NCBI GenBank assembly: GCA_002070115.1
Contig: MWCO01000043.1
Span: forward strand, 1-51,593
Reading direction: 5' to 3'
Source of the DNA: Deltaproteobacteria bacterium ADurb.Bin207
GTDB taxonomy: Bacteria; Myxococcota_A; Polyangia; Polyangiales; Polyangiaceae
DNA: 51,593 bases
Part shown: piece by piece, positions 1 through 51,593 of the stretch
Layout: the number at the start of each line of letters is the position of its first letter
Numbering within the stretch: position 1 is the first letter of the stretch
The notes under the pieces: generated by a model
Seen by the model: only the letters and a program-made list of their open reading frames with translations
Database searches by the model: none
Told to the model about the DNA's origin: nothing
Position numbers and translations under genes: made by a program

Positions 1-454
1 TTCTGTCGACGGGTCCCGACCACACGGTCCCCTTGCCTTTGGATTGAGGGGTCCGTTGGGGGGTGGATCTGAAGCGATCCCAATGCTCAGTGCGGGCAGA
101 CGTGCAGACCTCAGAGGATTAGGCGCGTGACTTTCCTCCCCTATACCCGTCGCATCTACGTCCGTCGGTCCGGATGACATCGGGCTTTGGGTGCGATCGT
201 CCCCTCGCCCACCGAGCGGCCGCCTCGTATGCGCTTCGTGTTCCTCGGACCGGGAGTTTGCCTGCAGCTTCCTCCAGACGCTCCCTCGCGGTCGCGCCCT
301 TGCTATTCGGCTAGAAGTTCCTGTCATCAAGGTCTTCCAAGAACTTTCACCTTCAAGTCACTTCCCGGTCGGCTTTCGCCTTCCGGTTGGCCAGCGGGAC
401 CAGCCCGCCGCGCGCCATGCCTCTCGCACCAATGCGGGCGAGACGCCCGCACAC
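1..454 (-). mobile_element. Group II intron, 5' portion (truncated by window edge)
   Basis: Read on the minus strand, this stretch has the layout of the structural RNA of a bacterial group II intron. It opens with GTGTG (from 454) or GTGCG (from 452), both fitting the GUGYG 5' consensus. A perfect hairpin follows at once: TGCGGGCG, a TCT loop, CGCCCGCA. Further in comes the block GAACTTCTAGCCGAATAGC (about 320-302), then a block around CGAGGAACACGAAGCGCATA and one around GATGCGACGGGTATAGG. It ends at the left edge with GTGTGGTCGGGACCCGTCGA. These blocks match, from memory, domain I-III sequence of known introns; the maturase gene would start beyond the edge. The intron lies about 47 nt past the stop of the gene at 501. 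No convincing protein is encoded here on either strand. The exact 5' boundary and the intron class are not settled. Confidence 0.8.
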
Positions 455-500
455 CCGTGTCGCTCTATCCGGTAATTCAGCGTGTGAGCGGGCGCGCGAC

Positions 501-899
501 TCAGCCTTCCACGGGCGTGTTTCCCGCCGACTCCACGGGTTTCGTCTTGCGAGCGCGCGTCAGAGACAACTCGTCGAAGTAGCCGAACGTCTGTTCCACA
601 AGGTTGCGCGAAAGCGTCGTATTCGCCGCCAACTCGTCGACCATTGCGGCCCGTGCCCTTCCGAGCAAGCCAATCGTGGCGCTGCGGAGCGCTCCTGCCG
701 GTCCCTGGTCCGATGCCGTCTCGGCTCGCACCGACGCACGCTCACTCGTCAGTTGTTCGAGCTGTATTTCAGTCTGGACGTATTCTTTCATCCAGGAGTA
801 CAGCGAGCTTCCCAAGACCGGGAAAGCTTCCAATTCGGCCTTCATCGCCTCGAGCTTGGGTGCCCGACGAATGGCCGCCGCCGCCCTCGCCACCGTCAC
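501..899 (-). CDS. Conserved-looking hypothetical protein (132 aa)
   Basis: I do not recognise a family. A GTG at 899 gives a 132-residue soluble protein that opens VTVARAAAAIRRAPKLEAM. It is helical and rich in Ala, Glu and Leu, with no signal peptide or membrane segment. An ATG at 845 is an alternative start. It is the last of four short minus-strand genes and begins 28 nt after the TAG of the gene before it. The group II intron lies just beyond its stop. Codon use looks like a real gene, with high GC at third positions and a sensible mix of charged residues. The N-terminus is uncertain because no strong ribosome binding site precedes the GTG. Confidence 0.5.
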   Translation of the reverse strand: MTVARAAAAIRRAPKLEAMKAELEAFPVLGSSLYSWMKEYVQTEIQLEQLTSERASVRAETASDQGPAGALRSATIGLLGRARAAMVDELAANTTLSRNLVEQTFGYFDELSLTRARKTKPVESAGNTPVEG

Positions 900-927
900 C
901 CAATAGCGGGGCGGTAAACAGGACAGC

Positions 928-1125
928 CTAGTACCAGAGGGCGTCGCCCTTGATGGATGGGGCAGCACGCTGGGTGAAGCGCCTCGCGCGACTGTAGGCG
1001 CAAACCAACTCGGGGCTGAGCCTGCCGAGCAACGCAAGCTCTGGCTCGCCTTTCCGTCCAACCGCACATAGGGCTGCGGCAACGCCCGAGAGCAGCTCCG
1101 CCAGATGCAGATCCGGTGCGGTCAC
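928..1125 (-). CDS. Small hypothetical protein (65 aa), translationally coupled
   Basis: The start ATG at 1125 overlaps the TGA of the upstream gene in an ATGA arrangement (1122-1125), the usual sign of coupled translation. The product is 65 residues, starts MTAPDLHLAELLSGVAAALC and ends in a basic, Arg-rich tail. It has one short hydrophobic stretch that is too weak to call membrane-spanning. No family is recognised. The tight packing with its neighbours is the main argument that it is real. Confidence 0.45.
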   Translation of the reverse strand: MTAPDLHLAELLSGVAAALCAVGRKGEPELALLGRLSPELVCAYSRARRFTQRAAPSIKGDALWY

Positions 1126-1475
1126 GACAGCCCACCGATTTCCCGCTCCGGCAGCACTTCACCGCGCAGGATCGCATCGACCTCGGCAAGGCGCACTCGC
1201 GCGCGATCCACCACGTCGTCAGCACGGACGATCCACCAGGCAGCCCGACCAGCGGCATCGAGATCCGTCAACACGACTTCGGCGTAGCTCCGCGACGTGC
1301 CGTCCTGGTCCAACCCGAGGATGGCGATCGAGAGCATGCCGTCGGTAGCTCGGACGGCGAACAGGTGAACCTGTAGCCTTCGTTCGAGCATGGGCAGGAT
1401 CGCACCTGCCAGGTTTCCGCCCGAGGCGAGGTGCAAGCGGTACATCGCGAGGTCGCCAACGTCGTTCCAACGCAT
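1122..1475 (-). CDS. Hypothetical protein (117 aa)
   Basis: This soluble protein of 117 residues begins MRWNDVGDLAMYRLHLASGG and contains alternating strand-like segments such as LQVHLFAVRATDGMLSIAIL. It is probably a small alpha/beta protein. Its ATG lies three bases after the TAA of the gene at 1479-1745, and its TGA overlaps the next ATG, so the set reads as one transcript. I do not recognise the family. Nothing suggests export or DNA binding. Confidence 0.5.
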   Translation of the reverse strand: MRWNDVGDLAMYRLHLASGGNLAGAILPMLERRLQVHLFAVRATDGMLSIAILGLDQDGTSRSYAEVVLTDLDAAGRAAWWIVRADDVVDRARVRLAEVDAILRGEVLPEREIGGLS

Positions 1476-1478
1476 GGG

Positions 1479-1745
1479 TTACGCCTCCGCCAATATGAGC
1501 TGCTCACGCTGTCGGAACAGCAGCCGTACGTCATCGTGCTCATCCGCGAGCACGATGGTATTGGTGCTCGCTGGCCTGCCCAGGTACCCGCCACCGTGGA
1601 CGACCCACAGCGCATGACAGTGCAGGGGCAGACCGGATTCCTCGGCGGCTGAGTCTAGCGCCTGTCCCGGTGGTGGTACCGCGTGGTCCAGCAAGCGCAG
1701 GTGCGCGGGTGTGGGGTGGATCTCGTCTGGATCGTAGTTCGACAT
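1479..1745 (-). CDS. Hypothetical protein (88 aa), first gene of a four-gene set
   Basis: The frame is open further upstream to 1862, but the ATG at 1745 (MSNYDPDEIHPTPAHLRL) gives the protein-like sequence. The extra upstream part is basic and Pro-rich and overlaps the opposing integrase remnant. The product is acidic, has a His-rich patch (LPLHCHALWVVHGGG) and ends RQREQLILAEA. No family is recognised. It leads the minus-strand set that runs to 501 and lies between the integrase remnant and the group II intron, so it may be cargo of the integrated element. Confidence 0.5.
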   Translation of the reverse strand: MSNYDPDEIHPTPAHLRLLDHAVPPPGQALDSAAEESGLPLHCHALWVVHGGGYLGRPASTNTIVLADEHDDVRLLFRQREQLILAEA

Positions 1746-1833
1746 ACTCTTAGAACGATCCAGCGGCGTGAAAATCAATCTGCTGCCTAACTTTAATGCT
1801 TTGATTTCGCGTCCCTGCGGTGCAGGTCTCCCC

Positions 1834-2383
1834 ATGGACGGTACGAGCGGCATCGACGGCACGATCGCTCTCTGGCGAAGAACCGACCGGAAAAATTGGT
1901 ACCTCCAGGTCTACGACCCCCGTACCCCGCGCGAGTACCGAGACTCGGCGCACACAACCGACGAAGTCGTCGCTCGCCAGCGCCTGGCTAACGCTGAAAG
2001 GCTCGTGATTCTCGGGGCCTTCGTGCCTCCGGCTGAGCACCACCAAGTCCCGGCGTGGCTCGATCTGTCACTGCGCACGGGCGGTCGCGGAGTTCATCGC
2101 CAGCACGCTGCTCTGGCGACCCACGTTCGAAAAGGAGCGCAAGGCGCCGACAGTCAAACGTGCGGTGCCACTCATGACGAGGCTTCGAGACATGCCCACG
2201 GACAAGCACGGGCATGTCATGGGTGTGCATGATCGTTGCAAGGCGCTCGACCGGACGATGGAGCTTGCCAAGATCCGAGGATATGTTCGGTTTCATGACC
2301 TGCGTCCCACGGCGTCCACGAGGCTGAACGACGAAGCGCTCCGCAACCGTCTCCGGTTTGTACCCGCCCCCCATTTGCCCCTT
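1834..2383 (+). pseudogene. Decayed tyrosine recombinase (phage-type integrase) remnant
   Basis: Two pieces in different frames resemble an integrase. The first (from ATG 1834) reads MDGTSGIDGTIALWRRTDRK, then YLQVYDPRTPREYRD, like the N-terminal arm-binding region of island integrases. After a frame change near 2090, a second piece contains FEKERKAPTVKRAVPLMTRL and later YVRFHDLRPTASTRL. The latter is a good match to the HxLR(H)T box with its catalytic Arg. Most of the catalytic domain between the two is absent, no catalytic Tyr follows, and the frame runs into the tRNA terminator. It points toward, and abuts, the 3' end of tRNA-Pro, the usual place for an integrase at an att site. It cannot make an active enzyme. 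Confidence 0.7.
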
Positions 2384-2406
2384 GATTCACCGGACCACAA
2401 AACCAA

Positions 2407-2432
2407 AAACCCGCTGAATCTTCAGCGGGTTT
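2407..2432 (-). terminator. Intrinsic terminator of tRNA-Pro
   Basis: A perfect 12-bp stem (AAACCCGCTGAA with TTCAGCGGGTTT) encloses a two-base loop. Read on the minus strand, the arm ends in TTTTTGG. It starts five bases after the tRNA 3' end, so it most likely ends the tRNA transcript. Confidence 0.8.
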
Positions 2433-2436
2433 CCAG

Positions 2437-2511
2437 TCGGGGCGAGTGGATTCGAACCACCGACTCCTTGACCCCCAGTCAAGTGCGCTAACCAGGCTGC
2501 GCTACGCCCCG
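2437..2511 (-). tRNA. tRNA-Pro (anticodon GGG)
   Basis: The minus strand folds into a standard cloverleaf. The acceptor CGGGGCG pairs with CGCCCCG. The anticodon stem CTTGA/TCAAG encloses the loop CTGGGGG, giving anticodon GGG. The T arm is GGTGG, TTCGAAT, CCACT (five pairs, one of them G-T), and the discriminator is A. CCA is not encoded. The integrase remnant beside its 3' end indicates use as an integration site. Confidence 0.95.
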
Positions 2512-2649
2512 GGGTTACGGCCAAACCGACCGCAGTCCAAAAGGAAGCGGCAGTGTATCGAAACACGCGCGAACTGCAACCTCAAAATTCAATCGATTCA
2601 TCTTCGAAGATTCACGCTCCCTTGCGACGGAAAACATCCACCACAACCC

Positions 2650-3243
2650 TTATTTCGCGGAATTTGTGGGCGCAGGCCCAAGGCCGGGCGCGGAAGCCTC
2701 CCACACCCGCACCGCAAGCGGAGCCTTTGCCCGAAGCGGCGACACACGCATCTCATAGCGCCCCGCGCGCACACAAAGCACGGCGTCGCGCGGTGCCAAC
2801 AAGGGCGTCCGCGAGGTGACCGACTCCAGCACTTGCCCTTCGGAATCCGAAAGCACGACCGTCGCCCCCACCTGCTTTTCGGAAGACACTATCCCGATTC
2901 GTATACACCCATCCACGCTTCGCTCGATCGGCACTCGCTCGGGGGATTCGGCAAGCGTGAGAAAATCGGAAAGCCCCGGCGCGCAAAGTCGTCCCAATTC
3001 ATCGAGCTGCTCTCGAGCCGGCTTGCTCTCGTCCACATCCGACGCGCATCCCGGTTCCAGGTCGTAGGCGATCGCCGCAAGCGCCGAATCCACCGGTTTG
3101 GCCAAGCTCGACGCTTCCGCCGTCGACTGGCCTTCCACCACGGAGTTCGAGGGGATTGCCGAGGACGCCGTCGATGCATCCCCCGCGCCCGGCCGGCACC
3201 CCAGCGCCGTCACAAGACAAACGAAAGGAAAAAGCCTTTCCAT
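2650..3243 (-). CDS. Putative lipoprotein of unknown function (197 aa)
   Basis: The protein starts MERLFPFVCLVTALGCRPGA, a lipoprotein signal with the lipobox TALGC, so it should be anchored to a membrane after export. A low-complexity Ser/Ala linker follows. The mature domain has several Cys and strand-like segments near its end (QVGATVVLSDSEGQVLESV, VLCVRAGRYEMRVSPL), suggesting a small beta domain. The ATG at 3243 shares its A with the TGA of the OmpA-like gene upstream (TGATG). A GTG at 3246 is possible too. The two are therefore probably translated together. No family is recognised. Confidence 0.7.
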   Translation of the reverse strand: MERLFPFVCLVTALGCRPGAGDASTASSAIPSNSVVEGQSTAEASSLAKPVDSALAAIAYDLEPGCASDVDESKPAREQLDELGRLCAPGLSDFLTLAESPERVPIERSVDGCIRIGIVSSEKQVGATVVLSDSEGQVLESVTSRTPLLAPRDAVLCVRAGRYEMRVSPLRAKAPLAVRVWEASAPGLGPAPTNSAK

Positions 3244-4145
3244 CACCAGCCGGTCTGGCTATCGACCGCCAGCAGTTCATCGACATTGGGTTGAATGACG
3301 ATTTCGATGCGGCGATTTTTCGCTTTATTTTCCTCGGAATCGTTGGGATGCAGGGGATCGAATTCCCCGTATCCACATGCGGATAGTGTGTGAGCCGCTA
3401 CGCCGTCCTCCACGAGAATCTCGACGACTTTGATGGCTCGGGAGGCGGACAGGTACCAGTTGGAGGGATAGTTGGAGGAACGAATGGGTTCGTTATCGGT
3501 ATGCCCGGCGACCTGGAATTGGCGATTGGGGATGGTGCGAAGAATCGACGCGACTTCTTGCAAGGTGAGCTTGCCCCCCGGCTTGACGGCGGCGCGTCCG
3601 GAATCGAAGAGCACGTCGTTGGGCAGTTGCAGCACCATACGACCTTTTCGAATGTCCACTTGAAGCTGCCCGGCGTCGGCCATTTTTCGGAATCGTTCGA
3701 TGAGTTGTTTCATTTGCTGGGCGCGACGTTCGGCGGCGGCTTGGGCGCGGCGCAGTTCCTCGAGACGCGCCTTGGCGGCTTCCAGGCTGGTGGAAAGGGC
3801 GCCTTTTTCTTGCAGGAGTTTGTCGACGTTGGCGCCCATTCGCTCGAGTTCGGCGCGCAAACTCGCGTTGAACGCGGTTGATTCATCCAGGTTTTTTTGT
3901 AATTCGGCGAGGTCGTGGTTGGCCCGTTCGGTGCGGGCGTCGAGGAGCGCCTGCGTATCGACCGCTTTTTTCTCATTTTCCTTCGCTTGAGCCTGAACAT
4001 TTTGAAAATCTTGGGCGCATCGTCCCAGCGTGCCTTGGCATTGGGCCAATTCCGCGACTTTGGCGTCGAATTCGGATTTTTTGACGCAGCCGAACGTGCT
4101 GGAAGCGAGGATGGTGGTGAGGATGAAGAAGCCAACCCGACGCAT
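3243..4145 (-). CDS. OmpA-family peptidoglycan-binding lipoprotein
   Basis: The 300-residue protein begins with a lipoprotein signal (lipobox STFGC, Cys at about 20). A long heptad-rich coiled coil follows at roughly residues 25-155, with many Glu, Lys, Ala and Leu. The last about 130 residues form an OmpA C-terminal domain: FDSGRAAVKPGGKLTL, then VAGHTDNEPI, LSASRAIKVVEIL and NRRIEIVIQP. This domain normally binds meso-diaminopimelate in peptidoglycan, and the HTDN and NRRIE boxes are intact. The protein probably tethers the outer membrane to the wall, with the coiled coil spanning the periplasm. It follows the large vWA lipoprotein by 48 bp and overlaps the next gene by one base, so the three are likely one operon. 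Confidence 0.9.
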   Translation of the reverse strand: MRRVGFFILTTILASSTFGCVKKSEFDAKVAELAQCQGTLGRCAQDFQNVQAQAKENEKKAVDTQALLDARTERANHDLAELQKNLDESTAFNASLRAELERMGANVDKLLQEKGALSTSLEAAKARLEELRRAQAAAERRAQQMKQLIERFRKMADAGQLQVDIRKGRMVLQLPNDVLFDSGRAAVKPGGKLTLQEVASILRTIPNRQFQVAGHTDNEPIRSSNYPSNWYLSASRAIKVVEILVEDGVAAHTLSACGYGEFDPLHPNDSEENKAKNRRIEIVIQPNVDELLAVDSQTGW

Positions 4146-4193
4146 GGGCAGGGTCTAGCATCAGGGTTGGGAAAGGAACAAGTTGGCGGGGGA

Positions 4194-7100
4194 TTATTCG
4201 CTATTCTCGCAGGAAACCGTAAGATTCCAATGAGATAGCAGCGGGGTGCTCGTGAAGGTGGGTGGCGCGCCTCTCAAGTGCGCGCGGACGCGGAGGAACG
4301 GTTTTTTCCTTGGCTGGAGCTTCAGAGCAAGGGTTTGGTCCACATCCGCCGAGCCCGATTGGGTGTCTGGGGGACCTTCCTTGGCTCCAATGGCCTGTCC
4401 CACGAGCGAGGAGGGGCCCTCCGGTGTGGAGAACAACAACGGGACCTCCTCGGCGGTGTCGAGCCCGGCCTGCGTATCGGCCGTGGCCACAGTAAAGTCG
4501 ATGCTGGTTCCGTTGGGGGTAGTGGATTCCCAAATCCATTTGGACCAAAGGTGGCTGGATCCGGGGGGGCACATTCCCGCAGCATTGTAATCTCGCGTAA
4601 AAACGCCGTTGTTGTAGTTTCCGAGGCAATCGTAGAAAATCGCCACGGAAGCTTTGGAATCCGTGGCCAACAAATCACAACTTGCTGAACAAAGATAGAG
4701 GCGCTGCGGGTTCGCGGGGTTATCGAAGTAGTACCCATGCTCAGAACCGCAAGTGGTGCTCGAACGCAACGGGAAATCGACCGGATTACCGCCGTTTCCG
4801 GGTGAATAGCGAACAGTGACGGCTTCCGGATCGGGCACGCCCAGCGAACTGCTAGGAATCATATATTCGCAGCCCAAGGCCTGTGCTCGAATCGCTTTCA
4901 TCGCGGCCGCAAACTCGCTGGCGCTCCCACCGCTGACGATATACGCCTGCGAACTCCCGCCACTTACCGCAATCGAATTCAACCCGGACTCATATCCAAC
5001 GCCAATGACGTAGGTCGGGATGGAAGGAAATGTGTCTTCTGTCCACTTATAACGAAGGGACGTATTGCTCAACGTCCTCGCAGTATTGTAAGAGTACGTG
5101 TGCCCTTGCGTACCTGACGCATTTTCGATGCCAATCGTCGCGGATGAAGCGTCGGAATACGTCCCCGACATAGACCCATATCGGAACGATATCTCCCCAT
5201 TTTCGTGTAATACCGCCTCGAACGTACACGATCCTGTTTCCGACCAATGTCGAGCGTTTTTCCACGTGACCACGAGCCGTCGATTGGGTGCGGTACCCAA
5301 CGTTTGATAATATACGTTTCCAACCACAACCAAGTCATCCCAGAAGGGCGCAATGACGCCGTTGGGAGTGCCAGAGTCCGGAAGACTCGTGTTGATATAG
5401 CTGTTACTAGGTGGAGAGCTACCCAGCGCCACAAACCCGTTGGTATTGACATAAAACTGCGTGTAATTGACCCCATAGTACCGATAGGTAAACCCGATAT
5501 TGAAAGGACCTTTGGTTACCTCGTCTCCAGTCGCACCGGTTGCGGTTCCGGTCGTCGTCTCGAGAGCTTCATTACCCACTGTGACCGCAGGTGTCACGAT
5601 GGCCCCTCCCGCCAGCCCATCCGCTGCCACCGCCGCCACCCCCGCAATCGTCGAGCTGCAGTTATTGGGTTCCCCGTCGGTCGCCAACACGACGACGACT
5701 TTGTTATTCGGGTTTGCGATGGCACGTTGTCGAGCGAGATTGATGGCCCCTTGAAGCGCTGGCACGGTTGGCGTTCCGCCATTCGGGTTGGTGCCGTTAA
5801 GAGAGGATTGGATATCGGAGGCCTTACCGGGGAGAAGACTCCAATCGACGGAAGGGGTCATATAGTGCGATACAGGGCATTGATCGCTTTCCGGAAGGGG
5901 GAAATAATCGAGCGCCATCGTGGTTCCCGCCGCATCGGTGGATCCCGCATAAGCTCCGAGCGCTTGTTTGACCGCATTCCATCGTGTCAGGGCACCGCCC
6001 GGACACGGCGGATTTTTTCCGTTGGCACACCAGGCCATCGAGCCGGAGCGGTCCAACATGACCACCATGTCCAGTGGAACAGGGTCGACACCCACGGAGG
6101 AGGAACCGCAATTGGCTTTGCAGGCAAAGCTGAGGTCTACTCGGTAATTGGCATTGCTTTGCACGAGGTTGCAGGTTGCCGGACACAAATGCATCGCTGC
6201 CGGGTGCGGACCCGAATCATAATAATATCCGTGCCCTCCGGCACAGGCGTCCTCATTCTTATGCTTGTCCAACGGGGTGGAAGCTCCCGAACCGAGACGG
6301 TACCCCACCGTAGTCGCGTCCAGATCCAGGTTACCGTCGGCCGGAGTAGGAAGCGGGTAATCGCAACCAATTGCCCGTTTACGGATATCCTCCATGGCGG
6401 CAATGAACGAGGCAGAATTACCCGAATCGGTGATATAGGCGGTACCCGTTCCGCCATTGGCCGCAATGGTATTCAAATTGGCCACCAATCCCACACCAAT
6501 CACGTAGGTTTCGATGGGTTGGGTGTGGAATCGAATGGCTGTGTTGCTGGATAATACACTCGCGTTGTTCGAATGTTGAACGCCATCCGATCCGGAAGGG
6601 TTCTCGACTCCGATCGTGGCGGAAGAGCCATCGGAGTAAGTACCGCTAAGTGATCCATAGCGGAAAGATATATCCCCATTCTCCCAAAGCACAGCTTGCA
6701 TTGGGATACTTGCGCTCGAGTTGCTATAGTGGGATGTATTGTACCACTGCACGATGAGATAACGGTTGGGAGCCGTTCCAAACGTCTGATAATAAATATC
6801 CCCGTTGACCCTCAAGTCATCCCAAAATGGGGCGATCACACCATCGTTAGGGGCGCTGGTGCTTGGGATGGTTCCGTTCGTATAATATGCGCCCCCTGGA
6901 GCCGCGCTCACCGTCAAAAACCCGTTGGTGCTCACCCAAAACTGGGAATAATTTCCTCCGTAATAGGGAAAGGAAAATCCAATGGGGAAGGGGCCGCCCG
7001 TGGCTTCGTCGCCCGTCACCTTCGTGGCAGTTCCTGTCGAACTAATATTCACAAAAGCCTCGTTGACGACCGTAGCGCCAAGAGGATAACCCTTGTATCC

Positions 7101-8237
7101 AGCTTGCGCCGCAGCAGAAACCGTGTTAATATCGGAGCCGCATCCATTGGGATCACCATCGGTGGCCAATACGACAATCGGTTTTCGATTTGTGGTGCTG
7201 GCCGCCCGAGCACGAGCCGCGGTAATGGCTCCCCGGAGTGCGGGAAGCGTGGGCGTCCCTCCATCGGGTTTATTGGCGGAGTCTCCTAGGGAAGTCGCAA
7301 CCGCGGAAGCCCCCGCGGTCAATGTAGTCCAGTTCACCGAAGGAGTGGCGTATTGGGTCTGTTCACAGGTGTTTGAACCCGTAGGGAAGTAGTCCAACGC
7401 AAAGCCAACATTGTTAGCCGTCGAACTGGTGGTAAACGCTTTGATCGCCGTGGTGGTGACCGACCACCGTGAATTGGAATAGGGATCACATTTTGAAGTT
7501 GTATTCGGGCACCAATCCATCGACCCGGACTTATCGAGCATCAAGTAAATATCGAGTTCGACCGGCTCGACTTCGACCGTTTCCGTCACGCATTCCGTCG
7601 ACGGCCCTGCGTCCACAGGTGTGAGACCGAGTTGCAGTCCGGCATCACTGCCCACGATACCCGCATCCGGATTTGTCATGCCGTCATCTGGCTCGTCGGG
7701 GAAGTCCTGGCAGTAGGGGTCACAGGGTTCGTTGTTGCAACTCACCGGGTTATTGCTCAAGCCCATGGGCCGAAGAGGGGATTTCATGCTCGCGGTGGAA
7801 TCCCCCTGCTGGCACGGGCCCCATACGCCCGCGGAACACGTTTTCGTTCCCATGAAACACTTCGATTGCCCGGATGGCGAGGTACGAAGTTCGCCACAAG
7901 CCACCGTCTTGCCTTCCACACCGCAGGGGCAGCCGGTAGCATTGCGCGTGCAAGCGTAGCATTGGGTGGTCACAGACGGGTCGCCGTCGTCGCAGTCGGG
8001 CCCATTTCCACACCCAACGCCAAAGCCATCGCCATCCTTGTCCAGGCAACTCGAGGCCCATTGCTCCGCTGGTTCACCGTTGAGGGGATCTTCCGAAGCG
8101 GACGGCGACGAGCACGCCAGCCCCCAGAAAGTAAGCAGCCCGAGCAGCAAGAGCAGCGCAGGGGTCCGAAACGATGTTAGCTGGGCTGTTCGCTTGGTCA
8201 CGAGCCACCTCCGAAACGACGGGCGTATCGTCATCAT
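4194..8237 (-). CDS. Giant vWA lipoprotein with two split vWA domains (1347 aa)
   Basis: The start ATG at 8237 (or the adjacent 8234) overlaps the TGA of the upstream gene. A basic N-terminus and a hydrophobic stretch lead to the lipobox GLAC (Cys 42). A Cys-rich region with Ca-site-like runs (DKDGDGFGVGC) spans about 60-180. Two von Willebrand A units follow. Unit 1 has MIDAS motif DKSGS at 235-239 and ATDGDPNGC near 358. Unit 2 has DRSGS at 729-733 and ATDGEPNNC. In each, before the strand TYVIGVG, about 190 residues are inserted that look nidogen-like (VSTNGF, IAPFWDDL, AVLWENGDISFRYGS, ATIGVEN). Each unit ends with a Cys-rich segment (GCDYPLP, HGYYYD, LCPATC). The protein is probably surface-exposed and adhesive or metal-dependent; its partner is unknown. 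Confidence 0.85.
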   Translation of the reverse strand: MMTIRPSFRRWLVTKRTAQLTSFRTPALLLLLGLLTFWGLACSSPSASEDPLNGEPAEQWASSCLDKDGDGFGVGCGNGPDCDDGDPSVTTQCYACTRNATGCPCGVEGKTVACGELRTSPSGQSKCFMGTKTCSAGVWGPCQQGDSTASMKSPLRPMGLSNNPVSCNNEPCDPYCQDFPDEPDDGMTNPDAGIVGSDAGLQLGLTPVDAGPSTECVTETVEVEPVELDIYLMLDKSGSMDWCPNTTSKCDPYSNSRWSVTTTAIKAFTTSSTANNVGFALDYFPTGSNTCEQTQYATPSVNWTTLTAGASAVATSLGDSANKPDGGTPTLPALRGAITAARARAASTTNRKPIVVLATDGDPNGCGSDINTVSAAAQAGYKGYPLGATVVNEAFVNISSTGTATKVTGDEATGGPFPIGFSFPYYGGNYSQFWVSTNGFLTVSAAPGGAYYTNGTIPSTSAPNDGVIAPFWDDLRVNGDIYYQTFGTAPNRYLIVQWYNTSHYSNSSASIPMQAVLWENGDISFRYGSLSGTYSDGSSATIGVENPSGSDGVQHSNNASVLSSNTAIRFHTQPIETYVIGVGLVANLNTIAANGGTGTAYITDSGNSASFIAAMEDIRKRAIGCDYPLPTPADGNLDLDATTVGYRLGSGASTPLDKHKNEDACAGGHGYYYDSGPHPAAMHLCPATCNLVQSNANYRVDLSFACKANCGSSSVGVDPVPLDMVVMLDRSGSMAWCANGKNPPCPGGALTRWNAVKQALGAYAGSTDAAGTTMALDYFPLPESDQCPVSHYMTPSVDWSLLPGKASDIQSSLNGTNPNGGTPTVPALQGAINLARQRAIANPNNKVVVVLATDGEPNNCSSTIAGVAAVAADGLAGGAIVTPAVTVGNEALETTTGTATGATGDEVTKGPFNIGFTYRYYGVNYTQFYVNTNGFVALGSSPPSNSYINTSLPDSGTPNGVIAPFWDDLVVVGNVYYQTLGTAPNRRLVVTWKNARHWSETGSCTFEAVLHENGEISFRYGSMSGTYSDASSATIGIENASGTQGHTYSYNTARTLSNTSLRYKWTEDTFPSIPTYVIGVGYESGLNSIAVSGGSSQAYIVSGGSASEFAAAMKAIRAQALGCEYMIPSSSLGVPDPEAVTVRYSPGNGGNPVDFPLRSSTTCGSEHGYYFDNPANPQRLYLCSASCDLLATDSKASVAIFYDCLGNYNNGVFTRDYNAAGMCPPGSSHLWSKWIWESTTPNGTSIDFTVATADTQAGLDTAEEVPLLFSTPEGPSSLVGQAIGAKEGPPDTQSGSADVDQTLALKLQPRKKPFLRVRAHLRGAPPTFTSTPLLSHWNLTVSCENSE

Positions 8238-9079
8238 GGCACCTGCACCGCTTTCATCTGTCCACTCAAAGAAACAAACCACGCGTTGTATTTCCCACCA
8301 TCAAACGAGGCAGTAGGAGGACCGAGAAGGTCATCCAAGGTAGAACCGTGAAATACGATGTTGGCAGCCGATGAGGGGATCAGAAACGAGAATTCTTCGG
8401 CGGAAAATACGGCACACTTATCGTCGAATTGACCGCCGAAGGAGAATTGAACGACAGGAATATCCACGGTGCCGAAACGCATGGCAAACGAGGCATCGGC
8501 TTGGGCATAGATGGAGTGTTTTTCCCCAAGGCGGAAGGGAGCAGAAGCGGGCGTGCCATCGAAAGAGGGAGGATCGCCCTGGGGGGTGCCGATTTTCAGG
8601 ACCCAATCCGCTTCTTGGGTCGAGTCCAGGCCATCGAAAACAACCATGAAGGGCCCGGGAACGGTCAACGCATTCATTTCGGCATTGAAGGCGGTAGCAA
8701 AATCCGTGGGGGTAGGTCCTCCAGCGTATAATTGATCACCCACGACCGCGGACCGAGGGGCATCGCAAGGATCCACGGGAACAACGATATCCAGCGTAAC
8801 ATCTTGGGCCGCATTGTCAGCTTCGGCATCCACGGGTGAATCCGGCTGCGCGTCACCCGATATTCCCCCCTGTCCTGCGGGGCCTTGGTCGGGACCTGCA
8901 TCACCGACGCTTCCGCCCGTATTGGAACCACCGGCTCCCGCGGTTCCACCAGAGCCTGCGGTTCCACCAGAGCCTGCGGTCCCGAAAGGATTCGCGCCGC
9001 CCGAAGGCTTATCGTCGCTCGAGCAACCCAACGTCAGCACCAGTATACCCCAAGCTAGGATGCAACCATACACTCGCAT
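8234..9079 (-). CDS. Putative lipoprotein with TAGSGG-repeat linker (281 aa)
   Basis: ATG 9079 is chosen because AAGGGAA lies just upstream and the product then starts MRVYGCILAWGILVLTLGCS, a lipoprotein signal with lipobox TLGC. Behind the Cys is a flexible linker with repeated TAGSGG units, common in exported myxobacterial proteins, and an acidic stretch. The C-terminal about 170 residues form one beta-rich domain (PFMVVFDGLDSTQEADWVLK, VDIPVVQFSFGG) of no family I can name. Its TGA overlaps the start of the giant vWA lipoprotein (ATGATGA), so the two are likely co-translated and may work together at the cell surface. Confidence 0.8.
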   Translation of the reverse strand: MRVYGCILAWGILVLTLGCSSDDKPSGGANPFGTAGSGGTAGSGGTAGAGGSNTGGSVGDAGPDQGPAGQGGISGDAQPDSPVDAEADNAAQDVTLDIVVPVDPCDAPRSAVVGDQLYAGGPTPTDFATAFNAEMNALTVPGPFMVVFDGLDSTQEADWVLKIGTPQGDPPSFDGTPASAPFRLGEKHSIYAQADASFAMRFGTVDIPVVQFSFGGQFDDKCAVFSAEEFSFLIPSSAANIVFHGSTLDDLLGPPTASFDGGKYNAWFVSLSGQMKAVQVP

Positions 9080-9254
9080 CGGATTCCCTTCTTCGAAAAT
9101 ACAGGGCACGTCTTCATGCCTGCACAATTCGGACCGAAAATCTCTGATCCATCTGAAGGAATGCCTCGCTGCTTGTCGATAAGGGAGCGGCTAGCTGTCC
9201 GCAAAGAGTGCGAGGGATCGATCTTTTTTCATATACGGACACAACGATATGAGT

Positions 9255-10148
9255 TCAGCAAGGATGGACCACGACCACCCGAATGACGCCGCCACGAAAC
9301 ACGGTGAAAGGCTCAATGGGGTAAGTGGCACCCTCAAAAGTATACGACATAGACACTTTCGAACCCGGATACGACTCCGCGGGAAGGTTGGCCACGACCG
9401 CCACACCGTATTCGCCGGTCCCACTACCCTCATCGTATTTCCACCCTAATCCATCATGCACGAGTACCATTCCACCGAGGGGGGAGGAAACGGAAACACC
9501 AGAAATCCGTTTGCTTCCTTGGCTCTCGCAAGATTCGAAGCTCAGGATGACCTGTGCCAACGCCGGATCCCGGATCACCGTCGGAGAGACAGAGCCGTAG
9601 ATGACGACAAAGGAATTTTTCCCTATGACGGGGATATCCCATTCCACGAGCCCTTCTTGCACTTGTCGCTCGAATACGCTTTGCAGCAAACCGTTTTTCT
9701 CTTCGATATCACGCACGACAAAAGTCCATGTTCCCGTGGGTATCCCTTCGAGATGGTAGCCTTCGGCAGGATCGTAGGCTGCGGCGTATTCTTCACCGAA
9801 CGCCCATACGGCGACCTCGGCTGGAAAAAGCAGAGAGTATTCGCTTGGCCGGGTGATTTCGAAGGCGGGTGGATTCGATAGGAACAGAGAACCGCGAACG
9901 CTTCCCGTGGGCCCGTCATACGGCTCACCGTCGTTGCTTCCATCGTCACTCGTTTCAGAAGAAACGACATCGTCGGTGGGCTCAGAGGTGGCGTCTTTGG
10001 CGTCCGGTCGCGAATCCGGACGGTTTGCGTCTCCGCAAGAAGGGCTGGAGCAGGATGCTCCCAGGGCGTTGGGACGATCGTGCTCGGCACTGCACCCTTG
10101 CATGAGGGTGAGCATGGGCACGACTATCCAGGCGTAACGGTTCCGCAT
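9255..10148 (-). CDS. Putative lipoprotein, unknown function (297 aa)
   Basis: It starts MRNRYAWIVVPMLTLMQGCS, a lipoprotein signal with lipobox MQGC. An acidic Ser/Asp/Thr-rich linker runs to about residue 80. The rest is beta-rich, with a segment TGTWTFVVRDIEEKNG that resembles carboxypeptidase-regulatory or transthyretin-like beta sandwiches, and later VVIYGSVSP and GGVIRVVVVHPC. No catalytic motif is visible. It lies 175 bp upstream of the next lipoprotein gene on the same strand and is divergent from the SUMF1-fold gene, so a promoter is expected between 10149 and 10292. Confidence 0.7.
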   Translation of the reverse strand: MRNRYAWIVVPMLTLMQGCSAEHDRPNALGASCSSPSCGDANRPDSRPDAKDATSEPTDDVVSSETSDDGSNDGEPYDGPTGSVRGSLFLSNPPAFEITRPSEYSLLFPAEVAVWAFGEEYAAAYDPAEGYHLEGIPTGTWTFVVRDIEEKNGLLQSVFERQVQEGLVEWDIPVIGKNSFVVIYGSVSPTVIRDPALAQVILSFESCESQGSKRISGVSVSSPLGGMVLVHDGLGWKYDEGSGTGEYGVAVVANLPAESYPGSKVSMSYTFEGATYPIEPFTVFRGGVIRVVVVHPC

Positions 10149-10292
10149 GCCGCGATTCTGTCATGAAACGTCAACGTACGCACGAAGACGATGGGTCCAA
10201 AGCACAAGATTCTGAGGCGGCCAGGCTCGGTTCGATGAATCGGGGTGAGACACCTGCTGGCTTGGCGGAGATGCGGGAGCTATTCTAGGCTC

Positions 10293-11414
10293 ATGATGGT
10301 TCCGCAGTCCGTTGGAAACCCTACGCGCTCAGCAGGTATTTTCCGTTGGTTATGGGGGATTGGATTCGTCGTGGTCACCGGAGCTTGCGGTTCGGATGCC
10401 GAACATGATTCAGCGAATCACCAGGGAGGAAATCATCAAGGCGATTCCGGTGGGGAATCATTCTGTGGCGATCGGGCCTGTGACGAGGATGAAGACTGCG
10501 ATACGTGCCCGTCGGATTGCGGGCTTTGTGGGCAAAACTCGTGTCAGCAAGGGCTGCGATGTGGCAAGTTGAGTTGCTGTGCTGTCGCCGCGGTTCCGGA
10601 AGGAACGTTGATGCGTGGACGAAGTCTGTTAGGGGATGATGCTTGCCCGTGTGATCTCACATGTTCCAAGAACGAGGAACAAGAACACGAAGTGAGTGTT
10701 GAACCATTCTGGCTGGACAGGCTGGAAGTCACGGTGGGACGTTTTCGACAGTATCTGCGAGCGGGAGCGCCCCATCCCGCGCCGCAAAGCGGGGCTTATC
10801 CCCCCTTGCCCGAAACGGGTTGGGACCCTTCGTGGGATATCCATTTGCTTGCTGCCGGCACCTTATCCGACGAGCTGGCCTGTCATCCTGGATTCCATAC
10901 GTGGACCGCATCGCCGTCGGACATGGAGGATCGACCGATCAATTGCGTCACGTGGTACGAGGCGTTTGCATTTTGCGTGTGGGATGGCGGTCGATTGCCG
11001 ACGGAATCGGAATGGGAAATGGCGGCATCGGGAGGGAAGAATCGCTTGTATCCCTGGGGCAGTGAGGCTCCTTCGCCGGACCGGGCCGTCTACGATTGCA
11101 TGGTCGGCGGTGTTCAATGCACGCTGCAGGATATTGTGCCGGTGGGCAGCTTGTCGCGAGGAGCCGGGCGTTTTTCGCATCTGGATCTTGCCGGCAACGT
11201 GCTCGAGTGGGCTTTCGACTGGTTCACCATGCAGGGGTATTCTCCCGCGTTGCCGTGTACTTCCTGCGTGGCACACGCGCAGGGAACCGAACGCATCGTT
11301 CGTGGGGGAAGCTTTGCGCATACCCAAACCCGTTTGCGAGCGGCGGCCCGCGGGGGCCAGGACCCGTCGAAGCGAAGCAGCTATTTGGGTTTTCGTTGCG
11401 CTCGCGACCTGTAG
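10293..11414 (+). CDS. SUMF1/FGE-fold lipoprotein, probably not a formylglycine-generating enzyme
   Basis: With ATG 10293 the product (373 aa) has a basic start, a hydrophobic stretch and lipobox VTGAC. An earlier GTG at 10245 is in frame but adds no signal-like sequence. A short Cys-rich knot follows (CGDRACDEDEDCDTCPSDC), a motif often seen in exported myxobacterial proteins. From about residue 110 to the end lies the sulfatase-modifying-factor fold: FWLDRLEVTVGRFRQYL, RPINCVTWYEAFAFC, RLPTESEWEMAASGG, LAGNVLEWAFDW and VRGGSF. The two Cys of the active-site box of true FGE, expected shortly after RGGSF, are missing here (AHTQTRLRAAARGG). A binding or structural role is therefore more likely than sulfatase maturation. 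Confidence 0.85.
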   Translation: MMVPQSVGNPTRSAGIFRWLWGIGFVVVTGACGSDAEHDSANHQGGNHQGDSGGESFCGDRACDEDEDCDTCPSDCGLCGQNSCQQGLRCGKLSCCAVAAVPEGTLMRGRSLLGDDACPCDLTCSKNEEQEHEVSVEPFWLDRLEVTVGRFRQYLRAGAPHPAPQSGAYPPLPETGWDPSWDIHLLAAGTLSDELACHPGFHTWTASPSDMEDRPINCVTWYEAFAFCVWDGGRLPTESEWEMAASGGKNRLYPWGSEAPSPDRAVYDCMVGGVQCTLQDIVPVGSLSRGAGRFSHLDLAGNVLEWAFDWFTMQGYSPALPCTSCVAHAQGTERIVRGGSFAHTQTRLRAAARGGQDPSKRSSYLGFRCARDL

Positions 11415-11739
11415 GCACGACGCGCTAGCCACCGAAACCATATTCGTATAGTCACACCCAACTGATCAATGATAACATATTGAATTATATGATCAATTTA
11501 CCGATTACAAAATCCGTTTTTGGGGTTGTCATCCTATACAAATAAGTAGAATCAGAATTGGATCATGGTTTGAAAAATGCTTTGGTGCCGCGGCGAGGCA
11601 TGACCAACGCTCGAGATGCAGTCATGAAAAGTCGTCCTGGGAGAGCGGCACTGCGCTCAGCGAAAATCGGAAGTGGGGTCGTCCATCGATTCGGAAGCCG
11701 CAGCCGCCCGCTCTCTTGCACGAACCTGCAAAACCCCCG
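11415..11739. other. AT-rich intergenic region
   Basis: The 325 bases between the SUMF1-fold gene and the rplS promoter are distinctly AT-rich at 11450-11570 and contain short palindromic patches such as TTGAATTATATGATCAA. I see no convincing gene, RNA or terminator. The AT-rich stretch could be a protein-binding or silenced region. Confidence 0.3.
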
Positions 11740-11767
11740 TTGACGGATACTCGTATCTGTGCATAAT
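11740..11767 (+). promoter_or_regulatory. Predicted housekeeping-sigma promoter of rplS
   Basis: TTGACG (11740-11745) and CATAAT (11762-11767) are separated by 16 bases. They match the -35 and -10 consensus at five of six positions each. The start codon of rplS is 32 bases downstream, leaving a short leader. Confidence 0.6.
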
Positions 11768-11798
11768 GCGCTCCCTTTCGTTTGCAGGAAGACGTGTC

Positions 11799-12155
11799 AT
11801 GCAGACCCATCCCAAGATCACGGCTCTCGAAAAAGAGCAGCTTCGCCACGACTTGTCCCGTGTGATGCCCGGCGCAACCGTCCGCGTCCATTACCGAATC
11901 CGCGAAGGCGAAAAAGAACGCATCCAGGTATTCCAAGGGGTCGTCATCGGACGGCGTCGCGCGGGTGCCCGCAGCTCCTTTACCGTGCGAAAAATTAGTT
12001 TCGGAGTCGGTGTCGAACGCGTATTTGCCGCCCACAGCCCTTTCATCTCCGAAATCGAGGTGGTGAACCTGGGGATCGTCCGGCGTTCCAAGCTATACTA
12101 CCTGCGCAAGCTGTCCGGAAAGAAAGCCCGTATCAAGGCTCGACGCGAAAACTAG
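11799..12155 (+). CDS. rplS: 50S ribosomal protein L19
   Basis: The 118-residue product matches L19 over its whole length: [50 protein letters not shown] and [19 protein letters not shown]19 lies at the interface of the ribosomal subunits. ATG 11799 is preceded by GGAAG at a usable distance and gives the family's normal length (about 115). An ATG at 11766 would add 11 residues. In most bacteria rplS ends an rpsP-rimM-trmD-rplS operon; here it stands alone with its own promoter, between a lipoprotein gene and an FHA gene. Confidence 0.97.
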
Positions 12156-12356
12156 GCGTTTCGCGCTCACCCTTGCCTTGGCTCACGCCTTGGCACCCTT
12201 GCTCTTGCCCTGGAGCATGTGTGTTGGTGTATGCTCAGCGCTTATCCTTCGGATGCGATTCTCCCTTTCCAACTACTCGCATCGATTTTCCTGACAGGTT
12301 ACCATGCGAAAGCGACCACCCTTTGCGGGTGTCGATTCTACCAAGAGGATAAGCTG

Positions 12357-13640
12357 ATGAGTGTGTGTTGGCGCTGTGGCGCACCAATCAATCCAAACGA
12401 TAAATTCTGCGGTGTTTGTGCGGCTCCCATGGCGCAAGGTGCGCCTGGTCTGTCTGGTCAACCGCCGCAGCCCATGCCGGGACCGCCTGCCGCGTATTCT
12501 CCTCCTCAGCCAGTTGCTCCGGCACCGTATGCGCCCATGCCGGGACCTGCTCCGGCGGCACCGCAAGGCGTACCAGGACCTGCACCGTATCTGCCGCAGG
12601 GCGTACCGGGACCTGCACCGTATCCGCCGCAGGGCGTACCGGGACCTGCGCCGTATCCGCCGCAAGGCGTACCAGGACCTGCACCGTACCCGCCGCAAGC
12701 CGTACCGGGACCTGCGCCGTACCCGCCGCAAGCCGTACCGGGACCTGCTCCTTATCCGCCCCAGGGGGTGCCTGGACCTGCTCCTTATCCGCCGCAGGGG
12801 GTGCCTGGACCTGCTCCTTATCCGCCCCAGGCACCGCCGGGAGCTGCGCCCAATTATTCGCCGCCTCAGCCAGCACCGTTCAACCCACAGCCGGAGCCTG
12901 GTCCTTATGCACCCCAACCGGTGCCAGGCATGCCTCCGTATTCACCTCCCCAGCCCATGGATTTAGGGGGATATCCTTCCCCCGGTGCCGCGCTGCCCGC
13001 CGACCCCTATGGTGTTACGGGCACTCCACCGAACCACGGGCCGGGCCATGGTTCACCTCCGGCGCTGGCGGATATGCGCATCGCGGGAAGCGAAGCATTC
13101 GAAGCCACTGCCTTTTCCCCGGGGGGACCGGCTCCTTTGCCTCCCACCGGCGCGATGAGTCCTTTCCCTTCGCCCGTCGAGGCCCCGGCCATGGCTCCCC
13201 CGGGCGTCGCAGGTCCTTCCGCGGGCATGTATAGTCCGCCGCCCCATCCGGCGGAACCGTCCGCGGGTGTGCAGGGGCTCGATCCGATGGCAGAAACCAA
13301 CAAAGCGGGTGTCGGCAGGATTCTGCGAGGATTTCTGTATAGCTTCCACACCAAAACCGAGGGTGAGTTTTGGCCGCTTTTCGCTGGGCAGAACTCCATT
13401 GGACGTGCGGACGCGGGTGAGGATCTGGATATTTTCATCGCGGATCCCACCACATCCTCACGGCATGCCACGATCATTTCGGAGGTTCCCGGTCGGTTTG
13501 TTCTGCAAGATGCAGGTTCGACCAACGGAACGTTCGTCAACGACCAGCCTGTCGGTTTCCAAGGATCCGTCGAGATTCACGATGGTGATCGAATCCGTCT
13601 CGGCGGGTACAACGCGGCAGTTCGATTCATCACACGATAG
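12357..13640 (+). CDS. Zinc-ribbon, proline-rich repeat, FHA-domain protein (427 aa)
   Basis: ATG 12357 follows AAGAGGA and begins MSVCWRCGAPINPNDKFCGVC, a four-Cys zinc ribbon. Residues about 25-330 are low-complexity Pro/Gly/Ala/Tyr sequence, including nine 11-residue repeats of the type VPGPAPYPPQG. The last about 90 residues form an FHA domain: GQNSIGRADAGEDLDIFI, TTSSRHATI, DAGSTNGTFVNDQ and IHDGDRIRLGGY. The Arg, Ser-Arg-His and Asn-Gly positions that bind phosphothreonine are present. It lacks a signal peptide, so it is likely cytoplasmic. It heads the set that continues with a vWA/FHA protein, a PP2C phosphatase and an FHA-ABC transporter. Confidence 0.88.
   Translation: MSVCWRCGAPINPNDKFCGVCAAPMAQGAPGLSGQPPQPMPGPPAAYSPPQPVAPAPYAPMPGPAPAAPQGVPGPAPYLPQGVPGPAPYPPQGVPGPAPYPPQGVPGPAPYPPQAVPGPAPYPPQAVPGPAPYPPQGVPGPAPYPPQGVPGPAPYPPQAPPGAAPNYSPPQPAPFNPQPEPGPYAPQPVPGMPPYSPPQPMDLGGYPSPGAALPADPYGVTGTPPNHGPGHGSPPALADMRIAGSEAFEATAFSPGGPAPLPPTGAMSPFPSPVEAPAMAPPGVAGPSAGMYSPPPHPAEPSAGVQGLDPMAETNKAGVGRILRGFLYSFHTKTEGEFWPLFAGQNSIGRADAGEDLDIFIADPTTSSRHATIISEVPGRFVLQDAGSTNGTFVNDQPVGFQGSVEIHDGDRIRLGGYNAAVRFITR
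12537..12833 (+). repeat. In-gene tandem repeat, nine units of 33 bp
   Basis: Nine consecutive 33-bp units encode (V/M)PGPAP-x-x-PQ-(G/A). Units differ at several synonymous positions (for example CCGTATCCGCCG against CCTTATCCGCCC), so the array is not brand-new. Copy number is likely to vary between strains. Confidence 0.9.
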
Positions 13641-13669
13641 CTTCTGGATGACCGCGGAGAACACAGTCC

Positions 13670-15937
13670 ATGCGAATACGACATCTCATCGTTGCTGCCC
13701 TTTGGGCGTCTCTGTTGCTGGTTCTGACCGGACCGGTTTTCGCGGCCCCCATGGCCCGTATCCTTCGCATCGATCCGATAGCGGCAACGACCGATGGCGC
13801 ACCCGTTCTCACCCTCGTGGTCGACTTGGTGCAATCCAAACGCGTCAACGCGGTCACCGGTGAGTGTGCGGGCAATCTGGATTGCGAGTCCGAGAGACTC
13901 GAGAAACCCAAAGCGCTCTTTCAGCCATTTCCCTACCCGGAAGGCAACGCCAACTTTCTCGTGACCATCGATGGTTCGGCCTTTCCTACCAAGTACGTAT
14001 GGAAAGGACGTTGGGGAGAAAATCAGCAAATGCCGGGGGTTGGGACCGCGTGGCTCATCCTTGTCGATGCGGGCGGCTCGATGTCTTCGCGAATTGGCGA
14101 TGCGAAGGCCATTGCCAATGCGTTCGTCAATGCCATGGGTGCCAACGACATCATCAACATCATGGCCTTCGATGGTAAGCAAGTCGTCAAGGATTCCAAG
14201 TGGTTATCCGCGAGCCGCAAAGGCGAGGCGAGTGCTTTTGTCAATGGCATTGGAGCCAATTACGGGAGTTGGGGACGAACGCGTCCGCTTGCCAACATCA
14301 TTCGCGCGGGTGTGAACGACGCCTTCAACGAGCTTGGCAACGTGGGCAGTGACATCGTCGTGCCGATGCATCAGGCTCTCGTGGTCATTTCCGATGGCGC
14401 GGCGGGAACCGATCCATCTTCGACGGGGCCTGGGGCATTGATGCTCACGCAGCATCTGAGCAAAGGCAGGTTTCCGGAGGACAACAGCGCGCTTCCGAAA
14501 ACGCCGCTTCCTGTTATTTCGATTTGGTTTCCGCGTACGCAAATTGAAGAACTCGCGCAAAACGCGCAAGAGTTCATGATGAATCTCGCCAACCCGGAGT
14601 TTGGCGGCTTTTATACGAACGTGAAGGCGGGGGGAGCGGGACGGGCGCCGCAGATCGTCAATGCCGTGCGCGATCGTTTCAACCACATGCATATCGTCAA
14701 GTACCGGGTGTCATGCATTGCCTCCAACGTGCAGCAGACTTTTCAGCTCGTATTTACCAACATCACGCCGATGATTGGGGGAGATGCCACCTTCAAGGAC
14801 GTTCCGGTGGGCATCGATCCGAGCACGTGGCCGTTGGACATCAACGTGCAGTACACGCTCGACCGGGCGAAAAAGAATCCCGTGCATCCGGGAGGAAAAT
14901 TTCGGGTGTATGGTGACTTCTGTTGGAGTGGGGACAAGTCCCGCGCGGAAGTCTATTTCTTGCCGAAAAATCAACCCGCGCCACCGAGTGTCAAAGGTGG
15001 TGACATCGAAACCGCAAAACGCGCGCAGCAGCAGCTCATTGCGATGAACATGCGCGGCACGGCCAAAGAGGCTTCGGACACGTTCGTGGAATTCGAAGCT
15101 CCGAACGATGAAAAAATTCTGCTGGGCAGCGGTGATAAAGCGGTCGTACGCATGGTCATTTACGACAACAAGGCGCGTCGAGCGAGCGCCGCGGATGCGC
15201 AGCATATCCTCACGCTCAAAGGCTCCACCGCGCCGTTTCCTTTCCTATGGGTAGGAGGCGGAGTGTTTGGAGGCCTCGTGGTGTTGTTGTTGCTCGTGGC
15301 GATCGTGCGAGCGGGAGGAAGTAAAAAACAGCGACGAGCCGGGGCGGCGCCGCCAGCTCCGGTGGTGGCGGGATATGGCGCACCGCAAGCGCAACCCTAC
15401 GCTGGAGCGGCTGCACCGGTAGCCCAACCTTACGCGGGGGCGGCTCAACCGGCGGCCCAACCTTATGCGGGGGCGGCTCAACCTGGAGCGCAGCCTTATG
15501 CGGGGGCGGCTCAACCGGCGGCCCCGGCTGCCAATGCCGGTTTCATGTACGGTGCCGGGCAACAACAAGGTTTTGGGCTTACGGGAGCCCAACCCCAGCA
15601 CCAGGCTCCGCCTCCCAATCCCTATGCGGCACCGGGCATGGGTGGCTCCAAAGCCATCCTTTCGGGAGCGGCGGGCAACTTTCCAATCCCTGCCGGTTCC
15701 GAAGTGTTCGTGGGTCGGGATTCCGCGCGTTGCCAAGTCATTTTGCAGGAACTTCGCGTTTCGGCCACCCACGCGGCCGTCCGTTTCGACGGTAGTCAGG
15801 TGCTGGTGCGGGATATGGGAAGCAACAACGGCACCTCGGTCAATGGCACTAGAATTCCCCCGAATATCGATACCCCGGTTCCCGTGGGATCCATTCTTCG
15901 CTTCGGACCCGTCGAGTTTATGGTTCGAGTAGAGTAG
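13670..15937 (+). CDS. Transmembrane vWA/FHA signalling protein (755 aa)
   Basis: A Sec signal peptide (MRIRHLIVAALWASLLLVLT, cleavage after VFA) directs residues about 27-520 outside the cytoplasmic membrane. This part contains a vWA-like domain, LILVDAGGSMSSRIGDA at about 125-140, with Gly in place of the first MIDAS Ser (DxGxS instead of DxSxS). One transmembrane helix is at about 522-545 (FPFLWVGGGVFGG onward). It is followed by a basic stop (GSKKQRR), QPYAGAA repeats (573-617) and a C-terminal FHA domain (EVFVGRDSARCQV, SATHAAVRF, GSNNGTSVNGT). The layout would place a sensor outside and a phosphothreonine reader inside. It begins 29 bp after the zinc-ribbon/FHA gene and ends 12 bp before the PP2C gene, so it is part of one operon. 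Confidence 0.87.
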   Translation: MRIRHLIVAALWASLLLVLTGPVFAAPMARILRIDPIAATTDGAPVLTLVVDLVQSKRVNAVTGECAGNLDCESERLEKPKALFQPFPYPEGNANFLVTIDGSAFPTKYVWKGRWGENQQMPGVGTAWLILVDAGGSMSSRIGDAKAIANAFVNAMGANDIINIMAFDGKQVVKDSKWLSASRKGEASAFVNGIGANYGSWGRTRPLANIIRAGVNDAFNELGNVGSDIVVPMHQALVVISDGAAGTDPSSTGPGALMLTQHLSKGRFPEDNSALPKTPLPVISIWFPRTQIEELAQNAQEFMMNLANPEFGGFYTNVKAGGAGRAPQIVNAVRDRFNHMHIVKYRVSCIASNVQQTFQLVFTNITPMIGGDATFKDVPVGIDPSTWPLDINVQYTLDRAKKNPVHPGGKFRVYGDFCWSGDKSRAEVYFLPKNQPAPPSVKGGDIETAKRAQQQLIAMNMRGTAKEASDTFVEFEAPNDEKILLGSGDKAVVRMVIYDNKARRASAADAQHILTLKGSTAPFPFLWVGGGVFGGLVVLLLLVAIVRAGGSKKQRRAGAAPPAPVVAGYGAPQAQPYAGAAAPVAQPYAGAAQPAAQPYAGAAQPGAQPYAGAAQPAAPAANAGFMYGAGQQQGFGLTGAQPQHQAPPPNPYAAPGMGGSKAILSGAAGNFPIPAGSEVFVGRDSARCQVILQELRVSATHAAVRFDGSQVLVRDMGSNNGTSVNGTRIPPNIDTPVPVGSILRFGPVEFMVRVE

Positions 15938-15949
15938 TCTCGACGGGCC

Positions 15950-17218
15950 ATGGTCATGCCCGTGAATCAACCACAACGGGTTTCGTTAGCAATCGCATCT
16001 TTGTCCGATCCTGGACTCGATCCAGAAAAGCAGGTCAACGAAGACGCTTGCGAAGCTCGCCAACTTCCCATCGGGACACTGCTCGTCGTTTGTGATGGGA
16101 TGGGGGGGCACGTGGCTGGAAAGGAAGCCAGCGAAGCGGCTCTACGAACGATTTTCGACCAAATGCAAGCCGCAAGTCCTGACGCTCATCCTGGGCTTGC
16201 GCTTAAAAACGCCATTGCTCACGCGGGGAAAGTTGTCTTCGACCTGGGCGGCCCCTCGGCGATGTTGCGTCCTGGCTCGACGGTAGTCGCGGTGTTATCT
16301 CATCCCGCTGGGTCGGAAATCGCCCATGTGGGAGATAGCCGTGCTTACTTGATTCGGGATTCGCAGATCCATCCTCTGACCCGGGACCATTCGATGGTGC
16401 AGCAAATGGTGGACGCCGGATTGCTCACGGAGGAGGAAGCGAAACACCACCCGGATGCCAATAAAATCACACGGGCGCTTGGAATGAGTGCGATCGTGGA
16501 TGTCGAAATCCGTCCTTCTCCTCTCGCTCATCAGCAAGGAGATATTTTTCTATTGGCCACCGACGGCTTATGCGATCTGGTGGAGCCTCACGAGATGTTG
16601 AGCATGACGATGCAAGCTCGTCAGGTGGGGAGTCTGGACCAGGCGTGTCAGCAGATGATAGCCCTTGCGAACTCGCGGGGAGGTCATGACAACACCACGG
16701 TATTGCTTGGTGAAATCCTGAGTTGTCCCGCGTGTTCGGAATCTCGTTCGCGCACCCTCGTTACCGATGATCCGATTGCGGTGACTGGCAGCGCAGCGGT
16801 GGCGGCCGTGCCTGGCGCGATGCTTCCCACGGTCGTGGATGGCAACGACCTGGGCGTCTCGATGCCAACGTGGGTGGATAATGGCACGGCTCAGGATGGG
16901 CGGGCTTCGGAAGCCGAGCTGCTTCAACGGCGAAAACTGACGTGGTTCGTGGTGGGAATGGCGTTGATGGTTTTTGGGATTGCCGCGGTCGTCATTTCGG
17001 TGTGGTGGGCCTGGCAGGCTACGGCATCGGAGGAAGATGAAGTCGGTATGCGCGAAAAAGCGAGTTTTACCGTCGTGATGGCGCGGTCCATGACCGAACG
17101 GTGCCGTGAGTGCGCTGGTACCGGGCCGGACGCAAGCGGGATGATCGCCCAACGAAGGATGCGGTCCTGGATATCCGATGGGTGTCCATCGACTGACGGA
17201 AATGGGTATTTCACATGA
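15950..17218 (+). CDS. PP2C-family Ser/Thr protein phosphatase with C-terminal TM
   Basis: The catalytic domain fills about residues 8-265. VNEDACEA carries the first metal-binding Asp, DGMGGHVAGKEAS the second. AHVGDSRAYLI, TRDHSMVQQMVDAG, LLATDGLCDLVE and GGHDNTTVLLGEI complete the PP2C signature with all metal-binding Asp in place. A linker leads to one transmembrane helix (WFVVGMALMVFGIAAVVISV) at about 325-345 and a short Cys-containing tail. The enzyme should remove phosphate from Ser/Thr residues, here most simply from ligands of the FHA proteins beside it. Its TGA overlaps the next ATG (ATGA at 17215-17218). ATG 15956 is an alternative start. Confidence 0.93.
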   Translation: MVMPVNQPQRVSLAIASLSDPGLDPEKQVNEDACEARQLPIGTLLVVCDGMGGHVAGKEASEAALRTIFDQMQAASPDAHPGLALKNAIAHAGKVVFDLGGPSAMLRPGSTVVAVLSHPAGSEIAHVGDSRAYLIRDSQIHPLTRDHSMVQQMVDAGLLTEEEAKHHPDANKITRALGMSAIVDVEIRPSPLAHQQGDIFLLATDGLCDLVEPHEMLSMTMQARQVGSLDQACQQMIALANSRGGHDNTTVLLGEILSCPACSESRSRTLVTDDPIAVTGSAAVAAVPGAMLPTVVDGNDLGVSMPTWVDNGTAQDGRASEAELLQRRKLTWFVVGMALMVFGIAAVVISVWWAWQATASEEDEVGMREKASFTVVMARSMTERCRECAGTGPDASGMIAQRRMRSWISDGCPSTDGNGYFT

Positions 17219-20202
17219 TTGCAGGCTTTGGAAAGCAGACGATTGTTCTGGGCAGTGCTGCGGATTGTGACATCGTGTTGGCGGGGCCGGGCGTGGCGCC
17301 GCAGCACGCGCGCATCGTCCACCAGGGAGCAGGGCAACTTTTGTTCGTTGATGGTGGGGCAGGGCCATCTTTTGCCGGCGGGCAGATGGTTCCCAAAGGT
17401 GGCAGCGTTCCCTTTGATCTTCGAACTCCATTTGCGTGCGGTCAGGTGGCGATACCGCTCAACCATCCCGCGATTGCGTTGATGTTGATGGAGCGAGGCA
17501 GCGTGCAAGCGCCGCCGGGACAGATCATCGTTGGACGGGATCCGGCGCGCTGTTCGCTCGTCATCCGACATGCTTCGGTTTCCTCACGTCATGCGACGGT
17601 GATGCTCGATCGGATGGTGGTCGTGGATGAGGGGTCGACGTCGGGCACCTATTTGGGCTCCGGTCGCATTGCATCGGAAACGCCAACACCGGTGGACCCG
17701 AACGGGGTGATAGCGTTTGGGCCGGTGGTGGTACCGGTGGCCACGTTGGGACAGATCGTGCAGGCGATGGCGGGGGTGCAAGGGCAACCGATGGTTTCCC
17801 AAGCGGTTCAGGCGGCGCAGGCATCCTTCGTTTCGCAGGCGATGCAAGGGCAAGCGCCCATGGTATCGCAGCAGGTGCCGGCGCCGGTCTCGGCGGGGCA
17901 TAAGAAAAATCGTACGGTCATCGGCAACCTGGACTTTCAAAAACCTTTTCAGACGATTGGACGAACGCCGGACAACGACATCGTGCTGTCGCATCCGCAA
18001 GTGTCGAGTCGTCATGCGGTATTGGTCAAATCTGGCAATCAGGTATTCATCGAAGACCGTGGCAGTGCCAACGGCACCTATGTGAAGGGGCAGAGAATCG
18101 CTCCTGGTGTGAAAGTACCGGTGCAGCACGGTGAGCGCATCTACCTGGGTCCGATGCCGTTGGTCATCCACATGCCCGAGGAGGGAGGAGGGCAGCTTCT
18201 CATCCCCGACGTCAGCAAGTGGCAAGGCCGTCCGCTTTATGAAATCGAAGCCTGGGAATTATTTCTCGAGGTACCCGATCGGGATAATCCATCCACGAAT
18301 AAGGTATTGCTGGACAAGATTTCATTCAAGGCATTGCCTGGCGACATGATCGCGCTCATGGGGCCCTCGGGTGCCGGAAAAACCACCTTACTACTAGCCC
18401 TAAACGGATACTTGCCCCCTTCGTCGGGTCTCGTTCGAATCAACGGCGAGAATCTCTATGCGATCTACGACAACTTGAGGGGTTCGATCGGATACGTGCC
18501 GCAAGACGACATCGTGCATCCGGAGTTGACGGTATTCGAAGCGGTTCGTTACTCGGCTCGCTTTCGGTTACCGCCGGATTATTCCGATGAGGAGATCGAT
18601 CAGCGAGTCGATCAAACGCTCAAAGAGCTTGGTCTCGAGGGGGTTCGTAACCTTCAAATCGGCAAGCCGGAAAAGAAAATTTTGTCGGGGGGGCAGAGAA
18701 AGCGTGTCAACATTGCGCTGGAATTGGTGACGGATCCGGTCATCTTGTTCCTCGACGAGCCCACCAGCGGGCTTGCGGCCGATGATACGACAGCGTTGAT
18801 CAATCTTCTTGCGGACCTGGCGAAGGCGACGGGCAAGACGATCATCATGACGATTCACCAGCCGGCGAAAGACGAGTTCGAGCGATTCAATCTTGCGCTC
18901 ATCCTCGGTTATGGGGGTGTGCCCATGTTTTATGGTCCGACGTCGCCGGATGCGTATCGCTTTTTCGGATCGTTTTTGGAGACGCAGGGCAAGCCGAATA
19001 CGGTCGACAATCCCCGGGATATGTTTGACATTCTCAACCAGCGGGAGGGACCGATTTACCAGCAAATGCTGGCGCAAAATCCCAATACGCCGCGGGGGGC
19101 GGCACGGCAATACGCGGCCAAATTATGGGAAGCGGAATACAAAGCGAGCGCGGTATACCAAAAGATGTATGCGCCTCCGCGAGCGGTTGGCACGGGAGGG
19201 GGGCAGAATTATGTGCCACCGGGGGCGCCGAAAACCAAAGGGCAGCTTCGTCTGCTCATGTCTCGCTACTTCACGGTCAAGTGGAGAGATCGCTCCGGCA
19301 CGGCGATCATGTTTTTGCAAGCGCCCATCATTGGCGTTCTGCTCGCCCTGGTGTTCGGTGGGCAGAAGGATTCCATCCCCTATTGGTGCCTGGGCGCGCT
19401 GCAAGAGCTTTCCAAACGCGCCGGCCAGCTTGGCTCCACGGGGGACTTGCTCAGCAACATGCAGGCCACGAGAGACAACTCCGCGGCCGCGTTTTTTGTC
19501 GTCGTGGCCGCCGTATGGTTCGGAACCTCCAACGCCGCACGCGAAATCGTAAGCGAGCGCGCCATCTACCTGCGGGAAAGGATGGTGAACCTGAAGCTAT
19601 TCAACTACGTGGCTTCCAAATACATCCTGCTTTGCGTGTTTTGCGTCCTGCAATGCACCATGCTGCTCGGCATCGTTTTCTTCTCCTTGGGATTTCACGG
19701 AGGGATCGAAGCTTTCCTCTGGGAACTCAGCTACTTGAACGCCGTAGCTTTCATGTCCGCAGCCTTGGGCTTGCTACTTTCCACGATGGTGACGTCCAGT
19801 GAGGCGGCTCAGGCCCTCACGCCCATCGCGCTCATTCCCCAGGTGGTTCTCGGCGGACTCATGGTTCCCATGACCACCAATCCCTTGCTCAAATGGCCGA
19901 TGCTCATCATCCCGGCGCGCTGGGGCTTTCAGGGGCTCGTGGCGCACGAGCGCAAGGCCATCGCGAAAGACCCCGCTTGGCTCATCGACATTGGAAAGCC
20001 GGACATCAACAGCGCGGCTGACTTCGTTTCCGCGGGCAAGTTCGAATGTGCGACCGCGCAAATCGCTGGCGACAACTTCAACGGTGCCTGGGGCTTCACC
20101 GACTACGACCTGTTCTGGGTTCCTTTCGCGGTGATGGGAGGCATGACATTCGCCACGCTGATCGCGCTACTCATTATCCTGAAACACAGAGATCCTGTGT
20201 AA
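17215..20202 (+). CDS. FHA-ABC transporter, ABCG-like half-transporter (995 aa)
   Basis: Three FHA-type domains open the protein. One at about 1-95 is degenerate (VLGSAADCDIVLAGPG, PQHARIV). The second is at 100-180 (IIVGRDPARCSLVI, SVSSRHATV, STSGTYLG). The third is at 235-325 (TIGRTPDNDIVLSHP, VSSRHAVLV, GSANGTYVKG). The ATPase domain follows: Walker A GPSGAGKTT near 381, Q-loop GYVPQDDI, signature LSGGQRKRVNIA near 489, Walker B VILFLDEPTSG and switch TIHQP. The C-terminal third has about six membrane helices of the ABC-2 type. Order and motifs match bacterial ABCG-like exporters; the substrate is unknown. Intact FHA boxes in domains 2 and 3 suggest control by Thr phosphorylation, and the PP2C gene is translationally coupled to it. 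Confidence 0.93.
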   Translation: MIAGFGKQTIVLGSAADCDIVLAGPGVAPQHARIVHQGAGQLLFVDGGAGPSFAGGQMVPKGGSVPFDLRTPFACGQVAIPLNHPAIALMLMERGSVQAPPGQIIVGRDPARCSLVIRHASVSSRHATVMLDRMVVVDEGSTSGTYLGSGRIASETPTPVDPNGVIAFGPVVVPVATLGQIVQAMAGVQGQPMVSQAVQAAQASFVSQAMQGQAPMVSQQVPAPVSAGHKKNRTVIGNLDFQKPFQTIGRTPDNDIVLSHPQVSSRHAVLVKSGNQVFIEDRGSANGTYVKGQRIAPGVKVPVQHGERIYLGPMPLVIHMPEEGGGQLLIPDVSKWQGRPLYEIEAWELFLEVPDRDNPSTNKVLLDKISFKALPGDMIALMGPSGAGKTTLLLALNGYLPPSSGLVRINGENLYAIYDNLRGSIGYVPQDDIVHPELTVFEAVRYSARFRLPPDYSDEEIDQRVDQTLKELGLEGVRNLQIGKPEKKILSGGQRKRVNIALELVTDPVILFLDEPTSGLAADDTTALINLLADLAKATGKTIIMTIHQPAKDEFERFNLALILGYGGVPMFYGPTSPDAYRFFGSFLETQGKPNTVDNPRDMFDILNQREGPIYQQMLAQNPNTPRGAARQYAAKLWEAEYKASAVYQKMYAPPRAVGTGGGQNYVPPGAPKTKGQLRLLMSRYFTVKWRDRSGTAIMFLQAPIIGVLLALVFGGQKDSIPYWCLGALQELSKRAGQLGSTGDLLSNMQATRDNSAAAFFVVVAAVWFGTSNAAREIVSERAIYLRERMVNLKLFNYVASKYILLCVFCVLQCTMLLGIVFFSLGFHGGIEAFLWELSYLNAVAFMSAALGLLLSTMVTSSEAAQALTPIALIPQVVLGGLMVPMTTNPLLKWPMLIIPARWGFQGLVAHERKAIAKDPAWLIDIGKPDINSAADFVSAGKFECATAQIAGDNFNGAWGFTDYDLFWVPFAVMGGMTFATLIALLIILKHRDPV

Positions 20203-20516
20203 TTTCATCAGGTTATAACATATCCAACCCCTCGCTCCCACGCGAAACGTTGGTTTTTGCTCATGGGCCATGCGTTGGCGCACATGGTTGGCTGGGCATA
20301 TTTCGATTCCTCAGGTCCTGGGGGAGGCCGACCAGGGAATAAAAATAGATAGGGGCCCGAGGGGCGGCAGACTTTGATGAAAACGTAGTTTTCCGTCGAG
20401 ACTTCTCGCTACGTGCGGTTTTCTCCCACAATGGAGTATGGTAAGCACCCGATAGATGGGAGCACAACGGCGAGCGAGCCACGAGCTTTCATCGAATCGC
20501 TGCAAGGAGAACCGTC
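20203..20516. other. Intergenic region without a recognisable gene
   Basis: The 314 bases between the FHA-ABC gene and the next lipoprotein gene hold no good coding frame. They contain an imperfect GC-rich inverted patch (20311-20335) followed by ATAAAAATAG. AAGGAG at 20503-20508 is the ribosome binding site of the next gene. A promoter is expected here but I cannot place it. Confidence 0.3.
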
Positions 20517-21194
20517 ATGAAGCGCAATGATCAATGGTTGAGCTTTTTGGTTTCGGGCTTGATGGCTTGTGGTGGGAGCACGCCGCCGCCACAAGAACCC
20601 ATCGTTCAGCCTCAACCTCCTGTCGCGGAGCCAGCGCCCGAACCTGAGCCCACCGACAAAGCGGAACCTGACAAGGCGCCTGAAGAAGAAGCCAAACCGG
20701 AGCGCAAGGAGCGCCGTCCTCTTGCCACCTATAACGATCCTGTCGAGCCGGTTACGGTTGGCTTCGATGGCGCGGTCATTCGTCTCGACGGCGGTGCGGA
20801 GATTAGGATTCCAAGCGGTTCTCTGGCATCGCCGCGCAACATCTTGTTCACGGTCAATAAAAAACATAAGGGAGATCAGGGGCGATTGGGTGAGGTTTAC
20901 GCGTTGCAAGCGCAGGTACCGAACCAGCAGGTGCAGGTATCGAACGTGCGCGCTTCGCAACCGTTGTCCTCCAACGGCGACCCATTCATCCTCAAGCTAC
21001 CGATTCCGGGGCAAGGAGACTCGGCCAACTTGGCGGTCGAGAGTGTGGAAGTGGATGACAAGGGTCGAGGCAAGAGCACGTGGACGATCGTGGCGCGCAC
21101 CAAGCTCGAGACATCCGATTCGGGCAACAAGGCGGTGTTCGAAATCTCGCAGCTTCCTGACGCGCACGTACATTTGACCACGCGCAATCCTTGA
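20517..21194 (+). CDS. Putative lipoprotein, Pro/Glu-rich linker (225 aa)
   Basis: ATG 20517 is preceded by AAGGAG at good spacing. The N-terminus ends in lipobox LMACG. A Pro/Glu/Ala/Lys linker (about 22-65) is followed by a beta-rich domain with GGAEIRIPSGSLASPRNILF, a pattern like ZU5-type or exported beta-sandwich domains, and FILKLPIPGQGD. No catalytic residues stand out. It converges with the LOG-family gene, whose stop lies nine bases away, leaving no room for a terminator between them. Confidence 0.75.
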   Translation: MKRNDQWLSFLVSGLMACGGSTPPPQEPIVQPQPPVAEPAPEPEPTDKAEPDKAPEEEAKPERKERRPLATYNDPVEPVTVGFDGAVIRLDGGAEIRIPSGSLASPRNILFTVNKKHKGDQGRLGEVYALQAQVPNQQVQVSNVRASQPLSSNGDPFILKLPIPGQGDSANLAVESVEVDDKGRGKSTWTIVARTKLETSDSGNKAVFEISQLPDAHVHLTTRNP

Positions 21195-21203
21195 TGGGTG
21201 CCG

Positions 21204-21707
21204 TCACGGCTGTGCCAATAGTTTTCTAACGGTCTTCTCGAGTTGCTCGATGGAATCGGCTCGCAGTATTTCATCGGCTCTTCGATCATCGATTTTTTGT
21301 CCTGCGAGTCTTTCGCTCCACCCGCCGGCGCCGGTCAGGGCCACGATGGGTTTTCCGAACATCCAGGCGTAGGTCATTTCGTTCAGCGTGCCGGAAGCGC
21401 CGCCGATGGCGACCACCACATCACCGGCCAGCACGTTGGGCATATTGCGTGCGAAGCCAATTCCTGCGGGAAGCACCACATCGAGATAAGGGTTGACGTC
21501 TTCGAAATCGCTTCCGGGAAGAATGCCGATGGTCAAGGCGCCGGCACGTTTCGCGCCTCGGCTGACAGCTTCCATGATTCCGCCTCGGCCGCCGGTGATG
21601 ATGGTGCCGAGTCGACCGAGGGCTTCTCCTGCGCGTTCGGCAAGGTCGAGGACATGCGCGGAAGCTTGGGCGTTTCCGATGACGGTAATCTGGGAAAAAC
21701 GAGGCAT
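21204..21707 (-). CDS. LOG/TIGR00725-family Rossmann-fold protein (167 aa)
   Basis: The sequence starts with a Rossmann strand (ITVIGNAQAS) and carries the nucleotide-binding glycine boxes of the LOG/MoCo-carrier-like superfamily: ITGGRGGIMEAVSRGAKRAG near 37-56 and IGGASGTLNEMTYAW near 101-115. The second corresponds to PGGxGTxxE of LOG phosphoribohydrolases but with GGASGT. The family includes cytokinin-type nucleoside-monophosphate hydrolases and uncharacterised TIGR00725 members; the length fits the latter. It is divergent from proS, 165 bp away. Confidence 0.88.
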   Translation of the reverse strand: MPRFSQITVIGNAQASAHVLDLAERAGEALGRLGTIITGGRGGIMEAVSRGAKRAGALTIGILPGSDFEDVNPYLDVVLPAGIGFARNMPNVLAGDVVVAIGGASGTLNEMTYAWMFGKPIVALTGAGGWSERLAGQKIDDRRADEILRADSIEQLEKTVRKLLAQP

Positions 21708-21872
21708 GAATACTGCCTATGGCAGAGCGTGGGAAAAAGGTAGCGCCGTTTTTCGTGTGTGCGAAAAAGCGGGGAACCGTGTTGATGTTCGTGGAGCCGC
21801 AAGCCGCATCCACGACGCGATTGCCGATCAGCAGGCGACAATCGTTGGAAGGTGTGCTACCCCGCGCATCCC

Positions 21873-23603
21873 ATGCGATGGTCACGAGCTTTCATCCCCA
21901 CGATCAAGGAAGCCCCTGCGGATGCCACCAATGCCAGCCATATCTATCTGACGCGCGGTGGATTCGTTCGTCGGATAGGTGCGGGTATTTACGAATTTCT
22001 GCCTCTTGGTCTGCGTGTACTTCGTAAGATCGAGAGCATCATTCGGCAGGAGATGGATGGGGCTGGCGCGCAGGAATTGCTCATGCCGGCTCTACTACCC
22101 GCGGATTATTTCCGGGAAACGGGCCGCTGGGATGTATTTGGCGACAACTTGTTGCGTCTCAAAGACCGCAAAGGCGGCGATTATCACCTTGGTCCCACGC
22201 ACGAAGAGATCATCACGGATCTGGTTCGTCGAGAGGTGCGTAGTTACCGCGATCTCCCGAAAAATCTTTATCAGATTCAGACCAAGTATCGCGATGAGCC
22301 TCGGCCTCGCGGGGGGCTATTGCGCTGTCGCGAGTTCGTGATGAAGGATGCGTACTCGTTCGATGTGGACGAGGCGGGAGCCTTGGCAAGTTACGAGGCC
22401 ATGCGCGGCGCCTACATCCGCATTTTCGATCGACTTGGGCTTACGTATCGCATGGTGCAAGCGGACTCGGGTTCGATGGGAGGGTCGACCAGTGCCGAAT
22501 TTCAAGTGCTGACCCAAAGTGGGGAAGATGCGATCGGGGCTTGTCATCTCTGTGAGTACGCGGCGAATCTGGAAGTAGCTTCCGCGCGTGAACCCGTGGA
22601 CCAGCCTCCGTCGTCGATGGCGCCGTACCAAAAGGTTCACACGCCCAACGCGGGAACCATTGCGGAGGTCTCCGCTTTCTTGAAAAAATGCCCTGAAAAG
22701 TTCCTTAAATCCATTTTGTATCAGGTCGGTGGCGAGATCGTGATGGTCATCGTTCGCGGCGACCATGAGATCAATGAAGTCAAGTTAGCTCACGTGCTTG
22801 GCGTGGGGGAAGTCCTGTTGGCGGACGACGAGCAGATCAAGCGTGCCACGGGCGCTCGTGTCGGATTTGCGGGACCTGTTGGTTTTCAAGGAAAGATCAT
22901 CATCGATCGCGATGCGGCGGTCGTTCATGGGGGTATTACTGGCGCGAACGAAGACGATTACCATTTCGTCGATGTCGAGCGGGGTCGAGATTTCCAGGCC
23001 ACGGTCGCCGACATTCGTTCGGTGGTGCAGGGCGATCCTTGTCCGCACTGCGAGAAGGGAAAAATCCAACTGTTCCGCGGCATCGAAGGCGGCCATATTT
23101 TCGTCCTTGGCACCCATTATTCCGCGACCATGAAGGCCCATTTTTTGGACGAGCATGGCAAGGACAAACCCGTTGTCATGGGGTGTTATGGAATCGGTGT
23201 TTCTCGTCTCGTGGCGACCGCTGTCGAGCAGCACAACGATGAGGATGGGATTTTATGGCCGATGGCGATTGCGCCCTATCAGGTCCACGTCATCAACACG
23301 GGTCCGGATGAAAATGTGCGACAAACTGCGGAAACGGTGGTGGGCGAACTCGAAGCCTTGGGGATCGAAGTGCTGTGGGACGATCGTGCGGAGCGACCGG
23401 GGGTGAAGTTCAAAGATGCGGACTTGGTCGGTATTCCTCTTCGTCTAACGGTGGGGAGCAAAACGCTTGCGCAGGGATTCGTCGAACTCAAACCGCGCGA
23501 CGAAAAGGATAATAAAAGAGCGGAATTGCTGCCGGTGGGGCAAGCGGCCGCGACGGTGGCCGAGCGGGTACGCGCTTTGCTAGCAACCTCCCATGATGCC
23601 TAA
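21873..23603 (+). CDS. proS: Proline-tRNA ligase, bacterial type with INS editing domain
   Basis: With ATG 21873 the product is 576 aa, normal for the bacterial ProRS type. Class II motif 2 (YRDEPRPRGGLLRCREFVMKD) and motif 3 (GCYGIGVSRLVATAVEQHND) are clear, with THEEIITDLV between motif 1 and motif 2. An inserted editing domain occupies about residues 225-390, where GAPIxxxVRGDHE-like sequence (IVMVIVRGDHEINEVKLAH) and the lysine- and aspartate-bearing segments are seen. The anticodon-binding domain is at the end (APYQVHVINT, VLWDDRAERPGVKFKDADL). It charges tRNA-Pro, and the editing domain removes mischarged alanine. A GTG at 21852 is an alternative start. Confidence 0.96.
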   Translation: MRWSRAFIPTIKEAPADATNASHIYLTRGGFVRRIGAGIYEFLPLGLRVLRKIESIIRQEMDGAGAQELLMPALLPADYFRETGRWDVFGDNLLRLKDRKGGDYHLGPTHEEIITDLVRREVRSYRDLPKNLYQIQTKYRDEPRPRGGLLRCREFVMKDAYSFDVDEAGALASYEAMRGAYIRIFDRLGLTYRMVQADSGSMGGSTSAEFQVLTQSGEDAIGACHLCEYAANLEVASAREPVDQPPSSMAPYQKVHTPNAGTIAEVSAFLKKCPEKFLKSILYQVGGEIVMVIVRGDHEINEVKLAHVLGVGEVLLADDEQIKRATGARVGFAGPVGFQGKIIIDRDAAVVHGGITGANEDDYHFVDVERGRDFQATVADIRSVVQGDPCPHCEKGKIQLFRGIEGGHIFVLGTHYSATMKAHFLDEHGKDKPVVMGCYGIGVSRLVATAVEQHNDEDGILWPMAIAPYQVHVINTGPDENVRQTAETVVGELEALGIEVLWDDRAERPGVKFKDADLVGIPLRLTVGSKTLAQGFVELKPRDEKDNKRAELLPVGQAAATVAERVRALLATSHDA

Positions 23604-23661
23604 ATGGGTGAAATGACACGTTTTACCGGCAACCCAGCTCCAGCTTTGCTACAAAGGGCCC

Positions 23662-24600
23662 ATGAAGGAGTCCGACAACCTCGATAGGCTGGACCCCATT
23701 CTTGGGGATCGGGATGCCGAACCGTTTTGGCGCTCCTTCGCGCACTTCTCCCACTTTGTATGGAGCGGTTTCACGTTCCGCAGTTTTCTTCCCCTGCTTG
23801 CTCTCATCGTCACCGTGGTGGCGGTGGCCATAGGCTGGTGGGACCTCGTGGATTTGAACCAATCCTTCGATGGACTGCTAGCCTTTCTTTGGCTTTTCAT
23901 GGCGTTGCTGATGTCGTGGCGCGTGCAATTTCGGCGCGACATCGTGCTCATCGTGACAGCCATTTGGGGTGGGTTTCTCATTGAATGGTGGGGAACCACC
24001 ACGGAGTTGTGGACGTACTTCACGCGAGAGCGTCCGCCACCCTGGATCATTCCGGCATGGCCTGTCGCAGCGTTATCGACCGAACGTCTTGCGTATATGC
24101 TCGATCGGGCTTTTCCGCCCACGCGCGCGCGACCGTGGTGGATCCTTTACGCGCTTCTGATCCCTGGGTTTATCGTGTGGATGGGCGACTTCATGTCCCC
24201 TTCGTGGCACATCACCTCTTCGCATGTGGTGCTTGGCATCATGCTCGGTGTAGCGGTCAGCACGAAGACGCCTCGACGAGATGTCATGCTTTTCGTGATG
24301 GGAACGGTTCTTGGGTATGGGCTGGAGAGGTGGGGGACGACGCGAGAGTGTTGGACGTATTACACGCGGGAAACTCCTCCCTGGGTGACCGCCTTCGCTC
24401 ATGGTTTTGCCTCGATCGCCTTTTTCCGCGCCACGCAGGTATGCCATACGATAGCGGCGATGGTGATGGGGGCGATTCGTTCATCGCGTGGTTCGAGCTT
24501 CGCAACGTCTTCGGTGGTCCCTTCGTCTTCTGACACATCCGAGCAGGCGGCATCTTTGTCGTTACGCGAAAACGGTTCGGTATCCTTATCTGGTGGTTGA
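23662..24600 (+). CDS. Multi-pass membrane protein with duplicated WGTT..WTYxTRE motif (312 aa)
   Basis: About eight hydrophobic helices span residues 40-275, followed by a Ser-rich soluble tail. Two related halves are evident. The first reads IEWWGTTTELWTYFTRERPP and the second LERWGTTRECWTYYTRETPP, each after a hydrophobic helix, about 127 residues apart. The repeated acidic, aromatic and Arg positions at a membrane face suggest a binding or catalytic site in a duplicated fold. I do not recognise the family. AAAGGG lies just before the ATG. The next gene starts 124 bp further on. Confidence 0.75.
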   Translation: MKESDNLDRLDPILGDRDAEPFWRSFAHFSHFVWSGFTFRSFLPLLALIVTVVAVAIGWWDLVDLNQSFDGLLAFLWLFMALLMSWRVQFRRDIVLIVTAIWGGFLIEWWGTTTELWTYFTRERPPPWIIPAWPVAALSTERLAYMLDRAFPPTRARPWWILYALLIPGFIVWMGDFMSPSWHITSSHVVLGIMLGVAVSTKTPRRDVMLFVMGTVLGYGLERWGTTRECWTYYTRETPPWVTAFAHGFASIAFFRATQVCHTIAAMVMGAIRSSRGSSFATSSVVPSSSDTSEQAASLSLRENGSVSLSGG

Positions 24601-24724
24601 TATGAATTCCAGCGTGTTGTCTGTTCGAATCCGGCCACCATGGCAGCGACTCATCTCCAACCCCTCGTTTCCGAGAGTATTTCTTCGGCGTCGGATGGAC
24701 GTCCTACAACCCTGAACGCATCTC

Positions 24725-26062
24725 ATGACCGATCGAATCGAGATCACCAAGATGGACCCCATCGTACGAGAAGGGCTTGAAGTCTTGCGTCGAAGTGGCG
24801 CGAACAAGGCGCTTCGGGCCACGATTCAAGCTGTGGCTGCCGTGGCGGATGAAACGACGGAGGAATCCGTGGCGTACCTCATCGCCTGCTACCAAGGGGC
24901 GAAGGTTTTTGCCGCCGCGGGAGACATGGATGCGGCGATTACCTTGATGAATACGGTACCCAGACAGGTAGCGGAGCGACCCGAAAACGCGTTGATACTA
25001 TCCACGCTCGCCCTCGAGGTCGGCGAGGGAATGCGTCGGCTTGGAGCGGTAGATACAGCGGAAAAGATCGTGGGGCTCGGCCATGAGTTGCGACGACATC
25101 AATTTGGCCGCTTTCATCCACGAACGGGGTTGTCTTCGCTCTACGCGGCGCGCATCTGCATGGATCAGCGGCGCTGGTCGGACGCTCACAAGTATTATGA
25201 AGCCAGCGTCGTGGGGTTGGGGCCTTATCACCCTTTCAACGCGGCAGCCTACGCGGAGCGCGCTTTTGCGGTACAGATGATCGCTCCGAATGCACGGCTA
25301 TTTCCCGAATTTGTGATGTCCGCACCGCGGCCGTATTGGCGAAGACTGGTGAATTTCATGGCCGGCACCACCCTTCAGCTTCCCCTCGACTTACGTATGG
25401 CGGTGTTGCTCAACGTGAGTTGCGAGATGGAAGAAACGCTCGAAGACAGCGGCGATCTCTCGCGGCCTTTGTTGGTGACCGCATACCAACACGCCTGTAC
25501 TTCGAACGATGAACGTGGTGAGGAACTCGAAGAAGTGTTGCAAGAGCGGGGTTGGTGTGACGACCAAGTGCGCATGCCACCGACTCTTCCGGAAGCTGGA
25601 TCGGATACGGAGTCATTTTGGACCGCTCCTGATCGCGATGACGATAGTCGACCGATGGACGCGTTAGCTATATCGTTCAAGCTATTCGAGGGAGCCGCGG
25701 AGGCATCGGCGGGGCGAAAATCCTCGGCCATCGATGCTTTTGAGCGCGTACGCGATGCGAGCGACGAGGATACCATCGAGCATTGGGCGGCCCGGGGCTG
25801 TCTTCAGCTTCTCGACCGCGGGTGGAAGCTCCGGCACAACCAATTCAAGCCGGAAATACGTGCCATCGAAGCGCTTGCGTTATCCAAGCTTCCCAAAACA
25901 ACGCAAACGAAGTTGCGCGGCATCGAATTATCGGTTCGAAAAGGTTCCCTCGATGTCTCGTTCCTTGGCGCTGAACTGACCGAAGCGCAGCAGAAGCGAG
26001 CGGCCCAAGCGGTTCAATCAGCCCTCACATGGATTACCGACCGAAGCGAAGAAGCTTCATGA
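24725..26062 (+). CDS. TPR-like helical repeat protein (445 aa)
   Basis: The sequence is almost entirely helical with TPR-like pairs, for example AYLIACYQGAKVFAAAGDMD, SLYAARICMDQRRWSDAHKYY and FKLFEGAAEASAGRKSSAIDAF. There is no signal peptide or membrane segment, so it is probably a cytoplasmic scaffold. It has no enzymatic motif. It is followed 51 bp later by another TPR-type gene, and the two may be co-expressed. Confidence 0.7.
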   Translation: MTDRIEITKMDPIVREGLEVLRRSGANKALRATIQAVAAVADETTEESVAYLIACYQGAKVFAAAGDMDAAITLMNTVPRQVAERPENALILSTLALEVGEGMRRLGAVDTAEKIVGLGHELRRHQFGRFHPRTGLSSLYAARICMDQRRWSDAHKYYEASVVGLGPYHPFNAAAYAERAFAVQMIAPNARLFPEFVMSAPRPYWRRLVNFMAGTTLQLPLDLRMAVLLNVSCEMEETLEDSGDLSRPLLVTAYQHACTSNDERGEELEEVLQERGWCDDQVRMPPTLPEAGSDTESFWTAPDRDDDSRPMDALAISFKLFEGAAEASAGRKSSAIDAFERVRDASDEDTIEHWAARGCLQLLDRGWKLRHNQFKPEIRAIEALALSKLPKTTQTKLRGIELSVRKGSLDVSFLGAELTEAQQKRAAQAVQSALTWITDRSEEAS

Positions 26063-26113
26063 CTCACCGGAATTGTTGTGGCCATACGCTCCGAGCAATG
26101 CCACGGTTCGCCC

Positions 26114-26428
26114 ATGGATAAGCGTCTTGCCATGCTCGAGGACCTCACTCGCTCCGGAAAAGCGGATGCGTTTGCGTGGTATGCTCTCGCGTTGGAGTAC
26201 AAATCCAAAGCTCGATTCGACGACGCCATGCAGACTTTTTCGACATTACGCGAAAAGGAGCCTGGATATATTCCCATGTATCTGATGGCTGGATCCATGC
26301 TGATCGAACTCGGCCGGGAGCAGGAAGCCCGTGCTTGGTTGACCGACGGTATCCAACGGGCGGAGGCGGCGAACAACGCGCATGCCCGCGATGAAATGGA
26401 GGCCCTTCTCGACTCGATATCCTCCTAA
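26114..26428 (+). CDS. Small TPR protein (104 aa)
   Basis: From ATG 26114 (MDKRLAMLEDLTRSGKADAF) the protein consists of two to three TPR units: AWYALALEYKSKARFDDAMQ, then YIPMYLMAGSMLIELGREQE and ARAWLTDGIQRAEAANN. The in-frame ATG at 26078 would add a stretch that does not look like TPR sequence. It is soluble and probably a protein-interaction adaptor. Similar short TPR proteins are common in myxobacteria but have no assigned role. Confidence 0.82.
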   Translation: MDKRLAMLEDLTRSGKADAFAWYALALEYKSKARFDDAMQTFSTLREKEPGYIPMYLMAGSMLIELGREQEARAWLTDGIQRAEAANNAHARDEMEALLDSISS

Positions 26429-26533
26429 CCTATTGTTTTATTAGCTGAATTTCTATAATCCCGGGAAACGATTCGGTCCGCGGGATTCGTGGGGTTTGGG
26501 GCGCTAAAAGCTCTGGTGGCAGGAGACGATGAC

Positions 26534-28189
26534 GTGAGCGATACGCGCGAGGGAGCATCTCGTGAAGCACGATCGTGGTCGACCGCGGATCGTGTTTTGG
26601 TGGCGCTGCTCGCGATCGTCGGCACGTTTTGTTTGCTTCAACTTTTGTGGATGAAGTACGGCCGCGACCAGGGCATTTACGCGGTGGTGGCCGATACGGT
26701 GTTGCGTGGGGGCATGCCTTATCGTGATGCGTGGGACTTCAAGCCCCCGGGTATTTTCTTCGTATACATCATCGCCCATCTGCTTTTCGGATCGAACGAA
26801 TGGTCCATCCGCGCGGTCGAGGTGATGGCGTTTCTGTCTTTGGTTCCCATCATGGGGACGCTTGCGCGGCGATTTTTTGGGGATGCGCGCGTGGGCTGGG
26901 TGGCCGCGGTGCTGTCGATATGGATTCAATCGCAACTCGAGTTTTGGCATACGGCGCAACCGGAGTCCTTTGGGGGGGTGTTGGCGTTGGCGGGGCTTGC
27001 GATAAGCACCCATCCCTCCTCGCTCGACAACCGGGGACAACGTTGGAAACCTTGGGTTCTTGGGTTGTTGGCGGGATTTTTCTTCGGTGCCTCGGGTCTC
27101 ATGAAGCCACATCTATTTGGCGTTGCCCTCGTCGCCGCCACGCACGCGGTCTGGACTCTACGCAAGTCGGGTCATGGTTGGCGCCGACAACTCGCGGCCT
27201 TTTCAACCATCGGTTTCGGCAGTGTCATACCCATTGTTCTGTGCATCGTTTGGTTTGCCGCGCGAGGCGCCTTGAGCGATTTGCATCACACCTTATTTGT
27301 ATTTGCTCCGTGTTACGCTTCGACCACGTGGAATCAACAGCAGTTTTTCCATTATCTTTACGCTGCCGCTTACCGTGTCACCGGTGGATATTCGGCCATT
27401 GTCGGCATAGGAATGGTGCTGACGGCCGTGTGGGGAAAGCGAACAACTCGGGAACGCGAAGGGTTATTGTTGATCGCTTTGGCCGCGTTGCCACAAGTCC
27501 TTGGCATCGCCATTCAGTCGAAGTTCTTTGCGTATCACTTCGGGGCCACCTTTCCCTTTTGCGCCTTGTTTGCGTCGGTGGGGATTTGGAGGACGTGGCA
27601 ATACGCGCAACGGTGGCCGTGGCTGGGTCCCACGCTTTTCGCACTTGGCACCGTGGCCGCCGCCGACGCTCGCACCGCTACCGTCGATCTATCCGACTCG
27701 TTTTTGCAACGAAGCTTCAAACGCACCCGCGCCATGCTTTTCGAAAGCAAGGAGCAACGCGATCGCATCGACGGGGAGCTATACACCGTGGCAGACGTCC
27801 ACTACGGGGCCAATCGGCGCGTGGCTCAGTGGCTCGAGCAACATACGTCGTCGCAGGACACGGTGTTCATCTGGGGCTTCGAACCCCATATCTACGCAGC
27901 CTCTGCACGGCGTCCGGCTTCCAGGTTCATCTACAACGTGCCGCAGCGGGTGGCCTGGGAAAACCAATGGGCTCGAGACGTATTGATGGAGGATTTGCGG
28001 AAGGACCCGCCCAAAGTCATTGTGGTGGAACACGGTGATATTTTCCCGATCGTGACCGGTAATCACAGCGATTCGGCTCATGCGTTGGCGTCTTTTCCCG
28101 AACTCGAACAATGGATGGAAACCTATCGGAAACAAGATAGGATCCAGGACTTCGATATCTTCGTTCGTGAAATAAATGCTACGCCATAA
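26534..28189 (+). CDS. GT39/ArnT-like membrane glycosyltransferase (551 aa)
   Basis: GTG 26534 is chosen because AGGAG (26521-26525) lies eight bases upstream; an in-frame GTG at 26489 has no such site. About ten membrane helices are seen. The first periplasmic loop holds the family hallmark YGRDQGIYAVVADTVLRGG followed by PYRDAWDFKPPGIFFVY. The acidic residues in this region act in dolichyl/polyprenyl-phosphate sugar transferases of the GT39/GT83 group. A soluble C-terminal domain of about 160 residues (from about 400) follows. It should move a sugar from a polyprenyl-phosphate carrier to a lipid or protein outside the cytoplasmic membrane; the acceptor is unknown. Confidence 0.85.
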   Translation: MSDTREGASREARSWSTADRVLVALLAIVGTFCLLQLLWMKYGRDQGIYAVVADTVLRGGMPYRDAWDFKPPGIFFVYIIAHLLFGSNEWSIRAVEVMAFLSLVPIMGTLARRFFGDARVGWVAAVLSIWIQSQLEFWHTAQPESFGGVLALAGLAISTHPSSLDNRGQRWKPWVLGLLAGFFFGASGLMKPHLFGVALVAATHAVWTLRKSGHGWRRQLAAFSTIGFGSVIPIVLCIVWFAARGALSDLHHTLFVFAPCYASTTWNQQQFFHYLYAAAYRVTGGYSAIVGIGMVLTAVWGKRTTREREGLLLIALAALPQVLGIAIQSKFFAYHFGATFPFCALFASVGIWRTWQYAQRWPWLGPTLFALGTVAAADARTATVDLSDSFLQRSFKRTRAMLFESKEQRDRIDGELYTVADVHYGANRRVAQWLEQHTSSQDTVFIWGFEPHIYAASARRPASRFIYNVPQRVAWENQWARDVLMEDLRKDPPKVIVVEHGDIFPIVTGNHSDSAHALASFPELEQWMETYRKQDRIQDFDIFVREINATP

Positions 28190-28225
28190 CCTTCGGATGC
28201 GAACTGGCCCTGGAGGAACTTCCCC

Positions 28226-28648
28226 ATGAAAAGCCTACCCATCGTGCTGAGTGGTCTGTTGTCCGGATGCTTGATGATGCCACCGCCCCAAGCAAGCACG
28301 GGCTCCACCAACCCATCGCAAAACAATGCACCCACCGAAGTCACCCCCGAGGAGCCTGCCTCTCCCACGCCGTCTGCAACGGCCCCCGTACCTTCTGGAC
28401 CGAGTGTCGTTTCCGTCAAGCTTCGCAATACGTGCGGCAATACTGTGAAGCTATTTTTCGGAAGCAAACCGGGTTTCAGCAGCGGCCGTTTCGATTCGTT
28501 GGGAGGCAACACCTCTACGAACATGCAGCTCAAACCTGGAGACATGGTTTGGCTGACGGACGAAAACCGAAAAGAGATCTCGTCAGTAACGGTCGCGGAA
28601 TCAACCAGGGAAATCGAAACGACCTGCGACGGGATTCGACAGAAATAG
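28226..28648 (+). CDS. Small putative lipoprotein (140 aa)
   Basis: GGAGG precedes ATG 28226 at good spacing. The N-terminus MKSLPIVLSGLLSGCLMMPP is a lipoprotein signal with lipobox LSGC. A Pro/Thr/Ser/Ala linker covers about 20-65. The C-terminal domain (VSVKLRNTCGNTVKLFFGSK to ETTCDGI) is beta-rich with two Cys that may form a disulfide. No family is recognised. It is 36 bp downstream of the glycosyltransferase and could share its transcript. Confidence 0.75.
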   Translation: MKSLPIVLSGLLSGCLMMPPPQASTGSTNPSQNNAPTEVTPEEPASPTPSATAPVPSGPSVVSVKLRNTCGNTVKLFFGSKPGFSSGRFDSLGGNTSTNMQLKPGDMVWLTDENRKEISSVTVAESTREIETTCDGIRQK

Positions 28649-29007
28649 GATTCGATGGATGGCAAAATCACCCCTCACCACGGGGTTCGCGCCCCGTCGC
28701 CACCGCTTGGGGAAAGACCAAAATAATCTATAAATACACATAGTTATTCATTGCTCGACACATGCCTCCTCGAAGAGCTGGTTTGCTCTTTGGTCCTGGA
28801 ACGGGCAATTGGGGAATGGGGGGGTGAGATCAAAGAATGCTGGACGACAGCCATGAGAAGGGGTTTGGTGGTGTGGGCCATGATAGGCGTTCCGACCCGA
28901 TTTTTTGGGATTCACACCACGGCCATGGCACCTGATATCATCGAGTGTGCAGAACGCCCCCCAGGGAATGAAGCGGATCGAAACGTGGGCGAGCGGGAGA
29001 GTTGTTG
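28649..29007. other. Intergenic region with a GC-rich hairpin
   Basis: A short hairpin ACGGGG, TTCGCG, CCCCGT (28680-28697) follows the lipoprotein gene. It lacks a T-run, so it is a doubtful terminator. An AT-rich stretch (28720-28750) could hold a promoter for the next gene. A short frame on the plus strand (28751-29008) is open but does not look like protein. Confidence 0.35.
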
Positions 29008-30522
29008 ATGGAAAGCAACGCATTTTGCCCGCATTGTGGCACTCCCATTCCCCTGTCGGCCAGCGAATGCCCATCCTGTCAGGAACCGGTGCCTGCCGCC
29101 AAGACGGTGATTGGCTACGCCGGGCTTCCCGATGTGGACCCATCTCGGGAAAGCTCAATGCAACCGGTTCCCGAGGCGCGTTCATCACCCCACGCGAGCA
29201 GGGAACAGGCTGAAGTATCGCCTTCACGGTCGGTGGAACATGGGCAAGTGAGCCCGATGGCGCACGAGCCCGATTGGCAAGCACGGCAACGAAAGCGGGG
29301 TGGCACGATGCCCATCCCTCAGCCGAGCGCCCAGCCGACTCCACCGCCGATTGCCTTCGAGGGGCCACCTCCTTCTCCAGCCGCGATCGATGCCGTGGCT
29401 GCGGTTCCCATCGTGTCGATCGACGCGGCTGCTGCTAGCGCAACGACCCCCAAAGACCCGGCTCCCGAAGCTTTTGTGTACGGACAACCTGCCTATCAAT
29501 CCGCGTTGTCCTCCGCCGGTTCCGACAGTGCCGTTTTATCTCCCACGGACACACGAAAGGGGTTGGTATGGCGAACGGTCGTCGGAGGTGCATGGGTCAC
29601 GGAGGCGCTGTTTTTGGTGCCGATGGCAACTTGGTATGTGGCCCTTCATCTCTTGTTGATGCACGAGCATGGCGCGGCAAACCTGCATGAGAGCGCGTGG
29701 ATGACCTTCGGTGTAGCCACGGGAGCGCTTGTGACTGCACTGCTGCTATGGCTCGTCGGCTTGTCTTGTCTTTCGGGTCGTGGGTGGCCACGCGTCTATT
29801 CTGTGCTTGCCGCGGTGGTTCACGGGGCATGGGGCATCACCACAATCACACTATTTACACGCAGCTATGACAGCGATTCCATCTGTTGGTTGATTGCTGT
29901 TTGCGTTGGCTCGGTGTTGGTCTCCTTCGCGCTCGCGGTCTTGACGCTTTCCGGACATAAGTGGATTGGACAGGGACCGGTCAACGGCCATGCTCGCGCC
30001 ATCCCCTATCCATTATGGGCTGGTCCCTTGTTGCTCGTCTCCGCCTTGGTGCAATTGTCGCGCGAGCTTTGGAAGCTCGTCCTTTTATTCATCGAATACA
30101 ACACATATTCCCGGTTCTCGTCTGCCGTCCGCGAAGTGTACGGAGGCCTACCGCTTTTCATCGTTGGGATGGGAGGACTCGTCACTGCCATGCTGATCAT
30201 CGTTGTGTCGATTGCGTTGATGCGCCGCTCCCGGTGGGCGGTGGCGCTGGGCGGTGGCACGGGTTTGTTGCTGCTTTTGGTCAACGTGGCTGCTGGAATC
30301 GTTCTGCTTGCCACCTATGGCAAGGTCGTCAGGTACGGCTTTTCGTTCACACTTCTTGATATGGGCGCCGCCTCCATGTGGCACTTTCCCGTTTGGTTAT
30401 CCCTCATCGCGGCGTTGCGATTCAGATTCCGTTTGCCGGCCTATTTGCGCGATGCCCCTGCCAAGGACTCGAACGGAAAACGCCTTTCCCTGTTGGAGAT
30501 CCTCGTTCCAAAGCAAACATGA
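29008..30522 (+). CDS. Zinc-ribbon membrane protein (504 aa)
   Basis: ATG 29008 follows GGGAGA and begins MESNAFCPHCGTPIPLSASECPSC, a four-Cys zinc ribbon like those of other bacterial zinc-ribbon proteins. A low-complexity Pro/Ala/Ser linker extends to about 180. At least seven hydrophobic helices then fill 190-480 (for example VGGAWVTEALFLVPMATWYV and LLLLVNVAAGIVLLATYG). The cytoplasmic ribbon plus membrane domain suggests regulation or assembly rather than catalysis. Its TGA overlaps the start of the serine-hydrolase gene (ATGA), so the two are translationally coupled. Confidence 0.8.
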   Translation: MESNAFCPHCGTPIPLSASECPSCQEPVPAAKTVIGYAGLPDVDPSRESSMQPVPEARSSPHASREQAEVSPSRSVEHGQVSPMAHEPDWQARQRKRGGTMPIPQPSAQPTPPPIAFEGPPPSPAAIDAVAAVPIVSIDAAAASATTPKDPAPEAFVYGQPAYQSALSSAGSDSAVLSPTDTRKGLVWRTVVGGAWVTEALFLVPMATWYVALHLLLMHEHGAANLHESAWMTFGVATGALVTALLLWLVGLSCLSGRGWPRVYSVLAAVVHGAWGITTITLFTRSYDSDSICWLIAVCVGSVLVSFALAVLTLSGHKWIGQGPVNGHARAIPYPLWAGPLLLVSALVQLSRELWKLVLLFIEYNTYSRFSSAVREVYGGLPLFIVGMGGLVTAMLIIVVSIALMRRSRWAVALGGGTGLLLLLVNVAAGIVLLATYGKVVRYGFSFTLLDMGAASMWHFPVWLSLIAALRFRFRLPAYLRDAPAKDSNGKRLSLLEILVPKQT

Positions 30523-32345
30523 ATCAGCGCGTCTTCCTGGGGATTGTCCACGCGCTTTGCACCACGATCGTGCTGACATCGATGGGTTGGACTACCTTGG
30601 CGAGCGCCCACGATACAGGGGATCTTCGCTGGCTCGATGAATTCATCCCGGAACAACTCGAGCGTCATCATATTCCCGGTGCGACCATAGCGTGGGTGGA
30701 AGAGGGAAACGTGCGATGGCTGCGGGGGTATGGCGTAGCCGATCGCGAAACACAGCGTGCGGTCGACGAACGAACGACGTTTCGCATCGGGTCGGTGACC
30801 AAACTATTCGTCTGGACGGCCTTATGGAAACTCATCGAACAGGGAGTCATCCATCTCGACGATGACGTCGATGAGCATCTTTGCGGTCTTTCCACTCCAA
30901 AGCGTTTTTCGATTCCCATTCGAATACGCGATCTCATGAACCATACGACAGGCTTGGAGTCGCGTCGTCGTGGCACCTATACCGACCACGAGGAGGAATT
31001 GGTTCCGCTCGAAGCATGGTTGGGCAAGGAAATGCGTGCGCAGATTCGTCCTCCGGGGCGTATCGAATCGTATTCGAACTTCGGCACGTGCCTGGCTGCC
31101 CGCGTGGTGGAATGCAGGGAGGCAATGAGCTTCCAACAATACTTCGAAACACGAATTTCGACACCGCTGGGACTGCGGGACAGTACGCTCGAGCAACCGT
31201 TACCTCCCGCGAAACAGGCGACGGCGGCTCGCGGCTACCGCGGGCGCGGCGACGCATGGGTTCATCATCCTTTCGAATTCATTCGTTTGGCTCCCGCGGG
31301 TGCGATGAGCGCTTCAGCACGAGACATGGCGGCTTTCATGCTCGCGTTGCTCGGTCATGCGCCTCATTGGATGAGCGCGACGACCCTGACTTCGATGCTT
31401 CAGACGAGCCACGCTCCAAGTTCGTACCTCGGAGGAATCGCGCACGGTTTTTTCGTAGGGCGTCGCGGCTCGTTACGGATCCTATGGCACGGCGGAGATA
31501 CCCTTGTTTTTCATAGCTTGCTCATGCTGGTGCCCGAACGCGGCCTGGGCGTATTCGTTTCGTATAATGCGCAGGGCGGCGCGCAAGCCTATCGCGAGTT
31601 GATGAGCGCCGTCATCGATCGCCTTGACCGCACACCGTCGGCTACGTCGGCTCATTGGATTGTCCCCTCTTCGATCGAGGGTGCGTATCGTTCGAGCCGG
31701 ATAGCTCAGTCGAGCTATGAGAAGACGGAAGCATTGATGGGGGATCTGGAGATTCGACGATCAAAAAACGGAGTCACCGCGGCCAACCAATTTTGGGTTC
31801 CGGTGGCGCCTTGGGTGTTTCGTCAAGAGAACGGTGATGATTGGCTCGTTGCGGAAACCGGAGCGGATGGAACGGTCGCACGTGTTCGAAGGGCGAGTTA
31901 TCCCATGCAAACCTACGAGCGGATTTCGCTCCTCGAAGCCTCGAAAACCCATCGTTCGATCGCATGGTTCTTGTTTATTTTGCTGCTGACGCCCCTGATG
32001 TGGCTCCCACGCGGTGTTCGGCAAACCATCGGCGCTGGCAGTCCACGGCGAAGCCTGCTCATCGGTGGAATCAATAGTATTTTCGGTATGTTCCTTCTTG
32101 GCCTCACGGAATATATGCTGCGGCAAGGCACGGACCCATGGCTTCGAGATCCTCCCTGGACCGTGTGGGCAATTCGTTTGTGTTTGTCGTTGTTGACGAT
32201 AACCGTCGCCACGGGACTTTGGATGGTCTGGCTTGGTTGGCGTCGGAATTGGTGGTCACGGTGGCTGCGATTTCACTATGCCGGGATGGTGATAGCCGGT
32301 GCTTTGCTATGGACCTTTGCGCATCATTGGGGCTTATCCTGGTAG
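30519..32345 (+). CDS. Serine hydrolase, beta-lactamase/DD-peptidase fold, with C-terminal membrane domain (608 aa)
   Basis: ATG 30519 overlaps the previous stop and gives a signal peptide ending LASA. The beta-lactamase-family (class C / penicillin-binding) domain covers about 25-400. It has GSVTKLFVWT near 90-99 (SxxK with nucleophile Ser), YSNFG near 184 (YxN) and WHGGDT near 324 (HxG in place of KTG). All three boxes of the S12 peptidase/esterase group are present. About four membrane helices follow at 475-600 (WFLFILLLTPLMWLP and others). It may act on peptidoglycan peptides or D-amino esters outside the cell membrane. Nothing suggests it is a resistance enzyme. Confidence 0.9.
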   Translation: MNQRVFLGIVHALCTTIVLTSMGWTTLASAHDTGDLRWLDEFIPEQLERHHIPGATIAWVEEGNVRWLRGYGVADRETQRAVDERTTFRIGSVTKLFVWTALWKLIEQGVIHLDDDVDEHLCGLSTPKRFSIPIRIRDLMNHTTGLESRRRGTYTDHEEELVPLEAWLGKEMRAQIRPPGRIESYSNFGTCLAARVVECREAMSFQQYFETRISTPLGLRDSTLEQPLPPAKQATAARGYRGRGDAWVHHPFEFIRLAPAGAMSASARDMAAFMLALLGHAPHWMSATTLTSMLQTSHAPSSYLGGIAHGFFVGRRGSLRILWHGGDTLVFHSLLMLVPERGLGVFVSYNAQGGAQAYRELMSAVIDRLDRTPSATSAHWIVPSSIEGAYRSSRIAQSSYEKTEALMGDLEIRRSKNGVTAANQFWVPVAPWVFRQENGDDWLVAETGADGTVARVRRASYPMQTYERISLLEASKTHRSIAWFLFILLLTPLMWLPRGVRQTIGAGSPRRSLLIGGINSIFGMFLLGLTEYMLRQGTDPWLRDPPWTVWAIRLCLSLLTITVATGLWMVWLGWRRNWWSRWLRFHYAGMVIAGALLWTFAHHWGLSW

Positions 32346-32437
32346 AGGATCGCAAGCGCGTCTCGCCTCTAACAGTTTGTAATTATTAGCATTTATTGCA
32401 ACTAGGAAAACCTGAAAAGGGAGTCCGGCGAGCGGCT

Positions 32438-34528
32438 TCAAATACCCGAAGGGGTATAGGTGGGTTTTGGTTTTGGCTTGCCCCCGGGTCTTCCGCCGGC
32501 CGGTTTGGTGGTGGCGGGTTTCGGACTGGCCGCGGTTTCGCTTTCCTTTTCTGTTTTCGAAGGAGCATCGACGGCGGCGTCTTTGGGCGTATCCGCGGCG
32601 GCTTCAACCACGTCGGGGGGCGCGGCTTCAGGAGTCTCGGTGGGTGTTGGCACGGGCTCGGGCACCGCGGTGGTTGGGGTCGAATCCAGCGCTGCATTCG
32701 CACTCGAAGGCGTGGATTCCTTGCCTGATTTCGAGACGATGAGACCAAGGACCAGCACCAGCGCGGCAACGGCCACGACGCCCCCCACGATGAACATCAT
32801 CTTTCGTTTTCGCTCATCGGGATTTTTTTCGAGGTCGGTGTCGGGCAAGGAAGGAAAAGCTGCGGTTGGCGAGATGGCCGCAGGCGGTTCTTGCTTGTCG
32901 GAATCGACAGCGGCCTCCACGGACGTTTCGGGTTCCGGGGAAGCTGCGGAAAGCGCGGGTTCCGGGGTCTTATCGGATTGCGCAAGCTGGGCTTCGGGCG
33001 CCGGCGCGGTTTCGGGCGCTGGTTTTTCCGGAGCAACGGGCGCGAAGGGCTGTTCGAAAGGATTGGAAGAAACTTCGGGCGGGCTTTGTCTCGCGGCGTC
33101 CTGCGCCAAAGCTTTTTCCGTGCGTGCGGCGTCGAATTGGGTAGGTTCCGACGCGGGGTCCGACTTTGTATCTTCCGCCAACGATGCGAGTGCATCCAGG
33201 GGCATGGGAACCGGAGGGAGATCGGAAGGTGGTTTCGAAGGTGGGGAAGACGGTTGTTTTGGCGCGGTCACGGGCGCATTCGCGGCTGGTGGCGGTTTTC
33301 GACTGCTGGGGGGCTGTTTGATAGCGATCCGCGGCGGGGGCACCGGAGGAGAAAACTGTCCTGATACTTCTTCGAGCAAATCCTCTTGTTCTTCCAGGTC
33401 ATCGCCTTCGCCAATGTCCACATCGACATCGACACTCACGGGGATGACTTCGGGTGCCGTAGACGAACGGGTCGCGCTGGCGGAATCCTCTTCCCGAGGC
33501 TCATTCAACGACGCGCGTTCGATCGCGGAGCGTCGGGTTTCCAAGCTCGATCCCACGAGTTCCGCCAGATATGCCCCTACTTCTTTGCGGGTGCCCACTT
33601 GTGCTCCCACGGCTTTTCGAAACTGCGTCGCCAAGTCCTGGAGCGAAGAAAACCGGCTATTGATGGTTTTTTGAAGGCACCGTTCCACCACGTCCGCCAG
33701 CGGCTTGCTGATGGCTGGAGCAATCCCCATCGATGCATCGTCGAGCCGTGGAGCTTGCTCTTCGAGCACGCGCTTCGCGACGGCCTCGCCAAGTTTGTCG
33801 TCCGTAGCCCCATCGACGACCAAAAACAGCGGTTTGTTGGTCAACATTTCCCACAGCACGACACCCGTGGCAAAGACATCCGATCGGGCGTCGATTTTCT
33901 TATCCGAAAGCAATTCTGGGCTTTGGTAGGCAATGATTTTTTCGTGACGTGCGAGCGAAGGAATTCTTCCGATCTCCGTGGTGACACCTGGTTCCATGAG
34001 GCGAGTCTCACCCGAGGTGGTGACGAGAACGGCGTCGGGAAGCAAGCCACCGTGCATGTTTGCGGCCAATTCCGGTTTGCGCAGAGCCGCGCCGATCAAG
34101 TTGACGAGAGCTTGAATCAGATCGGTGGCGATACGAAACACGACAGGTTGGGGGATGGGGGCATTGCGCAAGCGCGCGAGTTGAATCAAAGAGCGCAACG
34201 GTTCGCCTTCTTGGTATTCGGAGACGATACCGACGCGGCCCGAGGACTCGACCCTGTCGATGATCGGAAGGGTTCCTGGCCGTGTGACGCCTTCCCACAC
34301 CGACGCGGCGTTGAGAATCGGTTTTGCGACGGCATCCTCGTCGCCGGGGCTGACGACGATCCGTCGCATGGAATAGACTTTTCCGAGATTCGGCGGTGCG
34401 GTAGTCATACAAGCCCAGGAAGAACCGTATTCCGCGCGCGAAAGAACGCAGATCAATTCAAACCGGCCAAGCTGCTCCAAACCACCGATTCGAGAGGGGG
34501 TTGCAGGCCGTTCCGAGAAATCATCCAT
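32438..34528 (-). CDS. Membrane-anchored pseudokinase with long low-complexity tail (696 aa)
   Basis: ATG 34528 has AGGA at good spacing. Residues about 15-300 follow the Ser/Thr-kinase fold, but the catalytic sites are gone. The glycine loop is LSRAEYGSSW, the VAIK Lys position reads VYSMRRIVV, the HRD loop is HGGLLPDAVLV and DFG is replaced by EPG. Structural landmarks remain: YQSPELL (the APE box) and DARSDVFATGVVLWEML (helix F). A Pro/Glu/Ala-rich region covers about 350-590. One transmembrane helix near 600 (MMFIVGGVVAVAALVLVLGL) is followed by an Ala/Pro/Thr-rich and finally Lys/Pro-rich tail. It may serve as a regulatory scaffold in phospho-signalling, perhaps with the FHA proteins, but no link is shown by position. 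Confidence 0.88.
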   Translation of the reverse strand: MDDFSERPATPSRIGGLEQLGRFELICVLSRAEYGSSWACMTTAPPNLGKVYSMRRIVVSPGDEDAVAKPILNAASVWEGVTRPGTLPIIDRVESSGRVGIVSEYQEGEPLRSLIQLARLRNAPIPQPVVFRIATDLIQALVNLIGAALRKPELAANMHGGLLPDAVLVTTSGETRLMEPGVTTEIGRIPSLARHEKIIAYQSPELLSDKKIDARSDVFATGVVLWEMLTNKPLFLVVDGATDDKLGEAVAKRVLEEQAPRLDDASMGIAPAISKPLADVVERCLQKTINSRFSSLQDLATQFRKAVGAQVGTRKEVGAYLAELVGSSLETRRSAIERASLNEPREEDSASATRSSTAPEVIPVSVDVDVDIGEGDDLEEQEDLLEEVSGQFSPPVPPPRIAIKQPPSSRKPPPAANAPVTAPKQPSSPPSKPPSDLPPVPMPLDALASLAEDTKSDPASEPTQFDAARTEKALAQDAARQSPPEVSSNPFEQPFAPVAPEKPAPETAPAPEAQLAQSDKTPEPALSAASPEPETSVEAAVDSDKQEPPAAISPTAAFPSLPDTDLEKNPDERKRKMMFIVGGVVAVAALVLVLGLIVSKSGKESTPSSANAALDSTPTTAVPEPVPTPTETPEAAPPDVVEAAADTPKDAAVDAPSKTEKESETAASPKPATTKPAGGRPGGKPKPKPTYTPSGI

Positions 34529-34696
34529 GGTAAATTCCTGATCCTCATGGTCGCACGACACCATTCGAAGCGATCATGAAGGAACGATACTTGGAATTGG
34601 ACACGCAACCGGTCAGCAATGTCAAGAAATGCGGCGCAAACAGCGAGCATGGAGGGCAAGGAAAACCGAGGTGCCATGGTTCCCACCGTGCCGAAT

Positions 34697-35968
34697 TCAG
34701 CGCAATAGGGCGTCCAACGCATCAATCGTGCTCGCCAAATCGTGGGAATCGTCGCTCAGGCAGTCACACTCGTTCCACTGGTCGAGTCGTTCATCAAGGC
34801 TCGGGCTGCGGCCTCGGAGTTTTTCGGCTTGCGAAAGGCCATCTTTCACGAGTTGGCGTGCGGTCGTTGGGCTGATGGCCAATAAGGACCGCGCTGCCTC
34901 GAGCGAGTGACGGATGTCGATCATCACTTGTTTGTCGTGCTCCACCAGCACTTCCCGCTGGTTGACAATACTCAAAGATTCCAGGTACTTGGCGAGACCT
35001 TCGCAGGCGAGGGCTGCCATCTCGGTGGGACCTTTGCGGATCTTTCGAACGAACGATTCCAACTCCAACCGTTCTGGAGCACGCATCCCTTTGCATACGT
35101 TGCCATCCACGTATTGCTCCAACACGTCGGCCACGCGAAAAATCGCCTCTTGCACATCCGCCGCCGACATCGAGGCATCCTTGATGACCCAATCGTTTTC
35201 GCTCGTGACCAACTGACTCAACTCCGACAGCGCCTTTCGAAGCTCCAAGGATTGTTCGAGCGTGTTCTTATACGAAGGTACGAGATCGGACCTTTCCACA
35301 TTCACGCCGAAGATCTCGAACACGGTGGACGCCATCGCGAAGATCCCGTCGCCCAAAGCCTGACGGCTCGCATCGAGTTCGCGCAGCGCAAGCTCGAAGT
35401 TACGACGTTCGATGGCGATCGCGATTCGCAAATCGAATGTTTCTGCTTGCTGTGTGAGTACGCCGCCGAGCGTTCCCAGTTGCTCACGAAACAACCCCAA
35501 CATGGTCGATGAATCTGGAATCTCGTCCGCAATGGCTTCGAAAGCCTTGTCAATCTCATCGATTTCAAGATCCTCGAGCGTGGGCGCGCCTGCCGGTGAT
35601 GCCTCCTCGAAACACAAATCGAAATCGTCACCGAAGTCGAAGCCTTGGTTGTCCAGCGTGGAAGGTCGCTCGGAGTGTCGAAGCATTCCCGAGGCATGCA
35701 GATAGGAACATAGTTTGCGAATAGCGCGGAAGGTCTTCGCATGCACCTCTACGAACGTGGCTTCCGTGATCCCCGCCTGCAATTCATCATGATCGGTCAA
35801 CGATAGCTTCGCATTCGCAAAGTAGTCGTACAGCGTCTGGTCCAGCTCCGCGAGCTGTTCCATCGCCATGATACACATCTGCAAGACATCCGATGCCACG
35901 GTTCGCTGCCTGTGATCGGAGACCACATCCCGAACGCGCTTGATCAATGAACGGGCATGTTCCTTCAT
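34697..35968 (-). CDS. Large helical acidic protein, unknown (423 aa)
   Basis: The protein is soluble and mostly helical, with long amphipathic segments such as RTVASDVLQMCIMAMEQLAE and LRIAIAIERRNFELALRELD. A very acidic patch lies near residues 115-145. It has no signal peptide, membrane segment or recognised motif. It lies between the pseudokinase gene (168 bp downstream on the same strand) and the DUF1579-like gene upstream, so co-expression is possible. A scaffold role is only a guess. Confidence 0.6.
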   Translation of the reverse strand: MKEHARSLIKRVRDVVSDHRQRTVASDVLQMCIMAMEQLAELDQTLYDYFANAKLSLTDHDELQAGITEATFVEVHAKTFRAIRKLCSYLHASGMLRHSERPSTLDNQGFDFGDDFDLCFEEASPAGAPTLEDLEIDEIDKAFEAIADEIPDSSTMLGLFREQLGTLGGVLTQQAETFDLRIAIAIERRNFELALRELDASRQALGDGIFAMASTVFEIFGVNVERSDLVPSYKNTLEQSLELRKALSELSQLVTSENDWVIKDASMSAADVQEAIFRVADVLEQYVDGNVCKGMRAPERLELESFVRKIRKGPTEMAALACEGLAKYLESLSIVNQREVLVEHDKQVMIDIRHSLEAARSLLAISPTTARQLVKDGLSQAEKLRGRSPSLDERLDQWNECDCLSDDSHDLASTIDALDALLR

Positions 35969-36071
35969 GACATCAAAGCAGTTTTCTCATGCGGTCTTGT
36001 TTGCCCTTTGCCGCGAACAAGGGTCCAAGGCCCTTCATCGTCTCACGAATCCTCGACATGGCAGCGCTTCA

Positions 36072-36536
36072 TTACCTGCGCCGGTACTCGGCCTCCATAA
36101 TCGTATCCCAATCCGCATCATCCCGCTGGCTCTGCAACCGAAACACATAGGCTCCGGGTTCGAGGAATGTGTGCGAATAGCGCACTTTCCCGCCAGGTTG
36201 CTCGAGTACAAACACAAGCTCGTTTTCCTTCCACGTCCCACGGGCTGGCTGCCTCGGGGCAAGCCCCATGGAATCGAACCAATATAATACGTACTCCTTC
36301 TCGATATCGTCCCAGCCATACACCCCATGCCCCACGAACGTCTCCCCCCCATCCCTTTGTTCCACATAATCGGATACCAAAAAAAAGCCGTCCGCCACCA
36401 CCGTGTTCGAAAAACGTCCCACAGCCATCCCCGCCGAACCCCATGCCGATGGCGCCAGCCGCACGATGCCTTCCCAATTGCCTACCAGGGTATGAAGCTT
36501 CTCATGCTGTTTTCCTGGTTGCGGTCTCCAGTTCAT
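36072..36536 (-). CDS. DUF1579-like protein (154 aa)
   Basis: ATG 36536 gives MNWRPQPGKQHEKLHTLVGN, then WEGIVRLAP, GRFSNTVVADGFFLVSDY, GHGVYGWDDIEKEYVLYWFD and GTWKENELVF. This succession matches the DUF1579 pattern of a lipocalin-like barrel of unknown ligand. The upstream in-frame start at 36593 would intrude on the divergent TldD-like gene's promoter. Divergent from that gene by 72 bp, it is likely cytoplasmic. Confidence 0.8.
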   Translation of the reverse strand: MNWRPQPGKQHEKLHTLVGNWEGIVRLAPSAWGSAGMAVGRFSNTVVADGFFLVSDYVEQRDGGETFVGHGVYGWDDIEKEYVLYWFDSMGLAPRQPARGTWKENELVFVLEQPGGKVRYSHTFLEPGAYVFRLQSQRDDADWDTIMEAEYRRR

Positions 36537-36608
36537 CGATACAACCTCGCTTATCCTCGTGGCTTCCAGTTGACCGGCAGCCTGTCCTCCCATGATAGAA
36601 CCAATCGC

Positions 36609-38441
36609 ATGGCGGTAGACGATCCTTCTAACTGTCGACCCAATCGGTGCCGTATCGCAACAGCCACACGGTTCGGGTCATGGTTTTCGTGCTTCATCGC
36701 CCTCGGTTGCTCCGCGGCCCCCGTTACCTCACCGCAAAATCCACAAGCCACCTTGGCACTGCCCGAGGCTGCGAAAACCCTTTCTCTGGGACGACGGCAG
36801 GTGGCTGTTGCCGCTAGTCCGACTCCTCTGCTCGAACGCCTGGCTTCTGAAGTCCAGCAATTCGGAACGGTATTTTCTTCTCGCGAAGATACGCCCGTAT
36901 ACCACCTGGCCTACGAGGTGAACGACACCTCGAAAGTCGATATCCTTGCGAGTTACGGAGCCATTCTGAGCCACACGCATACACGTCGACGCTTGCTCGA
37001 TGTGGACCTACGCGTGGGTTCCTACGAACTCGACAATACGCATCCGCTGATTGATTCCGCTTATTATCAAGGCAATGCGGCGATCGCCTGGGACGACGAT
37101 GCTCATGAATCCCTGCATAACACCCTCTGGTGGGAAACCAACCAAGCCTATAAAAAAGCTTGTAAGGAGCTTATCGAAGTACGCGCACAACGACAGATCG
37201 ACGTGGCAAGCGACGATCAATCCAGCGATTATTCCGAAGAAGCACCGCTTGTCCACCTCGAAGCTCCCGTTGCACTGACTGTCGATCGCGCGGATTGGGA
37301 ACAGCGCGTTCGATCGTTGAGCGCCTTGTTTCGGGGACATGAACACATTCACCAGGGCTTCGTTCGTTTCGAACTGACGACCACGAACCGCTCCTACGTG
37401 AGCATGGGGGGACATCGCGTGCAGACCGGAACAACCCACGCTCGGGTGTCCTTTGGAGCGTCGGGCATCAGCGATGACGGTGACGAACTCACTCGTTCGG
37501 ATGAGATCGATGCGCACGACGTTTCGGGATTGCCGAACGATGAGCATCTTCGTTTTCGAGTTCAACACATCATCGAGGATATGGAAGGCCTGGCGAAAGC
37601 CCCGAAAGCAGAGCCCTACGTGGGCCCGGCCCTTGTCGATGGCAAAGCCGCGGCCGTGCTATTTCATGAGGTCTTTGGGCATCGCGTGGAGGGGCATAGA
37701 CAGAAAGGGCAGATCGAAGGACAAACCTTCATCGATCAAGTGGGGCAACCCATCATGAATTCCGTGTTCGATGTGTACGACGACCCCACCGTAAGTTCCG
37801 TCAACGGCATCGATCTCAATGGGTTTTATCGCGTGGATTCCGAAGGGGTTCGAGCGCGACGGGCTCAACTCATCGAAAAGGGTGTATTCGTTGGTTTTCT
37901 CATGTCTCGAATGCCCATTCGCGGCATGGCGCACTCCAACGGCCACGGTCGTCGTGAACCAGGCTATCGAGCGATCGCGCGACAGGCCAACTTGATCGTC
38001 GATCCATCGCGGGTCACCTCGAGAGAAGCGCTGGAGCGTGCATTGATCGATGAGGTGAAACGTCAGCGCAAACCTTTCGGGCTGCGCATCGGTGAAGTCA
38101 CGGGTGGTTATACGACGACCCAGCGGGGAGATCCGCAAGCCTTCGTGGTCGAACCGGTGATGGTATATCGCGTATATCCCGATGGACGACAGGAGTTGGT
38201 CCGCGGCATCACGTTGGAAGGCACGCCGCTTTCCCTGCTGAGTCATGTGCTCGCGGCGGGTAACGACTTCGCGGTGTTCAACGGGTTCTGCGGGGCGGAG
38301 TCCGGGGAGGTCCCTGCTTCCGCCATCAGTCCAAGCTTGTTGCTACGACAAATCGAAGTGTCCAGACAGCCCGTCAGCGGTCAACGTCCACCGCTGCTTC
38401 CCGCTCCGCAGATCGCTCGTTCGTCAGGGAGGAAGCCATGA
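36609..38441 (+). CDS. Exported TldD-like metalloprotease lipoprotein (610 aa)
   Basis: ATG 36609 yields a basic start and a hydrophobic stretch ending in IALGCSA, a lipobox, so this member of the TldD/PmbA family should sit outside the cytoplasm. An N-terminal region (about 40-300) resembles the family's first domain. The metal site is FHEVFGHRVEGHR near 351-363, the HExxxH form of TldD. The C-terminal part has MAHSNGHGRREPG, GLRIGEVTGGYTT and DFAVFNGFCGAESG, seen in TldD/TldE as the region around the active cleft. In E. coli the cytosolic pair TldD/TldE cleaves peptides. Here a paired gene overlaps by ATGA. Confidence 0.9.
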   Translation: MAVDDPSNCRPNRCRIATATRFGSWFSCFIALGCSAAPVTSPQNPQATLALPEAAKTLSLGRRQVAVAASPTPLLERLASEVQQFGTVFSSREDTPVYHLAYEVNDTSKVDILASYGAILSHTHTRRRLLDVDLRVGSYELDNTHPLIDSAYYQGNAAIAWDDDAHESLHNTLWWETNQAYKKACKELIEVRAQRQIDVASDDQSSDYSEEAPLVHLEAPVALTVDRADWEQRVRSLSALFRGHEHIHQGFVRFELTTTNRSYVSMGGHRVQTGTTHARVSFGASGISDDGDELTRSDEIDAHDVSGLPNDEHLRFRVQHIIEDMEGLAKAPKAEPYVGPALVDGKAAAVLFHEVFGHRVEGHRQKGQIEGQTFIDQVGQPIMNSVFDVYDDPTVSSVNGIDLNGFYRVDSEGVRARRAQLIEKGVFVGFLMSRMPIRGMAHSNGHGRREPGYRAIARQANLIVDPSRVTSREALERALIDEVKRQRKPFGLRIGEVTGGYTTTQRGDPQAFVVEPVMVYRVYPDGRQELVRGITLEGTPLSLLSHVLAAGNDFAVFNGFCGAESGEVPASAISPSLLLRQIEVSRQPVSGQRPPLLPAPQIARSSGRKP

Positions 38442-40174
38442 AACAGCGATTCATCAAGGCGCTACGAATCGCTGCCGCAGGTATCGGCACCGTTGCGATT
38501 CCCATCATTTCCCACGCGCAAATCCCTTCGCATCCCATCAGCGTTTCGCCATGGGTCTCACCGATGCAGGATGAAATCGAGCGTGCCATGTCGCTCGAAC
38601 TTCCAGGCATGCCTCGTCCCCACTACATCATCGCAACCCTCATCGAACAACAAGAAGCGCTCGTCGAAGCCAGCCTTGGAGCGGTCCTCCAACAGCACCA
38701 GGATCGTTCCAGGGTTTTGAAAGTCGAAGTTCGCGTGGGCGATCGCTCCTTCGACAACAGCAATTTCCTTGGAGGCTCACCGCAAGCCATCGTGGTTTGG
38801 CCCGCTCCGCTCGATGACGATCCGCTCTGTTTACGACGCTTGCTTTGGCTTGCCGCGGACCGTTCCTACATCGGGGCGACTGAATCTTATGAAGCCAAAC
38901 GGGCGCATCGGGAGGCGATGACGATCGAACAGGACCGCATCGATGATTTCTCTGCGTCTGCAGCCGTGAGATTTCGTGGTTCATCCGCTCCCGTTGTTCC
39001 GCCATTGGATCGGCTCAGCGCGTTGGCCACGGCGGCATCGTCTGTTTTTTCCAATCATCCCAAGGTGTATCAATCGCGCGTTCGAATGGCGGTACGCTCC
39101 CAAGCGCGAACCCTGCTTGATTCGGAAAATCGGGTCATCGAAGACAGCGCGTCGCTTGTCGAAATCGAAATCGTTGCGCAAACGCAAGCTCGAGATGGGA
39201 TGGAATTATCCGATCGGCATGCATTCGCTTCCATTCATTTCGATGAGATACCTACCGAAGAGACCATGGTTCGTTGGGCGCGAGAACTGATGGTTCGGCT
39301 CGAAACGATGCGCGAGGCTGCCATCGTTCAACCCTATTCGGGGCCGGTATTGTTCGAGGGAAGGGCTTCTTCGCGACTATTTCGAACCCTGTTGGCCGAG
39401 GAATTATCCGCAACTCCATCGCCGGAGCCCACCGAGGGTCAGGATACATTGGGCGCTTTGGCCACACGAAAAGGCTTTCGTATTTTGCCGGTAACCTTCG
39501 ATGTCGTGGATGATCCGACAGTGGATCGAATCGCGGGTCTTCCGGCCATCGGCCATTACCTATTCGATGATCAAGGAGTGCGGGCCCAACCCGTTCACGT
39601 GGTGAAAGAAGGCATTCTCGACATGCTGTTGTCGTCGAGAACGCCATCGAAGACGGTTGCTATTTCGAATGGTCATGGGCGGGCTGGTTGGCTGGGCGAC
39701 GCTCGCGGACGAGCAGCGAACGTATGGATTCGAGCGCGTGATGGTCTGTCTCGCGCATCGTTGCGAAACGCATTGCTCGAGGCCGCGAGGAAAGAAGGTT
39801 TGGACTACGGAATCATCGTTGCGGGTTTTGAAGAATCGTCTGGAATCGAAGGGACTTCTTTTTCGCTTGGACGACGAGACAGCCAATGGCCGCCGTCGGC
39901 GGAGGCCTATCGACTGTACCGGGGCGGGAAGCTGGAACCGATACGGGGGTTGACGATCCAGGGGCTTCGTCCTCGGGATCTTCGTCGTATCGTAGCGGCG
40001 GGGGCGGATGCGAATGTGTATTCGTATCGCGCCTCGGCGAACGCCGTAAGGGCATTCAACGACAGCGTGGGAGAGATACCTACAACGATCATAGCTCCTT
40101 CGGTATTATTTCCTGATGTCGATGTGGTGGGAATGGCTCCTCCCTATCCTTTGGTTCCTGCTGCGGCGCCTTGA
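38438..40174 (+). CDS. Exported TldE/PmbA-like partner protein (578 aa)
   Basis: The start overlaps the TGA of the TldD-like gene, and the product begins with a Sec signal ending SHA. It aligns by eye with the previous protein over its length: AVSIxNGHGRAGWLG-like sequence (VAISNGHGRAGWLGDARGR), GLDYGIIVAGFEESSG and YSYRASANAV. The metal site is absent: where the partner has HEVFGHRVEGH this one reads FRTLLAEELSATPSP. Loss of the site in one subunit is the pattern of E. coli TldD/TldE, so the two probably form a heterodimer in the periplasm or at the outer membrane. Confidence 0.86.
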   Translation: MKQRFIKALRIAAAGIGTVAIPIISHAQIPSHPISVSPWVSPMQDEIERAMSLELPGMPRPHYIIATLIEQQEALVEASLGAVLQQHQDRSRVLKVEVRVGDRSFDNSNFLGGSPQAIVVWPAPLDDDPLCLRRLLWLAADRSYIGATESYEAKRAHREAMTIEQDRIDDFSASAAVRFRGSSAPVVPPLDRLSALATAASSVFSNHPKVYQSRVRMAVRSQARTLLDSENRVIEDSASLVEIEIVAQTQARDGMELSDRHAFASIHFDEIPTEETMVRWARELMVRLETMREAAIVQPYSGPVLFEGRASSRLFRTLLAEELSATPSPEPTEGQDTLGALATRKGFRILPVTFDVVDDPTVDRIAGLPAIGHYLFDDQGVRAQPVHVVKEGILDMLLSSRTPSKTVAISNGHGRAGWLGDARGRAANVWIRARDGLSRASLRNALLEAARKEGLDYGIIVAGFEESSGIEGTSFSLGRRDSQWPPSAEAYRLYRGGKLEPIRGLTIQGLRPRDLRRIVAAGADANVYSYRASANAVRAFNDSVGEIPTTIIAPSVLFPDVDVVGMAPPYPLVPAAAP

Positions 40175-40255
40175 GGAAAAAATATCGACGTGTCTGGGAA
40201 CAAGATCGCCCCATCGATGTCTTGGTTCGATACGCCTGTTTGAAAGGAGCCGAGG

Positions 40256-40792
40256 ATGCGAGCATGGGTGGTTAGTGCGGTGATGTTGATGGGGGCTTAC
40301 GGACTTTGGATGTCCTCGGGGATTCATCGAGAGGCGCCTTTGGTTGAGCATCGGGGCATGACAGCGGGGGTAGTGGCGATGGAAAATGAGGTGGCCCTGG
40401 CTCCGGACGATGCGCAGAAGCTGTCATCGTTGTGTCAGGCTTATCTTCAGCGAAACGCGCCAGGGCTTGCTCTGGCGGCGATTCATCGCGCGCCTTCGAT
40501 GGTCCAGCAACAGCCGGAGATTCAGCATCTTTGGGCGAAGGCGTTGTTATATGAAGGGCAAGCTTCTGAGGCGCTCGACAAGCAGCGTTTCGTTCTAGCC
40601 GCGTGTGAGAAGCAGGAGTGTTCGGCGTGGCTGGTAGCGTCGGCCGCGAGGCAGGAAGCGTTTTTGTCGGCCCTTGTCGATGGGGGAGTCGAGGACGTAT
40701 TTCGCAATCCGGGGCAAGCGTTTGAGGCGTATCGTTTGATCAGTGGCCCTATGGTGACGGTGATGGATAGCGAGCGTCAGACGGTCCAGTGA
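40256..40792 (+). CDS. Small TPR-like exported protein (178 aa)
   Basis: AAGGAG lies seven bases upstream of ATG 40256. The N-terminus (MRAWVVSAVMLMGAYGLWMS) is a signal peptide or membrane anchor. TPR-like helices follow (LSSLCQAYLQRNAPGLALAA, IQHLWAKALLYEGQASEALD). Three Cys occur in the middle. It is 81 bp downstream of the TldE-like gene and is probably part of that transcript; it could assist the protease pair. It ends before a convergent gene at 40850. Confidence 0.7.
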   Translation: MRAWVVSAVMLMGAYGLWMSSGIHREAPLVEHRGMTAGVVAMENEVALAPDDAQKLSSLCQAYLQRNAPGLALAAIHRAPSMVQQQPEIQHLWAKALLYEGQASEALDKQRFVLAACEKQECSAWLVASAARQEAFLSALVDGGVEDVFRNPGQAFEAYRLISGPMVTVMDSERQTVQ

Positions 40793-40849
40793 CACGACAG
40801 GCGGTGGCGGGTGGATGGTGGGGAGAGCCGCTAGCGATGGGTTGTGGCA

Positions 40850-41494
40850 TTACTCTTCTGGTTCTGCGGGTTCGTGGTCGTGGGCGTGTTTGTTGTTGGT
40901 AGCTTCGAGCCATTCGAAAGCCATATCGACGACTTCGACGCGCGTGGAGGGAGCGACATATTCATCGTCGGAGACAACGGGCAGGGCTTGGAGTCTGCGC
41001 GTGAGGGCTTGCCGCAAAGGGGGGGCGAAGCGGAATACCTCCCATTGTTTTTCAGCTTTTGGGCCTACGAGGGCGACATGGGCCATGGCGACGGGGAAAA
41101 TCGTGATGGAAGGGGCCGAAAGGGACCAGAGCAACTGGTCTTGGGCGAGGGGTTCCCAGCAGAGTGGGTGGCGTGCGCGCAGCAATTCCCCGAGGTAGCA
41201 GCCGGCTACCGAGGCGATGAGGGCGTGGGTATGGGGTGAACCTTGAGCGCGGGCCTCGCGCAGATAGTGATCCAGGACAGGAAGGGTTTCGGTCTGATAG
41301 TCAAGAGCAATACCGAGATTCTTTTGCACGTATTGGACACACGTTTGCGCACCATCGACAACCTCGATGGGTACGGGCGTATTCGTTGATGAACGGTCCC
41401 AACTTGAGGTATTTCCCATGGTGGTCCACCATGCTTCCGGATGGGTAAAGACGCAATGGTCGAGCGGGCGGACCGAACTGACGGCAATGGACAT
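40850..41494 (-). CDS. Hypothetical protein, unknown function (214 aa)
   Basis: This soluble protein contains a helical region (LGIALDYQTETLPVLDHYLR, LIASVAGCYLGELLRARHPL) and strand-like segments (ITIFPVAMAHVALVG). It ends in a His/Glu-rich tail (NNKHAHDHEPAEPEE) that could bind metal. I do not recognise the family. ATG 41494 has only a weak, too-close purine run; ATG 41419 (MGNTSSWDRSS) is an alternative start. Confidence 0.65.
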   Translation of the reverse strand: MSIAVSSVRPLDHCVFTHPEAWWTTMGNTSSWDRSSTNTPVPIEVVDGAQTCVQYVQKNLGIALDYQTETLPVLDHYLREARAQGSPHTHALIASVAGCYLGELLRARHPLCWEPLAQDQLLWSLSAPSITIFPVAMAHVALVGPKAEKQWEVFRFAPPLRQALTRRLQALPVVSDDEYVAPSTRVEVVDMAFEWLEATNNKHAHDHEPAEPEE

Positions 41495-41557
41495 TCCTAT
41501 CCATCACTTTTCCGGCACGGCGACACACCTGTGCTAGGATGGCAAACCTTGTAGGCG

Positions 41558-42295
41558 ATGCGCATTGCAATATTTTCAGACGTCCACGCGAACTACGAAG
41601 CCCTCAGTGCGGTTATCGAGGCCTACAAGCGTGAGGAGATCGACGTTTACTACTGTTTGGGAGACACCGTGGGCTACGGTGGTTCACCGAATCATTGTGC
41701 GGAGTTGGTGCGCAAGCTTGCGTCCAAAACGATTTTAGGCAACCACGATGCGGCGGTAGCTGGGCGAATGGACTATTCGTATTACTACGAAGCTGCTCGC
41801 AATGCTTTGGACACGCATGCGGCGATGCTCAGCGGTGAAAGCATGAGCTGGCTCAAGAACCTGCCGTATCAGGAACGCTTGATCGATCAGGACTTGCAGC
41901 TTTGCCATGGTTCGCCGATTCGTCTCGAGGAGTTCGAGTATATTTTCGCGCCGGAACAGGCTCGCGAGTGCTTGTCCATCTGGGACGAATTGCAGCACCT
42001 TACGGTGATTGGTCACTCTCATCTGTGCAAGGTATTTGCTCTCGACCAGGATTCGGTCGAAGAGCTACCCGCCACCGACTTGGTGCTCGACCCCCATCGC
42101 AAATACATCATCAGCGTCGGTTCCGTGGGACAACCGAGGGATTACGACAACCGTGCCAGTTACACCGTGTACGACCTGGCCACGGGGCGATTCGAGTTCA
42201 AGCGCATCGAATACGACATCGAAACGGCGGCGGACAAGGTATTGAAAGCGGATTTGGAGCGCAACTTCGCGCACCGGCTGTACATCGGCGTTTGA
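41558..42295 (+). CDS. Calcineurin-like metallophosphoesterase (245 aa)
   Basis: The metal-binding series is complete: SDVHANYEAL (about 7-16), CLGDTVGYGG (34-43), LGNHDAAVAG (59-68), CHG near 122 and GHSH near 152. This layout is that of single-domain YfcE/MJ0936-type phosphodiesterases, cytoplasmic and dependent on divalent metal. The substrate is not predictable. It is divergent from the unknown gene at 40850. Confidence 0.93.
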   Translation: MRIAIFSDVHANYEALSAVIEAYKREEIDVYYCLGDTVGYGGSPNHCAELVRKLASKTILGNHDAAVAGRMDYSYYYEAARNALDTHAAMLSGESMSWLKNLPYQERLIDQDLQLCHGSPIRLEEFEYIFAPEQARECLSIWDELQHLTVIGHSHLCKVFALDQDSVEELPATDLVLDPHRKYIISVGSVGQPRDYDNRASYTVYDLATGRFEFKRIEYDIETAADKVLKADLERNFAHRLYIGV

Positions 42296-42364
42296 TCCTC
42301 TCGATCGTCGTTTCGTCACTCATCCAGCTTGACCGGTAGAACCCCTTTTGCCATGGTGCGCCGC

Positions 42365-42454
42365 GGAGAGATGACCGAGAGGCCGAAGGTGCCTGATTCG
42401 AAATCAGGTGTGCCCGTGAGGGTACCGCGGGTTCGAATCCCGCTCTCTCCGCCA
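42365..42454 (+). tRNA. tRNA-Ser (anticodon CGA)
   Basis: The acceptor GGAGAGA pairs with TCTCTCC. The anticodon stem CCTGA/TCAGG encloses the loop TTCGAAA, giving anticodon CGA. A long variable arm typical of tRNA-Ser is present, the discriminator is G and CCA is encoded. Its first 20 bases or so are identical to those of the next tRNA. Confidence 0.95.
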
Positions 42455-42517
42455 GTGACTATCAGCAAAAAGTGAGTTAGGAGTTGGTTGGCTGGTGTTC
42501 CAGCCATGGTTCGCTTG

Positions 42518-42602
42518 GGAGAGATGACCGAGAGGCCGAAGGTGCACGACTGGAAATCGTGTGTACGGAAACGTACCGTGGGTTCGAATCCCACTCTCTC
42601 CG
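42518..42602 (+). tRNA. tRNA-Ser (anticodon GGA)
   Basis: The acceptor GGAGAGA/TCTCTCC and D arm are the same as in the upstream tRNA-Ser. The anticodon stem CACGA/TCGTG encloses CTGGAAA, giving GGA. The variable arm (GTGTACGGAAACGTAC) is long and differs from its neighbour. CCA is not encoded (GCCC follows). Confidence 0.95.
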
Positions 42603-42711
42603 CCCTGCACGCCGCGTGACGCAAACGCGGCGTTTTTCATTTCACACCCTTGCTTTTGAGGCTCGCGGTTCTCCTCGCATCGACCCTACGGAAGCGGTAG
42701 GCTCGACCGCA

Positions 42712-43581
42712 ATGCGTGTGCGTTGGCTCATTCCATGGCTTGCCATCTTTGCTTGCGGAGGACCGCCGTCGGCCACGACTCCCAGTTCGTCCACGCCCGC
42801 GACAGAGCGTCCCAGCGACCTGACGAGCGATGAACTCCGCAGTTACGATGCTTACCTCGAGCGATTTCGCTCGCCCTGCGACAACAACCAGTCGTTGGCG
42901 TCGTGCTTGTCGTCTGCTCGGTCGTGCTCCTCTTGCCGTGCCGCCGCGCAATTCGTAGCTCGTTCCATTCGTTCGGGATATACGGCCAAGCAAGTGCAAG
43001 CGCGCTATCAGGCTCGCTTCGATCCCGCTCTCGTTCAGATCATCGATGTGCGGGGAGCCCCCAGTCTCGGTCCTGACGATGCCCCTGTCACGATCGTCGA
43101 ATTCGCGGACTTCCAATGTCCTTTCTGTGCGGTTTCCGCTCCTTTGCTCGATGCGCTCGTCGAATTGTACACGCCTCATTTGCGCCTCGTTTTCAAGGAC
43201 TTTCCCATCAAGTACCATCCCAATGCGCTATCCACTGCCCAAGCGGGAGTGGCAGCGCATAACCAAGGCAAGTTCTGGCAATTGCATCATCTGATGTTCG
43301 CCAACCGTGAACAGCTCGATCCACCGGACATCGAGCGGTACGCCCGCAGTCTCAACCTCGACATGCAGCGCTTTGTTTCGGATTGGGAGTCTGCAGCGAC
43401 AACCCAACGAGTCGACGCCGACTACCAGGAGGGAATCAGGCTCAATGTCCGAGGAACGCCATCGTTTTTCATCAACGGTCGCAGCTTCGACATCGAACTT
43501 TTCGATTTTGGTGGTGAAGACTTGTTGGCGTGGATCGAACTCGAAATCGAGTTGACGACCGGAAAACCATATCAAAAGTAG
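42712..43581 (+). CDS. DsbA-family thioredoxin-fold lipoprotein (289 aa)
   Basis: ATG 42712 gives a short lipoprotein signal (lipobox IFACG). A linker and a Cys-rich helical segment (about 55-80, CDNNQSLASCLSS then CSSCRAA) precede the DsbA-like domain. This begins APVTIVEFADFQCPFC near 125-140, with the active-site CPFC, and continues with VFKDFPIKYHPNA and NVRGTPSFFINGR, the cis-Pro loop. It should catalyse disulfide exchange outside the cytoplasmic membrane. The extra Cys-rich segment might be a substrate or redox partner. It starts about 110 bp after the tRNA-Ser genes. Confidence 0.92.
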   Translation: MRVRWLIPWLAIFACGGPPSATTPSSSTPATERPSDLTSDELRSYDAYLERFRSPCDNNQSLASCLSSARSCSSCRAAAQFVARSIRSGYTAKQVQARYQARFDPALVQIIDVRGAPSLGPDDAPVTIVEFADFQCPFCAVSAPLLDALVELYTPHLRLVFKDFPIKYHPNALSTAQAGVAAHNQGKFWQLHHLMFANREQLDPPDIERYARSLNLDMQRFVSDWESAATTQRVDADYQEGIRLNVRGTPSFFINGRSFDIELFDFGGEDLLAWIELEIELTTGKPYQK

Positions 43582-43590
43582 GAGTCGTTC

Positions 43591-44334
43591 ATGCGAGGTG
43601 TCTCCGATGTCTGCGGCTGCTTTCCCACGGGTCTTCCCTACCCTGGAATTGCGCAACTCGTTCGCACCACCTTGCTGGGAGTCGTCCAAGAACTCGATGC
43701 ATCCCTGCCGTGGGTCGCCCATCCCATCGTCATGATCGATACCGAAACGACAGGTCGTAAGGCATCGGAAGATCGGATCATCGAAATCGCCATTGTCAAA
43801 GGCCGTGATGGCGAGATTCTCAGTCGCGATTCCTGGCTGATCAATCCAGGATGCCCCATCCCGGAGGACTCATCAGCCGTTCACGGAATTTTGGACGAAC
43901 ACGTCGAAAGCAAGCCATTTTTTGCGGATGTCTGCGACGAAATCATCGAAAAACTCGAGGGAGCCATTCCTGCCGCCTACAACGCGTCGTTCGATCGCGA
44001 GTTTCTTCTCGCGGAAATCCAGCGTTTGCAACGTCATGATCTACGCGACGTGCCAGCCATACGCGATCGCGTCGTTTGGATCGATCCGCTCGTTTGGGCC
44101 CGTCACCTATTTCAAGAAGAAAAATCTCGTAAATTATCGGCGATGGCCGAACTGCTTGGCGTCGAAATGGAACGAGCGCACCGGGCCACGGATGATGCCA
44201 GCGCCGCTTTGCGTCTGATGTACAAGATGGCCGAGCAAAACCGTGTTCCCTCGGCGTATGGCGAATTCATTCAAGAGCAAGTTCGCCTGTCGCGCATCCA
44301 GGGAGAAGCGCGCAGTGGATGGCGCAGGTCTTGA
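43591..44334 (+). CDS. DEDDh 3'-5' exonuclease (DnaQ-like) (247 aa)
   Basis: AGGAG lies six bases before ATG 43591. Exo I is IDTETTG (about 49-55, Asp and Glu of DEDDh). Exo II is [11 protein letters not shown] near 130-140, supplying the next Asp. Exo III is [10 protein letters not shown] near 194-203, with the His and final Asp. The match to DNA polymerase III epsilon-type exonucleases is good, with [17 protein letters not shown] between. A 45-residue N-terminal extension with three Cys is unusual. The enzyme probably acts in repair or nucleic-acid trimming. Confidence 0.9.
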
Positions 44335-44377
44335 GCCCATTCGCAACGAACACCATCGATTCGCATCCAATACAGTC

Positions 44378-46555
44378 ATGAATCAAGATCCGTCAGCGAC
44401 TCCCACGCTGACTCGCTACACGCTTCGAGTCGAGGGAATGACATGCGCCGCATGCTCCTCTCGCGTTCAACGTAAGCTCGACAAACTCCAAGGGATTGAA
44501 TCGGCATCTGTCAATCTTGCGACACACCTGGCTACCGTCATGGCCAAGCCAGAATTGGGAGAGGAGCAGATCCGCGCATGCGTTCAAGCAGCCGGATACG
44601 GTGTGGAAGTCGTGCGGCACGAGGATACCGCCGCGGCTTTGGCGCAACGACCGGATGACCGCCCTGCCCTTCGTCGACTCATTGTCGCTGGCGCGCTCGC
44701 CGCTCCCCTCATGGTCCTTGGCATGGCGCATGTGAATGCGCCTTGGTCTTTCGCTTTGCAAGCCATCCTTGCTTTCGCGGTCACCTATGGAGCGGGTTGG
44801 ACCATTCATTCCGCTGCCGTTCGGCGTGCGCTGCATCTGGATACCACGATGGATACCCTCGTGAGTCTCGGTTCCACCGCTGCCTATGTCTATAGCTTGG
44901 CCGCGTGGTTATCCTCCGATTTTCACCATGTATACTTCGAAACCGCGGGAGGCATCGTCGCGTTCATTCTCGTCGGTCGATATCTCGAAGCCCGGTCCAA
45001 AGCTCGCGCCACCGACTCGCTTCGCTCTTTATTTGCCATGCGGCCGACGCGGGCCACACTGCTTCGCGGCGACGGTGAGGCGGTCGTTCCCATCGAAGTC
45101 GTTCGTGTGGGCGATCGAGTCCTTGTCAAACCAGGAGAACGCATTCCGGTCGACGGCATCGTTCGCGAGGGCGCAACATCGGTCGATGAATCGTTATTGA
45201 CGGGGGAAGCGATGCCCGTTGACAAACAGTCGGGCGATGCAGTGCATGGCGGTACGATCAACGGTTCGGGTTCGATCGTGATGGAGGTATCGTCTGCAGC
45301 ATCCGAATCGGCGCTGGCTCGCATTGCGACCATGGTGGCGGAAGCACAAGGCTCGAAAGCTCCTTTGCAACGTCTCGCCGATCGCGTATCGAGCCGGTTC
45401 GTTCCTGCGATTTTGCTCATCTCGGCACTTACCGGAATTGGATGGTGGTTTTTGTCTGACGTATCGGCGGACAAAGCCATCATGGTTGCGATTTCGGTGC
45501 TGGTCATTGCCTGTCCTTGTGCGCTTGGACTGGCAACGCCAACGGCGGTGATGGTGGGTGTGGCGAAAGCAGCGCGGGGAGGCGTTCTCGTTCGCGACGC
45601 CGCGAGTTTGGAACGATGTGCCGCCGTTGATACCATCGTGATGGATAAGACGGGGACATTGACAGAAGGCCGCCCGACGGTGACATCGGTGCATGCGATA
45701 GACGGGGTCGACAAGCAAGAGGTTCTTCGATACGCGGCAGCGCTGGGCTCCAACTCCGAGCATCCGCTGGGAAAAGCGGCTGTGCAAGCGGCTCGCGACG
45801 CGGATCTATCTATTCCTTCCCCCACGGACGTAACCGCGGTGCCCGGACAAGGGGTACAAGGAATCGTGCAGGAGAAGTCCGTGCGCATGGTAGCCGCTGG
45901 AGATCCGTCGGATGTATTACCCGAGGAAGTGATGAAAGCGCGCTCGCAAGGCGGCACGGTTTCCTTGGTCGAAGTCGAAGGACAAGCGCTTGGTATCGTC
46001 GTGTTTCATGATCAGGTACGGCCGGAGGCCGCGGCGGCGGTGCGAGAACTACAGGCGATGGGTGTGCAGGTGTTGTTAGCCACCGGAGATCATGAAGCGG
46101 CGGGCAGGGCCGTTGCCGAGTCGGTGGGGATCGCAGGGCAAGACGTCCATGCGCGACAACGACCGGAAGACAAATTGGCTCTGGTTCGTGAGAAAAAAGC
46201 CGCGGGGCGGGTCGTGGGCATGGCTGGAGACGGTGTGAATGATGCGCCAGCGCTTGCGCAAGCGGATGTCGGTATGGCGATGGGAGGAGGAACGGATGTG
46301 GCCAACGAAGCCGCGTCGATGACGTTGGCCCGAGGGGACGTTCGCGGCATTGCTCACGCGGTTCGTACCGCGCGCGGCACGGTGCGAACGATCAAACAGA
46401 ACCTCGGATGGGCGCTTGGATACAATTTGCTTGCCGTTCCGGTGGCCGCTGCCGGATTGCTCGAGCACCTGGGTGGCCCCATAATCGCCGCGGCGGCCAT
46501 GGCCCTTTCCAGCGTTTCGGTCGTCCTCAATTCCCTGCGATTAGGGCGGAAATGA
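44378..46555 (+). CDS. copA: Copper-exporting P1B-type ATPase (725 aa)
   Basis: ATG 44378 begins one HMA domain ([12 protein letters not shown] near 20-31). The transmembrane core has [10 protein letters not shown] near 377-386, the metal-path motif of Cu(I) pumps. DKTGTLTEG near 423 holds the phosphorylated Asp, SEHPLG the P1B-specific His-Pro and [16 protein letters not shown] near 617 the hinge. TGEAMP in the actuator domain supplies the dephosphorylation Glu. The length is normal for single-HMA members. It pumps monovalent copper (or silver) out of the cytoplasm with ATP. No copper-responsive regulator is seen nearby. Confidence 0.95.
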
Positions 46556-46565
46556 GCTTGAACGC

Positions 46566-47558
46566 TCATGGATGATAGGCAACGAGCAGCGGTTCGACAG
46601 CAGACCAATCGACACCGAGCGCCTCACACGTTCGTTCGAGTCGCTTTCGTGGAACGGAAACACGCGTGGGCATACCACCAGACAATCCCAGTAGTTTGAG
46701 CAAGTTCACTCCGCCGTCGAAACGGGTAGCCAGATTGATGGTATCCCGATCCAGCACCATGGCGATGGGCTCTCGCTCTTGTCCAAGCAGCAATAGAAGT
46801 GTTTTATCGATGCGTGCGCGTCGATGGGACACATCCACGAAAGCGACGCCAGGCGCCAGGCGCACGTAAGCGAGGGCAAGTTTTCGGGTTTCCGCCTCGA
46901 TGGCGCGGAGCTGTTCGGCTGCTTCACGAATGGGAATCCACAAGGAAGCGTCTTTCAAGCCTTGTGCGAGATGTCTCACCATCAAGCCGAACAAGGCGTG
47001 GTCATTGGGTCTGGCGCGCAGGGCTCGATCCATCACTTCGGCATAAGAAGAGGGATTTCCTATTCGTGTATCGATGATTCTCGCATCGGCATCGCATCCT
47101 TCATAAGGTTCGATGCCTTTGCGAATCCATTTGGCAGCGCTCGCCAACCCATCGAAATCGGTATGACAAACGAGGGTGTCGACGGGACCGATTCGCTCGA
47201 CCAATGCTGGTGTGATGAGTTCCGGGCAGGCTCCATGTTCGGCTTTCGTACACAATACGAAGCGAGGGTCCGACGCAAATCGCGCGTGCTGCTCGTGATC
47301 GTGGTGATCGACCCAAACGGCCAATCTCGGACCCAATTCCTCGATGAACGACAGGGTAATTCGCTCGAAGCCGGAACTGATTGCATCGGAAACGAAAGCG
47401 AGATCGAGTACGGCAACCCTTCCGTGGAGGCTCGCCCCTCGCGGAGGTTTGCGCGGTGTGGCAAATACAAGATTCATATCGAATCGAATTGTGAGATCTT
47501 GCATGAAAGCAAGCGCCGGTCCGTCCAATTCGGACATGAGCGCACGGAGGTCTAGCAT
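46566..47558 (-). CDS. DHH-family phosphoesterase (330 aa)
   Basis: The motif WVDHHDHEQH (about 97-106) is the DHH signature, and VCHTDFDGLASAA near 152-164 supplies a second metal-binding region. Other strands (GRVAVLDLAFVSDAI, GVAFVDVSHRRARID) and the C-terminal GGVNLLKLLGLSGGMP fit a DHH plus DHHA1-type fold. Enzymes of this kind cleave phosphodiester bonds in nucleotides or small RNAs. The start is uncertain: ATG 47558 overlaps the start of the divergent gene, and ATG 47537 or 47474 are alternatives. Confidence 0.82.
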   Translation of the reverse strand: MLDLRALMSELDGPALAFMQDLTIRFDMNLVFATPRKPPRGASLHGRVAVLDLAFVSDAISSGFERITLSFIEELGPRLAVWVDHHDHEQHARFASDPRFVLCTKAEHGACPELITPALVERIGPVDTLVCHTDFDGLASAAKWIRKGIEPYEGCDADARIIDTRIGNPSSYAEVMDRALRARPNDHALFGLMVRHLAQGLKDASLWIPIREAAEQLRAIEAETRKLALAYVRLAPGVAFVDVSHRRARIDKTLLLLLGQEREPIAMVLDRDTINLATRFDGGVNLLKLLGLSGGMPTRVSVPRKRLERTCEALGVDWSAVEPLLVAYHP

Positions 47559-48615
47559 GATGGCTGTTGAACGACGAAGCGTTATCGCGGCGATGGCATG
47601 TTTCGCGGGCCTGTTTCATTCGATGAGCGCGGCCTACGCCGACCAATCCGGCCAAGAAGTGAATGCAGATGGTAGCGGCAGCTCGTGTGTGATTTCTGGC
47701 GATGCGATTGTCGTCAAAGACACGCCCATTTTCAGCGAGGCGGTGGGAGGCAATCCGGTAGCCAAGTTTTCAGGGGCAAAGGCGCCGTTGAAAGCTACGC
47801 GATTTCCCAGCGATTCATCGACTGGGCGCGTGCTCATCAACACGGGTGCCGGGTTTCGGGTGGAGGGGTTCACGGACCCTCGTGCATTGAAAGCCTTTGG
47901 AATTCGGGATCTTCCCGTATCGGGGAGTCTTTGGATCTCGGCTTCCGCGCCCCTGACGATCGTGGGTTCGGCCCCGGGAAAGGTGCAGGTCGAACACCCT
48001 GCGATGGCCGGGTTGTCTCGTCCCATCCGCGCATGGGCGCCTTGCGATGCCATTACTTTCACGCAGGGTTCAGCTCCGATTTACGAGGTTCCGAAGAATG
48101 CGCGGGGGTATGTCGCGAGACAAGGAGCACTCGACATCTACGCTTCGGCAGGGGGAGATGTGGCTCATACCCTTTCTATTTCGGGAGAAGGCAATGGGCT
48201 ATTGTTGTGGGGCACAACGCTTCGTGCGGGATTCGTTCATGTGACGATGCGCTCGAGCATATTTATCGATGGGTGGGTGAAAACAAGCGAGGTTCGTGCG
48301 TTGCCTCGCGGTGAATTGATGGATCAGCTCGCCCCTCCCACGCAGGTGCAACTGCCGCCGGCACTTGCTTTGAAGGAATATCTAAGTGTGATGCGAGCGC
48401 CCAAGCCGCTTTCCTTGTACTACGGCAGGGGAGAGGCCAATCCCACGATGGGAATGGTCGAACAAGACGCGGAGATTTACGTGTTGGAGACGGTGGTGGG
48501 GTGGGCGACGGTGTTGCCGAAGAGTTTGCATGTGTTGCCCGTTTCCGACCGTGCATTTTGGGTTAAAGCGACGGAGTTAGGGATAGGTGCCAAGCCTGAT
48601 GGGGGCGGTCCATGA
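47557..48615 (+). CDS. Exported protein, unknown function (352 aa)
   Basis: GGAGG (47546-47550) is six bases before ATG 47557. A signal peptide follows (MMAVERRSVIAAMACFAGLF, cleavage after AYA). The mature protein has two Cys (SSCVISG, WAPCDA) and many short strands with phrases repeated loosely, such as IVVKDTPIFSEAVGG, FTQGSAPIYEVP and LSLYYGRGE, suggesting several SH3-like or small beta modules. No family is recognised. It is divergent from the DHH gene. Confidence 0.75.
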   Translation: MMAVERRSVIAAMACFAGLFHSMSAAYADQSGQEVNADGSGSSCVISGDAIVVKDTPIFSEAVGGNPVAKFSGAKAPLKATRFPSDSSTGRVLINTGAGFRVEGFTDPRALKAFGIRDLPVSGSLWISASAPLTIVGSAPGKVQVEHPAMAGLSRPIRAWAPCDAITFTQGSAPIYEVPKNARGYVARQGALDIYASAGGDVAHTLSISGEGNGLLLWGTTLRAGFVHVTMRSSIFIDGWVKTSEVRALPRGELMDQLAPPTQVQLPPALALKEYLSVMRAPKPLSLYYGRGEANPTMGMVEQDAEIYVLETVVGWATVLPKSLHVLPVSDRAFWVKATELGIGAKPDGGGP

Positions 48616-48879
48616 CAGATCCCCACATTTTTTCTTGAATTGGAAAGGGATTCGAGCAGGGGATTCGCTGGACTTTGGCTTTGACCTGGTCCTTGAGTCC
48701 ATTTGGATCACGCCTTACAAAAACACCCATTGCCCTTGTCAATCACCATCCAACCAATAATCTCCAGACATCGGCAGGCGGCCTGACGCCACGGCCACAG
48801 ATCAATCGCCGTACCCATTTTTATAAAACCGGTAATGACCATGGCTGTGCATAAGCGCGGCGGCCACCGCGCTGCCCAA
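48616..48879. other. Intergenic region downstream of exported-protein gene
   Basis: These 264 bases hold no good coding frame. They include a T-run (48630-48636) and GC-rich short repeats near 48840-48875. They may be the degraded far end of the transposable element that follows, but no terminal inverted repeat could be recognised. Confidence 0.3.
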
Positions 48880-50350
48880 TCACCCAGCCACCGGCACAGC
48901 CGCAGCCATCAGATCAGCTAAAAAACGCTCGCGACGTACAATATCGACTCGAAACGATGCCCCTATCATCCATCGCAAATGGGTACATACGGCTCTGACT
49001 TCAGCCCAAGCAATACCCCCAATGGCATCCAAGGCTCGGCACGACCAGAAGCAAAACGCTAGGACGCTGTCGGATTGCAAAGCTTGCAAAACATATTCTT
49101 CGGTAAGCTGCACGGCACCAGTGGCCAGTGCTTCGATGTCGGAGGCTCGCGCGCGCAACGCATCGAGCTATCTGTCGCGGACCTCGAGTCGATGTTCCAG
49201 CAGGTTTCTGCCCATTGGCTCGAGAAACTCACGCTGTTCGACATTTCGAATGATTCCACCGAGATACCGTTCGGGCGGGCAGTCTTTCGGCAAGGTCCCG
49301 CGCTGGACTTTGGCTTCGAATGTCGAAATTCCTGTAAAAATTGTATCCATCGAATACGAGACAAGCGATAGGGCAATCTTATCGTTCGGGTCGTCGATCC
49401 CAAATCGCGCCAACTGCGTGCGCAAAAGCTCACGTCGAATCGGATCGATGCGTCAGAGCCGCGTGGTACGCGCCACTTGTTCACGTCTTCGGAGCTGCAG
49501 GATCCATGGCTTGGCCTGCTCGATTTGTGGGTCCATGGGGTCGGCTTGCATGTGTATTTCCTTGAACAGACGAGCAAAACGGCTCACGGCACGCCATGCC
49601 CAAAAGGCCGCTCCCCCATCGCTCATGACGGCTTCGGACTTGCCATGACGACTGACTGCCTGCTCAAAGCATTCGAGCACGGCCTCGGAGCACTGCTCCC
49701 CCAACAAGGCAACCCATCGAATATAAAGGTAAAAATCATCGATGATAAATAGCACGCTGTTTTTCTGCTTACTAATATGCCTTTGCAGAAAATCCATGTG
49801 CCACAGTTATTTTCCATCACCATGCGCACGGTGCGCACGGATATCGTGACGCCGGCGCGTCGAAGCTGGTTGCGGATCTGGCTGGGTCCCAATCCGGGAT
49901 ACTTGTTCCCCTCGGCCAAGACCAGGGCATCGCGGTCGTTTTTGGCAGGGGTCTGGTCGGCGAGAGGGTCCGAGAGGTGCTTTTGCTGCATGGCCTTTTC
50001 GTGGATGCGAGCCCATTCGTACAAGGAAAAGCGGGAGATACCTGTTTTTCTATGTGTTTCGGCCACCCCAAGCTGCTGCACCAACTCCAAAGCCTCCCCT
50101 TTTTCGGATGGTGTGTACACGCGGGCGACTTTTTTGCCGGCAAGTCGTTTGGGGGGCTCCGAAGTCGAGGGTTTTTGTTGCTCTGGAGGCTCTGGGAGCT
50201 TGGCGAGTTTTGCTCTTTCATTTTCCAGACATCGCCATGCCGTCACAGTCCCCGGGGCATCCCTTTGCGTTTTGCAGGCTCGAGTGGCCCCGCCTCTTGT
50301 GCCAAACGCAGAATCTCGGTGCGCTGTTGCGCGGTACACTTTGCGGCCAT
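48880..50350 (-). pseudogene. Frameshifted IS transposase (DDE type)
   Basis: Pieces in several frames combine into one transposase. It starts at ATG 50350 (MAAKCTAQQRTEILRLAQEA), shifts near 50250 to TVTAWRCLENERAKL and a helix-turn-helix region (VQQLGVAETHRKTGISRFSL), and shifts again near 49800. The next frame reads IIDDFYLYIRWVALLGE and AVMSDGGAAF, matching two of the three acidic catalytic positions. Next, 49168-49425 reads FGIDDPNDKIALSLVSYSMD, and 48880-49158 ends ASFRVDIVRRERFLADLMAA. The DDE domain resembles IS481/IS3-type rve cores with an unusual C-terminal extension. At least two frameshifts and an internal stop make it inactive. Confidence 0.75.
48893..48964. repeat. Direct repeat, left copy (72 bp)
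   Basis: This stretch in the transposase 3' part matches 51342-51413 at about 62 of 72 positions, with a shared core such as ATATCGACTCGAAACGATGC. It suggests two copies of the same element flanking the GC-rich lipoprotein gene. Confidence 0.75.
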
Positions 50351-50471
50351 CTTCCCATCCTCCAAGACGGCATCCTGAACACCCTATGTGTCCGGTGATA
50401 TTGCCGTCAAATTGATTGTCGGTGTGGGGCAAGGGCAGATACCCTCAACGTTTCGCATTTTGCGGCTCGCC

Positions 50472-51134
50472 TCAGCGGCCGGTGCCGACGTAGCGGAGGT
50501 GGTGCGCATAAAGGCGCTCGAGCGTCGCGGCGCTCTCTTCGTCCGAATCGGCGGTGAGTTCGCCGATGGCGAGGACCGCGATGACGCCATCGACGAAGTA
50601 GGCGTGAACGCGATCCCAGGTGCAGGTCGCAGCCTCGTGCTTCTGGCCGTTTTCGGTCGACACGGTCACGCGCGCGCAAACCGCCTTGCCGAGCGCTCGC
50701 TCGGCGTCGGTGCGCTTGTCGCCGACGCGGACGGGCAGGGTCGTCCGCTTATCGAAGTACGGACCGGACCACGCGACGAGGGTAATCGGCTGGTCGCCGT
50801 GCGGGACATCCTTCGCGCGCGGCGTCAGCACGACGACCGTGGTCGCGTCCGGGAAGGGCGAGGCCTGGGGACACGTTCCGCCGGCCCAGAAATAGAGCGT
50901 GCGCTGTTTGTGATCGATCGCATCGACGTCGCAGGGCGCGTGGAACGGCTCGAGTGCGAGGAGTTCGCGGACCGGCGCGCCGAGCGCGATCCCGTCGATG
51001 CGGACGTCGCCGGGTGGCTCCTCCGATGGCGCAATCGGGGCCGGGGCGGGCGTCATAGGAGCGACGATAGGGCGTTCGCTCGACGTCCCACACGCCACCA
51101 CGGCGACCGTGAGAAAGTAGAAGAGGCGGCTCAT
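50472..51134 (-). CDS. Putative lipoprotein, GC-rich (220 aa)
   Basis: ATG 51134 gives a signal MSRLFYFLTVAVVACGTSSE with lipobox VVAC, preceded by GGAGG about 12 bases upstream. A Pro/Ala linker (about 22-42) is followed by a domain with four Cys and segments DGIALGAPVRELLALEP, KRTLYFWAGGTCPQ-like sequence and VHAYFVDGVIAVLAIGEL. Base composition is clearly more GC-rich than the flanking transposase remnants and the genes to the left, consistent with separate ancestry. No family is recognised. Confidence 0.75.
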   Translation of the reverse strand: MSRLFYFLTVAVVACGTSSERPIVAPMTPAPAPIAPSEEPPGDVRIDGIALGAPVRELLALEPFHAPCDVDAIDHKQRTLYFWAGGTCPQASPFPDATTVVVLTPRAKDVPHGDQPITLVAWSGPYFDKRTTLPVRVGDKRTDAERALGKAVCARVTVSTENGQKHEAATCTWDRVHAYFVDGVIAVLAIGELTADSDEESAATLERLYAHHLRYVGTGR

Positions 51135-51250
51135 CGACCGTTATACCTCCGTCGTCACGCGCACCGGCAGACTATACGCGGACGGGTAGGGAATTCAACG
51201 AACAATACTCTTTGGATTGTTCCAACCTGGAAACCATTAAAAATTAGAAT
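51135..51250. other. Short intergenic region
   Basis: The 116 bases upstream of the GC-rich lipoprotein gene shift from GC-rich to AT-rich at about 51190. The AT-rich part may belong to the neighbouring element. I see no clear promoter. Confidence 0.25.
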
Positions 51251-51522
51251 TTAAACAACATTATTGGGCGTTAGTCCTAGGCTCGGTGTAAAAATGATAA
51301 TGTATAATATGATCTTGGCTTGAGGTTGAGCTTTGCTAAGTGGCACAGCCGCAGCCATCTGCTCGGCCAGAAAACGCTCGCGCCGATTGATATCGACTCG
51401 AAACGATGCCCCTGTCCTACGCCGCCAACTGTCCCCTTCCGATTTGAATCCCGTAACTGTCATCATCAAGGCCATAACCGATATTCCGCCACCTTTTTCC
51501 CGCCGCACCTCAATATCGCTGG
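51251..51522 (-). pseudogene. Fragment resembling transposase 3' end, interrupted by group II intron
   Basis: The minus-strand frame reads SSDIEVRREKGGGISVM, then TGFKSEGDSW and ASFRVDINRRERFLAEQMAA. The last part is nearly the same as the C-terminal end of the transposase pseudogene at 48880 (ASFRVDIVRRERFLADLMAA). Its upstream portion is cut by the 3' end of the group II intron at 51523. Downstream it runs into AT-rich sequence. It is the remains of a second copy of the element or of a related gene. Confidence 0.6.
51342..51413. repeat. Direct repeat, right copy (72 bp)
   Basis: This is the partner of 48893-48964, in the same orientation, differing at about ten positions. The two copies bracket the frameshifted transposase and the GC-rich lipoprotein gene. 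Confidence 0.75.
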
Positions 51523-51593
51523 ATCGGGTAGCCGGGGACCGTTGCCGGTCCCCAGCCCCCACACCACCGGCTATGCCGTTCGGCAGACGGCGG
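51523..51593 (-). mobile_element. Group II intron, 3' end (domains V-VI; truncated by window edge)
   Basis: On the minus strand the visible sequence begins CCGCCGTCTGCCGAACGGC and continues ATAGCCGGTGGTGTGGGG, which reads as the domain V hairpin. Domain VI follows: an 11-bp stem GCTGGGGACCG/CGGTCCCCGGC with a GCAA tetraloop. Below it GGG pairs with CCC across an unpaired A, seven bases before the 3' end CCCGAT. That A is in the place of the lariat branch point. The 3' exon is the transposase-like fragment. The remainder of the intron lies beyond the right edge. Domain layout and spacing are diagnostic, although the class is not assigned. Confidence 0.78.

Follow-up and report, generated by a model that had tools for sequence, protein, structure and literature searches.

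A conserved four-gene operon of myxobacteria that associates FHA domains, a PP2C phosphatase and an ABCG-type transporter

In this work, we focus on four consecutive genes, called here A to D, of a 51,593-nucleotide stretch of DNA (the window), and we ask how a zinc-ribbon protein, a membrane protein with a large ectodomain, a phosphatase and a transporter might function together through phosphothreonine (pThr) and the FHA domains that can read it. The wiring between kinases and FHA domains is almost unknown in myxobacteria, and the 6.5 Mb genome of the window alone gives 146 kinase, 18 PP2C and 44 FHA matches. Against this background, the operon is a compact and conserved unit in which the readers and the eraser can be named, phosphosites are predicted and there is a candidate for the kinase; all of these are testable. 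The most likely reading, to which we would give a probability of about 0.45, is that of an ABCG exporter with a regulatory complex assembled by pThr, in which the PP2C would be both the docking platform and the eraser.

Anatomy and conservation of the operon

The four genes occupy positions 12357-20202 of the + strand, their open reading frames lying where the initial annotation had placed them, and the Pfam matches agree with its succession of a zinc-ribbon/FHA protein, a vWA-TM-FHA protein, a PP2C and a triple-FHA transporter, the vWA label being the weak one. The gaps between A and B (29 bp) and between B and C (12 bp) are short and C overlaps D by 4 bp, so that the anatomy is that of an operon. 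Gene A (427 aa, 12357..13640, +) starts at the ATG at 12357, downstream of a GAGG ribosome-binding-like site, and encodes an N-terminal zinc ribbon (Zn_Ribbon_1, 12366-12428), a long Pro-rich linker and a C-terminal FHA (13395-13604). Gene B (755 aa, 13670..15937, +) encodes a signal peptide, a large vWA-like ectodomain, a TM segment (15236-15307, residues 523-546), a Pro/Ala linker and a canonical FHA (15707-15907; Pfam E 1.7e-14), VWA_3 remaining sub-threshold. Gene C (422 aa, 15950..17218, +) carries a PP2C core (16025-16594) followed by a disordered linker, a TM segment (16937-17008, residues 330-353) and a short extracytoplasmic tail. Gene D (995 aa, 17215..20202, +) is an ABCG-type half-transporter of architecture FHA1-FHA2-FHA3-NBD-TMD, which Pfam sees as three FHA stretches followed by ABC_tran and ABC2_membrane (18310..20199, +; Walker A at 18361-18387, signature at 18682-18696). 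N-terminal FHAs, NBD and TMD are found in one chain and in the ABCG order in 13 out of 13 members; the best NCBIfam match of D is an ABCG-type pigment permease family, far below its cut-off, and its PDB matches include human ABCG2 and ABCG1. With defence-system models, the proteins of the operon gave weak, generic ABC and PP2C matches only.

The conservation of this arrangement was examined by searching for B orthologues in 59 related genomes and for D in 145 genomes of the order, the gene sets being scored by reading about 20 kb around the places of B and D. Apart from the window, 24 loci of two families have A-B-C-D in this order and on one strand, and it was rearranged in none, which bears out the expectation of a fixed gene order in relatives. 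This recurrence is far beyond chance, and the four genes travel together in a group of soil myxobacteria. The other loci contain partial sets (ABC, BCD, AB, ABD, ACD, BD) in which the order is kept, and many of them are cut by contig ends. C is missing from two loci and B from three that keep A, C and D, so that not every part is essential. D is present in 62 of the 69 genomes of the window's own family (f1), in 4 of the 5 of its sister family (f8) and in 12 genomes of a third family (f6), where it stands alone among unrelated genes, with no A, B or C nearby. In f1, the ribosomal protein gene rplS often precedes the operon.

Several variants of the locus were also encountered. In one genome (G010, L058 4488-10428), C and D are separated by three inserted genes, two of them for Ser/Thr kinases whose membrane segments are N-terminal and the third for another membrane protein. 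In another (G022, L038 8729-13630), there is a second B-D pair in which B has no FHA and from which A and C are absent; a 1753-aa open frame had suggested a B-D fusion in this genome, which was rejected on account of a stop codon between the two genes. Solitary B paralogues devoid of FHA occur in four loci (L052, L061, L063, L068). The gene after D in one clade (L044 15500-18202, L083 11508-14243) encodes a TonB-dependent receptor whose N-terminus carries a TonB_C domain and which may be an outer-membrane partner.

FHA domains and the ectodomain of gene B

As had been annotated, Pfam finds five domains of the FHA type in the operon besides the single phosphatase and the single transporter, but the five are not equivalent. 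FHA1 of D (17242..17397, +) has GS in place of GR, APxH and no NGT. Its phosphate-binding Arg is replaced in 37 of 37 aligned module sequences, by Ser in 35 of them, and the Ser of SxxH and the NG are absent from this domain in the window and in nearly all relatives. As it is otherwise clearly conserved, FHA1 is a pseudo-FHA that has been maintained and is not in decay. FHA2 (17524..17721, +) retains Arg, Ser and His (37/38) with Ser in place of Asn (STSGT in the window; 35/38). FHA3 (17953..18150, +) is a canonical pThr-binding FHA by sequence, with Arg, Ser and His each in 38 of 38 sequences and Asn in 37, and the same residues in f6. The FHA of B keeps Arg in 27 of 28 and Asn in 26 of 28 aligned orthologues, and that of A has GR in all 35 and SxxH in 33 of 35, the two f8 members having Gln for His, with STNG recognized by eye in nearly all orthologues. 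GR, SxxH and NG are thus found together in FHA3 of D and in the FHAs of B and A. Since FHA1 has lost its pThr-binding residues, four of the five domains, and not five, are plausible pThr readers.

Two findings would have spoken against the initial annotation, namely a lack of joint conservation of the genes and the loss in relatives of the FHA residues needed for binding. Overall neither was made, because the genes are conserved together and the binding residues are kept in FHA3 of D, in B and in A; the loss is confined to FHA1 of D and, for the Asn, to FHA2. The best PDB match of the FHA region of D is ArnA; 6CAH, the structure of Rv1747 FHA-1, is matched weakly (E 1.3e-5). A structure prediction of FHA1-3 from two sequences had a mean pLDDT of 37.8 and was excluded from fold searches.

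The assignment of the ectodomain of B is a remote one. The window protein scores 24.5 bits with VWA_3, under the curated cut-off of 27, and among 29 full-length orthologues only one or two match any VWA model at E 1e-3 or better. When the limit was relaxed, VWA_2 matched 5 of 18 ectodomains at the same place, with E values down to 4e-5. The MIDAS motif is degenerate (VDAGGSM, 14063-14083, in the window): DxSxS is found in 3 and the loop-3 Asp in 4 of 29 orthologues. A profile of the ectodomain had no meaningful match in the PDB, and a model of it (two sequences, mean pLDDT 30.5, no fold search) shows an order of strands and helices that is compatible with a vWA and proves nothing. We therefore call this domain vWA-like, the matches being weak and the MIDAS degenerate, and it may best be described from its sequence as a remote, MIDAS-degenerate member.

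The external vWA sensor that had been annotated is accordingly weakened, and sensing is a conjecture. It nevertheless underlies a different reading of the operon, in which an external signal would be received by the vWA-like domain of B and, through the FHA of B and a kinase, would switch the transport by D on or off. Such a sensory switch agrees with the signal peptide, ectodomain, TM and canonical FHA of B, with the extracellular vWA of PpkA, a kinase of a T6SS pathway, which was also proposed to be a sensor (PMC3224232), and with the two genomes in which B adjoins D without A and C (B2-D2 in G022, BD in G132). On the other hand, the vWA assignment is weak at the level of sequence, the MIDAS is degenerate, three loci have A, C and D but no neighbouring B, and paralogues of B lacking the FHA exist away from the operon. 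On balance we find this switch unlikely.

The linker of the phosphatase and the kinase question

The metal-binding and catalytic acidic residues of the PP2C are invariant in 33 orthologues, and the linker that separates the catalytic core from the TM segment has a disordered composition and a variable length. In the window (16748..16879, +), it carries two motifs that resemble FHA ligands, TVVD (16829-16840) and TWVD (16868-16879), and TVVD, TLVD, TVID, TMID, TIVD and TWVD recur among orthologues, their copy number and position varying between genomes. In 26 linkers, T..[DE] was observed 59 times for 16.9 +/- 3.7 expected, and T[VILM][VILMF][DE] 18 times for 0.5 expected, counts that none of 2000 shuffles reached; as the linkers are related sequences and not independent samples, this test overstates the significance. 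The Ser counterpart of the motif is absent from the 26 linkers, five of which lack TxxD/E altogether. In the other PP2C tails of the window's genome (those longer than 30 residues, 1007 residues in total), T..[DE] occurs 4 times for 9.0 expected. The enrichment is thus specific to this PP2C and to Thr. The pTxxD type with a strict preference for Thr is a classical kind of FHA ligand, as exemplified by the binding of LEV(pT)EADATFAK by Rad53 FHA1 (PMC3146460). Elsewhere in the same genome (L102, G000:C4:140000-143200), a PP2C gene likewise stands after a gene that has two FHA matches.

The motifs of the PP2C linker suggest, tentatively, a self-erasing phospho-scaffold: the linker of the membrane PP2C would be a multivalent TxxD/E platform on which the FHAs of the exporter, of the vWA-like receptor and of the zinc-ribbon adaptor dock, the eraser would be the hub, and a zinc-ribbon kinase would act in trans. 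We hold this to be possible rather than probable. One may also suppose that the FHAs are mainly constitutive assembly modules independent of phosphorylation, and that the PP2C erases marks in general and happens only to be encoded in the same operon. FHA1 of D, a conserved FHA that is non-binding by sequence, fits this supposition, as does the ratio of 146 kinases to only 18 PP2Cs in the genome, from which it follows that each PP2C probably serves many kinases. It leaves two features unaccounted for, since the binding residues of FHA3, B and A are almost always kept, needlessly for constitutive contacts, and since the TxxD/E enrichment is peculiar to this PP2C and to Thr. We regard purely constitutive modules as improbable.

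Candidate phosphosites may also be found outside the PP2C. The linkers of A and B are poor in Thr (1.5% and 2.6%, respectively), and in A these residues often lie within F-x-x-T-A-[FY]-x-P or LPPTGAM; in the window, such islands (13101..13163, +) are EATAFSP (13101-13121) and LPPTGAMSP (13137-13163), which recur in orthologues. B has FGLTGAQP (15572..15595, +), a candidate of the same kind, and [FY][GP][LV]T[GSTN], a motif defined post hoc, is found in 16 of 30 B orthologues for 0.05 expected after shuffling. T[AP][FY]APP occurs about nine times in the linker of B in f8 (L087 4013-6790), and gene A of f1 carries this same short motif (T[AP][FY]xP).

The initial annotation had stressed that there is no local kinase. 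Indeed, no catalytic kinase adjoins the operon in the window; but with 146 kinases in the genome an absent neighbour is no anomaly and a present one would be weak evidence, and in f8 a kinase does adjoin gene A. A pseudokinase of the window (32438-34564, -), which is membrane-anchored with a long Pro/Ser/Thr linker and a TM, was rejected as a partner: it matches Pkinase (E 1.2e-14) but has neither HRD nor DFG, and it lies 12 kb away. Because chance kinase neighbours are expected at such a density (146 in 6.5 Mb), only the conserved kinase of f8 was used as evidence. It is divergently encoded beside gene A in the three of three loci that reach far enough (L066, L067, L087; 72-84% identical), and its N-terminus is a zinc ribbon that resembles the one of gene A. 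When it was compared with six f1 genomes, exactly one match with E 1e-55 or better was found in five of them, among 150 scored kinase candidates, while G031, one of the six, gave none. In the window's genome, the single clear orthologue is G000:C50:32873-33817 (50% identity), which is the best candidate for the writer, by association only. The f8 neighbour has one clear orthologue in most f1 genomes tested, but at the cut-off used order-wide the kinase was found in only 37 of 69 f1 genomes, along with 4 of 5 in f8 and none of the other 71, and it was not found in some genomes that have the full operon.

Proposed mechanism and relation to known systems

The operon itself, its conserved order, the retention and loss of FHA binding residues and the enrichment of the linker motif are the observations that speak for the pThr-assembled exporter complex; phosphorylation, the partners in FHA-linker binding, clustering and the control of export are what we infer from them. 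D would be an inner-membrane ABCG exporter, probably a homodimer. A Ser/Thr kinase encoded elsewhere, of which G000:C50:32873-33817 is the best candidate, would phosphorylate Thr residues of the TxxD/E motifs in the linker of the membrane-anchored PP2C, and probably also Thr residues in the linkers of A and B. The predicted pThr sites could be bound by FHA3 of D and by the FHAs of B and A, perhaps also by FHA2 of D, so that the exporter, the vWA-like receptor, the zinc-ribbon adaptor and the phosphatase would assemble or cluster at the membrane. The PP2C would then strip these marks, and as its own docking sites would be among them, it would be scaffold and eraser at once. FHA1 of D would be structural and would no longer read pThr. 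The gating of transport by phosphothreonine that had been proposed goes further than the sequence evidence.

The exporter of this operon has a well-studied counterpart. Rv1747 of Mycobacterium tuberculosis is an FHA-FHA-ABCG exporter that is required for an export function related to the cell wall and implicated in the export of a cell-wall component; it is phosphorylated by PknF, which is encoded in its own operon, and its reversible clustering is controlled by PknF and PstP (PMC3908365, PMC5549992, PMC9312465). Both systems have a single-chain ABCG half-transporter with several N-terminal FHAs and a linker between them, a pairing with a kinase and a reversal by a PP2C being predicted here, and one FHA of D at least, FHA3, has kept its pThr-binding residues. 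The differences concern the FHAs of D, which are three with the first a pseudo-FHA, its linker, in which T234 is the only conserved Thr, and the partners: in Rv1747 the kinase is in the operon and the PP2C outside, whereas here the PP2C is inside and the kinase outside (beside the operon in f8), and vWA-like/FHA and zinc-ribbon/FHA proteins are added. This means that the phospho-controlled FHA-ABCG exporters of mycobacteria have relatives in a distant phylum, with different partners.

The comparison raises the question of whether D regulates itself as Rv1747 does. Just ahead of FHA3, D has a K-x-x-T-[VIM]-x-G motif (17902..17925, +) whose Thr234 and Gly237 are invariant in 46 of 46 D proteins, f6 included. 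Phosphorylation of this Thr could allow the FHAs of neighbouring transporters to bind it and to cluster, with A, B and C as accessories and the lone D of f6, which has none of them nearby, as the ancestral state; Rv1747 does cluster through its FHA and phospholinker, and PstP reverses it (PMC9312465). However, T234 falls where strand 1 of FHA3 should be in the alignment with ArnA, so that it may be either a phosphosite or a structural residue. Moreover, the linker between FHA2 and FHA3 is present but variable, and unlike that of Rv1747 it has no conserved Thr other than T234 at the edge of FHA3, which suggests that phospholinker self-binding in the manner of Rv1747 is not conserved. Self-regulation of D appears to us quite improbable, more so than the sensory switch or the constitutive modules.

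The nearest circuit to the pThr-assembled complex is the threonine phosphorylation pathway of T6SS, which comprises the kinase PpkA with an external vWA, the PP2C PppA and Fha1, and for which condensates have been reported (PMC3224232, PMC12607579). There as here, a vWA or vWA-like ectodomain, a PP2C (with its catalytic residues, as in PppA) and an FHA reader are found in one locus that serves an export machine. Here, by contrast, the output is an ABCG transporter, the vWA-like domain is fused to an FHA and not to a kinase, and the kinase is outside the locus; no T6SS structural component was found among the 20 window genes scanned. As for the regulators with a single FHA (GarA, OdhI, FhaB), the FHA of A matches the FhaB and OdhI models weakly, far under their curated cut-offs, and A is not an orthologue. 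In the archaeal ArnA-ArnB system, an FHA protein and a vWA protein are paired in one phospho-regulated unit that is controlled by kinase and phosphatase; it acts in the repression of archaellum genes and involves no transporter (PMC6509490).

Thus, with an exporter that resembles Rv1747 and a circuit that resembles PpkA/PppA/Fha1, the idea belongs to a known kind. The description of the system as little-described holds for the four-gene set, on which no publication was found in the open-licence literature, and not for FHA-ABCG exporters as such, Rv1747 with PknF and PstP being well studied. What appears to be new here is the four-gene assembly, together with a phosphatase on whose own linker the docking tags seem to lie. 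Finally, another part of the window (3243-8282, -) encodes a 1362-aa protein with VWA_2 and nidogen-like domains, which adjoins an OmpA-family protein; some f6 loci (L074, L078, L081) have a distant relative of the 1362-aa protein near D.
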